This document shows, piece after piece, positions 1 through 64,000 of a stretch of DNA of 64,000 nt (positions are counted from its first letter, which is position 1; every line of letters starts with the position of its first letter). Position numbers and translations under genes: made by a program. The stretch is taken from NCBI GenBank assembly GCA_035710515.1, contig DASTDE010000003.1:1-64000 (forward strand). The letters run 5' to 3'. This DNA comes from Candidatus Rubrimentiphilum sp. (GTDB taxonomy: Bacteria; Vulcanimicrobiota; Vulcanimicrobiia; Vulcanimicrobiales; Vulcanimicrobiaceae). A model generated the notes under the pieces. The model saw only the letters and a program-made list of their open reading frames with translations. It was not told the DNA's origin and ran no database searches.

Positions 1-3000
1 CGCCACATTCGGTTTGAAGAACGAGCCCGGGTTCATGGGATCGACGTACTGGCCCGTGCCGGTCGTCGAGCATGCCGGGCACGCATTCGTGAACGGAATG
101 TTAAACGGTTGGCCGTTGATGAACGCCGACGTAATGAAACCCGGTCCAATCGGATAGCCGATGTTCCACTGGGTCTGCGGGGAGATCCGCCAGCCGTTGT
201 GCGTCTCGTACGAGAAGTCGAACGAAGCGACGAACGGCGAGAGGAAGCCCACGCGGTAGATGTTGCCCAGCAACACCGACTGCGCCGGAATGGACGGATA
301 GAAGTCCTCGCTGCTCGAGCCGGGGATGACGGACGAAAGCTCGTTCTGATACGTGAAGCTGACCTGGCCCGAAAGCCCGTAGGTCTGCTCCTTGGTGAAC
401 TGCAGCTCGATGCCGTCAGCCTGGTTCTTGCCGAGGTTGTTGGCCGTCGACGGGTTGAACAGCTGCGCGCCCGTAATCGGGTTGAGCAGCGGCACGCCGC
501 CGACGAACTTCGGCGTAGAGACCAGGGCCGTCTCGTCAAACGCCTTGCGATACCAGGGCGTCAGTTTGAACGAGATTCCGTTCAGCCAACCGCGCGTGAA
601 CTGGTGTTCCCACGAGAAGTCGATGTTGGTGAAGACCGTGGGACGCACGGGCATCAGCGGCACGCCGCCGGCGAATTCCCGGGCGTTGTCCCAATAGAGT
701 TGCTCCGCGTAGTTCGCGCAGATCTGGTCCCCGAGCGCTCCGCAAGCGAAGCCACCAGCTCCCAGATTTGACGGTATCGCGAAGAACTGCCGGTTCGGAC
801 CACCAAAGTAGTCCATGTTGGCAGAGAAGTCGACCAGGCCGAGCGTCGGGAGGTTGATCGAACGTCCATAGGACGCGCGGATCGAGTCGTTGGCGCCAAG
901 CCGGTAGGTCGCTGAGAAGATCGGTTCCGGAACGACCGGACGCCGCGACTGATTCGTCAGTTGCGGGAACGTCGCTACCGGGCACAATCCCAAGTGACCG
1001 CCAGGATCCGTCGCAGTCGTCGAAGTGAGGCCTGTGATCGGATTCGTGTAGATCGTGTTCGCATTCGGATTCGTGCTCGGCGTGGTCAAGAGCACTCCGT
1101 TTGCGTTGGTCGAGTACGTCGGTAGAAAGACCGACGTGCAGGTGTACGGATCGATGGCAGCATTCGGATAGCCGAAGCTCGCTCCGTCGAAACGTAGACC
1201 GCCTTCGATCTTCAGTTTGTCGTTCGGCGACCACGTGTCGTCGATGTAGGCTGCCCAATCGTGACGCTCCACCGACGTATTCTCATACGCCCGCGGAACC
1301 GTTTGCGGCGACGTCACGTTCGAAACGCCGTTGGTGTAGATGTAACCGCAGCCGGAGAGCCCAACGGCCGTGCATTGCGCGGCTGTCAGGAAGTCCTTCT
1401 GTTCGCCGTGTTCGAACTCGAGGTCGATGACGCCCAAGTCGTTCGCCGGAGCGTCGAATACGGGCACGAGGTACTTGTACTCACCGCCGGCTTTGAACAG
1501 GTTCTTGTCGCTCAATTGCCGCGTGTAGTCGAGTTTGTAGCCCGAGGTTCTGCCGCCTTGGAGCTGCCGGCGTGCCGAGTTGAACGACGCGTAGCCGCCC
1601 GCAAGCGGGAGGTCGAACGTCGTCACGGCATCCAGGTGATACGCCATGGCTTCGAGGACGCTTGAGCTGTTGATGTTCCAGATGTAGCCGAGCTTGAATG
1701 CGGCGTTAGGCTGGTAGTTGATCTGCGGCCGCTCGTTGGTCGATCCCAGCGTCTGGTTCAGCTGGCTTTGCTGCGGATAGAGCTGAATCAGGCTTTGGAT
1801 CGTGGTGACGTTGAGCGTCGGATTCAGCGTGTAGCCCGTGCACGTCAGTGCCGTCGGGCAAAGGCCCGGGGCGCCGGTCAGTGACGGAGCCGCTAATCCG
1901 GCGAGGCCGACCATCTGTTGCAGCGTGAACGGATCGCACGTCGCGTAGCACAGCAGATTGTTGCCTTGGCCGAAGTTGAAGCCCGTGTAGAAATTGCTCT
2001 GGCCGATGTCGGTGAAGAACTGCAACGCTTGGTTGTTGTTGTGACCGAACTTGTAGACCAGGTTGCCCAGGAACTCACGCTTCGTTTGATAGTAGCGCGA
2101 GAAACAGGTGCCGATCAGCAAGCAGTTCATCGAGAGCGTATTGAACGCGCTGTTTTGGTTGTTGTCCGAGAGCGCCATGTAGGCGGAGATGCGGCCGTTC
2201 GGCGATGCAAATCCCCACTCTGCGTTGGCGATGTGTTGGAATGCCGGCGAGCCGATGCCGAACAGCCCCGTCGCAAAGCCCGGATATGCTCCGCGCTTGG
2301 CAATCAGGTTGAAGGTACCGGTGCCGTAGTTGTCCTGGGACGCGTTGCCAAGGCCCGGCGTCAGCTGGGCGCTTTGCAGTCCGAGACCCGGAACGCTCAG
2401 CGAGTTCGTAAACTGGTTCGTGAACGCATCCGTAAACGGAATGCCTTCGAATTCAAAGTTCTCTTCGTTCTCGCGGCCGCCCCGGATAACCGGATAACCG
2501 CTGCTGTCGAGTGAACCGCCGGGCAGCGACGTAATAAGCGTCGATTCCGCGAGGTTCAGCGACGTGCCGAGAATCGTTTGAACTTGGTGCTGGGTAACGT
2601 TGTACGTATTCACCGTTTGATTCGGTTGAAACGCACCACCCATGCTCCGCGAGGTCACGTGAACGATCGTCTTCAGTGACTTGACCAGCGTCGTACTGAC
2701 GGTGGTCGTCAAATCGGCGAAAACGTTTTGACCCGGAACGGAGACCGGCTCGTATCCCGCAATGGTGAACGAAACCGAATAGGTGTCGGGTGATAAACCC
2801 GCCATAGAAAAGAACCCGCGGCTATTCGTCGTGGCCGTAGCGCGCCCGGTAGGCGCGACAGCCGTGACTTGCACGTTAGCCAGTGGTGCCGATGTCGCGG
2901 AATCCGTAACGGTTCCGGCTAGGATCCCCGTCGTTCCCGCAAACGCCGGCGCACATGACTGAACGAGCAAAAAGCCCGAGATTAAAAGTGCAACGGACAA

Positions 3001-3045
3001 ACGTAAAATCGTCCGCGCACTTTGCTTGCCATGAAAAGAGCTCAT
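1..3045 (-). CDS. TonB-dependent receptor with N-terminal carboxypeptidase-regulatory-like domain (partial, C-terminus outside window)
   Basis: Outer-membrane beta-barrel transporter energised by TonB; substrate unknown. I read one open frame from the ATG at 3045 to the window edge (1015 codons, no stop), so the C-terminal strands and the stop lie beyond base 1. A signal peptide covers about residues 1-36 (hydrophobic LLISGFLLVQS, then a cleavage region near FAGTTG). A carboxypeptidase-regulatory-like Ig-fold follows (about 38-115: GTVTDSATSAPLANVQV, then SRGFFSMAGL and YSVSF). A plug-like segment follows at about 135-260 (VIRGGRENEENFEFEGIPF). The remainder is rich in aromatic, Asn and Gly residues like a porin barrel. 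AAGGGA lies just upstream of the ATG. This architecture is typical of SusC/Oar-like receptors for polymers or peptides. It stands alone in this window. The call to family is firm; the ligand cannot be inferred. Confidence 0.85.
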   Translation of the reverse strand, partial: MSSFHGKQSARTILRLSVALLISGFLLVQSCAPAFAGTTGILAGTVTDSATSAPLANVQVTAVAPTGRATATTNSRGFFSMAGLSPDTYSVSFTIAGYEPVSVPGQNVFADLTTTVSTTLVKSLKTIVHVTSRSMGGAFQPNQTVNTYNVTQHQVQTILGTSLNLAESTLITSLPGGSLDSSGYPVIRGGRENEENFEFEGIPFTDAFTNQFTNSLSVPGLGLQSAQLTPGLGNASQDNYGTGTFNLIAKRGAYPGFATGLFGIGSPAFQHIANAEWGFASPNGRISAYMALSDNNQNSAFNTLSMNCLLIGTCFSRYYQTKREFLGNLVYKFGHNNNQALQFFTDIGQSNFYTGFNFGQGNNLLCYATCDPFTLQQMVGLAGLAAPSLTGAPGLCPTALTCTGYTLNPTLNVTTIQSLIQLYPQQSQLNQTLGSTNERPQINYQPNAAFKLGYIWNINSSSVLEAMAYHLDAVTTFDLPLAGGYASFNSARRQLQGGRTSGYKLDYTRQLSDKNLFKAGGEYKYLVPVFDAPANDLGVIDLEFEHGEQKDFLTAAQCTAVGLSGCGYIYTNGVSNVTSPQTVPRAYENTSVERHDWAAYIDDTWSPNDKLKIEGGLRFDGASFGYPNAAIDPYTCTSVFLPTYSTNANGVLLTTPSTNPNANTIYTNPITGLTSTTATDPGGHLGLCPVATFPQLTNQSRRPVVPEPIFSATYRLGANDSIRASYGRSINLPTLGLVDFSANMDYFGGPNRQFFAIPSNLGAGGFACGALGDQICANYAEQLYWDNAREFAGGVPLMPVRPTVFTNIDFSWEHQFTRGWLNGISFKLTPWYRKAFDETALVSTPKFVGGVPLLNPITGAQLFNPSTANNLGKNQADGIELQFTKEQTYGLSGQVSFTYQNELSSVIPGSSSEDFYPSIPAQSVLLGNIYRVGFLSPFVASFDFSYETHNGWRISPQTQWNIGYPIGPGFITSAFINGQPFNIPFTNACPACSTTGTGQYVDPMNPGSFFKPNVA

Positions 3046-3212
3046 TAGCTTCCCTTTCAAGAGATGCAAATAGCGCCGCTAAAATGGGCAGACCCCGGTC
3101 TACCTGTTGAAGCCGATTCCCCCAGGCGACTTTAATCCCTTTTTAAGGAATGGGCCCTAGGCTCTATATGCCCCGCCCCTGTGTCATGATTTTGTCACAG
3201 TACATTAAGGGC

Positions 3213-3743
3213 CTAAAAGGTCATGGTGACGACGATGGTGTCGGTATAGCCCCCGACCGAGACGTCGTTGGCTCCGCCCGAGATGGCGGCGGGTATGAAC
3301 CCAAAGACGGTGGCGGAAAAGGCCACGTTGTTCGCGCAGCAGCCCGAGGCCAACTGGACGCTGGCCGTCGTCGCGTCGAGGGTGGGGTTTCCCCAGATCG
3401 TGGCGTGAGCGGCCGTCGTGTAAAGGTTGTAGGTAACGACGTCGGCCGAGTCGCCGTTGGTCAGGCAGGCTCCGGACGTGCAGGCCATCTTGCGGGGATG
3501 ATAGGTCGTAGAGCCGCCCTTGCTGAGCGTAATGATCGGTCTGACCGTGCTGCTGCTTCCGGCGGTGCACAATCCGTTAATCGTTCCCGTCGACGAAACA
3601 GCGGCGCCGTAAACATCATAGTTCCCGAACAAAACGCTCGGAGAACTCGTGAAGCCGCAAAGCGGCGCGGCCTGGACTCTGTGAGGCCACAGCACGATCG
3701 CCAAACATGCGAACGCGACGATCCAAAGGACATGCCGGCGCAT
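3213..3743 (-). CDS. Spore coat protein U (SCPU) domain protein, likely terminal pilus subunit
   Basis: 176 residues with a Sec signal peptide (MRRHVLWIVAFACLAIVLWP, cleavage near VQAAP) and an SCPU beta-sandwich: early FGNYDVY strand, paired cysteines (CTAG; CTSGACL; SGCC) and the terminal GYTDTIVVTMTF strand typical of subunits assembled by donor-strand exchange. It follows the YVTN lipoprotein gene by four bases and is the last gene of the pilus locus, separated from the other five SCPU genes by chaperone and usher. In Csu-type loci the gene after the usher encodes the tip adhesin, so a tip role is a fair inference. It has more cysteines than its paralogues and only one SCPU domain, whereas CsuE-like tips usually carry two. 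Confidence 0.75.
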   Translation of the reverse strand: MRRHVLWIVAFACLAIVLWPHRVQAAPLCGFTSSPSVLFGNYDVYGAAVSSTGTINGLCTAGSSSTVRPIITLSKGGSTTYHPRKMACTSGACLTNGDSADVVTYNLYTTAAHATIWGNPTLDATTASVQLASGCCANNVAFSATVFGFIPAAISGGANDVSVGGYTDTIVVTMTF

Positions 3744-3747
3744 GCGC

Positions 3748-5583
3748 TTACTTCAGAAAGTTTCCGAAAGCGAACGGCTGCGCGCCAACCGCGATCGTGT
3801 TGGTCACGGCGTTGGTCAAAGTCGAAATAACCGACACTGTCCCACTGTTTGCATTGGCCACGTAAACCTCGGTGCTGCTGACGGAAACCCCTTCCGGAAG
3901 CAGGCCGACTCGAACCGTCGCGACGACGGCGTGCGTTGCGGTGTTCAATACCGTTAACGTATTGCCGCCGTTGTTGCTGATGTAGGCAGTCGTTCCGGCT
4001 GCGTTGAGGGCCACGCCGGCGCAGCCGCCGCTGAACGGCTGGAAGGCTGCTTCCGTTCGCGTAACAGTATTCACGTACGACAAGCCGCCGTTGTCGCAAA
4101 CGTATAACGTCGAACCGTCAGGGCTCAACGCAGTCCCGTTGGCGGAGCCGCTCAAAGCGATGCTTCCAAGATAGGCGCCCGTGCCCGTGTCATACATGCC
4201 GACATCCGCCGTTCCCAAATCCCCGACATAGAGCGTGGAGCCGTCGGGACTGACAGCCGGCATGAACGGCAAGGCGCCGAACGGGGCGGCGATTTGCGAC
4301 GTGACGGTATTTGTGCTCGTGTCGATAACGGCGATCGACCCGAGCGAGTTGCCGTCATTGGTTGCCACATAGACGCGTGAACCGGAGCGATTGGACGCGA
4401 CACCGTACGGGGTTTGTCCAACGCTAATCGTCGCCGGCACTTGCCCGGTAGCCGCATTAATGACCGAGACCGATGCATCGAACTGATTGCCGACATACAC
4501 GGAGTTACCGGCAACGCTCACGCCGTACGGATTATTGCCGACCGGAATTGTTCCGGCAACCCGGTGCGTGCTCGTATCGATCACCGAAACGTTGTTGTCG
4601 CCTTCGTTCGGAATGTACGCCGCGTGCAACGGCTGCGGAGCCGGAGTCGGCGTCGGCGTCGGGCTTGGATTCGGTGTCGGTGTCGGCCCCGGAGTTGAGC
4701 CGGGCGGAATCGGCGTCGGCGCCGGCGTTGGCGTCGGGCCGGTGCCGTTGTCGCCCAGGCTGCACGGCGTCAGCGTATACACTTTCGAGAAGTGACCGGT
4801 CCAGCGATCGTCCGGACCGTCCTGCGTCCCGTTACCGCCGCCGTGCGCGAGTGAAGCTTTGAAGTTTTCCGGCGTGCCGGCGAAATCGTCGTTGGGATAT
4901 GCGGTCGCGCTCTTGTCGTCCATCGGCTTGACGCCCATACCGTTGTAATCCGCGCCGAGCGTCGTGTACGATGCGGCGGCCCAGCGCCAGTTCAACGAAA
5001 TGCCGGGCGTGTCGGTGCTGATGACGGCAGACCACGTCGCATTCTTGGCATCTTTTAGCCCGTCCGATACGGCATAGCGTCCGCCATCCGCAAAGAAATA
5101 TCCCGGAATGCCTGTCGGCACGATCTCGTGCCATGCTTGCGCGTCGTCGTGGAACAGCACGCTTCCCGCAATCGCGGACGGCGAGATCGTGATGACGCTG
5201 TCCGGTAAATTCACCGTCGAGGTAACGGGCTGCGGCTTATCCGAATCCTTCTGATCTTTTGGCGGCGGCGCACCCGGGGTAGTGAACGTTACCTTGACGC
5301 TCGTCATATAGATGTTGACGAGGTTAAAACCATTGCCCGAGGCGGTCATCGAGCTGTTGAACCACGCGGTCGTTCCCGCCTTGAGAATATCGCCGTCGAG
5401 ATTTCCGGGAGCGGAGAACGTGCAAAGCGTCGGATCGATCTGGCGCGCTTTGCCGAGTGCGCTCATCCCGGAAGATGCACCTTGGCCGGCTATGCCCGGA
5501 ACGACACTGCTGCCTCCGTGCGAACACGCCGAAACGATCGCTGCTACGCAAAGCGTAGCCACGACTCTCGTAAGGTTTCGCAT
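3748..5583 (-). CDS. YVTN beta-propeller lipoprotein in the pilus locus
   Basis: About 611 residues from the ATG at 5583. I prefer this start because it gives MRNLTR followed by a hydrophobic stretch and the lipobox VSAC; an ATG ten codons upstream (5613) would add an acidic leader. After the lipid-attachable Cys comes a roughly 270-residue domain I do not recognise, then a Pro/Thr linker (repeated TPTP and PTPNPSPTP, about residues 290-330), then seven-bladed YVTN-type repeats (HRVAGTIPVGNNPYGV, NTVTSQIAAPFGA, HAVVATVRVGLLPEGV). YVTN propellers are common surface modules, often in adhesion. Its place between usher and last SCPU gene suggests a surface partner of the pilus, but it may be an independent unit: 127 bases separate it from the usher. 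No catalytic residues are evident. Confidence 0.75.
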   Translation of the reverse strand: MRNLTRVVATLCVAAIVSACSHGGSSVVPGIAGQGASSGMSALGKARQIDPTLCTFSAPGNLDGDILKAGTTAWFNSSMTASGNGFNLVNIYMTSVKVTFTTPGAPPPKDQKDSDKPQPVTSTVNLPDSVITISPSAIAGSVLFHDDAQAWHEIVPTGIPGYFFADGGRYAVSDGLKDAKNATWSAVISTDTPGISLNWRWAAASYTTLGADYNGMGVKPMDDKSATAYPNDDFAGTPENFKASLAHGGGNGTQDGPDDRWTGHFSKVYTLTPCSLGDNGTGPTPTPAPTPIPPGSTPGPTPTPNPSPTPTPTPAPQPLHAAYIPNEGDNNVSVIDTSTHRVAGTIPVGNNPYGVSVAGNSVYVGNQFDASVSVINAATGQVPATISVGQTPYGVASNRSGSRVYVATNDGNSLGSIAVIDTSTNTVTSQIAAPFGALPFMPAVSPDGSTLYVGDLGTADVGMYDTGTGAYLGSIALSGSANGTALSPDGSTLYVCDNGGLSYVNTVTRTEAAFQPFSGGCAGVALNAAGTTAYISNNGGNTLTVLNTATHAVVATVRVGLLPEGVSVSSTEVYVANANSGTVSVISTLTNAVTNTIAVGAQPFAFGNFLK

Positions 5584-5740
5584 CAGGGACGGCGCGATAA
5601 CGTCCTCTTTCATAAAAAGCCGCGCAGCAAGCCGCGCGACAAGGTCCTTTGAACCACGCTCATCGTACCGTGGCCGCTCGGGCCGGGCAAGGACTTTTGG
5701 GGCCCTTAAGGTAGGAAGGACCCCTTTTTTACCTTCTTAA

Positions 5741-8023
5741 TCACTTGCGGCACTGGAGCGTCCCAAGGTTCAGCAGCATCTGGGTCGAGGACGGGGCGAC
5801 CAGGTCGAAAGTGCACTCGCCTTGGGCGTAACGGATCAGCGCCTTGTACTTTCCGGGTGGGATGTTTTCCAAGTAAAACTCGCCGCCCGTGCCGATATCC
5901 GAGCGGGTATCGAACCCGTTCCCCGACACGAGAACCTCGCCGTCGGCCGGAATCACGACCTTCCCGTTGTCGAGCACCTGCAACGTTCCGACGAGCGCCT
6001 GCAGACGAACGGCCGGAAAAGTAACCACGGCGCCGCCTTTGGGCGGCGGAGCGATTAGCTTCTGCTCCGTCTGCAGGCTGGTGTTGAGCGGGGCATCCGC
6101 GTCCTCTAACCGGATGGAATTGCCGTAATTAGGCAGCAAGCCGGTGACGAGGATCTTCCCGTGCTTGTTGGTCTTGCCGACGTCTTGATTTTCCAGATAG
6201 ATGTGGACCCCGGGCGTGTCCGGGATATCGACCAAAGCAAATGAGCCGGTGACCGCACGGGTCGGATAGATCCCGTGACCGATCAAGGCAAGCCCGCCCG
6301 AAAGACGCAGCGTGTCGGTAAAGACCGAACCCCGGCCTTTCGAGTAGTCGATACCGGCATCGCCGTATTGGCTGCGATACAAAAACGAGCCGTTAATCGT
6401 ATGCGCCGAATCAACGGAAGCGATATACCCAAGCCCAAAAAGATTCTTGGGGGAAGCCTGCACTTGCAGGTTCGTACTGCCATTGAGCGGATCGATCTTC
6501 TCCGTCAGTGACGCGCCCAAGCGGCCGAATGGCCGAGTGAGCATCGCGACCACCGAACTATGCGGTCCGGACGTTGAATTCGTATCCCGCTCGACCGTAA
6601 CCGCAAGACTAAATGTTTTCGCGATCGTGCTCGAAGCTGTCAGCGCGATCTGCGACGAGGCTCCGCCGTCTCTGTCGCCCCGGCGAAAGATCTGCAAACC
6701 GACTGACTGCCGCCCGAGCTGCGCCGTCAGGAATCCGGTAATCGCGCTGGTCGCACGGTCCGCCGACGGCGACTGGCTGATGTTGGCGTAGCTGCTCGAC
6801 TGCGTAAGCAGCGTCACGCCGCCGCCGAAGCGCGGCGCGGCGTAGCTATAGCCGAGCGAGAGCGCGCCGCCCGTCAAGCCGGCCGCATGACTTGCGCCGA
6901 GTGCAAGATGCAGCAACCCGGGCTTCAACCGCAGATCGAAAACCGGGCCGAAACTTACGAGACCGCTGGACGCTTCGAATCGTCCGCCCGCGGTGAAAAG
7001 ATTGCTCACGCCGAGCCGGTAATGCCCCATGACCGCACCCGGCCCATACCTGTCGCCGTCTTGAAACGCGTTGTTGCGCACCAAACCGGCCGCGTATTCA
7101 AAGTCGCTCGTTCCGCGAATCAGAAGATCGGAGCTGATATACGATGACTGCGTATAGGTCTGCGTGTGACCGAAAGCGTCGGTGACGACCACTTGCGTCG
7201 TCGCGCTTCCGCTGGCTACGGGCAACCGCGTGAGATCGAAGTTGCCCGGCGAGAGATCGATGCGGCTCGTCAAGACGCCGTTAACGTAGATGTCCGCGGT
7301 GGACGGCGATGTAACCGCGCCGCTGAATCCAGGCAACGGGTAATGAATGGCGTACGGATCGAGATCGAAAGCGCGCGCGCTGGCAATGCCGCCTATAAAA
7401 GTCGAGCCGCCTAAGTCGCCGGTCGACTCCACGAAATCGCCGTACACTTGGCGCACGGAGCGCAGCCGGTCATCGTTCTCGAAGTACGTCAAGCCGCGAT
7501 GCGCCGATGCGCCGGTCGCGAAGTTGAAAGAATCGTACAGCACGTGTGAACCCCGGTTTATTCCCGTTTCCAGAAATGCGTTGGCGTCACCGGCGCTGGT
7601 CCGGCTCGCCGAGTAGTTCACATACGCGCTGCGAGAACCGGTGTACTCAACGTTCGCGGGGCGGGCGCGAACGAGGTCGAGTTGGATCGACGGCAAGAAC
7701 TTCGGCTGCACCGTGACGTCGAGCGAGAGCGAATCTTCATTTAAATTGTAAACGACAGCGGGCGCAAGTGAGGCCAACGACACAAAAACCTGGCCGCGAA
7801 TCGTTTCGCGCTTACCGCCCAATCCGTGGATGCCGCCTTGCTCCAATGCGTCGATCGGAACGAGCACGTCCTTGTCGCGCAGAATCGCAACGGTTTCCCC
7901 TTGATCGAGCGTGTTGACGTGCAAGGTCACGAACGCTCGCAAATCCGCCGCCCTAACGGGCGGCGGACAAACAAGGCAGAGAAACGCGAAGAGGAGGCTT
8001 AGCGCGCCGAGGTGGTACCGCAC
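5741..8023 (-). CDS. Fimbrial outer-membrane usher, Csu/FimD family
   Basis: 760 residues, GTG start at 8023 with AGGAG ten bases upstream. Signal peptide 1-25 (LLFAFLCLVCPPPVRA). The N-terminal domain has the usher hallmark of a short periplasmic domain followed by SAYVNYSAS and a long Gly/Ser/aromatic barrel with alternating strands. SFISSDLLIRGTSDFEYAAGL-like strands and a plug region lie mid-protein (VYVNGVLTSRIDLSPGNFDL in outline). Two C-terminal Ig-like domains close it (DTPGVHIYLENQDVG; GEFYLENIPPGKYKA; final C-x-LQCRK). It forms the pore that secretes and assembles SCPU subunits. Its start overlaps the chaperone gene by 25 bases, so the two are translationally coupled. Length is close to other archaic (sigma-clade) ushers. 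Confidence 0.9.
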   Translation of the reverse strand: MRYHLGALSLLFAFLCLVCPPPVRAADLRAFVTLHVNTLDQGETVAILRDKDVLVPIDALEQGGIHGLGGKRETIRGQVFVSLASLAPAVVYNLNEDSLSLDVTVQPKFLPSIQLDLVRARPANVEYTGSRSAYVNYSASRTSAGDANAFLETGINRGSHVLYDSFNFATGASAHRGLTYFENDDRLRSVRQVYGDFVESTGDLGGSTFIGGIASARAFDLDPYAIHYPLPGFSGAVTSPSTADIYVNGVLTSRIDLSPGNFDLTRLPVASGSATTQVVVTDAFGHTQTYTQSSYISSDLLIRGTSDFEYAAGLVRNNAFQDGDRYGPGAVMGHYRLGVSNLFTAGGRFEASSGLVSFGPVFDLRLKPGLLHLALGASHAAGLTGGALSLGYSYAAPRFGGGVTLLTQSSSYANISQSPSADRATSAITGFLTAQLGRQSVGLQIFRRGDRDGGASSQIALTASSTIAKTFSLAVTVERDTNSTSGPHSSVVAMLTRPFGRLGASLTEKIDPLNGSTNLQVQASPKNLFGLGYIASVDSAHTINGSFLYRSQYGDAGIDYSKGRGSVFTDTLRLSGGLALIGHGIYPTRAVTGSFALVDIPDTPGVHIYLENQDVGKTNKHGKILVTGLLPNYGNSIRLEDADAPLNTSLQTEQKLIAPPPKGGAVVTFPAVRLQALVGTLQVLDNGKVVIPADGEVLVSGNGFDTRSDIGTGGEFYLENIPPGKYKALIRYAQGECTFDLVAPSSTQMLLNLGTLQCRK

Positions 8024-8787
8024 TGCTTACGCACTCCTGCGAACGTTTCTCCGAAACGCCCCGCATCGGTGCGTACCTGAACCGAGAGCGATGACAGCGC
8101 CGCGCAGCGCGCCGCTGAGATCGGAACGACAAAATGGCGCGTGCCGCCGGCCAGCACATACCATCCGGTGATGTTTTGCGAGAACAACTGCGCACCCGCG
8201 CCGCTTTTCCCGCTGATGACCACGCTCTGAATCGAGAAGTGCGTGTTGCCCGTATTGACAACGTCGAAGTTCACGGCGCCCTTTTGAACCGATCCGCTGC
8301 GAACGGCTCCGGAAACAACCGGCGACCCGGCCGGCCGCAGGAAGACCGGGACTCCGACTTTCAACAGCAGCGTCACTTGTGCCCGGCCTTTGGGTCCCAG
8401 AACGCTTTGCAGCGACGGCAGTTCTTCCATGAAAACGCGGTACGTTTTTTCGGTCGGACCTTGAGGCATGGTCACGCCTACGCGGACGCGCTTGGTCTCG
8501 CCCGGATCGAGCGAGAGCAGTTGCGGGAAATACACCAGCTGGTCCGTCTTGGCCAGCTCTACCTGCCCCGACCGGCTTTGCGACCAGGAGAACCCGGTCA
8601 CCTGAAGGCGCAGTTTTTGCGTCGTCTGGTTGGTCACGGCAATTGATGCACTGGAGTTGGTCTTCTCGAGCGTGATGATGATCGGATCGACGGAGAAGGT
8701 CGCGGCCTTCACGGCTCCGCCCAATGCCAAACATGCTCCGAGGAATAATGCAAGCGCTCGCGCGCTAAAAGTTAATCGTTGCGACAT
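7999..8787 (-). CDS. Periplasmic pilus chaperone, PapD/CsuC family
   Basis: 262 residues from the ATG at 8787, preceded by GGAG; a GTG three codons upstream (8796) is the alternative. Signal peptide ends near AVKA. Two Ig-like domains: the first (about 25-145) has the chaperone signature SFSVDPIIITLEK and LLSLDPGETKRVRVGV, followed by YRVFMEELP, the strand that docks subunits; the second spans roughly 150-255 with VNTGNTHFSIQSV. It escorts SCPU subunits across the periplasm to the usher. The gene overlaps the preceding short gene by 23 bases and the usher by 25 bases, placing it in the middle of a tightly coupled operon. Confidence 0.88.
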   Translation of the reverse strand: MSQRLTFSARALALFLGACLALGGAVKAATFSVDPIIITLEKTNSSASIAVTNQTTQKLRLQVTGFSWSQSRSGQVELAKTDQLVYFPQLLSLDPGETKRVRVGVTMPQGPTEKTYRVFMEELPSLQSVLGPKGRAQVTLLLKVGVPVFLRPAGSPVVSGAVRSGSVQKGAVNFDVVNTGNTHFSIQSVVISGKSGAGAQLFSQNITGWYVLAGGTRHFVVPISAARCAALSSLSVQVRTDAGRFGETFAGVRKQCGTTSAR

Positions 8788-9169
8788 AATCTCCACTGGA
8801 ATTCGGCGCTGGGGTTGCGCCTCCGCCCGTCAGCGGAAGCTGCACGTACTGGACGGTCACCAAAGGCTTCGTCTGGTTCGGTGACATCGTCTGGGCTAGC
8901 ATGTTCGATATCTGGTCCGCCAGTCCATTCGCTATCTCCGTCGTGGTCATAGGGGCAGGCGTTGCGGCCGGCGAGGCGCCCGGCCGTGGTGAGGACCCGG
9001 AAGCGGGCACCGGCGTGGGTCCGACGGGCGCGAGCGTCGGAGACGGTGTCGGAACGGTGATGGTGGACGGGATCGAAATCGTCACGCTGTTCGGGACGCG
9101 CACGCCCACGCGTATAGGGACCGTAAGCACGGTGGCGATAACAAGTGCGGCGACAGCCACGGATTGCAT
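8765..9169 (-). CDS. Short proline-rich secreted protein of the pilus operon, unknown
   Basis: 134 residues. A hydrophobic N-terminus (VAVAALVIATVLTVPI) acts as signal or anchor, followed by a Thr/Pro/Ser linker (PTPSPTLAPVGPTPVP and PGASPAATPAP) and a C-terminal helix-like piece (MTTTEIANGLADQISNMLAQTM). The protein ends in DYVATINF. I do not recognise a family. The last residues resemble the final strand of the SCPU subunits of this operon (LVATVNY, TALVNF), so it could contribute a strand or dock to the chaperone; this is only a resemblance. Its ATG overlaps the upstream pilin stop (TGATG) and its end overlaps the chaperone start, so it is clearly co-translated with the pilus genes. Confidence 0.6.
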   Translation of the reverse strand: MQSVAVAALVIATVLTVPIRVGVRVPNSVTISIPSTITVPTPSPTLAPVGPTPVPASGSSPRPGASPAATPAPMTTTEIANGLADQISNMLAQTMSPNQTKPLVTVQYVQLPLTGGGATPAPNSSGDYVATINF

Positions 9170-9657
9170 CAGAAATTCACCAGTGCTGTCAGCGTGTCGC
9201 TATAGTCGCCCGGCGTTGCCGCAGTGGCGCCTAAGACGCGTCCGTAGAGTGTGATCTTCACAGGTTGACTGGTGGCCGCCACGTAGGTAACGGTCTGCGT
9301 GCGGTTCCACACAACCGAACGCGCGGCGGCCGTGTAGATCTCGTAGAACACCGCGCCGTTTCCGCCGGCCGTTCGCATGGTCCGGTGCGTGCCGTTGTAG
9401 TACTGGCCGTTGTCGAGCGCTATCGAAACGCCGGCCGATCCTTTTGTGCACTGGATCTGCAGCGCATCGACCTGCGCGTCAACCGTTCCGTTCGAACTCG
9501 GATCGTACGTTCCAAAGTCTATTCCTTGCGGTGATTGCAACGCGCAATTCGCGGCCACGGCCGTCTTCACCGTAAGGGTAGACTTCGACGTGCTGTCGGC
9601 GCCCATCAACGCCACGGCGAACATGCTTGCAATCAAGATCGGCGCAAGCTGCTTCAT
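9169..9657 (-). CDS. SCPU-domain pilus subunit
   Basis: 162 residues from the ATG at 9657, whose A is also the last base of the preceding stop (TAATG); an upstream in-frame extension lacks a signal peptide and is a shadow of the neighbouring gene. Signal peptide about 1-20 (ILIASMFAVALMGA). SCPU fold: CALQSPQGIDFGTYDPSS, a Cys-containing strand (IQCTKGSAGVSIAL), YEIYTAAARSVVW and the closing GDYSDTLTALVNF. It is the fifth SCPU gene from the promoter and directly precedes the short proline-rich gene. Likely a minor shaft or adaptor subunit. Confidence 0.8.
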   Translation of the reverse strand: MKQLAPILIASMFAVALMGADSTSKSTLTVKTAVAANCALQSPQGIDFGTYDPSSNGTVDAQVDALQIQCTKGSAGVSIALDNGQYYNGTHRTMRTAGGNGAVFYEIYTAAARSVVWNRTQTVTYVAATSQPVKITLYGRVLGATAATPGDYSDTLTALVNF

Positions 9658-10151
9658 TAGAAATTCACCGTCGCCGTTACCGAATCGGTATAGCTCGCCG
9701 CCGTGTAAGCATCTTGACCGCCGGGTATGCGCCCGTATACCGGCAGGTTTACGGTAGCCATGCTGGTTGACGTATAGCTGACGGAGTTCGTCGTATTCCA
9801 TACCGTCGTTCGGCCGGAGGTTGTGTAGATTTCATACTGGAGCGTGTGCGACGCTCCGTCGACCATAAACCGCGTGGAACCGACGGCGTGCAGGCCCAGA
9901 TTCAATGTGACCGTCACACCCGGCGCGCCGCGCGTGCATGCCACGGCGAGCGCGTTCGGAGCAACGTCGAGAGCCGCCGTGTTGTTCGTCACGACCGGGT
10001 CGTACGAGCCGAAGTTCAATGGCGTCGGGCTGGTCACCGTGCACTTCGCAATCACCGTTGTGGAGATCGCCATGTTCGTGCTTTGAGGACTGGCCCCGCT
10101 CCCCAGAAGAACGACGGCAAGGACCAGCCGGCTAGTAATAGACCGTGGCAA
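9657..10151 (-). CDS. SCPU-domain pilus subunit with a non-ATG start
   Basis: About 160-165 residues. The SCPU core is clear: KCTVTSPTPLNFGSYDPV, VACTRGAPGVTVTL, LQYEIYTTSGRTTVW, and SYTDSVTATVNF at the end. There is no ATG before the signal peptide (SRLVLAVVLLGSGASP). Possible starts are TTG at 10151, used here, or ATT at 10139, which would overlap the upstream TAG stop by eight bases. No convincing Shine-Dalgarno sequence precedes either, so translation probably depends on the upstream pilin gene. The other pilin junctions here use TAATG, so this gene may be translated more weakly than its neighbours. Confidence 0.72.
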   Translation of the reverse strand: MPRSITSRLVLAVVLLGSGASPQSTNMAISTTVIAKCTVTSPTPLNFGSYDPVVTNNTAALDVAPNALAVACTRGAPGVTVTLNLGLHAVGSTRFMVDGASHTLQYEIYTTSGRTTVWNTTNSVSYTSTSMATVNLPVYGRIPGGQDAYTAASYTDSVTATVNF

Positions 10152-10641
10152 CGACGGAATCCGTGTAGACGCCGACGACCGCGTCCTGCCCGCCCGGCAC
10201 CCTGCCGTAAATGCTGATCGTGGCCCTGCCGCCCGTGACCGTTTCCGTGACCGGGGAGGTCCAGGGCGTATCGGCCGAGCGATCGCTGCCGGAAGCATAG
10301 ATGTTGTAGTTCAAGTAGCTGCTCCCGTTGACCATGCAGCGCTGCGGCGAGGGCCCGCAGTGGCCGCCCGATGCGTTGGTTCCCAAATCGAAACCCAGCC
10401 TTACGTTACTGTCGATTGCGCAGTTCACAGTAATCGTTGTCGACGAGTCCAAACTCGCAGTTGCGTTTGTGGTGATCGGGTTGTACGTTCCGAAGTCCAG
10501 CGTGGGACTGCTGGCCGTGCAGTTCTGGTTGACCGTCGCATTGACGCTGAGATTTCCCGTGGCTGAACCCGAGGCTTCGGTGAGTACGGGAATGAGGATC
10601 GCAAGGGCGCCGAACAGCGCGGCAATCGCGCGCTCGCGCAT
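10132..10641 (-). CDS. SCPU-domain pilus subunit
   Basis: 169 residues; ATG at 10641 overlaps the upstream stop as TAATG. Signal peptide to about residue 24 (ALFGALAILIPVLTEASG). Core motifs: NCTASSPTLDFGTYNPITT, TVNCAIDSNVRLGFDLG, a second disulfide pair (HCGPSPQRCMV), SYLNYNIYASG, and VYTDSVVATVYY. The CGPSPQRC insertion is shared with the next gene upstream (CAAPQRC), so these two are the closest pair of paralogues in the locus. Confidence 0.82.
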   Translation of the reverse strand: MRERAIAALFGALAILIPVLTEASGSATGNLSVNATVNQNCTASSPTLDFGTYNPITTNATASLDSSTTITVNCAIDSNVRLGFDLGTNASGGHCGPSPQRCMVNGSSYLNYNIYASGSDRSADTPWTSPVTETVTGGRATISIYGRVPGGQDAVVGVYTDSVVATVYY

Positions 10642-11174
10642 TAGTAATTAACGGTCGCGACTACTGTGTCGGAGTAGGTGTCGACGTTCACGTCCTGGGT
10701 GGGTGGAACGCGTCCATAAATCGTCACGCTGGTCGGCGTCGTAATGCCGCCGGTGACGCTTTCGGAGATGGCCGTGGTCCAGACCGAACTGTGGCCGCTA
10801 TCGCTGTAGAGCTGATAGTTCAAATAGTTGCTGTGCACGGCGCCGACCAAGCAGCGTTGCGGAGCGGCGCAGCCTGTAGGCGCGTTAGCCGAGTTTCCAA
10901 AACCGAGCGTGATGCCGGTCGCACCCTTGGTGCACGTCACCGTAATCGTCGTCGTTGCGTCGAGATTTGCGGAGTTATTCGTAACGACGGGATCGTAGGA
11001 GCCGAAAGCTAGAGTCGGGCTCGAGAGAATGCATTTCTGAGCTACGCTGGCCGTGACGGTGAGCGTACCGGTTGAAGAACCGGCGTCGACGGTGCGTGGG
11101 ATCACCATTACAGCTGCTGCGAAAACCGCAGCAGCTGTAACATTAGCGATCCGGAAAAACCGGCGTGCTCTCAC
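10641..11174 (-). CDS. SCPU-domain pilus subunit
   Basis: 177 residues, GTG start at 11174. Signal peptide to about residue 32 (AAAVFAAAVMVIPRTVDA). SCPU motifs: KCILSSPTLAFGSYDPVV, TVTCTKGATGITLGFG, GCAAPQRCLVG, YLNYQLYSDSGHSSVW, and TYSDTVVATVNY. It is the second gene from the promoter; 31 bases separate it from the first pilin gene, the only sizeable gap among the pilin genes. Its signal-peptide codons contain a perfect 13-base inverted repeat (see 11108-11140) that could lower translation or protect the upstream mRNA. Confidence 0.82.
   Translation of the reverse strand: MRARRFFRIANVTAAAVFAAAVMVIPRTVDAGSSTGTLTVTASVAQKCILSSPTLAFGSYDPVVTNNSANLDATTTITVTCTKGATGITLGFGNSANAPTGCAAPQRCLVGAVHSNYLNYQLYSDSGHSSVWTTAISESVTGGITTPTSVTIYGRVPPTQDVNVDTYSDTVVATVNY
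11108..11140 (-). promoter_or_regulatory. Perfect 13-bp stem-loop inside the signal-peptide codons of the second pilin gene
   Basis: TTACAGCTGCTGC and GCAGCAGCTGTAA are perfect inverted copies around a seven-base loop. The hairpin begins about 34 bases inside the coding region starting at 11174 and about 65 bases after the first pilin stop. It encodes a near-palindromic peptide (TAAAVFAAAV). Such a stem could block 3' exonucleases and so raise the level of the first (major) pilin over the rest, as intercistronic hairpins do in other pilus operons. The structure is visible; the function is inference. Confidence 0.5.
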
Positions 11175-11205
11175 GGAATGCGTCTCAGTTCTTCTGCGAG
11201 GACGC

Positions 11206-11739
11206 TTAGTAGTTTACGGTTGCGACGAGGGTATCTGAGTAGGAGCCCGTCGGCACCGCTTGGCCGGCCGGAATTCTACCGTAGATCGTGAACGCGCCGG
11301 TGCTCGTTTCGGCAGTCGTCGACGTGCCGGTCAAGCCGAACAGCGTCGTGCGTGCTGAATCCGAGTACACGTTGTACGCCAGATAATTCGAGCCGGTCTT
11401 CAAGCAGCGATTGTTCGCGTCGGCACCGCCCGAAGCGGTATCGCACGAGCTGCCCGAGTTCGCACCGGTGCTGAAGCTGACCGAAGCCGGGCTTCCGCCG
11501 TTCGTGCAGGCGATCGTCATCGAGCCCGTGCCATCGTTCGGGTTCGCGTCGGCGCGATCGTAACCGGTAAAGGTGAGTGCGCTGGTCTGCGAGATCGTGC
11601 AGGTCGATGCGACGGTCGCTGAAACGCTGAGGTTGCCCGTCGAAGATCCGGCGAACGCATATGTTCCGCTAAATGCAATCGTTAGGGCAAGCGCTGAGCC
11701 GGCTGCCATGAGCATCCGGCGGGTGGAACTGAAACGCAT
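11206..11739 (-). CDS. SCPU-domain major pilin (first gene of the pilus operon)
   Basis: 177 residues, ATG at 11739 with GGAG upstream (ACGGAGATTTTTTAATG). Signal peptide about 1-31 (SALALTIAFSGTYAFAG). SCPU core: TCTISQTSALTFTGYD, MTIACTNGGSPASVSFS, a Cys pair (SSCDTASGG...RCLKTG), YLAYNVYSDSARTTLFG, and SYSDTLVATVNY. It is promoter-proximal and the only pilin gene with its own strong ribosome-binding site, so it is probably the main shaft subunit, equivalent to CsuA/B. Confidence 0.85.
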   Translation of the reverse strand: MRFSSTRRMLMAAGSALALTIAFSGTYAFAGSSTGNLSVSATVASTCTISQTSALTFTGYDRADANPNDGTGSMTIACTNGGSPASVSFSTGANSGSSCDTASGGADANNRCLKTGSNYLAYNVYSDSARTTLFGLTGTSTTAETSTGAFTIYGRIPAGQAVPTGSYSDTLVATVNY

Positions 11740-11804
11740 TAAAAAATCTCCGTAAGAGAAATTGAGTGACGTAACGGCCGAACCCCCGAACGGCTCTTCG
11801 ATAG

Positions 11805-11832
11805 TTTATAGCATAAGAGGTGCGTCCTACAA
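11805..11832 (-). promoter_or_regulatory. Sigma-70-like promoter of the pilus operon
   Basis: On the minus strand: TTGTAG (11832-11827), a 16-base spacer and TATAAA (11810-11805), with an extended TGC immediately before the -10. Transcription would begin near 11798 and give a leader of about 59 bases before the pilin ATG at 11739. The same TTGTAG hexamer is seen at the rpoB promoter. Upstream, 11833-11946 shows no gene. Confidence 0.55.
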
Positions 11833-11946
11833 ACGCCTTAAGCAGGCAAGCGCCGAATATTTTACGGCTCCTTAATTGTCAGCCACTACCTCGCGGATAA
11901 ACGCTCTGTAAGCTCTGTGTTAGCGAGACCCAAAGGTCCTTAAACA

Positions 11947-11985
11947 ACAGTGCCATCCCTGCGACAAAGCTCGGAATGACACTGT
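11947..11985. repeat. Palindromic copy of the dispersed repeat; possible rpoB terminator
   Basis: Arms ACAGTGCCATCCC and GGAATGACACTGT pair with two G-U-type mismatches around a 13-base loop (TGCGACAAAGCTC). The sequence resembles the dispersed repeat found inside genes of this window (GTCATTCCGAGC-type ends). It lies 58 bases past the rpoB stop and on the minus strand is followed by TTGTTT, so it may serve as the rpoB terminator. The rest of the 303-base gap 11740-12042 holds the pilus promoter and nothing else I can identify. Confidence 0.5.
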
Positions 11986-12042
11986 GCTTAAATGGGTCTA
12001 AAACGACGTCTGGAGAGCTAAGCGACCTAGCGGACGGCTAGA

Positions 12043-15951
<3,909 letters not shown>

Positions 15952-16019
15952 TCGTTATCTCTCTCTTCGGGTGTTATATAAGGAAGGAACCGGTTGGGCC
16001 TGAGACCTGAGCACGCGAA

Positions 16020-16062
16020 AAAGAACGACGCCGACCACCCCGCTCGTGGTGACTCGTTCTTT
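16020..16062 (-). promoter_or_regulatory. Hairpin with U-tract in the rpoB leader, possible attenuator
   Basis: On the minus strand AAAGAACGA (16062-16054) pairs with TCGTTCTTT (16028-16020), enclosing an inner ACCAC/GTGGT stem, and is followed by TTTTTC. It lies between the predicted rpoB start point (about 16090) and the rpoB ATG at 15951, where a terminator-like structure could attenuate transcription. No ribosomal-protein binding mimic could be recognised by eye. Confidence 0.5.
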
Positions 16063-16097
16063 CTTTTATATGCCTAGCGGCCAGGGCACAGGCGAAT

Positions 16098-16126
16098 AGT
16101 ATAACACCCGCCCAAAGCTCCTACAA
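16098..16126 (-). promoter_or_regulatory. Sigma-70-like promoter of rpoB
   Basis: On the minus strand: TTGTAG (16126-16121), a 17-base spacer, and TATACT (16103-16098). This predicts a start near 16090 and an untranslated leader of about 140 bases, which contains the hairpin at 16020-16062. Spacing is optimal and both hexamers match the consensus in at least four of six bases. Confidence 0.65.
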
Positions 16127-16142
16127 CCCTCCGGGAGGGGAG

Positions 16143-16310
16143 TTATTCGGGGGCCGGGGCCAGGCGGTGGCGGCTGGGCGGCTTCCTGAGGCGGCGGACG
16201 CGATCGAAGAGATGTCCGCCCAAGAGCAGGACGAACAGCCAAGCGATCGGCAGCAAGGCTGCAAAAAAGGAAATTTCCTCAACCACAAAGGGTTGGTGGT
16301 GCCGCGACAT
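16143..16310 (-). CDS. Possible 55-residue single-pass membrane protein
   Basis: Short frame from ATG at 16310 to TAA at 16143. The peptide has one hydrophobic helix (about residues 14-32, FFAALLPIAWLFVLLLGG) preceded by EE and followed by a basic tail (DRVRRLRKPPSRHRL). Composition is what one expects of a small inner-membrane protein, and the region has no competing gene. Against it: no Shine-Dalgarno sequence is visible and the gene ends just upstream of the rpoB -35. I do not recognise a family. The rest of the 15952-16410 gap is the rpoB promoter and leader plus about 100 bases without a visible feature. Confidence 0.35.
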   Translation of the reverse strand: MSRHHQPFVVEEISFFAALLPIAWLFVLLLGGHLFDRVRRLRKPPSRHRLAPAPE

Positions 16311-16410
16311 GTCAGGGGGAGTTTATCACACGCTTGCCCGGCGTGACAAGGCAGAAAGTGTGGTATGAACGTTAAGTAGGGAGTTGTACGGAAGGGCGGC
16401 CCACCACCCC

Positions 16411-16842
16411 ATGCAGTGGTCCATTGACTCAGCAGACGCCTATTCGGTCGCAAGCGTCCGGAGAAGCGTGATCGACGAACTGCAGCAGGGTGCCGGCCCG
16501 GCCGCGGATCTGTTCACACTTGAAGTCGTCCTCGGCGAGCTGCTCGCCGCTGAGATGGAGCGCGGGCACCTCGCCCTGGCGGTCTCCCTCGAAAGCAACG
16601 AAGCCGGCCCCGCCGTTCATATTTATGCGCAAGGGCCGCCCGCCATCAGCAAAGACAACAACGAGTTCCGCCGCGCCATTCTGTTGAACACGCGCGTTCC
16701 GCTTACGATCGAAGCGAGCGCGCAAGGGACGCACATGACGCTGCGCATGCCGCCGGAGGCGTCGGCCGACGCCCTCTTCCGTTCGCGCTCGTCCGAGACA
16801 TATCACCGCGCGCAGGAGATTAGCCGCCGCTATACCTACTAG
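16411..16842 (+). CDS. Degenerate RsbW/SpoIIAB-like ATP-binding regulatory protein (tentative)
   Basis: 143 residues from the ATG at 16411; a TTG nine codons upstream also opens the frame. The arrangement WSIDSADAYSVASVRRSVIDELQQG then FTLEVVLGELLAAEMERGH resembles the first helices of anti-sigma-factor kinases of the GHKL fold, where the second helix carries E-L-x-x-N. Here the N-box Asn is not evident and no glycine-rich ATP lid is seen; the C-terminus (TIEASAQGTHMTLRMP) could form the last strands. It may be a non-catalytic binding protein. It lies six bases upstream of the fatty-acid transporter gene and is probably co-transcribed with it. Family assignment is weak; a real gene is likely. 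Confidence 0.5.
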   Translation: MQWSIDSADAYSVASVRRSVIDELQQGAGPAADLFTLEVVLGELLAAEMERGHLALAVSLESNEAGPAVHIYAQGPPAISKDNNEFRRAILLNTRVPLTIEASAQGTHMTLRMPPEASADALFRSRSSETYHRAQEISRRYTY

Positions 16843-16848
16843 GCCGCC

Positions 16849-18213
16849 ATGAACCGCGTCGCGGCCTTTTTCACGCGGGTCTTCGAATACGCCGTTCCCG
16901 ATCCGTATATCTACGCGGTCGCGTTAACGCTGTTGACCGCGCTGCTGGCTTTTATCTTTGCGCCGCACCACGCGCCGGTCGAGCTCTTGAGCTCCTGGTA
17001 CAAAGGCATCTTCGACATCCTCGCTTTCGCGCTGGAGATGATCCTGATTCTCGTCACCGGTTATGCGCTGGCGAGCAGTGCGCCGGTCGCGCGCGCTTTG
17101 CAGTGGCTGGCGGCGCAGCCGCGCTCGGGGAAGGGCGCCGTTACGCTGACGTTTCTGGTCTCGGCCTGCGCGTGCTGGCTGAACTGGGGCTTCGGGCTGG
17201 TCGTCGCCGGATTGCTGTCGCGCGAGATTGCCAAGCGCATGCGCATCGATTTCGGCTGGCTCGTCGCGGCCGCGTATAGCGGATTTCTGATTTGGGCGAG
17301 CGGCTTGTCCAGTTCGATCGCGCTCGCGCAAGCCACCCCCGGAAGCAAACTCAACATCGTGCAGTCCGTCACGGGCCAGGTCTTGCCGCTCAGCGCGACG
17401 ATTTTCACGGCCTTCAATCTTGTTCCGGTGCTTGCGCTGCTTGTTATCCTACCGTTTGTTTTGCGCGCACTTGAACCGAGCGACGTGGTGGAGGCGCGCG
17501 CCGCACTCGGCAACACTAGTGTCATGGTGAGCCCGTCGAACCACGACCGAGCACTGCCGCAGGCAGGTGACGAGGTCAAGCACACCCTCGCCTCCGCGCT
17601 GGAAAATGCGTGGATTTTGAACGTCGTCATCGCGGCGGCTGGGCTGGGATATATCGGCTGGACTTGGGCAACGGCGGGCTTTTCACTCGACATAAACTCG
17701 GTGATCTTCATCTTCTTTTGCTTGGGGCTGCTGCTGCATTGGCGGCCGATTGCATACGTTGCGGCGGTGAACGACGCCGCGCGCATCACCGGGCCGCTAA
17801 TCTTGCAGTATCCGCTGTACGGCGGAATCATGGGCATGATGACGGCAACGGGTTTAGCCGGCGTAATCGCGCAGTGGTTCGTTGCATTTTCCAGCGCCGC
17901 GACGTTGCCGTTTTGGAGTTACGTCAGCTCGATCGTGATCAGCCTCTTCGTACCGAGCGGCGGCGGACACTGGGCAGTGCAGGGACCTTTCGCAGTTCCG
18001 GCCGCCGTCAAAATGCACGCTTCGCTGCCGGCGACAGCGATGGGCGTGGCCATCGGAGAACAAGTTGCCAACATGATCCAGCCGTTCTGGGCGTTGCCCG
18101 TGCTGGCAATCGCGGGCGTCGGACTGCGCCGCGTGATGGCGTTCACGGTGGTGAGTTTTGCTATTGCGTTTGTCGTATTTGCGTTAGCGCTGTTGCTGCT
18201 GATTCCGCGCTAG
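16849..18213 (+). CDS. atoE: Short-chain fatty acid transporter, AtoE family
   Basis: 454 residues, polytopic (about 10-12 hydrophobic segments), matching the AtoE family of proton-linked short-chain fatty-acid uptake proteins. Recognisable motifs: FTRVFEYAVPDPYIYAVALT, SACACWLNWGFGLVVAGLL, YSGFLIWASGLSSSIAL, and SLFVPSGGGHWAVQGPF followed by GVAIGEQVANMIQPFWALP. It probably imports acetate/butyrate-type acids across the inner membrane. Odd: residues about 223-242 in a loop (VMVSPSNHDRALPQAGD) come from a copy of the dispersed repeat; the frame is kept. No acetoacetate-CoA transferase genes are adjacent, so it is outside a classical ato operon. Confidence 0.85.
   Translation: MNRVAAFFTRVFEYAVPDPYIYAVALTLLTALLAFIFAPHHAPVELLSSWYKGIFDILAFALEMILILVTGYALASSAPVARALQWLAAQPRSGKGAVTLTFLVSACACWLNWGFGLVVAGLLSREIAKRMRIDFGWLVAAAYSGFLIWASGLSSSIALAQATPGSKLNIVQSVTGQVLPLSATIFTAFNLVPVLALLVILPFVLRALEPSDVVEARAALGNTSVMVSPSNHDRALPQAGDEVKHTLASALENAWILNVVIAAAGLGYIGWTWATAGFSLDINSVIFIFFCLGLLLHWRPIAYVAAVNDAARITGPLILQYPLYGGIMGMMTATGLAGVIAQWFVAFSSAATLPFWSYVSSIVISLFVPSGGGHWAVQGPFAVPAAVKMHASLPATAMGVAIGEQVANMIQPFWALPVLAIAGVGLRRVMAFTVVSFAIAFVVFALALLLLIPR
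17519..17575 (+). repeat. Dispersed repeat copy inside atoE (divergent variant)
   Basis: GTGTCATGGTGAGCCCGTCG followed by AACCACGAC is the variant of the dispersed element with a GTCATGGTGAGC end. It is translated in-frame as a hydrophilic loop between two membrane segments of the transporter. The 3' limit is uncertain because this copy lacks the TTCGATACCTCAGG core seen in other copies. Confidence 0.5.
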
Positions 18214-18214
18214 G

Positions 18215-18910
18215 ATGTTTTCCGCGGTCGTCCTAGCCGCGGCGTTGACGCCGCTGCAGATCTTCTTCCACGCCGAGGACACGTGGGAGGCGCGGAAGCT
18301 GCCGCCTTTTGTAGCGTTCGATACCGCGATCACGCATCGCACGGCCGGCGGCGCGATTACGCAGGGCAGCGAGCACGTGATCTTGCGCACCTTCGATCAT
18401 TGGTGTTCGACGATCGAGGTCGATCAAGGTGCAGCCGAACCGAAGACCAGCCGCGGCTTGAACTGCTTAGGGCCGGCGTATTCGCCGCTCGGATTCAATA
18501 TTTCATCGGTCTATCCGGCCAGCACCCAGCCGGACCCGTTCGTTCCGTCGCAGCTTCCCGTAATCGCGCACGTTCGCGCCATCCACTACGACGTGACGTT
18601 CGCGGACGAACAAACCATCGACGGTGCGCTCGCGTACCATTTACTGCTGCGGCCGCTCGGTTCGCCCGAACATTACCCGCTGCGAGCGCTCTGGGTTGAT
18701 GAGAGCGATTTCCAAGTTCGCAGATTAACCTACGCGGAAAACCCGAGCGGCTGGAGCGCTTCGATCGACTATTCGTTCAAGCCGTACGGACCGCAAGGCA
18801 TTTGGTGGATCTCACAGATCGATGCAAGCTGGCAGCCGGGGCAACATTTAAACGAGCCTGCTTTTACAAGCACGCTCGTTTTGCACAATGTGAGTTTTCC
18901 TTCGGTTTAG
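18215..18910 (+). CDS. Secreted or periplasmic protein of unknown function
   Basis: 231 residues starting one base after the transporter stop. The N-terminus (FSAVVLAAALTPLQIFF) resembles a short signal sequence. The rest is predicted beta-rich (FVAFDTAITHRT; VIAHVRAIHYDVTFAD; YHLLLRPLGSPEHYPLRALWVDESDFQVRR; IDYSFKPYGPQGIWWIS), a pattern reminiscent of LolA/outer-membrane sorting folds, without a motif I can name. Likely co-transcribed with atoE, which gives no hint about function. I do not recognise the family. Confidence 0.6.
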   Translation: MFSAVVLAAALTPLQIFFHAEDTWEARKLPPFVAFDTAITHRTAGGAITQGSEHVILRTFDHWCSTIEVDQGAAEPKTSRGLNCLGPAYSPLGFNISSVYPASTQPDPFVPSQLPVIAHVRAIHYDVTFADEQTIDGALAYHLLLRPLGSPEHYPLRALWVDESDFQVRRLTYAENPSGWSASIDYSFKPYGPQGIWWISQIDASWQPGQHLNEPAFTSTLVLHNVSFPSV

Positions 18911-19107
18911 AGGCGGCTCCAGGACGTCGTGTTGCGCGTGCAGTGCCAAGAAGCGTGCAGCGACAGACTGAGCGCCGGATGGCGCAGCGCCGGAATGTGC
19001 GCGGCCACCTTGACGGCTTTGACTTTGCGAAAACGCGGTGCGCTGCCCAAGACCGAGCGTCCCTTGCGGGTCCGTGCCATCGGTTTTGGCGCAAGCAGCA
19101 TGGTCAT
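18907..19107 (-). CDS. Possible small basic protein (66 residues)
   Basis: This frame has a high share of G or C at third codon positions, unlike the other frames over the same bases, which suggests coding. The product is basic (MARTRKGRSVLGS, FRKVKAVKVAAH) with a C-terminal stretch ALSLSLHASWHCTRNTTSWSRL and no membrane helix. A TATAAT with extended TGC sits 11 bases before the ATG, so the message would be nearly leaderless. Its last codons overlap the end of the convergent gene at 18910 by four bases. No family is recognised. It could also be a small RNA rather than a protein gene. Confidence 0.4.
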   Translation of the reverse strand: MTMLLAPKPMARTRKGRSVLGSAPRFRKVKAVKVAAHIPALRHPALSLSLHASWHCTRNTTSWSRL

Positions 19108-19118
19108 CTGGGACAGCT

Positions 19119-19127
19119 ATTATAGCA
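19119..19127 (-). promoter_or_regulatory. Extended -10 promoter element (TGCTATAAT) before the small basic ORF
   Basis: On the minus strand TGC-TATAAT is a perfect extended -10; no -35 is obvious at 16-18 bases upstream. The expected transcription start (about 19112) is only about five bases from the ATG at 19107. Confidence 0.5.
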
Positions 19128-19147
19128 GGGCAGCCCAAGAGGCGGCC

Positions 19148-20074
19148 TTATGAGAGCCGTTCCCGGCCGTGCGGCGAGGTCAGATCGAGTACCGGACCGA
19201 TCGGGACGATGCGCGTCGGGTTAATCTCGGTGTGCGTCACGTAATAGTGGCGCTTGATGTGATCGAAGTTCACAGTTTCCGCAATGCCGGGGATCTGATA
19301 CAGATCGCGCAAGTAACCCCAGAGGTTGGGATAGTCCACGATGCGGCGCAGATTGCACTTGAAATGGCCGTAATAGACCGCGTCAAAGCGGATCAGCGTG
19401 ACGAAGAGCTTCCAATCGGTCTCGACCGGATGCGCGGCGATTAAATACCGGCGCGTAGCTAGGCGCTGCTCCAACTCGTCGAGCGTCTCGAAGACGCGAT
19501 ATGCAGCTTCTTCATACGCTCGCTGCGACGTCGCAAACCCGGCGCGGTAGACGCCGTTGTTCACGGTTTCATAAATCAGCTCGTTGAGCGCGTCGATCTC
19601 CACGCGGTGCCCGCTCGGGTACAGATCGATGTGGTCTTTCGCGAGCGACTCAAATCCGGTTTCAAAGATGCGCATGATGTCGTCATCCGAGTTGTTGACG
19701 ATCCGTTTGGCCCGCTTGTCCCACAGCACCGGCACCGTCACGCGGCCGCGATAATGCGGGTCCGTCGCGATATACGCTTCGCTCAGAAAGTGAAAGCCGT
19801 TGATTGGATCGCGCGAGTAGCCGGGTCCGTCGCGGAATGCCCACCCACGTTCGTCGCGGATCGGATCCACCGCCGTCATGCCAATCGCATCTTCGAGCCC
19901 TTTGATCTTGCGGACGATGATCGTTCGCGATGCCCACGGACAGGCCCACGATACATATAAGTGGTAACGCCCGGCCTCGGCAGCAAACGGTTCCCGAAAT
20001 GCGTCGTCCTGCCGCTTGAAGTTTCCGTCGCTGCTCTGCTCGTCCGGAAATTGCGGCTTGATCCCGGTGCTCAC
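19148..20074 (-). CDS. Glutathionyl-hydroquinone reductase (xi-class glutathione transferase, YqjG/PcpF-like)
   Basis: 308 residues, GTG start at 20074. It has the xi-class hallmark: catalytic Cys in SWACPWASRTIIVRK near residue 45, preceded by RYHLYV, then VPVLWDKRAKRIVNNSDDDIMRIF as the glutathione-binding segment, and a helical C-terminal domain (NGVYRAGFATSQRAYEEA; DWKLFVTLIRFDAVYYGHFKCN). These enzymes reduce S-glutathionyl-hydroquinones to hydroquinones with glutathione. The gene starts four bases after the multicopper oxidase-ZIP stop, so the two are almost surely co-expressed. This pairs an enzyme that could make quinones with one that clears their glutathione adducts (inference). Confidence 0.88.
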   Translation of the reverse strand: MSTGIKPQFPDEQSSDGNFKRQDDAFREPFAAEAGRYHLYVSWACPWASRTIIVRKIKGLEDAIGMTAVDPIRDERGWAFRDGPGYSRDPINGFHFLSEAYIATDPHYRGRVTVPVLWDKRAKRIVNNSDDDIMRIFETGFESLAKDHIDLYPSGHRVEIDALNELIYETVNNGVYRAGFATSQRAYEEAAYRVFETLDELEQRLATRRYLIAAHPVETDWKLFVTLIRFDAVYYGHFKCNLRRIVDYPNLWGYLRDLYQIPGIAETVNFDHIKRHYYVTHTEINPTRIVPIGPVLDLTSPHGRERLS

Positions 20075-20078
20075 GTGC

Positions 20079-21962
20079 TCAGCCGCCGTTGAGCGCCAAA
20101 ACGATTTCCGTTGTCAGCGCGACCAAAAACCCGCAGGCCAGCATTGTGGTTACGAGCGGCGTGATGCCCATGCTGCGCCGGAGCACGGCCCAGATCTCCC
20201 CGATGACGAAAACGAGCGCGCCGATTGCAGTCGCCAGAAACAAGACCGACAGAATCGGCGATTGGAACGTATACCCGACAACCGTGCCAAGAAAGGTCGG
20301 GCCGCCCGCGATTAAACCGGCCAGCCCGAGTTGTCCCCACGTCGGAACGACGCGTCCGGAAAGCGGCGCGGCGATTCCGAAACCTTCGGTTGCGTTATGG
20401 AGCGCAAAGCCGATGATCAAGCCGACGGCAATCGCCGTCGCGCCGCTCGCCGCCGAAGCGCCGATCGCCAAACCCTCAGCGAAGTTGTGCGCGCCGATGC
20501 CGATCGCGATGATTGCGGCCAGCACGAGCGGCTGATGCACGGTTGACGCGGCGCGGCTGCTCAAGCGGTTCGCAAGCAGACCCAGGCCGACCAAGCCGAT
20601 AAATAGCCCGCCCACATACGCAATTGCGAGCTCGATGACACTCCAAGGCGGACCTCCGCCGTGCCAATAGCGTGCGGCTTGGACCAACGGCGCGGTCGCG
20701 CTGCCGGCAATTTCAACGACGAGATAGACGAGAATCCCGATTGCGAGCGCGTTCAGAGCGGCGATTGTCGTCTGCGAGACGTTGCGCATGCGCGCGATTG
20801 GCAGTCCCAAGAAGATCGTGAGACCTGCAATTGCGCCAAGCGCGACGGTCCATCCAAAGGACAACGCTGCCAGCGGGCCATGGCCGAATGCGGGCAACAT
20901 CTTCCGCATCTCTGTGTTCATCGCGGCCAGCGTATTTGGCGTGCCTTCATAATGAATAGCTGTGATCAGGCCGTCCGGCATGCCGGTTCCATCTTCGGTA
21001 TGGTCGATCACGTGACAGTGGACGATCCAAGTGCCGGGCTTTTGATTCGCATCAACCATCACGTCGACGCGCTGTCCGGGCCCGAGCAGCACCGTGTCTT
21101 CGACGTCGCGGTAGGTGACCGGCTGCGCGTCGCGCGCCACGATCAACTGATAATGGCCGTGCGTGTGCATCGTGTGCATGTTTTCGCCGGAGATGTTGAT
21201 CCAGCGGATGCGCACCCGCTGACCTTTGCGTACTTCGATCGGCGTTGTGTAGGGATATTCTTTGCCGTTAATCGTGAAATGATTTTCGCTCAGGCTCTGA
21301 ATCGGCCACGACGACAACATTTCGACGTAGTCGCGATCTGCGCGCTCCGCCGCCGGTGCGTGTGCGGGCAGCACGACGATCGCGCCGTATAGACCGCTGT
21401 TGAGCATCTCTTCGTTGTCGTGCGAGTGATAGATGAACGTGCCGGGCGTATCGGCCGTGAAGACGTACCGGTATGACTGCCCCTGCATGACGAGGGGCTG
21501 CGAGATTCCCGCGACGCCGTCCATGCTTACCGGAATCTCGTGAATGCCGTGCATGTGCAGCGTGTCGGGAACGCTCTGCTCGTTGCGGTAATCGATCACC
21601 ACACGATCGCCTTGATGCGCGACGAGTGTCGGACCGGGAACGACGCCATTATAGGTTTTCGCGAGTACGGTCAAACTCGGCTGAAGCGACCACGGCGCAT
21701 CGCGCTCGACGAGATGAAAGGTCCGGGTGCGTCCGCGTACGTCGGGAATCGCGGCGAAGGTGCCGTCTTCGCGCCGCACCAGTTTCGACTCGCCGGGAGC
21801 GGGCGTCGCTGCCGGAATTGCCCCTTGCAAGGGCTGCATTCCGATGCTGGCCGGATTTACGCCGGTGGTGGTTTCGTCGGTGTCCGCCAGCGCGGCCGGA
21901 GCCGCCAGCGCAAGAAGCAGGCCCAGGGCAAGTAAGCCTCTCCTGATTACAAAGTTTGGCAC
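20079..21962 (-). CDS. Fusion of a two-domain multicopper oxidase with a ZIP-family metal transporter
   Basis: 627 residues, GTG start at 21962. Signal peptide about 1-26. Residues 60-345 form two cupredoxin domains with a full set of copper ligands: HMHG (136-139), HSH (179-181), HTMHTHGH (263-270), and HCH-x3-H-x6-M (315-328), so types 1, 2 and 3 copper can all be bound. From about 365 to 627 there are seven or eight transmembrane helices with the two ZIP metal-site motifs HNFAEG (492-497) and HNATEG (522-527). Copper oxidase would lie outside the inner membrane, attached to the permease. This recalls the yeast Fet3/Ftr1 pair, but as one chain and with a ZIP instead of an iron permease. Substrate could be Fe(II), Mn(II), Cu(I) or phenols; unknown. 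The frame is continuous through the junction, so this is not an assembly join visible to me. Confidence 0.85.
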   Translation of the reverse strand: MPNFVIRRGLLALGLLLALAAPAALADTDETTTGVNPASIGMQPLQGAIPAATPAPGESKLVRREDGTFAAIPDVRGRTRTFHLVERDAPWSLQPSLTVLAKTYNGVVPGPTLVAHQGDRVVIDYRNEQSVPDTLHMHGIHEIPVSMDGVAGISQPLVMQGQSYRYVFTADTPGTFIYHSHDNEEMLNSGLYGAIVVLPAHAPAAERADRDYVEMLSSWPIQSLSENHFTINGKEYPYTTPIEVRKGQRVRIRWINISGENMHTMHTHGHYQLIVARDAQPVTYRDVEDTVLLGPGQRVDVMVDANQKPGTWIVHCHVIDHTEDGTGMPDGLITAIHYEGTPNTLAAMNTEMRKMLPAFGHGPLAALSFGWTVALGAIAGLTIFLGLPIARMRNVSQTTIAALNALAIGILVYLVVEIAGSATAPLVQAARYWHGGGPPWSVIELAIAYVGGLFIGLVGLGLLANRLSSRAASTVHQPLVLAAIIAIGIGAHNFAEGLAIGASAASGATAIAVGLIIGFALHNATEGFGIAAPLSGRVVPTWGQLGLAGLIAGGPTFLGTVVGYTFQSPILSVLFLATAIGALVFVIGEIWAVLRRSMGITPLVTTMLACGFLVALTTEIVLALNGG

Positions 21963-22015
21963 GCCTAACTTTTCTTCGGGAGTTAGGGCGTCGCCTCATT
22001 TAGGGCGCCGTTAGG

Positions 22016-22204
22016 TTACCAGAGCTCGCCGCCGCCGACCAGGACGTACAGAATCGGGCCGATGCCCCAAATTATGGAAACAACTCCCCAGATGATTTTT
22101 TGCGCGGTCGTCAGGTCATCTCGTCCGGCGAGGTTGATGAGCACCAGAATCCACGCAACCGGATGGAGGAATATCGAGATTAAGATCTCCAGCAGCAACT
22201 TCAT
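22016..22204 (-). CDS. Small two-helix membrane protein (PLDc_N-like)
   Basis: 62 residues: hydrophobic helix at 3-26 (LLLEILISIFLHPVAWILVLINL), a polar hinge (AGRDDLTTAQKIIW), and a second helix 38-58 (GVVSIIWGIGPILYVLVGG). The layout and the DDLTTAQKIIWGVV hinge are typical of the small membrane domain found at the N-terminus of cardiolipin-synthase-like proteins and in stand-alone small proteins. First gene of the operon containing the oxidase-ZIP fusion, 53 bases upstream of it. Function unknown. Confidence 0.65.
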   Translation of the reverse strand: MKLLLEILISIFLHPVAWILVLINLAGRDDLTTAQKIIWGVVSIIWGIGPILYVLVGGGELW

Positions 22205-22210
22205 GACCGT

Positions 22211-22216
22211 AGTCTA
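22211..22216 (-). promoter_or_regulatory. Likely -10 element of the membrane protein / oxidase-ZIP / reductase operon
   Basis: TAGACT on the minus strand lies exactly six bases before the ATG at 22204, the spacing expected for a leaderless transcript. No -35 match is visible. Compare the similar arrangement at 50611-50616. Confidence 0.4.
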
Positions 22217-22240
22217 TGCCAAACGGCGGCCAACGCCCTA

Positions 22241-23740
22241 GTGTCTAACCCGTTCCGCGCCCGCGCCAACGCGCCGGTGGCGCTGATTACCATCACCGTG
22301 ATGCTCGGGCTGATTATGGCGATCATCGACGCGACGATCGTCAACGTCGCGCTCAACGACATCGCCGGCAACCTCGGCGCATCGATCGACGAGGTCGCGT
22401 GGGTCGCCACCGGCTACATTCTCGCCAGCGTCGTGGTCATGCCGCTCAACGGTTGGCTCACCGCATATCTGGGCCGCAAGAATTTTTACGCCGGCTGTTT
22501 GGCGATCTTCACGATCTCTTCGCTGCTCTGCGGGACAGCGCACAGCATTTGGCAGCTCGTCTTCTATCGCGTGATTCAGGGCTTCGGCGGCGGCGCGCTG
22601 CAGCCGACCGCGCAAGCGATTCTTTTTGAAACCTACCCGCCCGCCAAGCGCGGCGCCGCCATGGCTATCTTCGGTTTGGGCGCGATGGTCGGGCCGGCGA
22701 TCGGACCCACGCTGGGCGGCTACATCATCGACAACTACACCTGGCCGCTGATCTTCTACATCAACATCCCGATCGGCATCGTGGCATTCTTGATGACGCT
22801 CATGTTCATTCCGAATCCGCATTTCTTGGAGAAACCAAAAGGGGGCGTGGACTGGATTGGCTTGGGGCTGCTCACGGCGGGCCTCGCTTCGCTCCAGTAC
22901 GTCCTGGAGCGCGGCCAGCATGACGATTGGTTCGACTCCGGCACGATCTGGACGCTGTCGATCGTCGCGATCGTCACGCTCACGTGGTTCATCTATAAGA
23001 CCATGCGCGACAAATATCCGCTGGTGGATATTCGTGTCTTTCGTTTTCGAACGTTTACGATCGGCAACATCATCGGCGTCGTGCTGGGATTCGGTTTATT
23101 TGGAACGAGTTTGATCTTGCCGTTGTACTTCCAAACGGTCTTGGGCTTTACGGCATTTCAAACCGGAATGGCGCTGCTGCCCGGTGCCGTTGCAACTGCG
23201 ATCAGCATGCTCATGGTCGGCGCGCTCACTCGTTACTTGGATGCCCGCGCGATGGTCATCTTCGGCATGCTGCTCTTCGGGCTCTCAACCTGGTGGATGG
23301 GCGGCCTGACGCAAGATGCCGGCTACTGGGACGTCTTCTGGCCGCGCGTCTGGCAAGGACTCGCGCTCGGTTTTATGTTCGTTCCGCTGACTACCGTGAC
23401 GCTTGGCGCGGTTCCAAAGGAAGAACTCGCCGGCGCGACCGGTGTCTCCGCGCTCATCCGTCAGCTGGGCGGCAGCTTCGGCATCGCGATACTCACCACG
23501 CTGCTCGCGCGTCAGGCCGCGATCGCGTGGAGCGAATTGGCCTCCGGCGTGACCAACGCGCACGGCTATTCGCTCGGCACGCTCACGAGTATTGTCGCGC
23601 AGCAGTCGGCGGTGAACAGTTACGACTACCTGTTCAGGCTCTCGGCCATCGTCTTCTTCGTCTCCGCGCCGCTGGTGATCTTCATGCGGCCCTCACGCCG
23701 CGCGGCGGCTGCCGCGGCGGCGGCTTTGGCGGCCGAATAG
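22241..23740 (+). CDS. DHA2-family (EmrB/QacA-type) drug:proton antiporter
   Basis: 499 residues, GTG start at 22241. About 14 transmembrane helices. Signature motifs: motif D1 DATIVNVALNDI in helix 1, VAWVATGYILASVVVMPLNGWLTAYLGRK (motif A) between helices 2 and 3, RVIQGFGGGALQPTAQA (motif B), and GLGAMVGPAIGPTLGGYI (motif C, antiporters). It exports amphiphilic compounds. In a diderm the partner would be an EmrA-type adaptor and an outer-membrane channel, neither of which is adjacent. It is divergently transcribed from the 22204 operon with only 36 bases between starts. Confidence 0.9.
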   Translation: MSNPFRARANAPVALITITVMLGLIMAIIDATIVNVALNDIAGNLGASIDEVAWVATGYILASVVVMPLNGWLTAYLGRKNFYAGCLAIFTISSLLCGTAHSIWQLVFYRVIQGFGGGALQPTAQAILFETYPPAKRGAAMAIFGLGAMVGPAIGPTLGGYIIDNYTWPLIFYINIPIGIVAFLMTLMFIPNPHFLEKPKGGVDWIGLGLLTAGLASLQYVLERGQHDDWFDSGTIWTLSIVAIVTLTWFIYKTMRDKYPLVDIRVFRFRTFTIGNIIGVVLGFGLFGTSLILPLYFQTVLGFTAFQTGMALLPGAVATAISMLMVGALTRYLDARAMVIFGMLLFGLSTWWMGGLTQDAGYWDVFWPRVWQGLALGFMFVPLTTVTLGAVPKEELAGATGVSALIRQLGGSFGIAILTTLLARQAAIAWSELASGVTNAHGYSLGTLTSIVAQQSAVNSYDYLFRLSAIVFFVSAPLVIFMRPSRRAAAAAAAALAAE

Positions 23741-23755
23741 TCGAAGACTCCGGCT

Positions 23756-25525
23756 ATGAGAGTAGCCGTGATTTTGCTTGCCGCCGCCGCAATCGCGCTC
23801 GGCTGTTATGACATCGCGAACCCGTACCGCGCCGGAATGTTCGGCTTTGATTTTCATACGTCGAACAACGGCGATCAAGTCGTCACGAAGATCTATCCCG
23901 GGTCGCCCGTCGAACGAGCCGGGTTGCGCCCGGGGGACGTTATTCCGTGGAGTAAGGTATCGGCGCGAACGAGTTTTGACTCCTCGTTCAGGCGAACCGG
24001 CCAAACGATAGCCTTTCCGGTCGTTCGGGACGGAAAGACCGCGGAGATGAGCATCGTTGCGGCAGAGTATACGAGCATTAAGCCGATCGAAGAGGGGCCG
24101 CTGGCGCTCGCCATTCTGATCATCTTTGCCGCGACCGGCGTCCTGGTTATTCTGCGCGGCGCGGATCGCAAGACCGCGCACTGGCTCGCGTTTTTCTTAG
24201 CGGGCTACGCGATGCAGATGGCCTTCTTTTGGTTTTCGGACGTGGCGCCGTCGCCCGGCCTTTCGTTCGCAGGCAGCCTGCTCGGCAATGCCGTGAGTTG
24301 GGCGAACGCATATCTGATTCTGCTCTTAGTCGCGCACTTTCCGCCATTCAACTCCCGCTTCCGCACCGTACTGCGCAAGATTATGCTCCCGGCTGTCTCG
24401 GTGGCTGCACTCGTACAAATGTGGATCTATCTCGTCGATGTTTATCCGCGCACGCAGTTGTTTGAAATTGCGGGATCGTCGAGCCCCGCATGGTTTCAGC
24501 AGCTTGTCTGGGCCTTCATCTCGTTCCTGACGGTGGCGGCCGCCATCGAAGGCATGTTGCGCGTCGACGAAGAGCACCGCGCGCAGATGCGCTGGGTCGG
24601 GGGCGCGGTCATCCTGTCGGAGTCGAGCTGGCTGATCATGAATTTTTCGTTGCTGATCAATCCGAATCCGCAATCGTGGTTTCCGGTCATGTCGCTCTTT
24701 CAGGACGTGCCGCTGTTGGCGATCGCATACGCCATCTTACGCCACCGGCTCGTCGACATCAGCATCGTCTTCAGCCGCGCCGCGGTCTTCGGTTTTGTTT
24801 CGATTACGCTGGTCGCGCTTTTTATCGCCGGCGAATGGGTGGCTGCGCAGATTCTGGAGCGGGGCCTTGGCGCCGATGCGGCCAACGGGTGGCTCGGCAA
24901 GATCGTCCCGCTCGCGATCGCGCTGGCCGTCGGCCTTTCCGCGCGCTCGATTCACGGCGCCGTCGAGAAGCGGCTGAACGTCTTCTTTTTTGCGCGGCGC
25001 GAGAGGTCGCTCGCCGCGCTGCGCCGTTTGGCGCTCGAAGCCGACGTCGTAACCAACAAACAGTCGCTGCTCGATTTAACATACGAATCGGTTCGCGACA
25101 ACATCGAGGGCCGCTACGCCGCAATCTACCTCTTGACCGGCACGGAGTACGAGCGCACGCGATCCTCGGACGACGGTCTCCCCCCGCACCTCGATATGAA
25201 CGATCCGGTGGTCGTGCGGCTGCGCCGCTGGAACGAGCCGTTCGAAGTCGAGCTCGGCGAACACGGATTAAGTGAGGCGCTCTTGCTACCCATGACCGTG
25301 CGCGGCGCGTTGCTCGGAGCGATCGTGTGTGGTCCCAAGCGTGAACGCACGCATTATTTAGCGGAAGAGATCGATGCGCTGGCGCTGGTAGCTCACCGCG
25401 CCGGGACTACATACGAACTACTCGTTCGCGAAGGCCCCAAAACCGGTGCCGCGGGCATCGACGTCAGCGTACTACGCGAACTCATTCGCGCCGAACTGCA
25501 GGCGTTGAGCGCTGCGCCGACATAA
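23756..25525 (+). CDS. PDZ - multi-helix membrane - GAF-like sensor protein without output domain
   Basis: 589 residues. After an N-terminal hydrophobic segment comes a PDZ domain (about 30-105: GDQVVTKIYPGSPVERAGLRPGDVI). Next are about eight transmembrane helices (115-400) resembling the 7TM part of sensor kinases. A cytoplasmic region of about 170 residues follows: FFARRERSLAALRRLALEADVVTNKQSLLDLTYESVRDNIEG and GALLGAIVCGPKR look like a GAF-type ligand domain. No histidine-kinase, GGDEF or phosphatase motif follows, so the protein ends where an effector would start. It may signal through a separate partner. Start ATG at 23756, 15 bases after the pump gene; probably co-transcribed with it. 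Confidence 0.65.
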   Translation: MRVAVILLAAAAIALGCYDIANPYRAGMFGFDFHTSNNGDQVVTKIYPGSPVERAGLRPGDVIPWSKVSARTSFDSSFRRTGQTIAFPVVRDGKTAEMSIVAAEYTSIKPIEEGPLALAILIIFAATGVLVILRGADRKTAHWLAFFLAGYAMQMAFFWFSDVAPSPGLSFAGSLLGNAVSWANAYLILLLVAHFPPFNSRFRTVLRKIMLPAVSVAALVQMWIYLVDVYPRTQLFEIAGSSSPAWFQQLVWAFISFLTVAAAIEGMLRVDEEHRAQMRWVGGAVILSESSWLIMNFSLLINPNPQSWFPVMSLFQDVPLLAIAYAILRHRLVDISIVFSRAAVFGFVSITLVALFIAGEWVAAQILERGLGADAANGWLGKIVPLAIALAVGLSARSIHGAVEKRLNVFFFARRERSLAALRRLALEADVVTNKQSLLDLTYESVRDNIEGRYAAIYLLTGTEYERTRSSDDGLPPHLDMNDPVVVRLRRWNEPFEVELGEHGLSEALLLPMTVRGALLGAIVCGPKRERTHYLAEEIDALALVAHRAGTTYELLVREGPKTGAAGIDVSVLRELIRAELQALSAAPT

Positions 25526-25534
25526 GAGGCGGCG

Positions 25535-26566
25535 ATGCCCGCACGCACGTTCGCCAGCGACAACAACGCGCCGATTGCCGCCGAAATTCTGAAGGCGATC
25601 GCTGACGCCAACGACGGCGATGCGGTCGGCTACGGACACGACGATTATACCGAACGGGCTCGCGCGAGATTTGCCGAGATTTTCGGAGCGTCGAGCGAGA
25701 CATATTTCACGTTCAATGGCACGGGCGCCAATGTCGTCGCATTAAGTTGCCTGACGCAGCCGTATGAAGCTGTCATCTGCCCCGCGACGGCGCATTTGCA
25801 AACGGATGAATGCGGCGCTTTCGAACGGTTTACCGGGTGCAAGATTCTTCCGGTTGCGACGGCGGATGGAAAGATTTCAATCGAAGCGCTCGCGCCGTTC
25901 GCGCATATGTCGCGCGAGGAGCATTACGTGCAGCCGCGCGTTCTATCGATCTCGCAATCCACGGAATTTGGAACGCTCTACGAACCGGCTGAGATTCGGG
26001 AACTCTGCGACTTCGCGCACAAGCAAGGGTGGTACGTGCATATGGACGGAGCGCGAATTTCAAATGCGGCCGCCGCACTGGGACTAGGCCTGCGCGAAGC
26101 GACCCGAGACTTGGGCGTTGACGTCCTCTCGTTCGGCGGAACGAAGAACGGACTGCTCGGCGGCGAGGCGGTCGTCTTTTTCGACAAGAAAATCCATAAG
26201 GGCGCGGCGCCGTTTGCGCACAAGCAAGCCATGCAACTCGCCTCGAAAATGCGGTTCATCGCCGCGCAGTTTCTCGCACTGCTCGAAAACGATCGCTGGC
26301 TGAAGTATGCCTCGCACGCCAATGCGATGACCAAACGGCTCGAGCAGCGCATTCTCAAAATCGCAGCTGTGCGCATCACCCGGCCGGTGCGCTGTAACGC
26401 CATCTTCGCAACGCTCGATCGCGAAGCCATCAAACGCATCCAGGAACGCTGCTTCTTCTTCGTCTTCGACGAATCGGTTCCCGAGGTGCGCTGGATGACG
26501 CACCACGCGACGCGCGAGGAAGACGTCAACGCATTTGCCGCTCTGGTCGAAGAGGCGGTTAAGTAG
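25535..26566 (+). CDS. Low-specificity L-threonine aldolase family enzyme (PLP)
   Basis: 343 residues, fold type I PLP enzyme close to LtaE: FASDNNAPI start, GYGHDDYTERARARFAEIFG, aromatic-stacking His in ATAHLQTDE (residue 87), Asp-Gly in HMDGARISNA (171), and the Schiff-base lysine in SFGGTKNGLLGG (204). Cleaves threonine, allo-threonine or phenylserine-type 3-hydroxy amino acids to glycine plus aldehyde. ATG at 25535 follows AGAGGCGGCG, nine bases after the sensor-like gene. Ends eight bases inside the convergent glycosyltransferase gene. Confidence 0.88.
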   Translation: MPARTFASDNNAPIAAEILKAIADANDGDAVGYGHDDYTERARARFAEIFGASSETYFTFNGTGANVVALSCLTQPYEAVICPATAHLQTDECGAFERFTGCKILPVATADGKISIEALAPFAHMSREEHYVQPRVLSISQSTEFGTLYEPAEIRELCDFAHKQGWYVHMDGARISNAAAALGLGLREATRDLGVDVLSFGGTKNGLLGGEAVVFFDKKIHKGAAPFAHKQAMQLASKMRFIAAQFLALLENDRWLKYASHANAMTKRLEQRILKIAAVRITRPVRCNAIFATLDREAIKRIQERCFFFVFDESVPEVRWMTHHATREEDVNAFAALVEEAVK

Positions 26567-27449
26567 AGACGAGTTTGCGGCTCAAAGCATTGAGTTCGCG
26601 GGAGCGCCACCGGAGTTCGTAATTTGCCTTCAATAGGACGTTTCGCGCCCGCACAAGCGGCGGTTGCGCAGCGCGCGCCAGCTCGAGCGCCCGGGCTTGA
26701 TCGGCCGCGTACTCCGCGCGCAGTCGAGCGATCGCCGATTGCGCGGCCGGCGGGTGCTCGCCCGTAAAACGCAAGACGTCGGGCCATATTCGTTTGAAGT
26801 AGACCGCCGGATCCAACGAATCGAGCGCTTCTTCCGGAACGGTTTCGCCCCTTTGCCCCAAACTCGAGTAGTGCCGTCCTTTTTCGGCGTGGCGGCGCGC
26901 CGGCAGCACGTGCCCGTAGTGCGCGTAGACGTACGGCAGCGCGAGACGTTTGCCGTTTAATCCCACGAGCTGTTCGTGGACGTTGCCCACCCATCGCGCG
27001 CCCGGGTTGAACCGGAAAAACGCCATGCGTCTTTCGATCGATGTATACAGATCGAACGATTGGAAGAAATGCCACGTGTATCCGTCCACGAAATCATACG
27101 CGGCGGGAACCTCGCCGAGATTACGGGTGATGCAGCGGACGGTTTCACCGTGAACTTCGTCGGCATCGACGAATGCGATCCACGTTCCCGCGCCCGTGCG
27201 GGCATGAACGTCCAAACACCGGTTGCGAGCCGTCGAAAAATCTACGAACGGTGCGCGATCGACAAAGAGCCGATCGTGGTCGCCAAACCAACTCTCGCGC
27301 AGGGTGGCGTCGTGCGGGGACGGATCCGAGCCGTTGTCGTTGACGATCAGCGAATCGACGGCGCCGCTGAGCGATTCCAACAGAGCCGCTAAGAAAGGCT
27401 CCTCGCGCGCACCGAGGATCAGATGCGCCGCTACGCGTTCCGCGCTCAT
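26559..27449 (-). CDS. Family 2-like glycosyltransferase
   Basis: 296 residues. GT-A fold signs: VAAHLILGAREEPFLAALLESL and SLIVNDNGSDPS at the N-terminus, then the DXD-type metal site in WIAFVDADEVHGE (about 92-104). The middle contains RMAFFRFNPGARWVGNVHEQL, which is typical of glycosyltransferases related to WaaE/KdtX or tetratricopeptide-linked GT2 enzymes. Acceptor and donor sugars are unknown. Overlaps the next gene upstream by four bases (ATGA) and so is coupled to it; together with the divergent gene at 28516 it forms a small glycan-synthesis cluster. Confidence 0.78.
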   Translation of the reverse strand: MSAERVAAHLILGAREEPFLAALLESLSGAVDSLIVNDNGSDPSPHDATLRESWFGDHDRLFVDRAPFVDFSTARNRCLDVHARTGAGTWIAFVDADEVHGETVRCITRNLGEVPAAYDFVDGYTWHFFQSFDLYTSIERRMAFFRFNPGARWVGNVHEQLVGLNGKRLALPYVYAHYGHVLPARRHAEKGRHYSSLGQRGETVPEEALDSLDPAVYFKRIWPDVLRFTGEHPPAAQSAIARLRAEYAADQARALELARAAQPPLVRARNVLLKANYELRWRSRELNALSRKLVST

Positions 27450-28459
27450 TGGGCCGCCACCTCAAGCGCTGCCAGCGTTTGCGCAGTTGCCCCATCCCAA
27501 GAAAATTTCGCGGCTTGGACGGGACCGCGCCTTGCCAGATCGGCGCGTAAATTCTCGTCGACCGCAATTCGCCCGAGTGCAGACCCCCAAGCAGCTGAAT
27601 CTTGCGGCGAGTCAACGTACTGCGCGGCGTCGCCGCAGACTTCGGGCAGTGACGAGGCTCGCGAAACGATCGCCGGCGTACCGCACGCTAGCGCCTCAAG
27701 CGCGGGCAGTCCAAAGCCTTCATACAATGAGGGAAGCGCAAGACACAAAGCGCCGCGATAGAGATCGCGCAATTCGAGAGCGGGCACGTTGCGCAGGGCG
27801 ACGACGTCGTCGAGGGCTTTGTCCGGTCCAACCATTACCAGCGCAATGCCTCGCGGCACAAGCGATTCGCGCCAAGCTTCAATGAGAACCTCGACGTTTT
27901 TGTGCGCTTCGAGCGTACCCACGTACAGAACATACTGTTGACCGCGCAGCGCAGGCGGCAGCGCCTTCGGTTCGCCCGGCGAGAACAGTGAGTCCGCCGC
28001 CAGCGGCACGACCTCGATGCGATGCGCCGCGACCCGCAAGTGTTTCTCAATCTCGCCCTTCGTGAATCCGGAATCCGCCAGAATTCGATCCGCCGTGCGC
28101 GCGGATAGTTCGAACGGCTCTTGTTGCGATCGACGCGCGCGCACGTCCGGATCCGGGAACGCGAACGGTACGACGTCGTGCATCGTCACGACGTTGCGCG
28201 TTGCGCCCGTGAAAAACGTTCCGTTCCAAGGATGCCACGCGACGTCCGCCGTGCGCGGAATGCGCGATGCGACGTGAAACGCGGTCGAACCCAGCTCCGC
28301 CGCAAGCGCGCGTTTCTTCAGAGTAGGAAGCGGATGGCGAACGAGCAAAGTCAGCTCGCAAGCGCCGTTCTTGAGCATCCGCGATAAAACGGCTCGCAGA
28401 TAGACGCCGATTCCCCGGCGATCGGCTAACAGGTTATGAGCGTCTACCGCGACGTGCAC
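27446..28459 (-). CDS. Family 4 (GT-B) glycosyltransferase
   Basis: About 337 residues from the GTG at 28459, chosen because the homologous N-terminus (VHVAVDAHNLLADRRGIGVYLRAVL) begins there; the upstream frame is arginine-rich shadow sequence. GT-B features: GIG loop near residue 18, DVVPFAFPDPDV, SGFTKGEIEKHL, VLYVGTLEAHKNVEVLIEAW, and the nucleotide-sugar site SLYEGFGLPALEALACGTPAIVS with its E-x7-E pair. Likely a hexose or mannose transferase in exopolysaccharide or lipid-linked glycan synthesis. It is divergent from a paralogue at 28516, which has the same AVDA(H/W)NL...RGIG start. Confidence 0.85.
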   Translation of the reverse strand: MHVAVDAHNLLADRRGIGVYLRAVLSRMLKNGACELTLLVRHPLPTLKKRALAAELGSTAFHVASRIPRTADVAWHPWNGTFFTGATRNVVTMHDVVPFAFPDPDVRARRSQQEPFELSARTADRILADSGFTKGEIEKHLRVAAHRIEVVPLAADSLFSPGEPKALPPALRGQQYVLYVGTLEAHKNVEVLIEAWRESLVPRGIALVMVGPDKALDDVVALRNVPALELRDLYRGALCLALPSLYEGFGLPALEALACGTPAIVSRASSLPEVCGDAAQYVDSPQDSAAWGSALGRIAVDENLRADLARRGPVQAAKFSWDGATAQTLAALEVAAQ

Positions 28460-28515
28460 GCAGTTGGAGTATGCTGAATGCGTCCCATCACCCTGTACCT
28501 GGTAGCGTTTGCTCG

Positions 28516-29514
28516 ATGATTCGAGTCGGCGTCGACGCGTGGAACCTGACCGGAGATTACCGCGGTATCGGACGCTACGTGCGCGCGCTCTTGGACGAGT
28601 GGCAGCGCGGTTTCGCCGATCGCATCGAGCCGGTGCTGGTCGTGCCCGAGTGGCACACCTGGACGGTCGCACGGCTTTATCGAGCTGAAACAGGAGATCA
28701 CAGGTTTGCGGTTCGTTCGCGGCGGCACCACGGGCGTTCCAAACTGGACGCGCTGTGGTTTCCGTTCAACGGTCCGAGCTGGTCGCAGTTTACCCTTCCC
28801 GCCGTCGCGACGCTGCACGATGCGTCGACGTTTGTTCTGCCCGGATTTGACGACGCGGCGCGCGCGACGTTTCGTTTGGCCGCGGAGCGTTGCCGGCAAA
28901 TCGTCACCGATTCGGAGTTTTCGAAGACTGAATTGATGCGCGAGCTGCACCTGCCCGAGTCGGTCATTACCGCCATCCCGCTCGGCATCGGCGCACCGTT
29001 GCCGGAGAAACCGGTGCAGCTTCCCGCCGGCGCAACCGGGCGGTTTGCACTTTTCGTCGGCGAAAACGACCCGCGCAAAGGTTTGGATACGCTGCGCGAG
29101 GCTCTGAAAATGTTAGCCGCTGACGGCCTCACGATACCGCTCGTCGTTGCCGGTAAGAGCTCGGAGTTGGGACACGTGGACGATGCTACCTTAGCCGCGC
29201 TTTATCGCGCTTGCGCAGTCTTTGTGTATCCGTCGCGCTATGAAGGTTTCGGGTTGCCGGTTTTGGAGGCGATGAATTACGGAGCTCCGGTCATCGCATC
29301 GTCCGCCGCTTCGATCCCGGAAGCCGGCGGCGACGCGCCACTTTACGTTCCACCCGGCGACGCGGCAGCGCTTGCCGGCGCCCTCCGGCGCGTTTGGAAC
29401 GATCCCGAGCTGGCGTCGCAAATGCGCGAACGCGGGTTTGCGCGCGTTCGAGAGATGTCGTGGCGCCGGACGGCGCAGCGCACGCTCGAAGTACTCGAAT
29501 CTGCCGCCCGATGA
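28516..29514 (+). CDS. Family 4 (GT-B) glycosyltransferase
   Basis: 332 residues from the ATG at 28516 (MIRVGVDAWNLTGDYRGIGRYV); an ATG at 28471 is in frame but adds sequence antisense to the neighbouring promoter. GT-B features: GIG loop, TLHDASTFVLPGF, DSEFSKTELMREL, FALFVGENDPRKGLDTL, and donor-site SRYEGFGLPVLEAMNYGAPVIAS. Paralogue of the divergent enzyme at 27446. Its stop overlaps the NUDIX start (ATGA), so they form an operon. Sugar specificity cannot be read from sequence. Confidence 0.85.
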   Translation: MIRVGVDAWNLTGDYRGIGRYVRALLDEWQRGFADRIEPVLVVPEWHTWTVARLYRAETGDHRFAVRSRRHHGRSKLDALWFPFNGPSWSQFTLPAVATLHDASTFVLPGFDDAARATFRLAAERCRQIVTDSEFSKTELMRELHLPESVITAIPLGIGAPLPEKPVQLPAGATGRFALFVGENDPRKGLDTLREALKMLAADGLTIPLVVAGKSSELGHVDDATLAALYRACAVFVYPSRYEGFGLPVLEAMNYGAPVIASSAASIPEAGGDAPLYVPPGDAAALAGALRRVWNDPELASQMRERGFARVREMSWRRTAQRTLEVLESAAR

Positions 29515-30029
29515 ATCGTATACACTTGGCGACGGCGCTGGTGCGCCGCGGCGATACGATTCTGCTCGTGGCGTCAACGTACCCGAATCAGCCGCAGCCG
29601 TTGTGGAATCTTCCCGGCGGCCGCCAACTCGACGGCGAACTTCTGTCGGAAACGGCGCTACGCGAGCTGCATGAGGAGACGGGCTTCCAAGGAACGCTCG
29701 GCGAGCTCTGCTACGTGAGCGAATCCTACGACGGCGATACGCACTTCGCGAATTTCACTTTCGCGGTGAATGTCTCTCCAAACGACCCTTCGCTTCCGCT
29801 CAGGGCCGCTCGCTCCGCTCGCGGTCCTTCGATACCTCAGGATGACAATAGCACTCACCATGACACGAAAGACCACGTTGTCGGCGTGGAGTGGGTGCCG
29901 ATCGCAGCGTTAGCCGAACGGATCGCCGTGGCGGTCGTGCGCGAGCCGCTGCTCGCATATCTGCGGGGCGAGCTAAAAGGCTATGCCGGATATGCCGAGG
30001 CCGGCATCTCGATCGTTTTTCCCGATTGA
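29511..30029 (+). CDS. NUDIX hydrolase
   Basis: 172 residues from the ATG at 29511 (four-base overlap with the glycosyltransferase stop). NUDIX box intact: G-x5-E-x7-REL-x-EE-x-G within GRQLDGELLSETALRELHEE. Hydrolyses nucleoside diphosphate-linked compounds; the association with glycosyltransferases would suit a sugar nucleotide, but that is inference. Residues about 93-113 (PLRAARSARGPSIPQDDN) are encoded by a dispersed repeat copy and interrupt a loop between strands; the flanking NUDIX fold resumes with VVGVEWVPIAAL. The last 49 bases overlap the convergent GNAT gene. Confidence 0.85.
   Translation: MNRIHLATALVRRGDTILLVASTYPNQPQPLWNLPGGRQLDGELLSETALRELHEETGFQGTLGELCYVSESYDGDTHFANFTFAVNVSPNDPSLPLRAARSARGPSIPQDDNSTHHDTKDHVVGVEWVPIAALAERIAVAVVREPLLAYLRGELKGYAGYAEAGISIVFPD
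29787..29850 (+). repeat. Dispersed repeat copy inside the NUDIX gene
   Basis: Contains CCGCTCAGGGCCGCTCG and the core TTCGATACCTCAGGATGAC (29828-29846). Translated in-frame as a peptide ending PSIPQDDN, the same reading used in the hydantoinase A gene at 52837. Confidence 0.8.
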
Positions 30030-30562
30030 AGCCAGCGGCTGCGCTCGAGCCGGTGGATCAGCACATCGACCGGCCGTCCGCTGACGGTGGCGCCGCGCGG
30101 CACGACGCCGTCGGAGTGAAAGTTCAAACGATCGAGCAAACGGCGTGACGCCAGATTCTCCGGAACACAAAATGCCTGCACGCGCGAGAGTTTGGCGCTC
30201 TCGAACGCTTCCGCCAGCAACGCGCGTACCGCTTCCGTCGCAAAGCCGCGCTGCCGGTGCTCGCGCAAAACGCTGTAGCCGATCTCACCCGCGCCAGGTT
30301 CCCGCTCGGCGATTCGCAGCGATACCCAGCCCGCCGCATTCCGCGAACCGGCCGGCCTTATCAGCCACTCGAACCGGCCGTTGGCGCCGGGGATGAGTCT
30401 CCGCGGACGCGCCGCGACCATCTCGCCGAACATCTTCAGACCGACCTTCGGCAGATCTTGATAGGTGCGCAGATCCGGCTGCTGCAGCAGATGCCAGAGC
30501 TGCGCAAAGTTCCGGGGAGTCACCGGAACCAGCCGCAGACGGTCGGTTTGAATCGCTCGCAT
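29981..30562 (-). CDS. GNAT-family N-acetyltransferase (RimJ/RimL-like)
   Basis: 193 residues. Typical opening TDRLRLVPVTPRNFAQLWHL, then GWVSLRIAEREPGAGEIGYSVLREHRQRGFATEAVRALLAEAF, in which the R-x2-G-x-A loop binds acetyl-CoA pyrophosphate, and VQAFCVPENLASRRLLDRLNF, where the conserved Asn-x-Ala-Ser-x-Arg packs against the cofactor. Acetylates an amine, often a protein N-terminus; substrate unknown. AAAAGG precedes the ATG at 30562. Convergent overlap with the NUDIX gene. Confidence 0.85.
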   Translation of the reverse strand: MRAIQTDRLRLVPVTPRNFAQLWHLLQQPDLRTYQDLPKVGLKMFGEMVAARPRRLIPGANGRFEWLIRPAGSRNAAGWVSLRIAEREPGAGEIGYSVLREHRQRGFATEAVRALLAEAFESAKLSRVQAFCVPENLASRRLLDRLNFHSDGVVPRGATVSGRPVDVLIHRLERSRWLQSGKTIEMPASAYPA

Positions 30563-30633
30563 GGCCTTTTAAGAGTTTACCAATTCCCCGCCCCCGATGT
30601 TGCGGAACCGGCCGCTCGTCGTGATTGACGGGC

Positions 30634-30927
30634 ATGGAAGTTACGTTCGCCGGCACGGTCAGCAGCATGCCCACCTATTTTTTCGGGACGCGGACGCGCT
30701 GCGAGCATGAGACCTTCGACGTGCAGACGGCCTCCGGCCCCATCAGGGTCATCGACAATGTGGACATCGCTCCGCCGGTTCCCGTTCGTCCCGGCGATCG
30801 CGTCGAGGTTCGGGGCGAGATGGTACACGATCGAGGGTCTCTGCCCATCGTGCACTGGACCCATCACGATCCCCAGGGCCGTCACGTGGACGGCTTTATT
30901 CGCCTCCGCGGGCGTGTGTACGCATAG
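30634..30927 (+). CDS. DUF3465 family small OB-fold-like protein
   Basis: 97 residues from the ATG at 30634. Contains the DUF3465 signature: FDVQTASGPIRVIDNVDIAPPVPVRPGDRVEVRGE followed by VHWTHHDPQGRHVDGFI. Five-stranded beta-barrel expected; biochemical role of the family is not known to me. Unlike most family members I see no signal peptide. It overlaps the convergent deacetylase gene by 32 bases and is divergent from the GNAT gene with 71 bases between starts. Confidence 0.75.
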   Translation: MEVTFAGTVSSMPTYFFGTRTRCEHETFDVQTASGPIRVIDNVDIAPPVPVRPGDRVEVRGEMVHDRGSLPIVHWTHHDPQGRHVDGFIRLRGRVYA

Positions 30928-31675
30928 TGCGGCCGGCCGAAATTAGCTCGGGGATCGTGACGAAGCGGTAGCCGCGCTTCTTTAGCTCCTCGACGATCAT
31001 GCGCGTGGCGGCGATGTCCGCGCTCCGGTCGCAGATGTGCGGGCTAAGGTGCTGCGCGCCGCAGAGCATGCCGCGGTTGCCGTCGTGCAGCACGACGATC
31101 GACCCGTCCTCGACGCCGGCGACGACCCGCTGCGCGATGAGCTCCGCCGAGGGATATTCCCAGTCGCGCGCCAGCGGCGCCGACCACATCACCACGGTGT
31201 ATCCGAGACGCTGCGCGGTCTGCATGACGCTCCAGTCGCGCGAGCCGAACGGCGGCCGCAGCAAACGGGTCCGAACCCCGGCCGCGGCGCGGATGGCCGC
31301 GTCGGTGCGCTCGATGGACTGCACGACCTGGCCTGGTGAGAGCACGACCAGATGGCTGTGATCCCAACTGTGATTGCCGACCGCGTCACCGTCGCGCACT
31401 TCGCGCCGAACAACGTGCGGATATGCCTGCACGGCCCGGCCGACCAGGAAGAACGTCGCATGCACGTGCTCCCGCTCGAGCACCTCGAGGATGCGATCCG
31501 TGTACGGGGGGTTGGGACCGTCATCAAAGGTCAGCGCGACGACGCGTTCGTTCGTCGGCCCCTGCGTCAGCGTGCGGCCGAAGAGCTGATTGCCGGGCTG
31601 TTCTGAAACTTCGTAAGAAGCGAAGCCAAGCAGTCCCAGTGCGGCCACCACGGCCAGTATGCGGAGCGCGATCAA
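30896..31675 (-). CDS. Polysaccharide deacetylase, NodB homology
   Basis: 259 residues with an N-terminal membrane anchor (IALRILAVVAALGLLGFASYEV). Carbohydrate esterase 4 motifs: motif 1 TFDDGP (residues about 49-54), motif 2 HSWDHSH with metal-binding His, motif 3 RPPFGSRD (R-P-P), motif 4 near VVMWSAPLARDWEY, and motif 5 VLHDG. Removes N- or O-acetyl groups from a periplasmic polysaccharide such as peptidoglycan or exopolysaccharide. Four-base overlap with the upstream gene (31672), so translated with it. Confidence 0.88.
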   Translation of the reverse strand: MIALRILAVVAALGLLGFASYEVSEQPGNQLFGRTLTQGPTNERVVALTFDDGPNPPYTDRILEVLEREHVHATFFLVGRAVQAYPHVVRREVRDGDAVGNHSWDHSHLVVLSPGQVVQSIERTDAAIRAAAGVRTRLLRPPFGSRDWSVMQTAQRLGYTVVMWSAPLARDWEYPSAELIAQRVVAGVEDGSIVVLHDGNRGMLCGAQHLSPHICDRSADIAATRMIVEELKKRGYRFVTIPELISAGRTMRTHARGGE

Positions 31676-32322
31676 TGGGAGTTTCGAACCAGAGCCTGCG
31701 CCCTTTGAATCTTTTGCCGGAACGAGGGCGGTCCAAATGCCCGAAACGCTCGAACGATCTTTTCAAAGCGCGGATCGGCCAGCGACGTGCTCTGGAGTTT
31801 CAAGAGATCGGGCGTCGGGCTGTTCTTGCTGAGCCGGATCTCGTACTGCCGGCCCGCCGTGACGGCCCAATAATGCGGGTCGGTGAACGTAATGGTGCGC
31901 GAGCCTTCTTGCCGGTTGGCGATCTCGTGGACGTAGATGGTGTAGTTGACGTCCGTGTTGCCGCGAGGCGGCCGGTTCGTCAGCTGCCAGACGCCGTCTT
32001 GGACGACCTCTTCGAAGAAGAACGTCATCTCGTACCGTTTGGCCGGCAGCATCGTGACCGTCACCACTTTGCCCGAGTAGCCGGTAATCTTGTACTGCGC
32101 GCTTGAGATGCCGTTGTTGTTGTGGATGGTGTACTGCTCTTGGTAGATCGGCGGATTGCTATAGGCGATGGTCAGCCGCAGGTCGAGCACCGTCGGCGCC
32201 TGCAGCACCTTGGAGACCTCCGGTTTATTTTGAAAGTCCGGCCATTTGATGAAAATCGTTCCCGCGACCAGGAAGACGATGCAAAAAATGAAGAGTGCGG
32301 TGGGCAGCCAGGGGCGGCGCAT
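31672..32322 (-). CDS. Membrane-anchored periplasmic protein of unknown function
   Basis: 216 residues. A single N-terminal helix (LPTALFIFCIVFLVAGTIFI) anchors a predicted beta-rich domain: LRLTIAYSNPPIYQEQYTIHN, SSAQYKITGYSGKVVTVTMLP, RYEMTFFFEEVVQDGVWQL, YEIRLSKNSPTPDLLKL, ending in a basic helix. No family recognised and no catalytic motif. Co-translated with the deacetylase, which suggests a role at the envelope. Confidence 0.6.
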   Translation of the reverse strand: MRRPWLPTALFIFCIVFLVAGTIFIKWPDFQNKPEVSKVLQAPTVLDLRLTIAYSNPPIYQEQYTIHNNNGISSAQYKITGYSGKVVTVTMLPAKRYEMTFFFEEVVQDGVWQLTNRPPRGNTDVNYTIYVHEIANRQEGSRTITFTDPHYWAVTAGRQYEIRLSKNSPTPDLLKLQSTSLADPRFEKIVRAFRAFGPPSFRQKIQRAQALVRNSH

Positions 32323-32330
32323 CCCTCGGG

Positions 32331-32774
32331 TTACGGACCGGGCCGGGAGGCCTCCTGGTCGAGGACGCGATTGACGACCGCGTCGGCCAGCGCGTTTTCT
32401 TTGCGCGGAATATGACGCACGTCAACATGCGCGAACTTGCGGAGAAGGCTCTTTACACGCACGTGCAGCGGCTGCAGGTCGGGGTGCTTGACGCGATACT
32501 CGCCGGAGATCTGACGTACCACGAGTTCACTGTCGAGGCGCACCGCCAAGCTGGCGACGCCGTGTTCGATTGCCGCTTCCAGCCCCAGCTTCAGCGCCGT
32601 CCACTCGGCGACGTTATTGGTAGCCACGCCTAAAAAATGTCCGACTTCGTGGAGGATGCGGCCGTCGGGCGCGACGAGCACCGCGCCTGATGCAGCCGGC
32701 CCCGGATTTCCGCGCGAGCCGCCGTCGGCAAAAAGTGTCGCTTCAACGGGTGGGGGCGCGATCAGCCTGTCCAT
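32331..32774 (-). CDS. Ribonuclease HI-like protein
   Basis: 147 residues. RNase H fold with the acidic quartet visible: D in FADGGSRGNPGPA (about 17), E in TNNVAEWTALKLGL (58), D in AVRLDSELVV (80), and D in ENALADAVVN (about 135). The form RxDSELVVRQ matches the stand-alone RNase HI-type proteins of actinobacteria and Chloroflexi. It cleaves RNA in RNA-DNA hybrids. Lies nine bases after the tRNA-Pro gene and eight bases upstream of the 32322 gene. Confidence 0.85.
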   Translation of the reverse strand: MDRLIAPPPVEATLFADGGSRGNPGPAASGAVLVAPDGRILHEVGHFLGVATNNVAEWTALKLGLEAAIEHGVASLAVRLDSELVVRQISGEYRVKHPDLQPLHVRVKSLLRKFAHVDVRHIPRKENALADAVVNRVLDQEASRPGP

Positions 32775-32783
32775 TAAGGAATC

Positions 32784-32858
32784 TCGGGCTGGCGGGATTC
32801 GAACCCACGATCTCCTGACCCCCAGTCAGGCGCGATAACCAAGCTTCGCTACAGCCCG
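32784..32858 (-). tRNA. tRNA-Pro (anticodon GGG)
   Basis: Complete cloverleaf on the minus strand: acceptor CGGGCTG/CAGCCCG, anticodon stem CCTGA/TCAGG around loop CTGGGGG with anticodon GGG, T-arm GTGGGTTCGAATCCCGC, discriminator A. The CCA end is not encoded. No clear promoter lies directly upstream; it may be co-transcribed with the HU gene 88 bases away. Confidence 0.93.
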
Positions 32859-32946
32859 ACGCCGGAAAAGCAAACGGACGAGCACCTTCGCCGACTCGAC
32901 GAAACGTGCCCGCCCGCGAATTCCGCGGTAGTCAGCGGACGGATGC

Positions 32947-33270
32947 TTAGCGCTTACGCCTCTTCTTAGCGCCGGATTTTCTGGAACCGCCGCGACCGCC
33001 GCTTACGGCTTCCTTCAGCGCTTTACCGGCGACAAAAGCCGGCACTTTGCGTGCCGGGATCTTAATCTTCGCTCCGGTTTTGGGGTTCCGGCCCTCGCGC
33101 GCTTTCCGGTTACGCACTTTGAATCGTCCAAATGGCGTGAGAGCGACGTCATCACCCTTTTGCAGCGCCGACGTGATCTCGTCGAGGATCAGGTCGACAA
33201 TTTCCGTCGCTTGCCGCTTTGTGAGTTCGGATTCGGTGGCAACGGAATCTACGATTTCGGCTTTCGTCAA
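32947..33270 (-). CDS. HU-family nucleoid protein with basic C-terminal tail
   Basis: 107 residues; TTG start at 33270 with GGAGGAG eight bases before it. Residues 1-90 are a standard HU/IHF fold: MTKAEIVDSVATESELTKRQATEIV, FGRFKVRNRKAREGRNPKTG (DNA-binding arm), then AFVAGKALKEAV. An added tail of 17 residues (GGRGGSRKSGAKKRRKR) resembles tailed HU of actinobacteria and other high-GC lineages and would increase DNA affinity. The gap 32859-32946 shows only a short CCGCG/CGCGG hairpin after the gene. Confidence 0.92.
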   Translation of the reverse strand: MTKAEIVDSVATESELTKRQATEIVDLILDEITSALQKGDDVALTPFGRFKVRNRKAREGRNPKTGAKIKIPARKVPAFVAGKALKEAVSGGRGGSRKSGAKKRRKR

Positions 33271-33379
33271 GTGAGAATCTCCTCCAACGGCACTAGTACG
33301 AGTTTTTTTCTGGCCGCCTGGGTCTTATACGCAGGTACCCTGCGGCCTCCTTCCCGATTTTGACTGACAAACCCATATT

Positions 33380-33802
33380 TTATCGGGTCGCGGCGCGCAA
33401 CGCCAACAGATAGGAATCGGCGCCGAAGCCGCTGATCGTTCCGGTGCAGACGGCCGAAACGACGCTGACGCGGCGAAAAGATTCGCGCGCAAAGATATTC
33501 GAGAGATGAACTTCGATCACCGGAATACCGATCGCTTCGATGGCGTCGGCGATCGCGTACGCGTAGTGCGTGTACGCGCCGGGGTTGATGATAATTGCGT
33601 CGTATTTTCCGCGAGCCGCGTGCAGCTCGTCCACGATCGCGCCTTCCGAGTTGTGCTGCGCGCTGCGCACCTCGATCTTTAACTCGCCGGCGAGCTTAGC
33701 GATCTGCGCGTCGATCTGCTCGAGCGTCTGCGTGCCGTACACCTCAGGCTTGCGTTCGCCGAGCAAATTCAGATTCGGCCCGTGAATAACCAGGACTCGC
33801 AT
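33380..33802 (-). CDS. aroQ: Type II 3-dehydroquinate dehydratase
   Basis: 140 residues from the ATG at 33802 (upstream in-frame sequence is antisense to hslO). Motifs: VIHGPNLNLLGERKPEVYG, with the catalytic Arg and Tyr on the mobile lid, SAQHNSEGAIVDELH, IINPGAYTHYAYAI, and IEVHLSNIFARESFRR. Dodecameric enzyme dehydrating 3-dehydroquinate in the shikimate pathway. It is divergent from hslO with only 55 bases between starts. No other aromatic-pathway gene lies in the window. Confidence 0.93.
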   Translation of the reverse strand: MRVLVIHGPNLNLLGERKPEVYGTQTLEQIDAQIAKLAGELKIEVRSAQHNSEGAIVDELHAARGKYDAIIINPGAYTHYAYAIADAIEAIGIPVIEVHLSNIFARESFRRVSVVSAVCTGTISGFGADSYLLALRAATR

Positions 33803-33857
33803 GCCGCGCCTTTCGGGGAGGAAACAGGGCGAACCTCGGGGCATTGCGGCCCGGGTC

Positions 33858-34748
33858 ATGCGCGATCTCATCATCAGCGCGTCGGCGCCCGACGACGGTT
33901 TCGCGGTTGTGGTCGGGGTGACGACGGAACTCGTTCGCGAAACGCAGCGGCGCCACGGTTTGAGCCCCACGGCGACGGCCGCGGCCGGCCGTCTGATTAC
34001 GGGCGCCGCGCTGCTGGGAGCCGGGCTCAAGGACGAACTGCGGATCTCACTGCAGATAGCGGGCGATGGCCCGCTGCGCGGCGTCGTCGCGGACGCGTGG
34101 CTCGCGGGCGAGGATCGCATCGGCGCACGCGGCTACACAAAGGTTTCGCGCGTCGAGCTTCCGTTAAATCAAGCGGGCAAGTTCGACGTCGCCGGAGCAC
34201 TCGGAAGCGGCACACTGCACGTAACCAAAGCGTCCGAGGAAGGCCAGCCGTATTCCGGCGTCGTTCCGCTGCAAAGCGGGGAGATCGCCGAAGATCTCGC
34301 CGCATACTTGCTCAAGTCCGAGCAAATTCCGAGCGTCGTCGCGCTCGGCGTTCTCGCCGGTCCGACCGGCGTCGTAGCGGCCGGCGGCGCGATCGCGCAA
34401 CTCTTGCCGGGCGCGAACGAGCGCACGATCGCCGCACTCGAAGAACGCGCGCTGGCGATGCCGCCGATCACCCAACTCATCTCTGAAGGCGCCGACGCAC
34501 ATGCACTCCTGCACGCAATAGCGGGAGGCGCCGCGTTGCGATCGCACCGCACGCTCGACGTCACGTTTTTGTGCCGGTGCACGCGCGAAAAAGTCGAGAC
34601 GGCATTGGCCGGCCTAGGAGCGGACGAACTTCAAAAGATGGCGCGTGAACGTCCCGAAACCGAAGCGACGTGTGAGTTCTGCAAAAAGCTCTACGTATTC
34701 ACCTCCGCGGAGTTAAACGAACTGGTTAGCCTCTTGAAAAAAGCGTAG
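33858..34748 (+). CDS. hslO: Redox-regulated chaperone Hsp33
   Basis: 296 residues from the ATG at 33858 (RDLIISASAPDDGFAVVVGVTTELV); another in-frame ATG at 33801 would overlap aroQ. The N-terminal Hsp33 domain shows GRLITGAALLGAGLKDELRISLQIAGDGPLRG and PYSGVVPLQSGEIAEDLAAYLLKSEQ. The C-terminal zinc switch is complete: C-R-C (about 258-260) and C-E-F-C (about 291 region), the CxC-x(27-32)-CxxC pattern. Cytosolic holdase activated by oxidation. Its end overlaps the convergent zinc-ribbon gene by 23 bases. Confidence 0.93.
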   Translation: MRDLIISASAPDDGFAVVVGVTTELVRETQRRHGLSPTATAAAGRLITGAALLGAGLKDELRISLQIAGDGPLRGVVADAWLAGEDRIGARGYTKVSRVELPLNQAGKFDVAGALGSGTLHVTKASEEGQPYSGVVPLQSGEIAEDLAAYLLKSEQIPSVVALGVLAGPTGVVAAGGAIAQLLPGANERTIAALEERALAMPPITQLISEGADAHALLHAIAGGAALRSHRTLDVTFLCRCTREKVETALAGLGADELQKMARERPETEATCEFCKKLYVFTSAELNELVSLLKKA

Positions 34749-34917
34749 GCGGCGGGTCGCGATAGGGATCGATGCGCTCCCAGAATGCCTCGCGAATTTT
34801 TCCGGAGACGTTTTCGTACCACCAGCCGCACTCGCACTTGATTGGCGGACCGCCCGGTACGGGATATGGGTAGTCACGCTTACAGCGCTTGCAGACAAAT
34901 CGTTTTTCATCACTCAT
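34726..34917 (-). CDS. Small zinc-ribbon-like protein
   Basis: 63 residues with C-K-R-C near the start (FVCKRCKRDYPYPVPGG) and C-E-C-G in IKCECGWWYEN, four cysteines spaced as in a rubredoxin-like zinc knuckle. The rest is short and polar (EAFWERIDPYRDPPPTL). It is translated with tyrS (eight-base overlap) at the end of the housekeeping cluster. Function unknown; metal binding is inferred from the cysteine spacing. Confidence 0.6.
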   Translation of the reverse strand: MSDEKRFVCKRCKRDYPYPVPGGPPIKCECGWWYENVSGKIREAFWERIDPYRDPPPTLFSRG

Positions 34918-36100
34918 TTGGCAGTACTTTCACAAATTTTCGCGAGCCGACGGAGATCATCGCGGGCGCATCCAACGACGGCCAGGACGCCTTCGGGTCT
35001 TCGACAACTAAACCATTGATGCGCACGCCATTCCCGGCCACAAGCCGTTCGGCTGCCCTCTTGCTTTCCGCTAGCCCGACCGAGACCATGACGTCGATAA
35101 CACGGAGCGCGTTACCTCGCTTGACTTCAGGCACGTTTTCGGTCGGCAGCTCGCGCTTCTGGACCGTCCGTTCGAAGTATTCGCGCGCCGTCTTCGCGGC
35201 CTCGGCACCGTGATAACGGGCGACGACCTCTTCGGCGACCTTCTTCTTTTCATCCATGGGATGAGCTTTGCCGTTTTGTAACGCGTGTGACAGCTGCGCG
35301 CACTCGGCCTCGGGACGGAATGCCGCGAGGCGTGCGTAGCGCGAAATCATCTCGTCCGCGATCCGCATGAGCTTGCCGAACTGCTGCTCGGGCGGCTCGA
35401 TCAGACCGACGTAATTGCCGGCAGTTTTCGACATCTTCTTCTGACCGTCCAGCCCTTCGAGCAGCGGCACGGTCAAGCAAACTTGCTCGCGCTGCCCCGC
35501 TTCGCGCTGGTACTGCCGGCCCATCAAGAGATTGAAGAGTTGATCGTTTCCGCCGAGCTCGACGTCGGCGTGCAGCGCGATGCTGTCATAAGCTTGCGCG
35601 ATAGGATATAAAAACTCGTGCAGCGCGATCGGCGTGCCCTCGGTGTAGCGGTCGCGAAAGTCTTCACGCTCGAGCATCTGTGCGACCGTCACTTGTGAGA
35701 GCAGCCGCAGCAGGTCCGCCGATGTGAGCCGGTCCAGCCAGGTAGAGTTGTACTCCAAACGCACGCGCTCCATGTCGAGCACCTTGCCGGCTTGCTCGGC
35801 GTACGTGCGCATGTTCGTCGTGATCTCGGCGGTCGTTAGCGGAGGACGGAGCTCGTTGCGGCCGGACGGGTCTCCAATTCGCGCCGTGAACGATCCGATC
35901 ACCAGGACGACGCTGTGTCCGCCTTCGACGAATTGCTGCAACTTTCGCAGGACCACCGCGTGGCCCAGATGCAGATCGGGCGAGGTCGGATCGAGGCCGA
36001 GCTTTACGGTAAGCGGCTTGCCTTCGGAAAGCCGCTCTTGGAGTTCACGTTTGGTTTCGACATGATCGAAACCGTCAAGCAGTTCATCGAGATCGGGCAT
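34910..36100 (-). CDS. tyrS: Tyrosyl-tRNA synthetase
   Basis: 396 residues. Class I synthetase motifs: LGLDPTSPDLHLGHAVVL (HIGH-type), FTARIGDPSGRNELRP, GGNDQLFNLLMGR, and GQKKMSKTAGN (KMSKS). The C-terminal S4 RNA-binding domain (ESKRAAERLVAGNGVRINGLVVED) binds the tRNA arm. Charges tRNA-Tyr. It belongs to the longer TyrS subtype with KMSKT. Starts two bases after the mutS2 stop. Complete and without anomalies. Confidence 0.96.
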   Translation of the reverse strand: MPDLDELLDGFDHVETKRELQERLSEGKPLTVKLGLDPTSPDLHLGHAVVLRKLQQFVEGGHSVVLVIGSFTARIGDPSGRNELRPPLTTAEITTNMRTYAEQAGKVLDMERVRLEYNSTWLDRLTSADLLRLLSQVTVAQMLEREDFRDRYTEGTPIALHEFLYPIAQAYDSIALHADVELGGNDQLFNLLMGRQYQREAGQREQVCLTVPLLEGLDGQKKMSKTAGNYVGLIEPPEQQFGKLMRIADEMISRYARLAAFRPEAECAQLSHALQNGKAHPMDEKKKVAEEVVARYHGAEAAKTAREYFERTVQKRELPTENVPEVKRGNALRVIDVMVSVGLAESKRAAERLVAGNGVRINGLVVEDPKASWPSLDAPAMISVGSRKFVKVLPNE

Positions 36101-36102
36101 CG

Positions 36103-38409
36103 TCAGCGCAATTCAAAGACGGTAACGCCGCCGCCTCCCTCGTTTTCGTCGCCGTACCGAACGTTCTTCACCTGCGGGTGTGCGCTCAAGAATTCTTGCA
36201 GGCCGCGGCCCAGCATGCCGGTTCCTTTGCCGTGAATCAAACGCAGCGGCGAATTGCCCGCGAGGACGGCCTCGTCGATCCATTGGTCCACCAGCGGCTC
36301 GGCCTCCGCGTACCGTTTCCCGCGGACGTCGAGCTGCGAGACGGTCTTTGAGGCGGCCTCGAGTTTCGTATCGGCGGCCTGCGATCCCGATCCGCGCTGC
36401 AGCGCCGCACCGGTCCGGCGCACATCGTTCTTTTGCACGACCGTTTTCATGGGACCGATCGCGACCAGCACCGTCTCGCCGTTATCCGCAATCACGGTTC
36501 CGTCTTGCGCCAACGATATGATGCGCACGGTGTCGCCATCGGCGAGCACTTCACTGCCCCTTCGACTGCGCTCAGGGTCCTTCGATACCTCAGGATGACT
36601 AGATAGGCCCAGATCCTGATGCATGTCCTCGAGCGTGCGCTGCAACAGCTCGGCCTGTCCGCGCGTGATCTTCGGCTGCGCGCGCGGCTCGCCGGCTCGC
36701 GAGGCGGCCAGGCGTTCCGCAAACTCTTTCAGCGTCTTCTGCAAGCGCGCATCCGCGCTTTCGGCAAAGGCGCGGCGCTCACGCTCCAGCGCTTCCGTGC
36801 GCGCGCGCAGGTTCGTTTGCAGCGTTCCGACGTGTCCGCGCTCGCGTTCGACGGCTTCGCGTTCTTTCTGCAGCTTCGCGTTTAAGTCGGAGAGCTGGGC
36901 CAGCGCGCGCTCGTAGTCCCGGTCGCGCGTGCTCAAGAGTTCCTCGGCTCGCGCGATGACCTCGGAGCTGATGCCCAGCGAGCGGGCTAGCGGAAACGCC
37001 AGCGATTGTCCGGGCGTCCCGACGTCCAAATGAAAAGTCGGCGCAAAACTTTGCGGATCGAACCGCACGCTCGCGTTGATGACTCCGGGCGTTTCATGCG
37101 CGAAGAGTTTGAGTTCGGTGCTGTGCGTCGTCACGATCGCGCAGGCGCGCACAGCTAGGAGTCTTTCGAGCATCGCAATCGCCAGCGCCGCGCCGCTGGT
37201 CGGCTCCGTGCCGCCGCCGATCTCGTCGACCAGCACGAGCGACGCCGGCCCGGCCTGCGCGAATATATCCCGCATTCTCGCAAGGTGCGCCGAAAACGTC
37301 GAGGTGTTGGCCGCGATCGACTGCTCGTCGCCGATGTCCGCAAAGACGCGTGTGAACTGTCCGATGCGCGTTCCGTCCGCGGCGGGAACGTGCATTCCCG
37401 AATACGTCATGAGCACGAACAGGCCGACCATTTTGAGCGCAACGGTTTTTCCACCCATGTTCGGGCCGCTGATCACGAGCAGTCGCGTGCTATCGTCCAA
37501 GGTAAGCGATTGCGGCACCGCGCGGCCGCCGAGCAGCGGATGGCGCCCGCCGATCACGGTCACGCCGGCCGCCTCGATCAGTTCGGGCGCGCGCGCATCC
37601 ATCGCGTCGGCAATCTTGGCTTTGGCGACCAGCACGTCGAGCTCCGCGAGCATTTCGACGTTGGCCTCTATCTGCGCGGCTTCCGCGCCAACCTGTCGCG
37701 AGAGCTGATCGAGGATGCGTTGAACTTCACGCTCTTCCTCGATGCGCAGCGTACGCACGCGGTTGTTGGCGTCCAGCGCGGCGAGCGGCTCCACGAACAG
37801 TGTCTGGCCGCTGGAGCTGGTGTCGTGCACGATGCCGGGCACGTCCGCGCTGAACTCGGACTTGACGGGAACGACGAAGCGCCCCTCGCGGATCGTCACG
37901 ACGCTGTCTTGAATAGCGCGCGCGTATTTGGGTGAACGAAGCAGCGCGTGCACGCGATCGCGCGCTTCGCTTTGCGCTTGGGAAAGATTCTTTCGGATGC
38001 GCGCCAGCGCGGGAGAGGCGCGGTCCGCAACCGTCCCCCGCTCCTCGATTGCGTCGCCGATCGCCCGCTGCAGATCTTTGAGCGGCCGGTAAGCGGCGGT
38101 TATCGCGGCCAGGGCTTCTCCCGGCGCCTCGCGCGTCTTATTGTAGGCCGCGGCCGCAGCGCCGATCGCATCGGCAACCCCACGCAGTTCCGCCGGTGAA
38201 AGCGACGTGCCGATAGACGCGCGTTGCGTCAGATCGCTCGTGTCAACTGCCGGCAGCACGTGCATATCCACTGCAGCGACGAGATCGCGCACGAGGCTCG
38301 TCGCCGCTTGTTCGCGGCGCACGCGCTCGAAATCGTTGAATGGCTCCAGCGCCTGCGCGCGCTGCCGGCCGCGCGCGGTGACGGATTGCCCGACCACGCG
38401 CTCGCGCAC
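36103..38409 (-). CDS. mutS2: MutS2 ATPase with Smr domain
   Basis: About 768 residues from the GTG at 38409. The conserved N-terminus seems to begin earlier: 15 open codons upstream read LADTRTLDALDFAAV, like the family's opening helix, and reach the VOC stop, where TAACG replaces the usual TAATG. An ACG start at 38454 is therefore possible. ATPase motifs: Walker A GPNMGGKTV, LVDEIGGGTEP (Walker B), and VTTHSTELK. A long coiled coil follows (about 500-590), then a KOW-like barrel and a C-terminal Smr nuclease-type domain (LDVRGKRYAEAEP, IHGKGTGML). Acts in suppression of recombination or rescue of collided ribosomes. Residues about 603-618 (HPEVSKDPERSRRGS) come from a dispersed repeat copy placed between coiled coil and barrel. 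Confidence 0.93.
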   Translation of the reverse strand: MRERVVGQSVTARGRQRAQALEPFNDFERVRREQAATSLVRDLVAAVDMHVLPAVDTSDLTQRASIGTSLSPAELRGVADAIGAAAAAYNKTREAPGEALAAITAAYRPLKDLQRAIGDAIEERGTVADRASPALARIRKNLSQAQSEARDRVHALLRSPKYARAIQDSVVTIREGRFVVPVKSEFSADVPGIVHDTSSSGQTLFVEPLAALDANNRVRTLRIEEEREVQRILDQLSRQVGAEAAQIEANVEMLAELDVLVAKAKIADAMDARAPELIEAAGVTVIGGRHPLLGGRAVPQSLTLDDSTRLLVISGPNMGGKTVALKMVGLFVLMTYSGMHVPAADGTRIGQFTRVFADIGDEQSIAANTSTFSAHLARMRDIFAQAGPASLVLVDEIGGGTEPTSGAALAIAMLERLLAVRACAIVTTHSTELKLFAHETPGVINASVRFDPQSFAPTFHLDVGTPGQSLAFPLARSLGISSEVIARAEELLSTRDRDYERALAQLSDLNAKLQKEREAVERERGHVGTLQTNLRARTEALERERRAFAESADARLQKTLKEFAERLAASRAGEPRAQPKITRGQAELLQRTLEDMHQDLGLSSHPEVSKDPERSRRGSEVLADGDTVRIISLAQDGTVIADNGETVLVAIGPMKTVVQKNDVRRTGAALQRGSGSQAADTKLEAASKTVSQLDVRGKRYAEAEPLVDQWIDEAVLAGNSPLRLIHGKGTGMLGRGLQEFLSAHPQVKNVRYGDENEGGGGVTVFELR
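36556..36600. repeat. Dispersed repeat copy inside mutS2
   Basis: Contains CCCTTCGACTGCGCTCAGGG and the core TTCGATACCTCAGGATGAC. On the gene strand it is read as HPEVSKDPERSRRG, without a stop or frameshift. Confidence 0.8.
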
Positions 38410-38453
38410 GGCTGCAAAATCCAGCGCGTCGAGCGTCCGGGTATCGGCGAGCG

Positions 38454-38807
38454 TTACGTCTTGCGCTTGTGAAGGATGAATTGATTGCCCTCCGGGTCGT
38501 AGGCAAACATCATCTGGCAGACGGGGGTGTCGGTCAAATCGTCGTCGCTGTCGACCTTAGCACCCGCCTCGCGGGCGATTTGTGCCGTCGCCGTCAGGTC
38601 GTCGACGCCGAACATCACGCTGCCGCTACGGCCGCCCGTCTTGCCGCCCGCATTGTAAATTCCGAACGCCGAATCGTCGGCGAGCGTCCATTCCGCTAAG
38701 CGTGGCATTTCGACCGTGGGCGCACCGAGGATCTTGCTGTAAAACGCGGTCATCTTTGCCAGGTCAACGACCGTATAATAATTTGCATCCGTAGCTATGA
38801 CAGCCAT
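38454..38807 (-). CDS. VOC (glyoxalase/bleomycin-resistance) family protein
   Basis: 117 residues with one beta-alpha-beta-beta-beta pair of modules: YTVVDLAKMTAFYSKILGAPTV, then SVMFGVDDLTATAQIAREAGAKV and YDPEGNQFILHKRKT, where the PEGN(Q/F) ending carries a typical metal-ligand position. Substrate unknown. Nine bases separate it from gatB and it directly precedes mutS2; GGAGAG before the ATG at 38807. Confidence 0.85.
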   Translation of the reverse strand: MAVIATDANYYTVVDLAKMTAFYSKILGAPTVEMPRLAEWTLADDSAFGIYNAGGKTGGRSGSVMFGVDDLTATAQIAREAGAKVDSDDDLTDTPVCQMMFAYDPEGNQFILHKRKT

Positions 38808-38816
38808 CTTCTCTCC

Positions 38817-40277
38817 TTAGTCGAGTTCTTTGCGCAAGAGCTCGTTGACGAGCGCCGGATTCGCTTTGCCGCGTGAGGCCTTCATCACTTGGCCCGTGAG
38901 GAAGCCCAAGATATTCGTTTTTCCACTCTTGTAGTCGGCCACGGCTTTTGGATTTTCCGCCAGCACGGCGGCAACGAAACGTCCGATCTCGCCGGCGTCG
39001 CTGGTCTGCGCCAAGCCGTCCTTCTCAACCATTGCCTTGGGCGAGCCTTCACCGGCCCACATGCGCTCCAAAAGTTCTTTGGCGATCTTCGAATTGATTG
39101 TCTTGGCCTCGACGAGTTCGATCAACTCCGCCAGCTGCGCGGGCGTGACCGGCGACGCCTGGACGGCGACGCCCGTTTCGTTGGCCAGCCGCGAAAGATC
39201 GCCCAAGACGAAATTCGTGCTTTGCTGCGCGTTGCCGCTCGCCGCAACGGCTTCATCAAAGTATTGCGCCAGCGGCACGTTGTCTATCAACTGCGTCGCC
39301 TGCTTCGGATCGAGTTTGTACTCGCTCAGGTAGCGCTCGAACCTCTGCGCCGGCAGCGGTGGAATCGTCTTTCGCAAATTTTCGATAAGTGCGGCGTCGA
39401 TCTCGATCGGCACCAGGTCCGGATCCGGGAAATAGCGGTAGTCGTGGGCCTCTTCTTTGCTGCGCATCGAGTGCGTGACGCCCTGGCTCTCGTCCCAGCC
39501 GCGCGTCTCCTGAACGATCCGCCCGCCTGACTCCAAGATTTCAGTCTGGCGCGCGATCTCACTGTCGATCGCACGCAAAACGGAGCGAAACGAGTTCATG
39601 TTCTTGATCTCGGTCTTCGTGCCGAGCGCGGTCGAGCCAACGGGGCGAATCGAGACGTTGGCATCGCACCGCAGCGAGCCTTCCTCCATCTTCACGTCGC
39701 TGACTCCCAGCAGCACGAAGGTGCGCTTAAGCGCTTCCAGATATCCGACAGCTTCCTGCGCGCTGCGCAAGTCGGGCTCGGAGACGCACTCCATCAGCGG
39801 GACGCCCGCGCGGTTAAAGTCGATCAGCGAGTAGGCGCTGCCGGCAATGCGTCCGTCGCCGCCCGCGTGCATGGACTTTCCCGTATCTTCCTCTAAATGG
39901 ATGCGCGTGAGCCGGCATTCTTTTATGGTGCCGTCATCGAGCCAGTAGCGCACCGAGCCGCCCAGGGTCAGCGGCATGTCGTACTGCGAGATCTGATAGT
40001 CTTTGGGCATGTCCGGATAAAAGTAGTTCTTGCGATCGAACTTTGAAAATGCCGGAATCTCGGCGCCGAACGCCAGCCCGGCGCGAATCATGTGCTCGAT
40101 TGCAGCTTTGTTCGCAACTGGAAGCGCCCCGGGCAGCGCCAGGCAAACCGGACACACCTTCGTATTGGGCTCGCCGCCGAACTCGTTGGCGCAGCCGCAA
40201 AACATTTTGCTGCGCGTCGTCAGTTCGACGTGACATTCGATGCCGATAACGGCTTCGTACTTCGTTGGCGCGATCAT
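38817..40277 (-). CDS. gatB: Aspartyl/glutamyl-tRNA(Asn/Gln) amidotransferase subunit B
   Basis: 486 residues from the ATG at 40277, overlapping the gatA stop as ATGA. Typical opening YEAVIGIECHVELTTRSKMFCGC, zinc-binding cysteines (CGC and CPVC), GSVRYWLDDGTIKECRLTRIHLEEDTGK, DFNRAGVPLMECVSEPD, and a C-terminal helical YqeY-like tail domain. Phosphorylates misacylated tRNA and, with GatA and GatC, converts Glu-tRNA(Gln) and/or Asp-tRNA(Asn). The presence of gatCAB means indirect tRNA aminoacylation for at least one of these. Confidence 0.96.
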   Translation of the reverse strand: MIAPTKYEAVIGIECHVELTTRSKMFCGCANEFGGEPNTKVCPVCLALPGALPVANKAAIEHMIRAGLAFGAEIPAFSKFDRKNYFYPDMPKDYQISQYDMPLTLGGSVRYWLDDGTIKECRLTRIHLEEDTGKSMHAGGDGRIAGSAYSLIDFNRAGVPLMECVSEPDLRSAQEAVGYLEALKRTFVLLGVSDVKMEEGSLRCDANVSIRPVGSTALGTKTEIKNMNSFRSVLRAIDSEIARQTEILESGGRIVQETRGWDESQGVTHSMRSKEEAHDYRYFPDPDLVPIEIDAALIENLRKTIPPLPAQRFERYLSEYKLDPKQATQLIDNVPLAQYFDEAVAASGNAQQSTNFVLGDLSRLANETGVAVQASPVTPAQLAELIELVEAKTINSKIAKELLERMWAGEGSPKAMVEKDGLAQTSDAGEIGRFVAAVLAENPKAVADYKSGKTNILGFLTGQVMKASRGKANPALVNELLRKELD

Positions 40278-41734
40278 AACGCCACCGCAAGCTGCGAAGC
40301 GTAGTGAGTCGCCTGCTCGTAAGCGTGCGCGGCGGCCAGCAGCTTTGCTTCCTCGAACAGCGGCGCGCAGAGCTGCAGTCCCATCGGCAGCTGCGGCTTT
40401 CCGGCATAGCCGCACGGCACCGAGAGCGCCGGCAAACCCGCCAGCGACATGGGAATCGTGTAATAATCCATCATGTACATGCTGTAGGGATCGCTCTTTG
40501 CGTTGAACTCAAACGGCGGGCCGCTGGTCGCGGGGGCTGCGATAAGGTCGCAGCGTTCGAACGCTTTGCGGAAATCCTGCGCGAACATCGTGCGCGCTTT
40601 TTGCGCCTTGACGTAATAGGCGTCGTAGTAGCCGCTCGACAGCGCATAGGTGCCGATGAGAATGCGCCGCTTCACCTCCGCGCCGAAGCCCGCCGACCGC
40701 GTCTTCTCGTACATCTGCCCGACGTCGTCGCCTTCGACTCGCAGACCGTACCGCACGCCGTCGAACCGCGCCAAATTGCTGCTGCATTCCGCCGGTGCTA
40801 TTAAATAGTAGGTCGCCAGTCCATAATCGGCCGACGGCAGCGAGACTTCGACGATTTCAGCGCCCAGGTCCGTGAGTTCCGAATACGCACGCCGGTAGAG
40901 CGCATCGATCTCCGGCCCCAGCTTTTCCGTTACAAACTCCTTGACGACGCCGATCTTCAGGCCTTTCAAATCCGTTCGCAGCCCGGCAGCAGCCGGTTCG
41001 ACCGGACGGTCGATGCTTGTCGAATCCATCGGGTCGTGTCCGGCCATCGCGTCGTACGCCAGCGCGGCGTCTTCAACCGTGCGCGTGAGCGGACCGATTT
41101 GATCCAAGCTCGAGGCAAAAGCGATCAAGCCGTAGCGTGAAACACGTCCGTAGGTCGGCTTGAATCCGACGATGTTGCAAAACGCGCCCGGCTCCCGAAT
41201 CGATCCGCCGGTATCGCTCCCCAATCCGATCGCCGCTTCGAATCCGCCGACGGCTGCCGCCGGTCCGCCCGAGCTGCCGCCGGGAACGCGCGCTAAATCG
41301 TAAGGATTGCGCGTCACGCCGAGAGCGCTGTTTTCACAGGAGCTGCCCATCGCAAATTCGTCCAGGTTGGCTTTGCCGATGGGAATGCCGCCCGCGTCCA
41401 GGATTCGCTGTACCGCCGTGGCCGTGTACGGTGCGATCCAGTTTTCCAAGATCTTCGACCCGGCAGTCGTGCGCGTGCCGGTCAAGCACATGTTGTCTTT
41501 GATGGCGACCGGAACGCCGGCCAACGGAAGCTTTTCTCCGGCCGCAACGCGTTCGTCCACGCGCTGCGCGCTGCGGCGGGCCAGCTCGTGCAGGCGCGTC
41601 AGATAGCTGCCGACGCGATCGTCAACTTCATCGACGCGCGCCAGGACCGCTTCGGTCACCTCGGATGCCGAGAGACGTTTTGCGCCGACTTCCCGCGCGA
41701 TCTCCGCGGCGGAGCGGCGAACCAGCTCGTTCAT
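40274..41734 (-). CDS. gatA: Aspartyl/glutamyl-tRNA(Asn/Gln) amidotransferase subunit A
   Basis: 486 residues, amidase-signature glutaminase. The Ser-cisSer-Lys triad is in place: Lys in PVAIKDNMC, cis-Ser in VPGGSSGGPAAAVG, and nucleophile Ser in GLGSDTGGSIREPGAFC. The usual GGSSGGSA reads GGSSGGPA here, a non-catalytic position. Releases ammonia from glutamine for the GatB site. Overlaps both gatC and gatB by four bases. Confidence 0.96.
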   Translation of the reverse strand: MNELVRRSAAEIAREVGAKRLSASEVTEAVLARVDEVDDRVGSYLTRLHELARRSAQRVDERVAAGEKLPLAGVPVAIKDNMCLTGTRTTAGSKILENWIAPYTATAVQRILDAGGIPIGKANLDEFAMGSSCENSALGVTRNPYDLARVPGGSSGGPAAAVGGFEAAIGLGSDTGGSIREPGAFCNIVGFKPTYGRVSRYGLIAFASSLDQIGPLTRTVEDAALAYDAMAGHDPMDSTSIDRPVEPAAAGLRTDLKGLKIGVVKEFVTEKLGPEIDALYRRAYSELTDLGAEIVEVSLPSADYGLATYYLIAPAECSSNLARFDGVRYGLRVEGDDVGQMYEKTRSAGFGAEVKRRILIGTYALSSGYYDAYYVKAQKARTMFAQDFRKAFERCDLIAAPATSGPPFEFNAKSDPYSMYMMDYYTIPMSLAGLPALSVPCGYAGKPQLPMGLQLCAPLFEEAKLLAAAHAYEQATHYASQLAVAL

Positions 41735-42027
41735 GGCTCGGCGATGATCCGCGGCACGCGGAAGAACCCGCCTTGGCGCTGCGGAGCCATTGAGAGCACC
41801 GTTTCACGATCGAGGCACGCGCTAATCTCGTCGGCGCGCTCGACATTTCGCGATTCGACTACTTGCGCGGTGGCCGGAACCGAAGCAGTGTCCAATTCGG
41901 AGAGCACGTTCACGTGCTCCAGCAGATCGCCCAACTGCTCGCCGAAGCGCGCGACCTCTTCCTCGCTGAGCGCAATGCGCGCGAGTTTGGCGACGTGACG
42001 GATGTCAATTTTTTCAGCCAACTTCAA
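41731..42027 (-). CDS. gatC: Aspartyl/glutamyl-tRNA(Asn/Gln) amidotransferase subunit C
   Basis: 98 residues: IDIRHVAKLARIALSEEEVARFGEQLGDLLEHVNVLSELDT is the canonical GatC helix pair, and the C-terminus (LRDDxx-type ETVLSMAPQRQGGFFRVPRII) wraps GatA. Structural subunit that stabilises GatA-GatB. ATGA overlap with rlmD upstream and gatA downstream. Confidence 0.94.
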   Translation of the reverse strand: MKLAEKIDIRHVAKLARIALSEEEVARFGEQLGDLLEHVNVLSELDTASVPATAQVVESRNVERADEISACLDRETVLSMAPQRQGGFFRVPRIIAEP

Positions 42028-43364
42028 ACCAATTCCAGAATTGCCAGCGCTTCGACGTGACCGGTCTGCGGAAACATGTCGAACGGCTGCACTTCCTTGA
42101 TTCCGTACCCTTTAGCGCCGAGAAACTTCAAATCCCGGGCGAGTGTCGCCGGATCGCAGGACAGGTACCAAATCGCGGGAATCCGGCGAGCCGCAATCGC
42201 TCCGAGCGTGGCCTCATCGCTCCCCTTGCGAGGCGGGTCGAGGAAGACGAGATCGGCGGCCGCCAGTTCCTTGGCAACGTCCGGGCGCCGCAGCGCGGAC
42301 TGAACGGTGCCTTGATGAAAGCCCGCGGCCTGTTCGAGTCCGTTGAGTTTGGCGTTGTCGCGCGCCTCGGCGACGGCCTGCGGGTGCTCTTCGATTCCAA
42401 GCACCGTGCTGCCGTGCTTGGCGAAGAATAACGAAAACGTGCCGGCGCCGCAATAGAGATCGAGTATTTTGCGCGGCTCTCCCAGCCGCGGTTCCACGTG
42501 CGCGAAGATCCGCTCGACGATAGCCACGTTCACCTGAAAGAACGAACTCGCCGATACGCGGTAGCGCACGCCGGCAATCGATTCCTCGATCTGAGCCGAG
42601 CCCGCGAGCGCCTGTTGTTTGCGGCCGAGAATCGCGTTCGCGCCCGGCGGATCGTAGGAGTTCGTCAAACCTGCTACGTTGTCTAAAGTGCGGACAATCG
42701 CGTCCGCGCGATCTTTCAATTTTTCCGACAGCCGATCGGTCGTAAGCGTCACAACCACCTGGCCGTTCCTCGCGGAGCGCGCGACGACGTGCCGCGCTTC
42801 GTTCACCGCGTCTGCGGTGCCGGGGGCGGCCTTTGCGCGGTTCAAGCGATCGATCTGCGCGTCGAGACGCGGTTCGACAATCGGGCACGCGTCGATCTGT
42901 ACGACGTCGTGCGAACGCTGCTTGTAGAAGCCGACCCGCTCGCACGAACGCTCGACGACGAGCGACATCTTATTGCGGTAGCCGCGCGGAGACTCCATCC
43001 CGATCGCCTCTGCGACAACGGCGTCTCCGAAACCGCCGATGCGGGCGAGAGCGTTGCGCACGACGTTGGTCTTCCACGCGAGTTGCGCCGGATACGCGAG
43101 ATGCTGCAGCTGGCACCCGCCGCACGTTCCGAAGACCCGGCAGAACGGCTCGACCCGCTCGGCCGAAGTCTGCGTGAGCTCTATCAGGTCCGCCACAGCA
43201 TACTTTGGTTTAACTTCTGTGATGCGAACGCGAGCGTGTTCCCGCGGCAGCGGGCCGGAGCAAAACACAACAATGCCGTCCGCCCGGCCGACGGCCTGGC
43301 CGTTGGCGAGCAGATCGGTGAAAACGAGATCGAGTTCTACGCCGGGATTAACGCTGATCGTCAA
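42024..43364 (-). CDS. RlmD/TrmA-family RNA uracil-C5 methyltransferase
   Basis: 446 residues, TTG start at 43364. N-terminal TRAM domain (VELDLVFTDLLANGQAVGRADGIVVF and ARVRITEVKPKYAVADLIEL), then an iron-sulfur cluster site FCRVFGTCGGCQLQHL, and the SAM-dependent domain: LDLYCGAGTFSLFFA (motif I), FLDPPRKGSDEA, and the catalytic Cys in YLSCDPATLARDL. Methylates a uracil in 23S rRNA (RlmD/RlmCD type) or tRNA; the cluster favours the rRNA enzymes. First gene of the gat cluster, overlapping gatC. Confidence 0.9.
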   Translation of the reverse strand: MTISVNPGVELDLVFTDLLANGQAVGRADGIVVFCSGPLPREHARVRITEVKPKYAVADLIELTQTSAERVEPFCRVFGTCGGCQLQHLAYPAQLAWKTNVVRNALARIGGFGDAVVAEAIGMESPRGYRNKMSLVVERSCERVGFYKQRSHDVVQIDACPIVEPRLDAQIDRLNRAKAAPGTADAVNEARHVVARSARNGQVVVTLTTDRLSEKLKDRADAIVRTLDNVAGLTNSYDPPGANAILGRKQQALAGSAQIEESIAGVRYRVSASSFFQVNVAIVERIFAHVEPRLGEPRKILDLYCGAGTFSLFFAKHGSTVLGIEEHPQAVAEARDNAKLNGLEQAAGFHQGTVQSALRRPDVAKELAAADLVFLDPPRKGSDEATLGAIAARRIPAIWYLSCDPATLARDLKFLGAKGYGIKEVQPFDMFPQTGHVEALAILELV

Positions 43365-43590
43365 GCGTCTTGAGAAGTTGGTTGGCCTCGTCTATCAGTT
43401 GTTGTATCCGCCGGCTCGTCGGGTCGGCAGGCCGGCGCGAGAGCGCCGCGCGGATCAGCGCGAACGCGAGTGCGGCAGAGAGCCCCGCGACGCCAACCCA
43501 AACGAGCGTACGGGCAATGTTGCCGTCGCGATTTTCTCGTGAGCCGTCGTTTCCGTTCGTGTCGATATCGTCCATAGGCTGCGCGTGCAT
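43348..43590 (-). CDS. Small single-pass membrane protein, unknown
   Basis: About 80 residues from the ATG at 43590 (another at 43575; a GTG at 43665 is also open). Acidic/polar N-terminus (MDDIDTNGNDGSRENRDGN), one transmembrane helix (TLVWVGVAGLSAALAFALIRAAL), then a short basic and helical tail (SRRPADPTSRRIQQLIDEANQLLKTL) that may form a coiled coil. Overlaps the rlmD start by 17 bases, so it heads the same transcription unit. No family recognised. Confidence 0.5.
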   Translation of the reverse strand: MHAQPMDDIDTNGNDGSRENRDGNIARTLVWVGVAGLSAALAFALIRAALSRRPADPTSRRIQQLIDEANQLLKTLDDQR

Positions 43591-43667
43591 CAACTTAGGT
43601 CTGCTCCCTTGGATTGCTTCGGCGTCGTCATGAGGAATGTCTTTTTGCACCACGGAAGATCGCACGT

Positions 43668-44477
43668 ATGAAAATGAACGCCGTGCTTCTTGCCGCGGCC
43701 GTTGCGTTCGTACCCAGTTCTGCTTCCACCGTCTCGGTCGCCTATGCCGGTTCGCTCGTCGCCACGATGGAGGGGCCCGTGGCTCACGCGTTGCTGGAGC
43801 GGACGGGCATCCACTTTTCGGGCGAAGCGAAAGGCAGCCGCGCGCTGGCGAACCTTATCCGCGCGGGTCTGCGCCATCCGGACGTCTTCATCAGCGCAGA
43901 CCCCGCACTGCTGAAAGGCCTGGCACCCACGTACGTGGTTTTCGGCTCCGCGCGCATGGTCATCGCCTATTCGGACAAATCGCCGCAGGCGAGCCTTTTC
44001 GCCGCTGCAGGCAAGGGAAATGCGTCGCTGCTTGCCCTGCTTACCGCACCCGGCGTGCGCGTCGGCCGGACGGATCCGCAGCTCGATCCAAAAGGCGCGC
44101 GGACGATTCGAGCGATCGGCCTGCTCGGAAAGCACGAAGGGCGCGCTGCGCTCGCGAACACACTGCTCGCCAACGCGCAAGTGTTTCCCGAGGAAGACTT
44201 AGCCGTGCGCGTCGAGACCGGCGAACTCGACGCGGCCTTCTTTTATTCGACCGAAACGGGGCCCCTCAAACTGCACACGATCGAGCTGCCCGGCGCCGCG
44301 AATCTTTCTGACGAGATCACGTATGCCGTTGCCGTGCTGCCGCACGCCGCTCATCCGGCGGCCGCCGCCGCGTTCATGAATTTTCTGCTGAACGGCGACG
44401 GCAAGACCGTCCTCGAGGCGGCCGGCGTCCGGTACTTCGCGCATCCACGCGTCTTTAAAGGAAAGCAGTCAGCCTGA
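43668..44477 (+). CDS. Orphan substrate-binding protein, molybdate/tungstate (ModA/WtpA) type
   Basis: 269 residues from the ATG at 43668. Short signal peptide (NAVLLAAAVAFVPSSAS), then VSVAYAGSLVATMEGPVAHAL, GEAKGSRALANLIRAGLRHPDVFISADPALLKGL, ARMVIAYSD, and VGRTDPQLDPKGARTI, the pattern of WtpA-like oxyanion-binding proteins. The C-terminal half continues with EEDLAVRVETGELDAAFFYSTE and LPHAAHPAAAAAFMNFLL. No permease (modB) or ATPase (modC) gene is nearby, so its transport partner must be elsewhere. The TGA stop overlaps the CTG start proposed for the next gene. Confidence 0.82.
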   Translation: MKMNAVLLAAAVAFVPSSASTVSVAYAGSLVATMEGPVAHALLERTGIHFSGEAKGSRALANLIRAGLRHPDVFISADPALLKGLAPTYVVFGSARMVIAYSDKSPQASLFAAAGKGNASLLALLTAPGVRVGRTDPQLDPKGARTIRAIGLLGKHEGRAALANTLLANAQVFPEEDLAVRVETGELDAAFFYSTETGPLKLHTIELPGAANLSDEITYAVAVLPHAAHPAAAAAFMNFLLNGDGKTVLEAAGVRYFAHPRVFKGKQSA

Positions 44478-45304
44478 GATCCTTTGTACGGCGCGAACGC
44501 GCCGAGCGATTCCTGCTGTGGGCGTTTCTTCTCTCGATCGCTTTCCACTTTACGATCCTGCCGCTGATCGCTTGGCTTTTGGGCGCGCGTTTCACGACAG
44601 GCGCGCAGCGGCTGCAGCCGATCGAGATGATCACGATGCGCAGCAGCGCGATCCGCTTGGAGCGCCGGCCGCAGCCGCAACGCCCCCAGATCCAGCCGCC
44701 GGCGCCGCAACCGCTTCCCAGGCCCGTGCCGAAGCCTCAACCACCGAAGCCTCAACAGCCGCAGCGTCAACCGCCGCCGCATCGCGAACTCGCGCGCATC
44801 AATCCGCGCGCCTCGATCACCGCTCCAAAGGCGGCGGCGCGGCACGCGCAGAGCTTCAGCGAGCAACTCGCCCAGCAACAGGTGCAGTACCAGCAGACGA
44901 TCGCGCGATTACGGCGCGAGAACAATCCGGTCATCAGCGCCGCGCAGCCCGTTTCAACTCCGGCGGCGACAAAACGCTACGCGTACGATTTTTCGGGCAG
45001 CATCGGCTCGCCGAATATCGGAGAGGGCATTCTCTACCCGCTTCAGATGTGGCAAGTGGGCCCGTATGATTACTACTACGTCCGGTACTGGGTCGTGTAT
45101 CCTGACGGCACCAGCGAAACCGGCGTCGTTCCGTGGCCGCTTCGCTATTTGCCGGCCCAAGATCCGTTCAAGTTGGGAATACGGTACTTTCCGCTGCCGG
45201 GTCCGATGCCCGATTATGTCTTGCCGGCCGGCACCAATCTCCATCCGTTGGTGGCCTACTGCTACGCGCATCGCTTTCAATATTGCCCGCCGGAGCACGG
45301 GTAG
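44474..45304 (+). CDS. TonB-like anchored proline-rich protein, non-canonical C-terminal domain, probable CTG start
   Basis: 276 residues if translation begins at CTG 44474. The open frame starts right after TAA at 44456-44458, and before TTG 44579 there is no ATG, GTG or TTG. Yet the codons from 44474 encode a textbook TonB-type anchor: RSFVRRERAERFLLWAFLLS, IAFHFTILPLIAWLLG. AAGGAAA lies nine bases before the CTG, and CTGA overlaps the upstream stop as ATGA does elsewhere here. Next comes a Pro/Gln/Lys-rich spacer (about 80-120), a helical QQ segment, and a C-terminal domain of about 110 residues (YAYDFSGSIGSPNIGEG, YYYVRYWVVYPDGTSETG) that does not match the usual TonB C-terminal fold. It may link inner and outer membrane for the TonB-dependent receptor(s), or be an unrelated envelope protein. 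Confidence 0.6.
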   Translation: MRSFVRRERAERFLLWAFLLSIAFHFTILPLIAWLLGARFTTGAQRLQPIEMITMRSSAIRLERRPQPQRPQIQPPAPQPLPRPVPKPQPPKPQQPQRQPPPHRELARINPRASITAPKAAARHAQSFSEQLAQQQVQYQQTIARLRRENNPVISAAQPVSTPAATKRYAYDFSGSIGSPNIGEGILYPLQMWQVGPYDYYYVRYWVVYPDGTSETGVVPWPLRYLPAQDPFKLGIRYFPLPGPMPDYVLPAGTNLHPLVAYCYAHRFQYCPPEHG

Positions 45305-48300
45305 CTATTGAAAGTTGCGCGAGCGAATGCCGCCGACGGCTGCGTCTGCGTCAAAGGCCCAGACTTTGCGCGCCAGCACGTCGATACAGCCGCTCTCTTT
45401 TTGCAGCTTGCCCTCGACGATCACCGTCATCGATTGCCGGATGACGCGGCGGTACCGTTCGTAAACGTCCGGGCGCACGATGACGTTCACCAAGCCGGTT
45501 TCGTCCTCCAGCGTTAAAAAGACAAAGCCTTTGGCGGTGCCGGGCCGCTGGCGTGTGATGACGAGGCCACCGACTTTGCATATCGTGTTGTGCGGCATCC
45601 CGGCCAAACCTCCGGCGGTAACGACGTTTTGCCGGTCGAGTTCGGCGCGCATGTGCGCGATCGGCTGAACTTTGGGCGAGATACCGGTCGCCCACAGGTC
45701 GAACGCGGTTTCCTGACGCGCCGAGATCGCGGCGAAGCGCGCGGCCGGTTCGTCGATCTCCATCAGCCGTCCGAGTTCGCCGCGCGTTTCGCGTTCGTCC
45801 AATCCGCGTAAAGCCCACATCGCCTCGCGCCGCGATGCAAACCACGGCGCAAATGCGCCCGCGACGGCCAAGTTTTCAATTGCCTCCTTCTCCAGCTGCG
45901 TGCGCTGCGCAAAATCGCGTAGATCGGCAAAGGCGCCTTGCGCGATCGCCGCCTCCAGCCGCTCGCGCTGGGCTTCTCCCAAACCGCGAATCACGTGAAA
46001 GCCCAGCCGCAGCGCGCCTTCTTCATCCACAAAACTCCAAAACTCGCTGGAGTTGACCGTCACAGGTTTTACGGCAACACCGTGACGGCGCGCGTCGTTG
46101 ACCAGTACTTCGGTCGAGTAAAATCCCATCGGCTGCACGTTGAGGATCGCCGCGGCAAAAACCGCCGGATAGTGACATTTGAGATACGCCGATTCGTACG
46201 CGAGCAATGCGAAACTGGCCGCATGCGATTCGGGGAAACCGTAGTCGGCGAAGCCTTCGAGCATGTGGAAGAGCTGCTCGGCGGCGGCACGATCGATGCC
46301 GTTCTCGACCATGCCTTCGACCATCTTCGGATAGAGTTCGAGCATACGTTCGTGCGAACGTTTGTGCCCCATGGCGCGGCGTAAGCGATCGGCTTCAGCC
46401 GGCGAAAAGCCCGCGGCCTCGATCGCCATGCGCATGCCTTGCTCCTGAAAAAGCGGCACGCCCAGCGTGCGTTCGAGCACGGGTTTGAGTTTGGGATGCG
46501 GATACGTCACGGGTTCCAGTCCCGACCGCCGCCGCAGAAACGGATGGATCATCTGCCCTTGAATCGGCCCCGGGCGAATGATCGCGACCTGCATGACGAT
46601 GTCGTAAAAACAGGCCGGCTTCATGCGCGGCAGCATGGACTGTTGCGCGCGCGATTCGATTTGAAAGACGCCGATCGTGTCGGCGCGCTGCATCATGGCA
46701 TACGTCGCCGGATCGTTTTGCGGGATCGTATGTAAGTGTAGATGCTCCCCTCGACAAGCTCGGGGTCCCTTCGTCAGGCTCAGGACAGGCTCTTCGAGAG
46801 GCTCAGGATGACAAAAAACGCGTCCGTGCAGAGCAAACGCCTCCCGTAAAAGCGAAAGCATGCCCAGGCCAAGCAGATCGATTTTGATCAGGCCGAGATC
46901 TTGCAGGTCGTCTTTGTCCCACTGCACGATCGTTCGATCGCGCATCGTCGCCCACTCGACCGGCGCCACCCGCACGAGGGGATCGCGCGTGATGACCATG
47001 CCGCCGGAGTGAATGCCCATGTGCCGCGGAAACCCGTCGATACGTTCGCACAATCCCAGGAGCCGTTCGCCGAATACATCGTCGAGCGGCCCGACCGCGC
47101 CGCCGAGCGATTCATTGGCGTCGTATTCGCGCGCCACGGTGTCGACTTGCGCGAGCGTCAGCCCCAATGCTTTACCGATGTCGCGAATGGCCGATCGCGT
47201 GTGATACGTCACGACCTCCGCCGCCATCGCCGCGTGCGTGCGCCCGTAGCGGTCGTACACGTATTGAATGACCTTCTCGCGATCTTGATGCGCGAAATCC
47301 ACGTCGATGTCGGGAATCTCTTTCCGCCCTTCGGACATGAACCGTTCGAAAAGCAAGTCCATGCCGATCGGATCGACCGCCGTGATGCCGAGCGCGTAAC
47401 AGACCGCGGAATTAGCTGCCGAACCGCGTCCCTGACAGAGCACGCCGAGCTCTCCCGCGGCACGCACGATGTCCCAGACGATCAAAAAGTAGCCGGCCAA
47501 ATCGGCCTTGGCGATCATCCCGAGCTCGTATTCGAGTTGCCGTTCGACCGCCGAACTCAGCGGCGAGCCGTAACGTTCCGCCGCGCCGCGATAGACGAGC
47601 TCGCGCAAATAGCTCTGCCGCGTGTAGCCGTCCGGTACCGGAAAGATGGGAAACTGGCCGGTCAGGCGATCGAGCCGGAAGGCGCAGCGTTCGGCGATCG
47701 CCAGCGTGTTGGCAATCGCTTCCGGATATCCGGCGAAGATCTGCGCCATCATCCGCGCCGGCTTTACATGATACTCGGCGTTGGGACGCAGCAGCGCTGT
47801 TTCGCGCGCCTGCGCGAGCGTGGTTTTTTGTTTGATGCAAAAAAGCGCGTCGGCCAAACGTGCGCCCTCTTTGGTCGCGTAGAAGACGCCGTTCGTCGCC
47901 ACGCACGGAATCTGCAGCTCGCGCGAGAGTGCGAGCGTCTCCCGGCAGAGCCGGGCGTCGGCGGCATGCAGATGATGCTGCAGCTCCAGATAGAGACGTC
48001 CGCCGAAGCGATCGCGCAACGAACGCGCTTTGGCAGCGGCAGCCGCACCGCCCGCCAGGACGGTGAGCCCATCCGTGCGGTTGTCAAAATCCTCGAACTC
48101 CAGCCGCGGCTCGCCTTTGCTTCCCCGCAGCTGCGCGAGCGAAATCAACTCGCAGAGATTGGCGTAGCCGGACTCACTTTCGACCAGCGCAACGATTCGC
48201 TGGCCATCGCCGAAGGTGAGCTCGCTGCCGATGATGCCGGGCAGTTTGCGTTCCGCAGCAGCTTTCGCAAACCGCACCGCGCCATAGAGTCCGTCCCGGT

Positions 48301-48421
48301 CGGTAAGTGCTAGAGCCTGCAGCCCAAGTGCGGCTGCCGTTTCGACGAGCTCTTCGGGATGCGATCCGCCTTCGAGAAACGTGAAGTTGCTATGCGCGTG
48401 CAGCTCGGCGTAGCCGAGCAT
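45305..48421 (-). CDS. dnaE2: Error-prone DNA polymerase DnaE2
   Basis: 1038 residues, C-family polymerase of the ImuC/DnaE2 type. PHP domain at the N-terminus (AELHAHSNFTFLEGGSHPEEL), palm with catalytic PDIDVDF (Asp373, Asp375) and IKIDLLGLGM (Asp515), helix-hairpin-helix region, and an OB-fold at the C-terminus (TICKVGGLVITRQRPGTAKGFVFLTLEDE). Performs mutagenic translesion synthesis with ImuA and ImuB. ATG overlaps the imuB stop (TGATG). Residues about 536-558 (CHPEPLEEPVLSLTKGPR) are a dispersed repeat insertion right after the third catalytic Asp region; the frame is kept and the protein resumes with LHTIPQNDPATY. Its stop abuts the convergent TonB-like gene. Confidence 0.95.
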   Translation of the reverse strand: MLGYAELHAHSNFTFLEGGSHPEELVETAAALGLQALALTDRDGLYGAVRFAKAAAERKLPGIIGSELTFGDGQRIVALVESESGYANLCELISLAQLRGSKGEPRLEFEDFDNRTDGLTVLAGGAAAAAKARSLRDRFGGRLYLELQHHLHAADARLCRETLALSRELQIPCVATNGVFYATKEGARLADALFCIKQKTTLAQARETALLRPNAEYHVKPARMMAQIFAGYPEAIANTLAIAERCAFRLDRLTGQFPIFPVPDGYTRQSYLRELVYRGAAERYGSPLSSAVERQLEYELGMIAKADLAGYFLIVWDIVRAAGELGVLCQGRGSAANSAVCYALGITAVDPIGMDLLFERFMSEGRKEIPDIDVDFAHQDREKVIQYVYDRYGRTHAAMAAEVVTYHTRSAIRDIGKALGLTLAQVDTVAREYDANESLGGAVGPLDDVFGERLLGLCERIDGFPRHMGIHSGGMVITRDPLVRVAPVEWATMRDRTIVQWDKDDLQDLGLIKIDLLGLGMLSLLREAFALHGRVFCHPEPLEEPVLSLTKGPRACRGEHLHLHTIPQNDPATYAMMQRADTIGVFQIESRAQQSMLPRMKPACFYDIVMQVAIIRPGPIQGQMIHPFLRRRSGLEPVTYPHPKLKPVLERTLGVPLFQEQGMRMAIEAAGFSPAEADRLRRAMGHKRSHERMLELYPKMVEGMVENGIDRAAAEQLFHMLEGFADYGFPESHAASFALLAYESAYLKCHYPAVFAAAILNVQPMGFYSTEVLVNDARRHGVAVKPVTVNSSEFWSFVDEEGALRLGFHVIRGLGEAQRERLEAAIAQGAFADLRDFAQRTQLEKEAIENLAVAGAFAPWFASRREAMWALRGLDERETRGELGRLMEIDEPAARFAAISARQETAFDLWATGISPKVQPIAHMRAELDRQNVVTAGGLAGMPHNTICKVGGLVITRQRPGTAKGFVFLTLEDETGLVNVIVRPDVYERYRRVIRQSMTVIVEGKLQKESGCIDVLARKVWAFDADAAVGGIRSRNFQ
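46747..46812. repeat. Dispersed repeat copy inside dnaE2 (variant with GACAAGCTCGGGG end)
   Basis: Contains CCCTCGACAAGCTCGGGGTC, then TCAGGCTCAGGACAGGCTC and AGGCTCAGGATGACA. It is a longer, compound variant: two CTCAGGA units in the same direction. On the gene strand it reads CHPEPLEEPVLSLTKG. Confidence 0.75.
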
Positions 48422-49878
48422 CAGTCATACGCGCCTTGCAGATACCACTGCTCGCCTTGGCGGTAGATGCGGCACAGCGCGCCGTCTTCCAGCAGCACGT
48501 CGTACTCGTCGCGCACCACATGCGTTTCGTGCCAGCCGTCGTCCACGCGCCACGGCCCCGCGCAATTCATAACCGCGCGCGCATCCACGCTCGCCGGCAC
48601 ATTCCCGCGCACTTTTACCGCAACTTCGCGCACCGCCAGCATACGAAGTTGCGGTGCGGAGATAACCGAGGTCCCCTTCGACGATGCTTCGCATCGCTCA
48701 GGGCCGCTCGGCGAAGCCTCGCGGTCCTTCGATACCTCAGGATGACAATAAGTGTAACGTGATTCCAAAAGATGCGCCGGACGCACGCGCGCTTGGTGCG
48801 CCTGCACGTCGCCGGCTGCCAGCAGCCGCTCGAGCGCCACCGCGAGCGCTTGCGGATCCGGCTCGTTGCGCGCAAAGAGCGTCGCAAAGACGCCGCATTC
48901 TTCTAAGCGCATGGCTTGCAGGCGCAGGCCGGTTATGGGCGCATCGAACGTCTGCCCCTCCAACTTTGCACGCAGGATGTCGAGAATCGTACGCGGATCG
49001 GCCGTCGGCTGCGCGAAGCCGGCGTCCAATTCCCGCAAATCGCCGTTTTCGCATTCGAAGGTCGTTTTCAGCAGCGCGACGGCTTTGCCGGCGCGGTTCA
49101 AGTCGCTGCAGACGCGCTCGGCCAGCACGCGCAATGCAAAATAGACCTGCTCTTCTTGCACGGCGCTGCCCTCGCCGAAAACTGCGGCTTCGATCTGCAG
49201 CGTATACGGACGCGGCCGGAACGGCGCCGCGTCGATGCCGCGCGCATACTCGTGCCAGCGTGCGGCTTGAGAACCGAAACGGCGCACGAATGGCCCGTGC
49301 GGCAACCGCGCCAGCTCGCCCAGCGTACGAATGCCCAGCAGGTGCAGCCGTTCGAGCACCCGCGTCTCCAGCGCGAGCACTTCAAGCGGCAGCGGCGCCA
49401 TCAGGTGCGCGGCTTCATCGGGCGCGCAGATACAGCCGTCGCGCACGTAGGTGGCCGCGCGCGCCACGAATTTATTTGGCCCGGCGGCGACGCGCACCGG
49501 CAGATCGAACGGCGCGAGCGTTTGACGTGCACGCGCGATCCAATCGCCGGGTGTGCCGCCGCAGCCGCGCATCTCCGCATAAGCGGTGCCTTCAGCCGCA
49601 TCGTCGACCAGCGGTGAAAGCGCATCGAGCGCGTCGAGCATATCTTCCCACAGCGCATGCGAACGAACTGCATCGTGCACGAGGACGCGCGCGCCGCCGG
49701 CCGCTGCGCAGGCTTGCAACACGGTCTGACCCGTGCGCGCGCCGAGCGCGTGCGCGGCTTCGTCAACCTCGAGCACCCGTCCGCGATCCGCTTTGTCGGC
49801 CAGAATACACATGCCGCCCACATGCGGTTGCCGCGCGACGGCAAGTGCGAAATTCGCGACGTGAATGCAGAGCAGCAT
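48421..49878 (-). CDS. imuB: ImuB, catalytically inactive Y-family polymerase-like mutasome subunit
   Basis: 485 residues from the ATG at 49878, which overlaps the imuA stop (TGATG). Y-family architecture, but the first metal-binding Asp motif is replaced (LCIHVANFALAVA instead of D-x-D-x-F), and the second acidic motif is degenerate (LVDDAAEGTAYAEMRG), as expected for ImuB. A helix-hairpin-helix stretch is visible (LERLHLLGIRTLGELARLPHG) and a little-finger-like region (FGEGSAVQEEQVYFALRVLAERVCSDL). Adaptor linking ImuA, the clamp and DnaE2. A clear beta-clamp box was not identified. Residues about 377-402 (CHPEVSKDREASPSGPERCE) are a dispersed repeat insertion before the C-terminal part. 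Confidence 0.9.
   Translation of the reverse strand: MLLCIHVANFALAVARQPHVGGMCILADKADRGRVLEVDEAAHALGARTGQTVLQACAAAGGARVLVHDAVRSHALWEDMLDALDALSPLVDDAAEGTAYAEMRGCGGTPGDWIARARQTLAPFDLPVRVAAGPNKFVARAATYVRDGCICAPDEAAHLMAPLPLEVLALETRVLERLHLLGIRTLGELARLPHGPFVRRFGSQAARWHEYARGIDAAPFRPRPYTLQIEAAVFGEGSAVQEEQVYFALRVLAERVCSDLNRAGKAVALLKTTFECENGDLRELDAGFAQPTADPRTILDILRAKLEGQTFDAPITGLRLQAMRLEECGVFATLFARNEPDPQALAVALERLLAAGDVQAHQARVRPAHLLESRYTYCHPEVSKDREASPSGPERCEASSKGTSVISAPQLRMLAVREVAVKVRGNVPASVDARAVMNCAGPWRVDDGWHETHVVRDEYDVLLEDGALCRIYRQGEQWYLQGAYD
48672..48748. repeat. Dispersed repeat copy inside imuB
   Basis: Contains CCCCTTCGACGATGCTTCGC, GCTCAGGGCCGCTCGG and the core TTCGATACCTCAGGATGAC. Gene-strand reading begins CHPEVSKDRE, the same frame as in mutS2. 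The longest copy in the window together with the one at 52837. Confidence 0.8.
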
Positions 49879-50546
49879 CAGGCGATCCGCAAGCGCGCGA
49901 CGGCGCCGGGCGCACCGCGGCGATGTTTGAACACCTGCGTGCAAACTTCATAACCGGTGAGTTCGCGCAAAATACCGCTGCCTTCCGACCACAGCACGCG
50001 TTCGATCGCGCACCGCACGCGCGTGGAAGCAAAATATCCGAGCTCGGTGCCGGCTTGCGCTCCGAGCGCCAGCAAGAGCGTATCCGATTTTTGCGCGAGC
50101 GCACCAAGACGCGACCACACCGTGCCGCGCATGTTCACGGCGGGCAATGTCACCAGGGCAAAAGTGCGCGACCGCAGCAAGATGTCGGCGCAGCGCGCCG
50201 TTGTCAGCGGCGCCGCGGCGCAGACGAGCAGCAATCGTTCCAGGCGGACGCCCGCGCGCTGCAAATCGGGCGGATAGAGCGAGCCGTCGTGAATGGCGGC
50301 CGCAAACCCCGTGCGGGTGGCGGCCGCCAGCGCCCCGGCCAAAACCGAGGTCCGTCCGGAGCTCTGTGGACCCTCAAGCGTCGCGATGCTTCCCCGGACG
50401 AATCCGCCGGCCAGCGCCCGGTCCAGTTCGGCGAAGCCGCTCGAAAAAGCGCTCGGGTCGGCAGCCACGATCTGGCCCGCGGCGCGCACGTCCAGCCCGG
50501 CCTTCAGGCTCGCGAACGTTTCGGCGACGGCGGCGGCAGGAACCAT
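49878..50546 (-). CDS. imuA: ImuA, RecA-like mutasome subunit
   Basis: 222 residues. RecA/RadA-like core: FSSGFAELDRALAGGFVRGSIATLEGPQSSGRTSVLAGALAA, where the Walker A element is GPQSSGRTS: the invariant Lys is Arg, so ATP hydrolysis is doubtful. Then ERLLLVCAAAPLTTARCADILLRSRTFALVTLPA. The C-terminus (VFKHRRGAPGAVARLRIA) is basic, as in ImuA proteins that contact ImuB. Start ATG at 50546 sits only eight bases after the -10, so the mRNA is nearly leaderless. First gene of imuA-imuB-dnaE2, controlled by the LexA box at 50563-50576. Confidence 0.85.
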   Translation of the reverse strand: MVPAAAVAETFASLKAGLDVRAAGQIVAADPSAFSSGFAELDRALAGGFVRGSIATLEGPQSSGRTSVLAGALAAATRTGFAAAIHDGSLYPPDLQRAGVRLERLLLVCAAAPLTTARCADILLRSRTFALVTLPAVNMRGTVWSRLGALAQKSDTLLLALGAQAGTELGYFASTRVRCAIERVLWSEGSGILRELTGYEVCTQVFKHRRGAPGAVARLRIA

Positions 50547-50554
50547 GGGCTCTG

Positions 50555-50584
50555 ATCCTAATCGAACATATGTTCGATTGTCAA
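50555..50584 (-). promoter_or_regulatory. SOS promoter of imuA-imuB-dnaE2 with a perfect LexA box in the spacer
   Basis: On the minus strand TTGACA (50584-50579), an 18-base spacer, and TAGGAT (50560-50555). The spacer contains CGAACATATGTTCG (50563-50576), identical to the Gram-positive (B. subtilis-type) LexA consensus; the symmetry extends to 20 bases (50560-50579). A bound LexA would block polymerase directly. The predicted transcription start is within about two bases of the ATG at 50546. Confidence 0.9.
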
Positions 50585-50610
50585 TGGGCCTTTTTCCGGG
50601 ATTTAGGAGT

Positions 50611-50616
50611 TATACT
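50611..50616 (+). promoter_or_regulatory. Likely -10 element of the secreted-paralogue operon
   Basis: TATACT ends six bases before the ATG at 50623; a leaderless start is possible, although AGGAG at 50605-50609 also lies upstream as a possible ribosome-binding site. No -35 is visible at 50588-50594. The LexA box ends 46 bases before this ATG, so control by LexA is uncertain. Confidence 0.4.
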
Positions 50617-50622
50617 TTTGCT

Positions 50623-51102
50623 ATGAAGATGCGCTGGATTCCGGGATTTTTCGTCCTTGCTTTAGGCTGCCTCAGCGTGGCGACGGCGGCGCCTCCTCAA
50701 AGCCCGCCTCCCCCCATCGAAGCATTAACCTTGCAGGCATACACCCACGGCCCCGGCGCGATCGCCGGAACTGCAACCTTCTTTCGCAACGGCGGCGCCT
50801 TATGCGCGCCCGACATCCCGTACGTAGCGTGGTTTGTCAACGAGATCCAGCTTGGCAACCATCCGCGCTACAACGACCTGCTTCAGCCGTACACGCGGAA
50901 CGCGCAAGTCGCGCTGGACGGTACGTTCACGTGCACGAATTTGTCGCCTGGAAAATATATCGTTTGGCTTGAAACAGCCACGCCGGCCGATCCGTTCCTA
51001 ACGCCTTCATCGTCAACCGGCCAGCCGCCGCAAGTGTTTTCTTTGCCGCAGCACGTTGTCGTGGACGGCGGAACCGTTACCATCACATTCACCCAATTGT
51101 GA
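50623..51102 (+). CDS. Secreted protein of unknown family, first of three tandem paralogues
   Basis: 159 residues. Signal peptide 1-23 (WIPGFFVLALGCLSVATAA). The mature domain has a pattern shared with the two following genes: IEALTLQAYTHGPGAI, CAPDIPYVAWFVNEIQLGNHPRYNDLLQPYTR, then FTCTNLSPGKYIVWLET and a closing beta strand (DGGTVTITFTQL). Two cysteines are conserved in all three (CAPDIPY and F-x-CT), probably a disulfide. The NLSPGKYIVWL part resembles a carboxypeptidase-regulatory or Ig-like strand pair, so a small beta-sandwich is likely. Lies beside the SOS promoter, on the opposite strand. Family unknown to me. Confidence 0.7.
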   Translation: MKMRWIPGFFVLALGCLSVATAAPPQSPPPPIEALTLQAYTHGPGAIAGTATFFRNGGALCAPDIPYVAWFVNEIQLGNHPRYNDLLQPYTRNAQVALDGTFTCTNLSPGKYIVWLETATPADPFLTPSSSTGQPPQVFSLPQHVVVDGGTVTITFTQL

Positions 51103-51109
51103 GGGTCAT

Positions 51110-51721
51110 ATGAAAATAACGCGATTGGTTTCGGGCGTATTTCTGGCTACTTTACTTTGCGTGACCGCGGCGAGCGCGGCGCAAACTCCGGCTCCGCCTG
51201 TAGACATGGCGGCGCTGCAAGCGTACGCACCCGGCACAGGTACGATCAGCGTAGGCTACGGCGAGGGTTCATCTTATAAGACGTCGGTTGACGTCACGTG
51301 CGCTCCGGATATCCCCTACGTTGCGTGGTATCTCAACCAACTTGCGAACTCGGCGCCGGTGACGTACGATCCGCGCCTGAAGCCGTACACGCGCACGGTT
51401 CACTCGGGCCCGTTCTTCGGTCACAATTCATTTCAATGCACCGGGCTGGCCGCCGGACGATATCTTGTCTGGCTCGATTATACGGTCACGCAAAACCCGA
51501 GCTTCTCCGCTCCGTCAAGCGCACAGAATATGAACGGTGCGCCGCCGGTCGTTGAAACAAACGGCGAGATCTCGCCACTCAGCGCGAGCCGGCAAATAGC
51601 CTACCAGAATATCGGATCGGCTCCGCAGGGAAGCGGCGGAACGTTTCGCTGGCGCAAAGCGCCGCAAGAGATCGTGGTTGGTCCGGGCGCGACCGTTCAA
51701 GTCGACTTTCAAAAACCCTAA
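51110..51721 (+). CDS. Secreted protein of unknown family, second of three tandem paralogues
   Basis: 203 residues from the ATG at 51110 with GAGGGT upstream, seven bases after the first paralogue. Signal peptide about 1-24 (LVSGVFLATLLCVTAASAA). Shared pattern: DMAALQAYAPGTG, CAPDIPYVAWYLNQLAN, DPRLKPYTRTV, FQCTGLAAGRYLVWLDY. It carries an extra C-terminal stretch (EISPLSASRQIAYQNIGSAP and RWRKAPQEIVVGPGATVQVDF). Its signal peptide is nearly the same as that of the third gene, indicating recent duplication. Confidence 0.7.
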   Translation: MKITRLVSGVFLATLLCVTAASAAQTPAPPVDMAALQAYAPGTGTISVGYGEGSSYKTSVDVTCAPDIPYVAWYLNQLANSAPVTYDPRLKPYTRTVHSGPFFGHNSFQCTGLAAGRYLVWLDYTVTQNPSFSAPSSAQNMNGAPPVVETNGEISPLSASRQIAYQNIGSAPQGSGGTFRWRKAPQEIVVGPGATVQVDFQKP

Positions 51722-51733
51722 CGGAGGGTCATT

Positions 51734-52318
51734 ATGAAAATAGCACGGTTGGTTTCCAGCGCATTCCTTGCTGCATTACTGTGCGCGACTGCTGCGAGCG
51801 CTGCACAAACTCCGCCGCCCATCGACATGGCTGCACTACAAGCCTACGCGCCGGGCACGAGTGCGATCTCAATACCGACTTGGGGTGCTACGGCGTTCTG
51901 CGCGCCGGACATTCCTTACGTTACCTGGTATGTCGGCAAACTGAACGACGACAATCCGCCCGCGTATGACCCGCGGATGCAGCCTTACACACACAAGGCC
52001 GCGTACGTGCCGGCCAAGCGCTTCGGTGTCTCCGGATTCGAGTGTACCGGATTGGCTCCCGGACGATACATCGTCTGGTTGGAAAACCCGCCTCCGTCCA
52101 CGGATACGGGGGTCTCTGACGCTTTGTTCCGCATCGGTACGATCGGCCCTCAAACCAATATTCCGAATAACGTTACGCACGAGGATGGCCCAGCGGAGTA
52201 CCAAGCGGCATTTCCGGGTTCGAACATTCCGTTTGAGACCCGCTACAAATACCGGCGTCTGCCGATCCCGCCCGCGCACGTCGTTTTAGGAAGCGGAACC
52301 TTCCAGGTCCACTTCTAG
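51734..52318 (+). CDS. Secreted protein of unknown family, third of three tandem paralogues
   Basis: 194 residues, ATG at 51734 after GGAGGGT. Signal peptide about 1-24 (LVSSAFLAALLCATAASAA). Shared pattern: DMAALQAYAPGTS, CAPDIPYVTWYVGKLND, DPRMQPYTHKA, FECTGLAPGRYIVWLEN. C-terminal extension parallels the second paralogue (YKYRRLPIPPAHVVLGSGTFQVHF). The three genes are separated by 7 and 12 bases and surely form one operon. It ends 51 bases before hyuA, whose GTG start lacks an obvious own promoter. Confidence 0.7.
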   Translation: MKIARLVSSAFLAALLCATAASAAQTPPPIDMAALQAYAPGTSAISIPTWGATAFCAPDIPYVTWYVGKLNDDNPPAYDPRMQPYTHKAAYVPAKRFGVSGFECTGLAPGRYIVWLENPPPSTDTGVSDALFRIGTIGPQTNIPNNVTHEDGPAEYQAAFPGSNIPFETRYKYRRLPIPPAHVVLGSGTFQVHF

Positions 52319-52369
52319 AACGATAGCCGGCGGCAGGGGGAACGCTTCGCTGTAGAGAGCTTCGCACTC

Positions 52370-54514
52370 GTGGAGCATTCCATTCCCACGTTGCGCGTGG
52401 GCATCGACGTCGGCGGGACGTTTACCGACTTAGTGGCGGTGGACGTCGCCACGGGCGAGCGTACATCGCTCAAAGTCTCCTCGACGCCGAGAGCGCCGGA
52501 ACAGGGCGTCATCACTGCACTCCAGCTGCTGCTCGCAGGCTATCCTGAGCCGCCGAGTCTTGAGTATCTCGCGCATTCCACGACGATCGCCACCAACGCG
52601 CTGCTGGGACAGATTCACCTCGAATTGCCGCGTGTCGCGTTCTTAACGACGGAAGGTTTTCGCGACGTCATAGAAATCGGGCGGCAGAACCGCAGCGAAG
52701 TCTACAATCTCTTCGTCACACGACCGAAACCGCTGGTCGCGCGCCACGATCGTATTCCCGTTCACGAGCGGCTCGATTATCGCGGCGAGGTTCTCGTGCC
52801 GCTCGAACAAAGCGAAATCGATCGGGTAATTGAAACCCTTCGCATTCGCTCAGGGCCGCTCGCATCTGCTCGCGCCCCTTCGATACCTCAGGATGACAAC
52901 CGGATACCTCAGGATGACACGGAGCGGCCCATTCAGTCGATTGCGATCGGGCTTCTTCACTCGTACGCAAACAGCGTGCACGAACGCATGCTCGGATCCG
53001 CGATCGCGGCCGCGCTGCCCGGCATACCGGTGACGCTGTCGAGCGAGATCGATCCGGAATACCGTGAGTACGAACGTTTCTCGACGGCGGTCGTAAACGC
53101 GGCGCTCATGCCGATCGTGCACGGCTACCTCGAACGGCTGGCGCAGGCTTTAAAAGAGCTCGGGATCTCAGCGCCGCTCTACGTCATGCAGAGCAACGGC
53201 GGCATCGCCGCAGCCGATCGCATCGCCAGGATGCCGGCCGCGATCATCGAGAGCGGCCCCGCCAGCGGCGTGATCGCGGCGGCCGAGCTCGCGCGCGGCG
53301 CGCAGATCGAACGCGTGCTTTCCTTTGACATGGGCGGCACGAGCGCCAAGGCGGGCACGATCGCCGGCGGCGTCGTGCACGTGGCGGCCGAATTCGAAGC
53401 TGCGGGATCGACACACAGCGGCCGCTCCGTCAAAGGCAGCGGTTATCCGGTCCGGTTTCCGTTTGTCGATCTGGCCGAAATCAGCGCGGGCGGCGGCACG
53501 ATCGCGTGGATCGATGAAGCGCGCGCGCTGCGAGTCGGTCCGATCTCGGCGGGTGCGGATCCCGGCCCGGCCTGTTACGGCCGCAGTGATAACGCTACCG
53601 TTACCGACGCCAACGTCGTGCTCGGACGCTTGAATCAAACCGCACTCGTCGGCGGAACCTTTCCTATCGACGCGCAGCGGTCGCACGCCGCGATCGCGGC
53701 GCTCGCGGAGCAGATCGGCCTCTCAACTCCGGAAACAGCCGCTGGAATCGTGCGCATCGTCGACTCGCAAATGGCGCGCGTCTTGCGCATCGTGACGGTC
53801 GAGCGCGGACTCGACCCGCGCGAGTTTTCCTTGGTCGCTTTTGGCGGAAACGGTCCGCTGCACGCCTGCGCGTTGGCCGCCGAACTGGGAATATCGAGCA
53901 TCATCATCCCTGAGAATCCCGGCGTCTTCTCGGCACACGGGCTGCTGGTAGCGCCGCTCCAGGCCGGCTACGTGCGGCCGCTGCTGCAACTCGCGGATCG
54001 CGTCGAACCGTGGGAGCTCGATGCACTTTTCGCCGAGCTCGAAAGCGAAGCGGGTCTCGCGCTTCGCGAGCAAGGCGCTCGTGACGGCGAGATTGCAATG
54101 CGGCGGCACTTTGACGCGAGATATCCGGGTCAGAGTTTCGAACTCTCGATTGCCGCGGGCGATAATGCGAGCGGCGCCTTTCACGACGAACACCGGCGGC
54201 GTTATGGCTACTCGGTCGAAACCGAGCCGGTCGAGCTGGTGAACGCGCGCGTGACTGCGACCAAGACGCTTCCGCGATTCCCCACAAGCGCCGCGCCGCC
54301 GGGTAATGGCCGCTCCGCGCCCGAGCAACGGCCGATGTGGGTGAACGGCGATTTTGTTTCCGTGCCCGTTTACTCGCGGAGTTCGCTTACCGGTGGCCGA
54401 GCTTTCGACGGTCCGGCAATCGTGGAGCAATATGATTCGTGCGTTTTTGTGGCGCCGGAATGGAATGCGCGCGTCCGCGGCACTACGCTGCACTTGGAGC
54501 GCCGCGGTGAATGA
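52370..54514 (+). CDS. Hydantoinase/5-oxoprolinase subunit A (HyuA-like)
   Basis: 714 residues, GTG start at 52370. ATP-binding actin-like fold: LRVGIDVGGTFTDLVAVD (phosphate 1), HSTTIATNALL, VLSFDMGGTSAKAGTI (phosphate 2), ISAGGGTIAWID, GADPGPACYGR, and VAFGGNGPLHACALAAELG. With subunit B it hydrolyses a cyclic amide such as hydantoin, N-methylhydantoin or 5-oxoproline using ATP, or acts as an acetone-carboxylase-like enzyme. Residues about 156-183 contain a repeat-derived insertion (APSIPQDDNRIPQDDT) in which the last part of the repeat is duplicated. Overlaps the CHAD gene by eight bases. Confidence 0.9.
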   Translation: MEHSIPTLRVGIDVGGTFTDLVAVDVATGERTSLKVSSTPRAPEQGVITALQLLLAGYPEPPSLEYLAHSTTIATNALLGQIHLELPRVAFLTTEGFRDVIEIGRQNRSEVYNLFVTRPKPLVARHDRIPVHERLDYRGEVLVPLEQSEIDRVIETLRIRSGPLASARAPSIPQDDNRIPQDDTERPIQSIAIGLLHSYANSVHERMLGSAIAAALPGIPVTLSSEIDPEYREYERFSTAVVNAALMPIVHGYLERLAQALKELGISAPLYVMQSNGGIAAADRIARMPAAIIESGPASGVIAAAELARGAQIERVLSFDMGGTSAKAGTIAGGVVHVAAEFEAAGSTHSGRSVKGSGYPVRFPFVDLAEISAGGGTIAWIDEARALRVGPISAGADPGPACYGRSDNATVTDANVVLGRLNQTALVGGTFPIDAQRSHAAIAALAEQIGLSTPETAAGIVRIVDSQMARVLRIVTVERGLDPREFSLVAFGGNGPLHACALAAELGISSIIIPENPGVFSAHGLLVAPLQAGYVRPLLQLADRVEPWELDALFAELESEAGLALREQGARDGEIAMRRHFDARYPGQSFELSIAAGDNASGAFHDEHRRRYGYSVETEPVELVNARVTATKTLPRFPTSAAPPGNGRSAPEQRPMWVNGDFVSVPVYSRSSLTGGRAFDGPAIVEQYDSCVFVAPEWNARVRGTTLHLERRGE
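52837..52920 (+). repeat. Dispersed repeat copy inside hydantoinase A, with a partial duplication
   Basis: Contains CCCTTCGCATTCGCTCAGGG, CCGCTCGCATCTGCTCGCG and the core TTCGATACCTCAGGATGAC, followed by a second GATACCTCAGGATGACA. The 18-base tail duplication keeps the frame and gives PSIPQDDN then RIPQDDT. Confidence 0.8.
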
Positions 54515-55337
54515 CGGAGTCTTACGCCGGTGGGCTCACGGCGTCATCACCGCTTTGATACACGATATGGACGGCGAGTTGGCCGCGGTACGCCGTAAGC
54601 CGCGCTCGGCCAAGCGCGTTCACCGCGCGCGACGATCGATGGCTCGTCTCGAGGCGGCGCTGGCCGATTTGAGCACGATCACGGCTGACGCCTGCAAGCT
54701 GCAAGCCCGCGTGCACGCCCTGCGCCGGCGCGCGGGTAAAGTTCGTGACGCCGACGTCTTATGCAAGCGGCTCAACGATTTCGGCTTACCGGCGGCGACG
54801 CTGCGCAAGTCGTTGCGGCGCCGGCGCAAGCGCGGCAAGCAGAAGTTTTGCAAAATACTGCGCGAGCCGGCGGCGAGCTTTAAGCCTGAGGAACCGGTTG
54901 CCGGCACGGTACGCGCGGTACCGCTGGCAGACTCGATGAGCGTCGCTGAAGCCAACCGGACTATCGTGCGGATCCGTTTTGCCGAGCTGCTTGCAGCGTC
55001 TTCGGCGCTGCGCGGCGAGGACGGTACGGCGCTGCACGCCCTGCGGCTTACCGCCAAACGGCTGCGGTATGCGTTGCAGCGCTTGGGCGCCGAGCGGCTC
55101 CATCTGTCGGAAACGGATCGTGCGCTCGATACATTCGCCAAGACGCTAGGAGCGGCACACGACTCCAGCGTCCTAACCCGGCGTGCAATCGAGTGCAGCG
55201 CAACGCCCATCGCCGAGCTGAGCCGGCGCGAACGACGACAGCAGATAGACAGCGCACGCCGGATGTGGCAAGCAATGATGAAGGACGGTGGGCCGCTCGA
55301 AACGCTGAGCCGCTACGCCGGATTTGCCGCCGTATGA
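54507..55337 (+). CDS. CHAD-domain protein
   Basis: 276 residues, GTG start at 54507 (upstream in-frame codons belong to the shadow of hyuA). CHAD features: conserved histidines and basic residues on helices, RVHRARRSMARLEAAL (usual VHxxRVxxRRLR pattern), VHALRRRAGKVRDADVL, and LHALRLTAKRLRYALQ, then ARTLGAAHDSSVL-like FAKTLGAAHDSSVL. Such four-helix-bundle repeats bind polyphosphate or phosphate-rich ligands. It lies between hydantoinase A and B with overlaps on both sides (eight and four bases), so all three are co-translated; the functional link is not known. Confidence 0.85.
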   Translation: MNDGVLRRWAHGVITALIHDMDGELAAVRRKPRSAKRVHRARRSMARLEAALADLSTITADACKLQARVHALRRRAGKVRDADVLCKRLNDFGLPAATLRKSLRRRRKRGKQKFCKILREPAASFKPEEPVAGTVRAVPLADSMSVAEANRTIVRIRFAELLAASSALRGEDGTALHALRLTAKRLRYALQRLGAERLHLSETDRALDTFAKTLGAAHDSSVLTRRAIECSATPIAELSRRERRQQIDSARRMWQAMMKDGGPLETLSRYAGFAAV

Positions 55338-56914
55338 AAATCGATCCGATTACGGTTGAAGTCATCAAGAGCTCGCTGATTTACGCGAGCGAAGAGATGG
55401 GCATCGCCGTGCGCAACAGCGCCTACTCGCCCAACATCAAAGAACGGCTGGATCATTCCTGCGCGCTCTTTGACAGCCGCGCGCGCCTGATCGCGCAAGC
55501 CGAACACATTCCCGTGCATTTGGGTTCACTTCCCTGGGGACTGCGCCGCACGCTGGAAACGATCGAGCGCGAATACGGCTCGATGCGCGAAGGCGAGATG
55601 TGGGTCGTCAACGATCCGTATATCTCGGGTACGCATCTCAACGACGTCACCGTTATCCGGCCAATCTTCTCATCCGGCAAGCTCGCGGGCTATGCTGCCA
55701 ATAAAGCCCATCACACCGACGTCGGCGGCATGGTGCCGGGTTCAATGTCGGCCGACGCGCGCGACCTTTTTGCCGAAGGGCTGGTTGTGCCGCCGCTGCG
55801 GCTGGTTGAAGACGAGCGCAACGTCGAGGCAACGATCGCACTCTTTCGCGCCAACTCGCGAACGCCCGAGGCGCGCAGCGGAGACTTACGCGCGCAGACG
55901 GCCGGAAACTATACCGGCGAGCGGCGCTTCATCGAACTGTGCGAGCGCTACGGCCGGGAAACCCTCGACGCCGCCATCGAGCAGATCCTCGAACAAAGTG
56001 AGGTGCGCATGCGCGCGGCGCTGCGTGGCCTCGGCGACGGAACGTTTCAAGTTGCAGATGTGCTCGAGGACCGTGACGGCAAACCCTCGATCCTCATCGC
56101 CTTACAGCTGACGCTGCAAAACGGAACGGCGCATTTCGATTACGCCGGAACGGCGCCACAGCTGCCGTTCCCGATGAACGCGGTGTTCGGCGTCACGCTC
56201 TCGGGCGTGTACTACGCGTTGCGCGCGGTCACCGATCCGACGATACCGATGAACGAAGGCTGCTTCCGCCCGGTAACTGTGGACGTGCCGCAAGGAACGC
56301 TGCTCAATCCCATCCGTCCGGCGCCGGTCGGCGGCGGAAACGTGGAGACGAGCACGCGCAACGCGGACGTCGTTTTAGCGGCGCTTTACCAAGCCGCGCC
56401 GGAACGCGTACCCGCGCAGAGCGGCGGCACGATGAGCAACGTGATGATCGGCGGCACACGCGAAGACGGCTCGACGTGGGCCTTCTATGAAACCAACGGC
56501 TGCGGCATGGGCGCGCGGCCCGGTTTGGACGGCATCGACGCAATCCAGTGCCACATGACCAACACGCTCAACACGCCGATCGAAGCCATCGAGCGAGATT
56601 ATCCGCTGCGCGTTACGCGCTATGAAATCGCCGAAGAAACCGGCGGCGCCGGCCGCTTTCGCGGCGGCGACGGATTAATTCGCGCATTGCAGCTGACGGG
56701 CGGCCGCGCGCAAGTTTCGCTCTTGGCCGAACGCCACGCGGTTGCGCCGCGCGGCAGGCTCGGTGGATCGGACGGAAAGCCGGGACGTCACCGGCTCAAA
56801 GGTACCGATGGCGCGGAAAGCACTCTGCCGGCCAAGACGACCTTTGACTTTGCACCCGGAGAAACGCTGGAAGTGCAGACGCCCGGCGGCGGCGGACTAG
56901 GCGAGCAGCGCTAG
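55334..56914 (+). CDS. Hydantoinase/5-oxoprolinase subunit B (HyuB-like)
   Basis: 526 residues from the ATG at 55334 (ATGA overlap with the CHAD stop). HyuB motifs: IDPITVEVIKSSLIYASEEMG, NIKERLDHSCALFD, DPYISGTHLNDVTVIRP, KAHHTDVGGMVPGSMS, GNVETSTR, and the C-terminal GGAGRFRGGDGLIRALQ with TPGGGGLG. It carries the predicted hydrolytic, metal-binding half of the ATP-dependent enzyme. Substrate uncertain. Ends four bases inside the convergent gene at 56911. Confidence 0.92.
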   Translation: MKIDPITVEVIKSSLIYASEEMGIAVRNSAYSPNIKERLDHSCALFDSRARLIAQAEHIPVHLGSLPWGLRRTLETIEREYGSMREGEMWVVNDPYISGTHLNDVTVIRPIFSSGKLAGYAANKAHHTDVGGMVPGSMSADARDLFAEGLVVPPLRLVEDERNVEATIALFRANSRTPEARSGDLRAQTAGNYTGERRFIELCERYGRETLDAAIEQILEQSEVRMRAALRGLGDGTFQVADVLEDRDGKPSILIALQLTLQNGTAHFDYAGTAPQLPFPMNAVFGVTLSGVYYALRAVTDPTIPMNEGCFRPVTVDVPQGTLLNPIRPAPVGGGNVETSTRNADVVLAALYQAAPERVPAQSGGTMSNVMIGGTREDGSTWAFYETNGCGMGARPGLDGIDAIQCHMTNTLNTPIEAIERDYPLRVTRYEIAEETGGAGRFRGGDGLIRALQLTGGRAQVSLLAERHAVAPRGRLGGSDGKPGRHRLKGTDGAESTLPAKTTFDFAPGETLEVQTPGGGGLGEQR

Positions 56915-57684
56915 GGAACGTGCGCGCCGCAGAGCGGTAGCGCTTTCACCACAAGATCGGCGGCTTGTCCTTCGCTGACTTGCAGTTGCGCCTGATACTG
57001 CGCGATGGCTTGGTCGAAGACGTCCAGCGGGTTGTGGCCAACGGAATTGCCCGTCTCGGCAAGACGCGGATCGGCCGTCTGGCCCGGCGTGTTTTGTACG
57101 CCGGCGTTCAGGATGCCCGAAGGCGGCGGCGTCGGCGCGATCTGTCGCGCGTTTTGCGCGCCGGCGGAACCCTGCACGTTCGTCATTTCGTGGCTGGCCG
57201 TAAGATTTTGGTATTCTTTGCCCGCGAGCTGCAGCTGTCCGAGTTGCTCGGTGTCGATGAATCCGCTCAACACGTCCAGCGCCGCCTTCTGCTGCGCCAC
57301 GACCTGTTGGAGATTCGCGCGGATCTGCAAGAGTTGTCTGTCGGCGTCCGTCACCGCTACTTTTGGAAAGATGAACGGATCGTTCAGCAATTTCTCAATC
57401 GCCGCGGTGTTCTTTACCAGCGGCGTTATCGAGCGCTCGAGCCGTGAGATCTGCAAGTCTTTCGAGATACTGCCGGCCGCGACGGCTTTCGTATATCCGC
57501 GCAGCAGCGGACGGCTGTCGGCGATCGTCTTGTCGTTTTGCAAGACTTTGCCGATCGCCGGACCGATGTTCTGCCGCAAGCCTGTGCAGAGCGGCGAAAC
57601 ATGTATTTGAATGATTGTCTTGGGGGGCGTAGCAGCCGGTGCCGGAGTGGCCAGGGCCACCGTCATCGCGAGCGTCGTCCACAT
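56911..57684 (-). CDS. Periplasmic protein of unknown function, last gene of the BlaI/M56 operon
   Basis: 257 residues, ATG at 57684 preceded by AAGGGGG. Signal peptide about 1-18 (WTTLAMTVALATPAPA). Mostly helical: IIQIHVSPLCTGLRQNIGPAIGKVLQND, VAVTDADRQLLQIRANLQQVVAQQKAALDVLSGF, then a low-complexity region (AGAQNARQIAPTPPPSG) and a final helix (PLDVFDQAIAQYQAQLQVSEGQAADLVVKALPLCGAHVP). Two cysteines, one near each end (PLCTG and PLCGA), could pair. No family recognised. It starts 26 bases after the barrel gene. Confidence 0.6.
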   Translation of the reverse strand: MWTTLAMTVALATPAPAATPPKTIIQIHVSPLCTGLRQNIGPAIGKVLQNDKTIADSRPLLRGYTKAVAAGSISKDLQISRLERSITPLVKNTAAIEKLLNDPFIFPKVAVTDADRQLLQIRANLQQVVAQQKAALDVLSGFIDTEQLGQLQLAGKEYQNLTASHEMTNVQGSAGAQNARQIAPTPPPSGILNAGVQNTPGQTADPRLAETGNSVGHNPLDVFDQAIAQYQAQLQVSEGQAADLVVKALPLCGAHVP

Positions 57685-57710
57685 GCCCCCTTACTTACAC
57701 GTTCGCGCCG

Positions 57711-59780
57711 TTACGTCCCCTTATCCGCGCCGAAGTAATGCACCATCTTGAAGATGAGTTGCGGCGACGTCTGGAATGCGCTCGCGTCTCCGTACACCAA
57801 GTAGATCTCGTTGTGCAGTAAGAGTTTGTGATAGGCGAACGACAAATTCCATCCGCTTGAAAACGATGGCGTTTGTCCGGCGTCGAGCACCGGCGAGAAC
57901 CCGATGATCCGGCGGACGCCGACCGCAAACGACTCGTTCAAACCGCTTTGGTACGAGTAGCTCAAGCGTTCCAGCCACTGCGTGTACGTCGGCCCGTTAT
58001 CGAGGTGCTGCTGCGTGTCGTTGGCCTGCAGCGTGATCGAGGCGCGATTTCCCACACGGATGACGCTGCTGCGTCCCCACGAGATGATCCGTCCCGGTCC
58101 GAATCTGCCGGAATCGTATTCGATGAAGGTCGGATATGCCGTCGTGCTGCGCCAGCCGAAGCCGCGCGAATTGATGGTAATCGGCGCAAAGACGCCGTTA
58201 CCGAGCATCAGGTAGGACGAGCCCGTATTCGCCCAGAGTTCGATATAGTTTTTTGTCAGCAAGTCGAAGCCGAGATTGTTGTCGGTCTGATTGAGCGCGC
58301 CATTGGTTCCATGATACCGATCGATCGAGCCATAGACTTGAAACCACTTGAGCGGCGCCTTGCCGGTGTAGTTCCATTGATGCCAAAAGTTGACGTTATA
58401 GCCGGCGATTCCGGGGTGCGAGACTATTCCGTCAAACGGATTGTAGTACGTGCCGATTTTCCGGATGCTGAATCCCAGGAACAAGTTCGGGGGCTCGTAA
58501 CCGACGCCGAAATCGTAGCGCTTGTTGTCATTGGTATCCAGAACGTTCGTGCCCTGGTCTTCGCCGTAGTTGTAATAGGCGAAGAGATCGGAGTGATTAT
58601 TGTAGGTTATCCCTTCGGTCGTGGTGATGTCCCGGAAACCCGGCATGTTCACCGCCACGCGCTGCGTCGCGATCTGCACGCGCCGGTTGGGAGTTTTGTA
58701 ATAGAACGACTGCGCGCTGTCGTTGCGGCCCACGCCGACCGCATCGAAACCGGCAAAGTTGAACCGTCCCTCTTTGCCTTCAATCGCGTACCCGTCGCGC
58801 GGCGTCGGAATGGCCGGCGTATAGAGTTCCTGGATTCCCGGGCATCCCGTGCAAGAGAATGGGTTGTAGAAATTCGCTCCCTGCGTAAAGAAAGGACGGA
58901 CTTCGCTGAAGAACCGCCTGAACGCGGTCGGCGAAATACTCTGTTGATCTTTCTCGACGTTCGAGTAATCGGGATGCAGCGTCGCCACGAACGTCGTGCT
59001 CGAGTCGAGCGGAATCGACAGGTCCGCGCCCATGCGCGACGTGGTGCCGCCGATCGAACGCGAGGCCAATGAGCCCAACCCGTACAGTGCAATGCGACTC
59101 TTGGGGCGCGAGCTTCCGACTGTCGGAATCCCAGTCAACCGGCCGGCGAACGTGACGTCGTTGAAATTGGTATCGCTGGCGGTTCCGCGCCACACCAAAG
59201 CTTCACGCGTTGCCGGCGACAGGCGGATGAACTGCACGAGCCAGACTTTGCCGGCGCCGCGCATTCCGGCCAGCGGAATCTTCATCGTAACCGTGAACCC
59301 GGCCGCATTCATTTTACCGGCGGAGATCCAATTGGGTTCGTACGAGTTGTTTTCGGTTGAAAACTGATAATGCGTGCCGATCGGGGTCGAGGTGAACTTG
59401 TACATGAAGCCCTGGTCGCCGCCCGGCCACAAGTCCACTTGCACTTCGTCGTCCACGTCCATGCCGACGCCGTTCGTGTGTTCTTGCGCGCTGATCGGCG
59501 CCGACGTCTTCACGTCGAACGCGACGTAGAGAAAGCTGCCGTCCGTCAAAATGTACGCCGTCACCGGCTGCTTCGCCGGCTGGTGAAAGTTCACGTCATA
59601 GGCGAGGCTGGCAGTGGCCGCTTTCTGCCACAACGGGTCGCTCAGCGTTCCGTCCATGGCGGGCGCGGTCGTGACCGTGGGCACGGTCAGCAGATCCGCC
59701 GCGGGGGCGGGCTCTATCGCTCTTGCCGAGCCGATCGTTAACGCGGCCAGGACAGCCGCCAACATGAGGTGTCTCATCAT
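57711..59780 (-). CDS. CBM9-like plus DUF5916 outer-membrane barrel protein
   Basis: 689 residues from tandem ATGATG at 59780, overlapping the upstream stop (TAATG). Signal peptide about 1-21. N-terminal carbohydrate-binding family 9-like domain (about 30-205: APAMDGTLSDPLWQKAATASL, FLYVAFDVKTSAPIS, NGVGMDVDDEVQVDLWPGG). Then the DUF5916 hallmark (HPDYSNVEKDQQSISPTAF, RRFFSEVRPFFTQGANFY) and a long barrel of alternating aromatic strands to the end (IFKMVHYFGADKGT). The family occurs in diderms and is often linked to polymer binding or outer-membrane enzymes; function unproven. Translationally coupled to the secreted pentapeptide protein. Confidence 0.82.
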   Translation of the reverse strand: MMRHLMLAAVLAALTIGSARAIEPAPAADLLTVPTVTTAPAMDGTLSDPLWQKAATASLAYDVNFHQPAKQPVTAYILTDGSFLYVAFDVKTSAPISAQEHTNGVGMDVDDEVQVDLWPGGDQGFMYKFTSTPIGTHYQFSTENNSYEPNWISAGKMNAAGFTVTMKIPLAGMRGAGKVWLVQFIRLSPATREALVWRGTASDTNFNDVTFAGRLTGIPTVGSSRPKSRIALYGLGSLASRSIGGTTSRMGADLSIPLDSSTTFVATLHPDYSNVEKDQQSISPTAFRRFFSEVRPFFTQGANFYNPFSCTGCPGIQELYTPAIPTPRDGYAIEGKEGRFNFAGFDAVGVGRNDSAQSFYYKTPNRRVQIATQRVAVNMPGFRDITTTEGITYNNHSDLFAYYNYGEDQGTNVLDTNDNKRYDFGVGYEPPNLFLGFSIRKIGTYYNPFDGIVSHPGIAGYNVNFWHQWNYTGKAPLKWFQVYGSIDRYHGTNGALNQTDNNLGFDLLTKNYIELWANTGSSYLMLGNGVFAPITINSRGFGWRSTTAYPTFIEYDSGRFGPGRIISWGRSSVIRVGNRASITLQANDTQQHLDNGPTYTQWLERLSYSYQSGLNESFAVGVRRIIGFSPVLDAGQTPSFSSGWNLSFAYHKLLLHNEIYLVYGDASAFQTSPQLIFKMVHYFGADKGT

Positions 59781-60604
59781 TACGGTCCTTTCGCTCCGCC
59801 CAAGTTCGCATGGCCGATGTCACGTAGGGTGGCGGCGTCCAGTGGTTTGCAGATCTCTCGAACGCCCGAACGATCGCTCGGATCGCACAGCTGAGCGCCG
59901 CGAAGGTCGGCGCCGCGCAAGTCGGCGCCGCGAAAGTTCGTGCAGAACAGCTTGTCTAGAATCGTTACGGTTCCGTCGTCCCAGTTGGTCTCGTGCCCGC
60001 AGAGCTTTGCGCCGCTAAAATCGGTGTTGCTCAGGTTCGCATCGCTGAAATTGTCGGCCATAAGCGATGCGCCCCGAAGACTCGCACCGCTCAGATTGGA
60101 ACCGGAGAAGTTGCTGCCGGCGGTGTTGATGTTGTCCAAGTTCTTGCCATGCAGATCCACGTTGCTGACGTTGCAGCCCGCGCACGTTGAAAGCAGCGCG
60201 CGCACCTGCGTATCGGCCAAGCCGTTCAAGAATGAACCCGACAGGTTGACACCCGCCAGTTTCACGCCGTCCAGCTTGGCGCCGTCGAGCTGCGCGTCGC
60301 GCAGGTCGCAGCCCGCTATTTTTGCATCGCGCAGATCGGCGCCGCGCAAGTCCGCGCCCCGGAAGCTCACACCGGCCAGCTTTGCGCCTGAGAAATTGGC
60401 ATTTCGCAGGTTTGCGCCCGCCAAGTCTACGCCAACCCAGGCGACGTTCCGCAGGTCGCGGCCGTGCAAGTCGGCGTTGCGAAGGTCGCAACCGACGCAC
60501 GAACGTGGTATTCCGAGCTGTGCGCTTGCAGCGCCCGGCGCGAATACGCTAGCTGCAGCCATAATCGCCGCCGCGAGCAACACTTGTGACAATCGTGTGG
60601 TCAT
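59780..60604 (-). CDS. Secreted pentapeptide-repeat protein
   Basis: 274 residues, ATG at 60604 with GGAGGAG. Signal peptide about 1-28 (VLLAAAIMAAASVFAPGAASA). Nearly the whole mature protein is A(D/N)Lxx-type pentapeptide repeats in two blocks, each opened by a C-x-G-C signature: SCVGCDLRNADLHGRDLRN (about 35-53) and STCAGCNVSNVDLHGKNLDN (about 139-158), the second preceded by TQVRALL. A right-handed quadrilateral beta helix is expected. A short non-repeat loop with cysteines (LCGHETNWDDGTVTILDKLFC) interrupts block two. It resembles the C-terminal domain of the M56 protease encoded just upstream. Not a Qnr-like gyrase protector, since those are cytoplasmic. Confidence 0.82.
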   Translation of the reverse strand: MTTRLSQVLLAAAIMAAASVFAPGAASAQLGIPRSCVGCDLRNADLHGRDLRNVAWVGVDLAGANLRNANFSGAKLAGVSFRGADLRGADLRDAKIAGCDLRDAQLDGAKLDGVKLAGVNLSGSFLNGLADTQVRALLSTCAGCNVSNVDLHGKNLDNINTAGSNFSGSNLSGASLRGASLMADNFSDANLSNTDFSGAKLCGHETNWDDGTVTILDKLFCTNFRGADLRGADLRGAQLCDPSDRSGVREICKPLDAATLRDIGHANLGGAKGP

Positions 60605-60676
60605 GTCTCCTCCAAGAAGGCCGCAAGAAACCAGGCCTACCCCCGGCAGGCGTTGTCGGTCCCGAGTTGTGCGCCG

Positions 60677-62821
60677 CTACCGCATGATGTCGATTTTGCT
60701 TCCGACGATCTGCGTGTGGCTCAAGTCCACGTTGCGCAGATCGACTCCGCTAAAATCGCAACCGTTGAACGATGCCCCGTCGAGACGGGCGCCATCGAAT
60801 CGTGCATGTCTGAAGTCCACGCCGTTAAAGGACGAATTCCGCATGTCGGCGCCCCGCAAGTCGGCGTATGCAAAATCGTCTCCCGTCACGGCTATGCCCC
60901 GCAAGTCTTGACCGCGCAGGTTGGCGTTCTTGAAATCGCAGCCTTCGCAGCCCGTCAGAATCGCGCGAGCTTGTGCCGGAGCCAAGTTCGCAACGCTAAT
61001 GTCGCAGCCATTGATATGCGCACCGGTGAAAATCGCCCCCGTCAAGTCGGCCGATCGCATGTCGCAGCCTTGCAGGTTTGCATTCGAGAAGTTCACGTCG
61101 CGCAAATTCGCGTTTTTGAAGTCTACGCCGGTCAGGTTTGCGTACGAGAAGTTGGCGCCGTGCAGATCCGCATTCGAAAAGTCGGAGCCGACGAGCGCGA
61201 CGTGCGAGAGATTGCGCCCGGCCCACTTCACGCTGCTGAAATCGCAGCCGGTGCAACTCCCGTTGTTATTGAGGCCGTCAAGCCGCTTCAAGCGGTTCAC
61301 GTACCCTACCGGAACTTTGTATTTGTACGAGTAACCGGGAACGTTGACGTTCACCGCCGGCACCTGGACGTGGACGGCGGGAACGCGCACCGTTGTTGCC
61401 GGAACGTTGACGTCCACTGCCGGCACGTTCACATGCACTGCAGGCACGTTCACATGCACGTCAGGCACATTCACGTCGATGTCCTTGAATGAGTTGTCCA
61501 CCCACACGCGCCGGCGCACGGTTCTCGTCTTGACGCTCGTCGTTGTCGTTGTTTTGGTACCCGGCGTCGTCTTCTGCTTTGGAACGGGCGTGGGCGCTTC
61601 GGCCACGATCGTGCGAACCGTGTCCTTGCCGGGAAGATAGACGACCTTCTCCTTGGTCGCGGGTTGCAGCTTCGCTTGGGCGGCAGCGGCCGTCCCGTGC
61701 GTCACGCGCGTTGCGGGCGACGGCGCGGTAGTTGAAGGCAGCGTGAAGGCGAACGACGGCGCCACGTTTTGAGCGATGAAGAACAATACGATGAGTGCCG
61801 CGGCCACCGCGCCGGCCGGTCCGAAGGAAACGCTTGTCCGGACGTTGCGTCCCGCGCGCAGCAAACGCTCCACGCGGATTGAAAGTCCGCGGCGCGTTAC
61901 AAAGACGCCCGGCGCTGCCAGCGCACGATGCGGCCAGGCCGTCACTTCGGCCATGCGCGTCAAACACGTTGCATACGGGCGGACGTCGCCGGTTTCATGC
62001 AGCACCCAATCGTCGCACGCCACTTCGCGTTCGAGATCGAGCTGCTGCGCCATGAAGAGAATCGCCGGGTTGAAGAAAAAGATCGCTTGGATGACGCGCT
62101 GGAAACCGTTCGTCCAGTCGTCGGCCCGGCGCAAGTGCGCGAGCTCGTGCAGCGTGATCTGATCGATCTCTTTTTCGGAGAGCCGGTCCAACAGGTGCTT
62201 TGGAATCAGGACCATCGAATCGAAGAGTCCAACCGCCACCGGCACCTCGATGTGTCCGGAGACACAGAGACGCACGTCGCGGCCGCCTTTTTCAGCCCGC
62301 GTCCAACGCGCGAGGTGCTCGCGGTAGTCGAGGGAGAGCGGCAACGCGTCGCGCTTGAGCGCCTCGAGCCGGTACAGACTGACCGCCAACCGTATTAAAA
62401 GGAAGAGCGCGATGGCTACCCAGGCCGAGAAGATCGTGACGGCCACCGGAGCCGGCAGCGCGAAATGCGCGCGCGAGGGCAAGCGCAGCGCCGGCGGCGC
62501 GGCCGGTTGCGCAACGACACCGTTGGATTTTTGTGCGAGGGCGGTAACCTTATGCGCCGGCGTCTTTTGCAGATGCGGCGCAGTGACGGCCGAGCTTGCG
62601 GACTGCTGTTGCGCCGGCGCCCTTTGAAGGCTTATCTGCGGAAACGCGGTCGCCAAGGGCACGAGCAGCGAGGCGGCCAGCGCGATGCACCACGCCGCAT
62701 ACCGGGTGGTGGCATTGATGTTGGGGAGGTAATTCAAGAGCGCCCACGTTGCCAGCGCCAGCAGCGCACCCACCCACAGGCTGTTGAACAGCGTGGCGAC
62801 GACAACCATTAACGCTTGCAT
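60677..62821 (-). CDS. M56-family (BlaR1/MecR1-like) membrane metalloprotease fused to a pentapeptide-repeat sensor
   Basis: 714 residues; ATG at 62821 overlaps the repressor stop (TAATG). Four transmembrane helices (about 3-28, 38-60, 124-150, 336-355). The zinc protease site lies between helices three and four on the cytosolic side: HELAH (225-229) and E266 in REVACDDWVLHE. After the last helix, where BlaR1 has its beta-lactam sensor, there is a linker (Thr/Lys-rich, 370-445), seven tandem heptads of V-x-V-P type (449-497), then pentapeptide repeats to the C-terminus (about 515-714) with C-x-G-C blocks SCTGCDF and TGCEGCDFKNANLRG. I infer that the pentapeptide domain senses an extracytoplasmic signal and triggers cleavage of the BlaI-type repressor. 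Confidence 0.85.
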   Translation of the reverse strand: MQALMVVVATLFNSLWVGALLALATWALLNYLPNINATTRYAAWCIALAASLLVPLATAFPQISLQRAPAQQQSASSAVTAPHLQKTPAHKVTALAQKSNGVVAQPAAPPALRLPSRAHFALPAPVAVTIFSAWVAIALFLLIRLAVSLYRLEALKRDALPLSLDYREHLARWTRAEKGGRDVRLCVSGHIEVPVAVGLFDSMVLIPKHLLDRLSEKEIDQITLHELAHLRRADDWTNGFQRVIQAIFFFNPAILFMAQQLDLEREVACDDWVLHETGDVRPYATCLTRMAEVTAWPHRALAAPGVFVTRRGLSIRVERLLRAGRNVRTSVSFGPAGAVAAALIVLFFIAQNVAPSFAFTLPSTTAPSPATRVTHGTAAAAQAKLQPATKEKVVYLPGKDTVRTIVAEAPTPVPKQKTTPGTKTTTTTSVKTRTVRRRVWVDNSFKDIDVNVPDVHVNVPAVHVNVPAVDVNVPATTVRVPAVHVQVPAVNVNVPGYSYKYKVPVGYVNRLKRLDGLNNNGSCTGCDFSSVKWAGRNLSHVALVGSDFSNADLHGANFSYANLTGVDFKNANLRDVNFSNANLQGCDMRSADLTGAIFTGAHINGCDISVANLAPAQARAILTGCEGCDFKNANLRGQDLRGIAVTGDDFAYADLRGADMRNSSFNGVDFRHARFDGARLDGASFNGCDFSGVDLRNVDLSHTQIVGSKIDIMR
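61331..61477 (-). repeat. Seven tandem 21-bp repeats encoding V-x-V-P heptads in the M56 protein
   Basis: Units read DVNVPDV, HVNVPAV, HVNVPAV, DVNVPAT, TVRVPAV, HVQVPAV, NVNVPGY. The first two HVNVPAV units are nearly the same in DNA. They form an extended beta-type stalk between the last membrane helix and the pentapeptide domain. Confidence 0.85.
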
Positions 62822-63204
62822 TACCCGCGATCCTCGTACTGTTCGATGAGTGACTTGAGCCGCTGCAATTCCACCTCGGTCGGACGCTCGCTTTCGATCA
62901 GCCGCAGCGCCAGTTCCGCCGACTTATTTCCAAAGAAGCGGTTGAGCAGCAAGCCCACGGCAGACTGCGCGGCTTCTTCGCGGTCGACGAGCGGCGTATA
63001 CAGGTACGCCCGCCCCTCTTCTTTATGGCTGACATAGCCTTTTTGTTCCAGGATACGCATGGTCGTGAGAACAGTATTGTACGCAATTGGCGGCGGAGGG
63101 AGCGCCTCGGTGACTTCGGCGACCGTCGCGTGGCGCTTGTCCCACAGAACCTCCATTAAGCGAAGTTCGGCCTCTGTGAGAGTGGGGGATTTCTTGCGAG
63201 CCAC
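62821..63204 (-). CDS. BlaI/MecI/CopY-family transcriptional repressor
   Basis: 127 residues, GTG start at 63204 with GGAGGT. Winged helix: LTEAELRLMEVLWDKRHATVAEVTEAL and PIAYNTVLTTMRILEQKGYVSHKEEGRAYLYTPLV are the family signature, followed by the dimerisation helices (AAQSAVGLLLNRFFGNKSAELALRLIE). In known systems the partner protease cleaves the repressor between wing and dimerisation domains. It is autoregulated by analogy: dyads flank its own start region. First gene of the operon reaching to 56911. Confidence 0.93.
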   Translation of the reverse strand: MARKKSPTLTEAELRLMEVLWDKRHATVAEVTEALPPPPIAYNTVLTTMRILEQKGYVSHKEEGRAYLYTPLVDREEAAQSAVGLLLNRFFGNKSAELALRLIESERPTEVELQRLKSLIEQYEDRG

Positions 63205-63218
63205 GTGTACCTCCGTAG

Positions 63219-63264
63219 TATTAATTCTTTAATAGACTATAAAGGGTCCGGAGCCGGTTGTCAA
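63219..63264 (-). promoter_or_regulatory. Promoter and putative operator of the repressor operon
   Basis: On the minus strand TTGACA (63264-63259), a 17-base spacer, and TATAGT (63241-63236): a near-consensus sigma-70 promoter. Just downstream is a 16-base dyad TATTAAAGAATTAATA (63234-63219), a likely BlaI-type operator. A related half, GAATTAATATAC, lies at about 63270-63281 on the other side, within reach of the divergent gene at 63355. Confidence 0.75.
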
Positions 63265-63354
63265 CTATGGAATTAATATACAACCAAGGGTGGCGGGCCT
63301 CATTCTGTGAGAGGACGAATAGCGCCGATTCGTTACCCCATCCAAGGAGAGTTC

Positions 63355-64000
63355 ATGCGGCGACCGTTCTTCCGTCCGGCCGGGGTAGTCCCGGCGGTCC
63401 TGACCCTGCTCGTTTTGAGCGCCTGCTCCAAAGGCGGCGTGATCGGCAGCGGTCCTTTGCCGACGTCCCCGCCGGTCGTGCCGCACGTCACGGGCGAGTT
63501 CACCGTTCCCACCGCGAACAGCCAGCCGAACGGCATCACGATCGGTTTTAACGGCTTCCTCTACTTCGCGGAAACCAACGGCAACAACATTACCAAGATG
63601 ACCACGGGCGGCGCGTTTACCGAATACAGCGTGCCGACACATGGTGCGGCCCCCTTCGATGTAGTAGCGACGGGCGACGGAAGCATCTGGTTCACCGAAA
63701 GAAATGCGAGCCAAATCGGCACGCTCTTAACCGACACGACATTCGCCGAATACCCGCTGCCGACGGCCAACGCCGGACCTACCTATATTGCGCGCGGCCC
63801 GGATGGCGCGCTCTGGTTTAGCGAAACGACTGCGAACAAACTCGGCCGCATCGACCTGAACGGCAACATCAGCGAGTTTGCCGTTCCGACTGCAAATGCG
63901 GGACTCGCCGGTCTGGTCGGCTATAGCGACGGCGGCGTGTGGATCGTTGAAACAAACGCCTCGGCGATCGTGCGCTTCGATACGACGGCTTTGACCTTTG
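63355..64000 (+). CDS. Virginiamycin B lyase (Vgb)-like propeller lipoprotein (partial)
   Basis: At least 215 residues; the frame is open at the window end. ATG at 63355 with AAGGAGAG. Lipobox LSAC at about residues 20-23, then Vgb/streptogramin-lyase type blades of about 42 residues: GITIGFNGFLYFAETNGNNITKM, FDVVATGDGSIWFTERNASQIGTL, YIARGPDGALWFSETTANKLGRI. Such propellers often lack lyase activity; the catalytic His pair cannot be checked in the truncated sequence. Divergent from the BlaI gene with 150 bases shared, so it may be under the same repressor. Confidence 0.82.
   Translation, partial: MRRPFFRPAGVVPAVLTLLVLSACSKGGVIGSGPLPTSPPVVPHVTGEFTVPTANSQPNGITIGFNGFLYFAETNGNNITKMTTGGAFTEYSVPTHGAAPFDVVATGDGSIWFTERNASQIGTLLTDTTFAEYPLPTANAGPTYIARGPDGALWFSETTANKLGRIDLNGNISEFAVPTANAGLAGLVGYSDGGVWIVETNASAIVRFDTTALTF

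What the first reader, a model, noticed from the sequence alone, without database searches (positions are those of the whole stretch)
20079..21962. Single-chain fusion of a copper-complete multicopper oxidase and a ZIP metal transporter
All ligand motifs of a two-domain multicopper oxidase (HMHG, HSH, HTHGH, HCH...M) are followed in the same frame by seven to eight helices with both ZIP metal-site motifs (HNFAEG, HNATEG). ZIP proteins move divalent cations, while the oxidase would change the metal's oxidation state. This could be an oxidation-coupled uptake or detoxification device, comparable in logic to Fet3/Ftr1 but built from a different permease.
Basis: partly seen in the sequence, partly recalled or inferred. 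Interest (0 to 1): 0.8.

Follow-up and report, generated by a model that had tools for sequence, protein, structure and literature searches.

The report
Copper oxidase fused to metal transporter
One gene, kept for a long evolutionary time in a little-studied group of soil bacteria (Eremiobacterota), welds a copper enzyme that oxidises its substrate outside the cell membrane to a metal transporter inside the membrane, a pairing that many other microbes have only as two neighbouring genes.

Summary
On the minus strand, 20079-21962 is one 627-residue frame. It holds a Sec-type signal, a two-domain multicopper oxidase (MCO) with its T1 copper in domain 2 (type B), a ~25-residue linker, and an eight-helix ZIP domain that folds like BbZIP. 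It is not an assembly join: about 64 of 149 genomes of the phylum carry both halves intact in one frame, at 46-85% identity, in three families of one class. Both halves are under strong purifying selection (dN/dS ~0.05-0.08 within the genus). In this class it is nearly the only ZIP. A Deinococcus plasmid carries the reverse order (ZIP then MCO). Fifteen plasmids of Actinobacteria, Deinococcus, Bacillaceae, Cyanobacteria and haloarchaea carry the same kind of ZIP directly downstream of an MCO as a separate gene, but that MCO has T1 in domain 1 (type C). Ammonia-oxidising archaea have such a pair too, and Cu uptake has been proposed for it (PMC7785015). So MCO-ZIP coupling is a known kind; the fusion, with another MCO type, is a new variant not found in the literature searched. 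Best reading: an extracytoplasmic metallo-oxidase feeding an attached divalent-metal permease. Metal and direction are untested. Fet3/Ftr1 logic fits Cu(I) better than Fe(II).

The parts
20079..21962 (-). MCO-ZIP fusion gene, 627 aa (GTG start at 21962, stop 20079-20081)
21885..21962 (-). Sec-type signal peptide, residues 1-26 (...APAALA|DTDE); cleavage site read by eye
   Evidence: sequence; helix 3-20 in model; hydrophobic start shared by homologues
21363..21725 (-). MCO cupredoxin domain 1 (res ~80-200); trinuclear ligands H136,H138 (21546-21557) and H179,H181 (21420-21428); no T1 Cys
20937..21350 (-). MCO cupredoxin domain 2 (res ~205-342); HTMHTHGH 21153-21176 and HCHVIDH 21000-21020, giving T1 = H263, C316, H321
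20865..20936 (-). Linker res 343-366; short helix with Met348 (26/28) and Met352 (28/28) conserved
20082..20864 (-). ZIP (GufA/ZupT-like) permease domain res 367-627, eight TM helices, N- and C-termini outside
20472..20489 (-). TM4 metal motif HNFAEG (res 492-497)
   Evidence: invariant H, N, E, G; aligned to BbZIP H177/N178/E181
20382..20399 (-). TM5 metal motif HNATEG (res 522-527)
   Evidence: invariant H, N, T, E, G; aligned to BbZIP Q207/D208/E211
20295..20306 (-). TM6 GGPT (res 553-556): P555 and T556 invariant; takes the place of BbZIP Glu240 (M2 site)

Best explanation
A membrane-bound metallo-oxidase/permease in one chain. The signal peptide sends the two-domain type B MCO to the outer face of the inner membrane (periplasm, inferred), where it probably trimerises as known type B enzymes do, with interfacial trinuclear sites and T1 coppers facing a central tunnel. 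There it takes electrons from a metal ion (most likely Cu(I), otherwise Fe(II)) and passes them to O2. The ZIP domain, N-terminus outside, directly under the oxidase, carries a divalent transition metal across the membrane through an M1-type site. The fusion keeps valence control and transport at one place, most simply for acquisition of a divalent ion, for example Cu(I) oxidised to Cu(II) and passed to the ZIP. Shown by computation: the fusion, its conservation, complete ligands in both halves, topology, BbZIP-like fold, purifying selection on both halves. Inferred: trimer, substrate, direction, physical hand-over.
For: All T1 and trinuclear ligands essentially invariant, and M1 ligands H492/E496/H522/E526 invariant, across sequences down to ~46% identity. 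dN/dS about 0.05-0.06 in MCO and 0.04-0.09 in ZIP within the genus. Positive-inside signal of 8.1 K+R per sequence in predicted inner loops against 1.1 in outer loops puts the N-terminal MCO outside. BbZIP fold. Closest solved MCOs are two-domain enzymes, 2zwn and 3g5w. Linkage elsewhere: ZIP-MCO fusion in reverse order and 15 adjacent MCO-ZIP gene pairs among 18 plasmid records inspected. The archaeal MCO1-ZIP pair is modestly up under Cu limitation (log2FC 0.81 and 1.33; PMC7785015). Type B trimer/tunnel from PMC13151041. M1 is required and M2 auxiliary, absent in some ZIPs (PMC11952358).
Against: No expression or activity data. A trimeric MCO and the dimeric BbZIP do not match in symmetry. 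ZIPs are not known Cu(II) transporters. No conserved metal gene lies beside the fusion in Eremiobacterota. One lineage (G118) keeps the MCO but has a single TM helix in place of the ZIP, so the oxidase can do without it. Type B MCOs can be phenol-oxidising laccases. The archaeal data come from the type C pair, a different MCO class.
Confidence: 0.5

Rival explanations
1. Efflux and detoxification: the ZIP lets excess Fe(II), Mn(II) or Cu out, or the oxidase simply oxidises toxic metal at the membrane. Oxidation at the exit traps the ion outside, as hephaestin/ceruloplasmin does for ferroportin.
For: Several unfused pairs and the Deinococcus reversed fusion sit in metal-resistance neighbourhoods: CDF, ArsR/SmtB, CadD, heavy-metal P-type ATPases. 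Oxidising Fe(II) or Mn(II) yields ions a ZIP should not carry back.
Against: ZIPs normally move metal into the cytoplasm. Other pairs sit beside DtxR-type regulators, Nramp or CbtAB, pointing to nutrition. The archaeal pair is induced by Cu limitation, not excess.
Confidence: 0.25
2. The ZIP part is mainly a membrane anchor, or an independent transporter merely tethered; the MCO is a membrane-bound laccase acting on phenols, with no functional coupling.
For: G118 replaces the ZIP by one TM helix. Type B two-domain MCOs can be laccases (PMC13151041). Within the genus the next gene is a GST-family gene, which could handle quinones.
Against: M1 ligands of the ZIP are invariant and its dN/dS is nearly as low as that of the MCO. 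The same two partners are linked in opposite order and as gene pairs elsewhere. The GST link is confined to one genus and one near relative, and broken by an insert in two genomes.
Confidence: 0.18
3. Assembly or binning artefact, or a frameshift join of two neighbouring genes.
For: Many genomes of the phylum are metagenome-assembled (record titles).
Against: Same junction in about 64 genomes, with 46-85% identity across it, on contigs up to 2.8 Mb.
Confidence: 0.01

Closest known systems
MCO1 + adjacent ZIP permease of ammonia-oxidising archaea (Nitrososphaera viennensis NVIE_000600/NVIE_000590)
   Same: A two-domain MCO coupled by gene order to a ZIP; proposed Cu(I) oxidation with divalent uptake (PMC7785015, PMC5817080, PMC7819960)
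   Different: Two genes, not one. In the one archaeal MCO with a ZIP-type ORF beside it available here, the T1 Cys is in domain 1 (type C) and trees put it with the paired MCOs. The paired ZIPs read here carry an extra N-terminal TM and ~100-residue domain.
Two-gene MCO + 'metal transporter' operons on plasmids of Rubrobacter, Deinococcus, Rhodococcus, Cytobacillus/Peribacillus/Sutcliffiella, Pseudanabaena/Chroococcidiopsis/Chondrocystis, haloarchaea
   Same: The same kind of ZIP (EGLAIG, GFxxHNxTEG, GxP in TM6), with the MCO directly upstream
   Different: Unfused; type C MCO; ZIP of 384-420 aa
Deinococcus sp. KNUC1210 WP_239052023.1
   Same: MCO and ZIP in one chain; T1 in domain 2
   Different: ZIP first, MCO second; first His of HCH is Gln; in a metal-resistance island on a plasmid
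DUF4396-MCO fusions (Afipia, Deinococcus wulumuqiensis)
   Same: Membrane domain plus type B-like MCO in one chain; beside copC/copD or a heavy-metal P-type ATPase
   Different: Membrane domain is DUF4396, N-terminal, not ZIP
Fet3/Ftr1 and hephaestin/ferroportin
   Same: Multicopper ferroxidase working with a permease (PMC11817551, title and abstract)
   Different: Unrelated permeases, separate proteins; no FTR1 in this genome

Membership tests
Two-domain multicopper oxidase, type B | Two cupredoxin domains with four His motifs | tested here: met
Two-domain multicopper oxidase, type B | T1 Cys/His in C-terminal domain only | tested here: met
   C316, H263, H321 in D2; D1 has HSH/HTH without Cys; definition from PMC13151041
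Two-domain multicopper oxidase, type B | Homotrimer with interfacial trinuclear sites | not testable with these tools
   No multimer prediction offered
Two-domain multicopper oxidase, type B | Axial Met at T1 | tested here: inconclusive
   Met328 in 19/28, at Cys+12 rather than the usual Cys+10
ZIP (SLC39, GufA/ZupT-like) | Eight TM helices, BbZIP fold | tested here: met
ZIP (SLC39, GufA/ZupT-like) | M1 site residues in TM4/TM5 | tested here: met
   H492, E496, H522, E526 invariant
ZIP (SLC39, GufA/ZupT-like) | Complete M2 site (BbZIP N178, D208, E240) | tested here: not met
   N493 kept; D208 aligns with N523, E240 with T556; [quoted passage not shown]
ZIP (SLC39, GufA/ZupT-like) | Pfam PF02535 gathering score | tested here: not met
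   32.7 against 35.1 bits; over cut-off in 4 of 117 genomes of the class, one of them a stand-alone ZIP
Archaeal MCO1 + ZIP pair | Type C MCO, separate ZIP gene | tested here: not met
   Type B and fused
Fet3/Ftr1 | Permease is FTR1 family (PF03239) | tested here: not met
   Permease is ZIP; no FTR1 in genome
Fet3/Ftr1 | Ferroxidase activity coupled to Fe(III) permeation | not testable with these tools
   Needs biochemistry

The most novel reading that the evidence does not exclude
A single-chain redox-gated metal transporter: the type B MCO trimer sits over the ZIPs so that metal oxidised at T1 is handed from its central tunnel to the permease, making this a bacterial oxidation-coupled metal uptake (or efflux-trap) protein of a mechanism not described for ZIPs.
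Probability: 0.3. Interest if true: 0.85.

Novelty: new variant of a known kind. Interest (0 to 1): 0.6.

Why it matters
Fusion of two partners that other lineages keep as neighbours argues that MCO and ZIP act on the same substrate or in the same complex. That is an open question for ammonia-oxidising archaea, where MCO1 has been linked both to copper uptake and to hydroxylamine oxidation. One expressible polypeptide makes the question directly testable. The ZIP half usually scores below Pfam's cut-off, so domain databases may be missing this architecture.

Tried and rejected
Chance or antisense ORF: the other long frames on both strands are antisense to the conserved gene. Assembly join: rejected. 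Operon with the downstream GST-family gene as the key to function: conserved only in the genus plus one near relative, with an insert between in two genomes. Conserved neighbours across the phylum: none close to the fusion. Single origin of all MCO-ZIP couplings: deep MCO branches are unresolved (a fusion+pair group has support 69/79; holding the Eremiobacterota rows, or these plus the Deinococcus fusion, together is not rejected, p-AU 0.40 and 0.21), so independent or shared origin is left open although the MCO types differ. Viral contigs: no relative. Phage records: no fusion. Taxonomic range outside the phylum could be sampled only through plasmid records plus one genome-contig scan that reaches close relatives only; a search centred on a Deinococcus plasmid locus was not accepted by the tool. 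Five literature searches pairing multicopper oxidase with ZIP, and one with Eremiobacterota, returned no title or abstract describing a fused MCO-ZIP protein; most papers were not opened.

Full report
WHAT IS THERE. The finding lies on the minus strand. Frame 20079-21962 encodes 627 residues from a GTG start with no internal stop. Residues 1-26 read as a Sec-type signal. Residues ~80-342 are two cupredoxin domains (Pfam Cu-oxidase_3 1.5e-30, Cu-oxidase_2 3.5e-23). Residues 367-627 are a ZIP domain (Pfam 6e-8; 32.7 bits against a cut-off of 35.1, so automatic annotation would not call it).

IS IT REAL. Search of 149 genomes of the phylum found both halves in one place in 65 genomes, 64 of them without an internal stop in the gene, at 46-85% identity, in three families of one class (count made by hand from the table; the TAA flagged for G111 lies outside the 621-residue ORF). 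Named GenBank records are Candidatus Eremiobacterota MAGs. Every near-complete match to the ZIP half lies in a frame long enough to hold the MCO, or its frame is broken (G120, G124) or cut by a contig end. Outside the fusion, the Zip model found few other candidates in the class, chiefly stand-alone frames in G091 and G107. Within the genus dN/dS is 0.05-0.06 for the MCO and about 0.04-0.09 for the ZIP.

ANATOMY. All ten of H136, H138, H179, H181, H263, H266, H268, C316, H317 and H321 are invariant in 28 homologues, H315 in all but one. The T1 Cys is in domain 2 and domain 1 has none, which is type B in the usual classification (definition in PMC13151041). A linker of about 25 residues has Met352 invariant and Met348 in 26 of 28; its role is unknown. 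The AlphaFold model of the whole chain has mean pLDDT 79.7 and pTM 0.53, so the relative placement of the halves is not to be trusted; the ZIP half alone has pLDDT 90.3 and eight helices. Foldseek finds two-domain MCOs for the first (2zwn, 3g5w) and only BbZIP structures at E<=0.001 for the second. Charges in the loops put the N-terminus outside (8.1 against 1.1 K+R per sequence), so the MCO lies on the outer face. The M1 residues are invariant; in M2, Asp208 and Glu240 of BbZIP align with Asn523 and Thr556. M1 is required and M2 auxiliary and not present in all ZIPs (PMC11952358).

WIDER PICTURE. A protein search of plasmid records found the same kind of ZIP in 37 records. I inspected 18: fifteen have a separate MCO gene directly upstream (Rubrobacter, two Deinococcus, two Rhodococcus, three Bacillaceae, three Cyanobacteria, four haloarchaea), one (Deinococcus sp. 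KNUC1210) is a fusion in the opposite order, and two Mycolicibacterium ZIPs have no MCO beside them. The separate MCOs have the T1 Cys in domain 1 (type C), as does the archaeal one from the flank of Pro-Nvie1, which is followed by an ORF resembling only the N-terminal part of the paired ZIPs. In trees the paired MCOs (with the archaeal one) and the paired ZIPs each form a fully supported group apart from the fusions, but deep MCO branches are unresolved, so whether the coupling arose once or several times is open. G118, a single-contig genome, has the orthologous MCO with one TM helix in place of the ZIP; this looks like a loss, with weak branch support.

GENOME CONTEXT. The genome has this as its only Zip-model match, two Nramp genes, one ZnuA-like gene and no FTR1. 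Neighbouring genes are conserved within the genus and partly in one relative only; no neighbour is conserved across the phylum.

HOW IT WORKS. Best reading: an extracytoplasmic metallo-oxidase joined to a divalent-metal permease. Ftr1 takes Fe(III); a ZIP should not, so Cu(I) to Cu(II), as proposed for archaea (PMC7785015, PMC7819960), fits better than Fe(II). Efflux with oxidative trapping is the main rival; mere anchoring is less likely because the M1 site is invariant. Substrate, direction, trimer state and hand-over are inferred.

NOVELTY. MCO-ZIP coupling by adjacency has been described in archaea. A fused form, with a type B MCO, did not appear in the open literature searched. New variant of a known kind.

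Noticed in passing
L068 798-2942, L069 1071-2942: DUF4396-MCO single-chain fusions, one beside copC/copD/DUF411 and one beside a heavy-metal P-type ATPase: a second membrane domain welded to a type B-like MCO; function of DUF4396 unknown.
   Followed up: partly
L063, L076, L077, L082, L079, L080: Unfused MCO-ZIP pairs often have a Rieske protein or plastocyanin gene just downstream, a possible electron-transfer partner.
   Followed up: no
L063, L064, L070, L080: DtxR-type metal-dependent regulators (once with Nramp, once with CbtA/CbtB) near unfused MCO-ZIP pairs, hinting at Mn/Fe/Co rather than Cu control.
   Followed up: no
L061 5832-7049 (G118): Ortholog of the MCO half with a single TM anchor in place of the ZIP, in a single-contig genome: apparent natural loss of the permease.
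   Followed up: partly
L075 1039-1446: In the Nitrososphaera Pro-Nvie1 host flank the MCO is followed by a 135-residue ORF that resembles only the N-terminal domain of the paired ZIPs; the permease part is missing.
   Followed up: no
window 19148-20074 (-): GST-family gene starting 4 bp after the fusion in the window; in L004 and L005 about 1.8 kb lies between the two.
   Followed up: partly
window 22241-23740 (+): EmrB-type DHA2 efflux MFS gene transcribed divergently from the fusion, 81-95% identical in the genus and in G080.
   Followed up: no

Follow-up and report, generated by a model that had tools for sequence, protein, structure and literature searches.

The SOS mutasome is known from the imuA'-imuB/dnaE2 system of Mycobacterium and from cassettes of Caulobacter and Pseudomonas (PMC6511836, PMC10421592). 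In the passages of these papers drawn upon here, it consists of a RecA-like ImuA, an inactive Y-family ImuB with a C-terminal beta region, and a second polymerase III alpha subunit, all under LexA regulation, and the mycobacterial ImuB carries the beta-clamp-binding motif QLPLWG (PMC10421592). Two other systems are close to the one described below. In Bacillus, lexA (dinR) is divergent from yneA, and the YneA protein of B. subtilis is described as a membrane protein that carries a LysM domain, is induced as part of the SOS response, and blocks the synthesis of the septal wall (PMC13396833, as far as the cited portion goes). The Streptomyces LexA regulon, in the part of its description used here, has a tCGAAC-N4-type box and includes dnaE2, recA, and lexA among its targets (PMC9380542). 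In the section of PMC2248561 that we cite, the operator CGAACRNRYGTTYC is assigned to Firmicutes as well as to Actinobacteria. We found no description of an SOS response for Eremiobacterota in the open-access literature, and among the matches listed for open-access papers on LexA, the mutasome, and YneA, no title names this phylum.

The locus analyzed here lies in a window of 64,000 nucleotides at the start of contig C3 of a “Candidatus Eremiobacterota” genome (2.54 Mb, 96% complete). It shares with the mutasomes of the cited passages the gene content and order, the RecA-like ImuA, the inactive Y-family ImuB with its C-terminal beta region, the second polymerase III alpha subunit, and, as a prediction, LexA regulation. 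It differs from them in the strong divergence of ImuA and ImuB, in the presence of repeat-derived insertions, and in an operator that lies inside the promoter spacer of a probably leaderless transcript. We predict with high confidence that it is a LexA-repressed SOS mutasome operon.

The imuA-imuB-dnaE2 cassette and its promoter

Judged by its gene products, the locus is a complete imuA-imuB-dnaE2 cassette (Table 1), as the first-pass annotation had proposed. DnaE2 scores 1256.6 bits against NF004225 (cut-off 939) and contains PDIDVDF and IDLLGLG, which we take to be polymerase motifs. The other two proteins are diverged but recognizable. The best model for ImuA is NF033429 (ImuA; 54.4 bits, under the cut-off of 150), and the protein also matches PF00154 (RecA) at 31.8 bits (cut-off 27); in 28 of 30 relatives' loci, the imuA match shares the locus with imuB. 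ImuB has no Pfam match and is recognized only as a diverged Y-family protein, via DNA polymerase IV models, the best of which gives 43.9 bits (cut-off 389). The imuB gene starts at position 49878, which gives 485 residues, and the product is predicted to fold in two parts, with a beta region at the C terminus that is also supported by the alignment. By eye, the first catalytic region, CIHVANFALAVAR, is without the DxD that we assume to be the catalytic motif expected there in Y-family polymerases. Unlike in the mycobacterial protein, no clear counterpart of the QLPLWG clamp motif was seen by eye in residues 330 to 360. QLRML, which follows the ImuB insertion, was considered as a clamp motif and dropped, as in the alignment it falls where the C-terminal beta region begins. 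Each of the two junctions, imuA/imuB and imuB/dnaE2, is a one-base TGATG overlap.

Table 1. Positions of the cassette genes, promoter elements, and insertions in the window
Feature	Position	Strand	Description
imuA	49878..50546	-	RecA-like accessory protein, 222 aa
imuB	48421..49878	-	Y-family-like scaffold, 485 aa
dnaE2	45305..48421	-	error-prone C-family polymerase, 1038 aa
LexA operator (predicted) CGAACATATGTTCG	50563..50576		perfect palindrome, conserved at imuA/imuB of relatives
-35 element TTGACA	50579..50584	-	sequence
-10 element TAGGAT	50555..50560	-	sequence
ImuB linker insertion, repeat-derived	48655..48747	-	about residues 378-408; repeat core 48736-48747
DnaE2 insertion, repeat-derived	46754..46816	-	about residues 536-556; repeat core 46802-46813

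The region upstream of imuA reads TTGACA-AT-CGAACATATGTTCG-AT-TAGGAT-CAGAGCCC-ATG. The palindrome occupies the 18-nucleotide spacer between the -35 and -10 elements (TTGACA-18-TAGGAT), where the first-pass annotation had placed it, and the imuA ATG comes 8 nucleotides after the -10 element. Promoter geometry was compared across 47 loci; 3 of these are without an ImuA match and 5 without a box in the searched stretch, leaving 39 promoters, every one of which has TTG or TTT in the 10 nucleotides that precede the box. In families 1 and 2, an in-frame ATG lies 15 to 17 nucleotides after the box in all 28 promoters, and a leaderless imuA mRNA is therefore predicted there; the imuA mRNA of the present locus is probably leaderless as well. 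In family 3, an in-frame start is found within 24 nucleotides of the box in only 4 of 11 imuA promoters, and one family 3 start is a TTG at 7 nucleotides, overlapping the -10 element.

LexA, its divergent LysM neighbor, and the lineage of the operator

The genome encodes a single LexA (PF01726), which scores 239.7 bits against TIGR00498 (cut-off 110.95) and combines HTH and S24 peptidase domains, with AAG, GDSM, and TVKRF in place, in what we presume to be their usual roles. Over residues 26 to 49, it is 18/24 identical to the LexA of Bacillus mojavensis and 9/24 identical to that of E. coli; a LexA from another class of the phylum (L101) reaches 17/24 in the same region, yet has no box in 400 bp. 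The closest named matches come from “Candidatus Eremiobacteria”/Eremiobacterota metagenome-assembled genomes (L106 to L112; 67 to 79% identity). Nothing in this protein points to a different target motif: its recognition region is Bacillus-like, and its own gene carries the box, with three exact copies between lexA and a divergent ORF that encodes a LysM protein of 98 aa. That protein matches PF01476 (LysM) at 39.7 bits (cut-off 20.9), and its best NCBIfam match is YneA (NF010723; 54.1 bits, under the cut-off of 60; E value, 1.2e-14). The arrangement shares with the Bacillus lexA (dinR)-yneA divergon the divergently encoded LysM protein, whose N-terminal part includes a stretch that looks hydrophobic by eye, and the GAAC-N4-GTTC-type (Cheo) boxes between the genes, and differs from it in occurring in a phylum with an outer-membrane usher and in the below-cut-off score of the putative YneA.

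A LexA match was found in 55 of 60 relatives, and four of the five without a match belong to the same class as the present genome. Altogether, 56 LexA loci were examined, 51 from this class and 5, in four genomes, from other classes. In each of the 51 class loci, the 400 bp searched at lexA contain two or more sites that differ from GAAC-N4-GTTC at no more than one position (with three scrambled controls, 0, 2, and 11 of the 51 loci reached two sites), and the divergent LysM ORF is present in all of them. The asymmetric boxes CGAAC-N4-GTTTG/CAAAC-N4-GTTCG occur 99 times in these loci and 0 times in either control. The 5 LexA loci of other classes, all long branches and one with only about 546 bases upstream, show no such box and no LysM gene.

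Similar boxes are found well beyond this phylum. In the best 80 of more than 580 named LexA loci, a box with at most one mismatch lies within 300 bp in 69, compared with 0 or 1 of 80 for scrambles, and 55 have a divergent LysM ORF; 9 of these 80 are Eremiobacteria-like (L106 to L114), 8 with the box and 9 with the LysM ORF. In another phylum, all 30 lexA loci fetched from 43 genomes carry the box (scrambles, 0 or 1), and none of the 30 has a divergent LysM ORF. The box is also found at lexA in Sporomusa and Anaerospora and was not seen at the lexA locus of a member of Selenomonadales (L177); we take all three to be diderm Bacillota.

The first-pass annotation saw an anomaly here, a Gram-positive-type LexA box in a genome with diderm structures. 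Both observations hold: the box very probably serves as a LexA operator, and the window contains a gene for an outer-membrane usher (PF00577, 78.5 bits), consistent with a diderm envelope. The anomaly itself disappears, because the operator follows the LexA lineage. As far as can be read from these sequences, the Cheo-type LexA operator is a mark of LexA descent and not of cell-envelope type, and the locus itself is an ordinary SOS mutasome under such an operator.

How the class came by this arrangement is a separate question. The resemblance of the lexA-LysM divergon and its box to those of Bacillota could suggest a recent horizontal transfer in which Bacillota or Actinomycetota passed on the cassette along with its Firmicutes-type regulation. 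We consider this unlikely, given that the box and the LysM arrangement are present at lexA throughout the 51 class loci and that, in a quick LexA tree of 79 rows (a tree of LexA only), the 18 Eremiobacteria rows form one clade (SH-aLRT, 99) outside any supported Bacillota or Actinomycetota clade; the tree thus gives no support to a recent transfer of LexA from Bacillota. Because its backbone is unresolved, an ancient transfer into the ancestor of the class may have taken place. Alternatively, the “Gram-positive” SOS arrangement, with its Cheo-box LexA and divergent LysM/YneA-type division brake, might not be a monoderm invention and might have been present already in a diderm from which Eremiobacteria, Bacillota, and Coriobacteria-like lineages all descend, a proposal that we offer tentatively and at somewhat less than even chances.

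Box conservation, chance matches, and repeat-derived insertions

An ImuB match of some kind was found in 53 of 60 relatives, in some of them only via other polymerases, and 44 genomes were examined for the box, which is present at imuA or imuB in 41; in the other three, the site is lost to a contig end (two) or to an N gap at the promoter (one). The 30 best ImuB loci all belong to the same family as the present genome. The box is seen in 25 of them and, after the displaced imuA had been fetched, also in L276 and L368; it is likewise present in both genomes fetched from family 2 and in all 12 from family 3. In L200, one of the 25, the box lies at imuB and no ImuA was found, while the ImuA of L378 (family 3) has no BLAST match and is matched by the RecA model.

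Two more loci carry the box across genera. At nrdJ, 27 of 30 loci have it within 500 bp, 23 of them in the strict form (0/30 in each of three scrambled sets). In families 1 and 2, it precedes recA in 18 of 18 loci, upstream of ftsY in 16 and between ftsY and recA in two. The present genome, in which the first-pass annotation had suggested finding lexA and recA and scanning for the box, has the box upstream of ftsY and none directly before recA. In family 3, no recA-side box was found in 11 testable loci; with one mismatch allowed, the only site in 6 of the 11 lies some 880 to 950 nucleotides beyond the start of ftsY, which places it at or inside recA. These conserved boxes at nrdJ and ftsY-recA distinguish the predicted regulon from that of Streptomyces as presented in the cited part of PMC9380542, where a dnaE2-dinP pair stands in place of the imuA-imuB-dnaE2 operon.

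The Lhr helicase gene was rejected as a conserved SOS target, with a box in the 500 bp upstream in the present genome only (1 of 30 loci). Other candidate boxes, each from a single genome, lie near dprA-like and higB-like ORFs, a DNA-3-methyladenine glycosylase gene, a XerC/D-like gene, and an ORF read as HNH-like that has no family match.

The palindrome could in principle be the site of another regulator, or a chance match, with the operon outside LexA control, and loose matches do occur in this genome at about the frequency expected by chance. The looser form CGAACRNRYGTTYG is present at 10 places against 6.4 to 8.1 expected, which we do not count as enrichment, CGAAC-N4-GTTCG at 12 against 11.6 to 14.8, and GAAC-N4-GTTC at 43 against 57 to 68. 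With counts near or below expectation, none of the loose forms is enriched genome-wide, and such counts were rejected as proof of a regulon; the argument is accordingly one of position and conservation. The exact 14-mer, expected 0.01 times per genome, is present at two places. Counted anywhere in the locus, strict boxes occur in 17 of 51 lexA, 26 of 30 imuB, 23 of 30 nrdJ, 17 of 29 recA, and 7 of 30 lhr loci, and in the best of six scrambles in 2, 1, 5, 3, and 0, respectively; the lhr figure indicates that stray boxes do occur. However, similar boxes recur at lexA, nrdJ, and ftsY-recA across genera with scrambled controls near zero, and the recognition region of LexA is Bacillus-like, which makes control by a different regulator, or coincidence, very improbable.

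The first-pass annotation also reported repeat-derived insertions in two of the three proteins, and these are real. The repeat core CTCAGGATGACA has 113 copies in the genome (reversed control, 0), and the inserted segments comprise about 31 residues in ImuB and about 21 in DnaE2; none was noticed in ImuA. The DnaE2 segment is missing in all five same-genus relatives compared; L273, from another genus, has a short CHPEQSRG at the same loop. The ImuB linker differs in each of the five same-genus relatives, and several of its versions look repeat-derived by eye. In the predicted structure of ImuB (17 sequences; mean pLDDT, 80.6), residues 356 to 411, which separate a helix from the C-terminal beta region, have pLDDT values below 50, so that the insertion is predicted to sit in a disordered linker. 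Insertions of this size might have inactivated the mutasome, yet the reading frames are open, the ImuB segment falls in a low-confidence stretch between the folded parts where same-genus relatives carry different sequences, and the DnaE2 polymerase motifs are present, all of which leaves inactivation hardly credible. The insertions look tolerated rather than adaptive.

A predicted SOS response in Eremiobacterota

In the scheme that we favor, a LexA-repressed mutasome operon, LexA would bind the Cheo-type box, which takes up the spacer of a strong promoter of the housekeeping type, and would thereby block RNA polymerase. DNA damage would activate RecA and lead to self-cleavage of LexA, and the polycistronic, probably leaderless mRNA released from repression would begin at the imuA ATG or no more than a few bases from it, with the one-base stop/start overlaps likely coupling the translation of ImuA, ImuB, and DnaE2. 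ImuB, presumably a catalytically dead Y-family scaffold, would then recruit DnaE2 and, together with ImuA, allow error-prone, mutagenic lesion bypass. The predicted regulon would further include lexA itself, the divergent YneA-like LysM protein as a putative inhibitor that may arrest division, nrdJ, which encodes a class II ribonucleotide reductase, and, in two of the families, ftsY-recA.

An SOS regulon is thus predicted, and has become testable, for a phylum for which we found no SOS description in the open-access literature. On the tentative proposal of a diderm ancestor, Eremiobacteria would use a peptidoglycan-binding, YneA-type checkpoint underneath an outer membrane, and their LexA would sit in the spacer of leaderless mutasome promoters. 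The fixed spacer-operator arrangement of the mutasome promoter would offer a clean predicted reporter of DNA damage for Eremiobacterota. The features most worth following are this promoter, the position of recA behind ftsY under one box, and the lexA-YneA-like divergon in a diderm class, which adds that class to the range of the lexA-LysM divergon and bears on the origin of SOS division checkpoints.

LexA-type boxes at ftsY-recA, nrdJ and a dprA-like ORF

The gene order is ftsY then recA, and a LexA-type box precedes ftsY; two genomes (loci L354 and L357) have the box between the two genes instead. For nrdJ, encoding the class II ribonucleotide reductase, a LexA-type box is found no more than 500 bp upstream in 27 of the 30 loci (L279 to L308). 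Within the reductase, NrdJ shows a weak match to the YebC N-terminal domain (23.2 bits, below the cut-off of 36). Locus L018 holds the second perfect CGAACATATGTTCG in the genome. This copy has a HigB-like ORF on one side and the conserved portion of a dprA-like ORF on the other; when the dprA-like ORF is extended to its most upstream possible start, its 5' end takes in the copy.

Taxonomic labels of public MAGs

Eremiobacteria-like lexA-LysM loci (L113 and L114) are present in public MAGs labelled Rhodospirillales and Proteobacteria, which are probably mislabelled.

Dispersed repeat family

The core CTCAGGATGACA marks a dispersed repeat family with 113 core copies genome-wide. Copies sit in frame within coding sequences, including a putative hydantoinase-like ORF, assigned by reading the sequence; 6 of 30 inspected copies fall in stop-free stretches of at least 250 aa.

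Coordinates of the features discussed (in the window unless a locus is named)
Feature	Locus	Position
CTCAGGATGACA repeat copy (DnaE2)		46754-46816
CTCAGGATGACA repeat copy (ImuB linker)		48655-48747
CTCAGGATGACA repeat copy		about 52840-52923
Putative hydantoinase-like ORF		52370-54514
Second perfect CGAACATATGTTCG with dprA-like ORF	L018	1605-3029
NrdJ	L022	1-1447
LexA-type box upstream of ftsY, recA behind ftsY	L047	3503-3516
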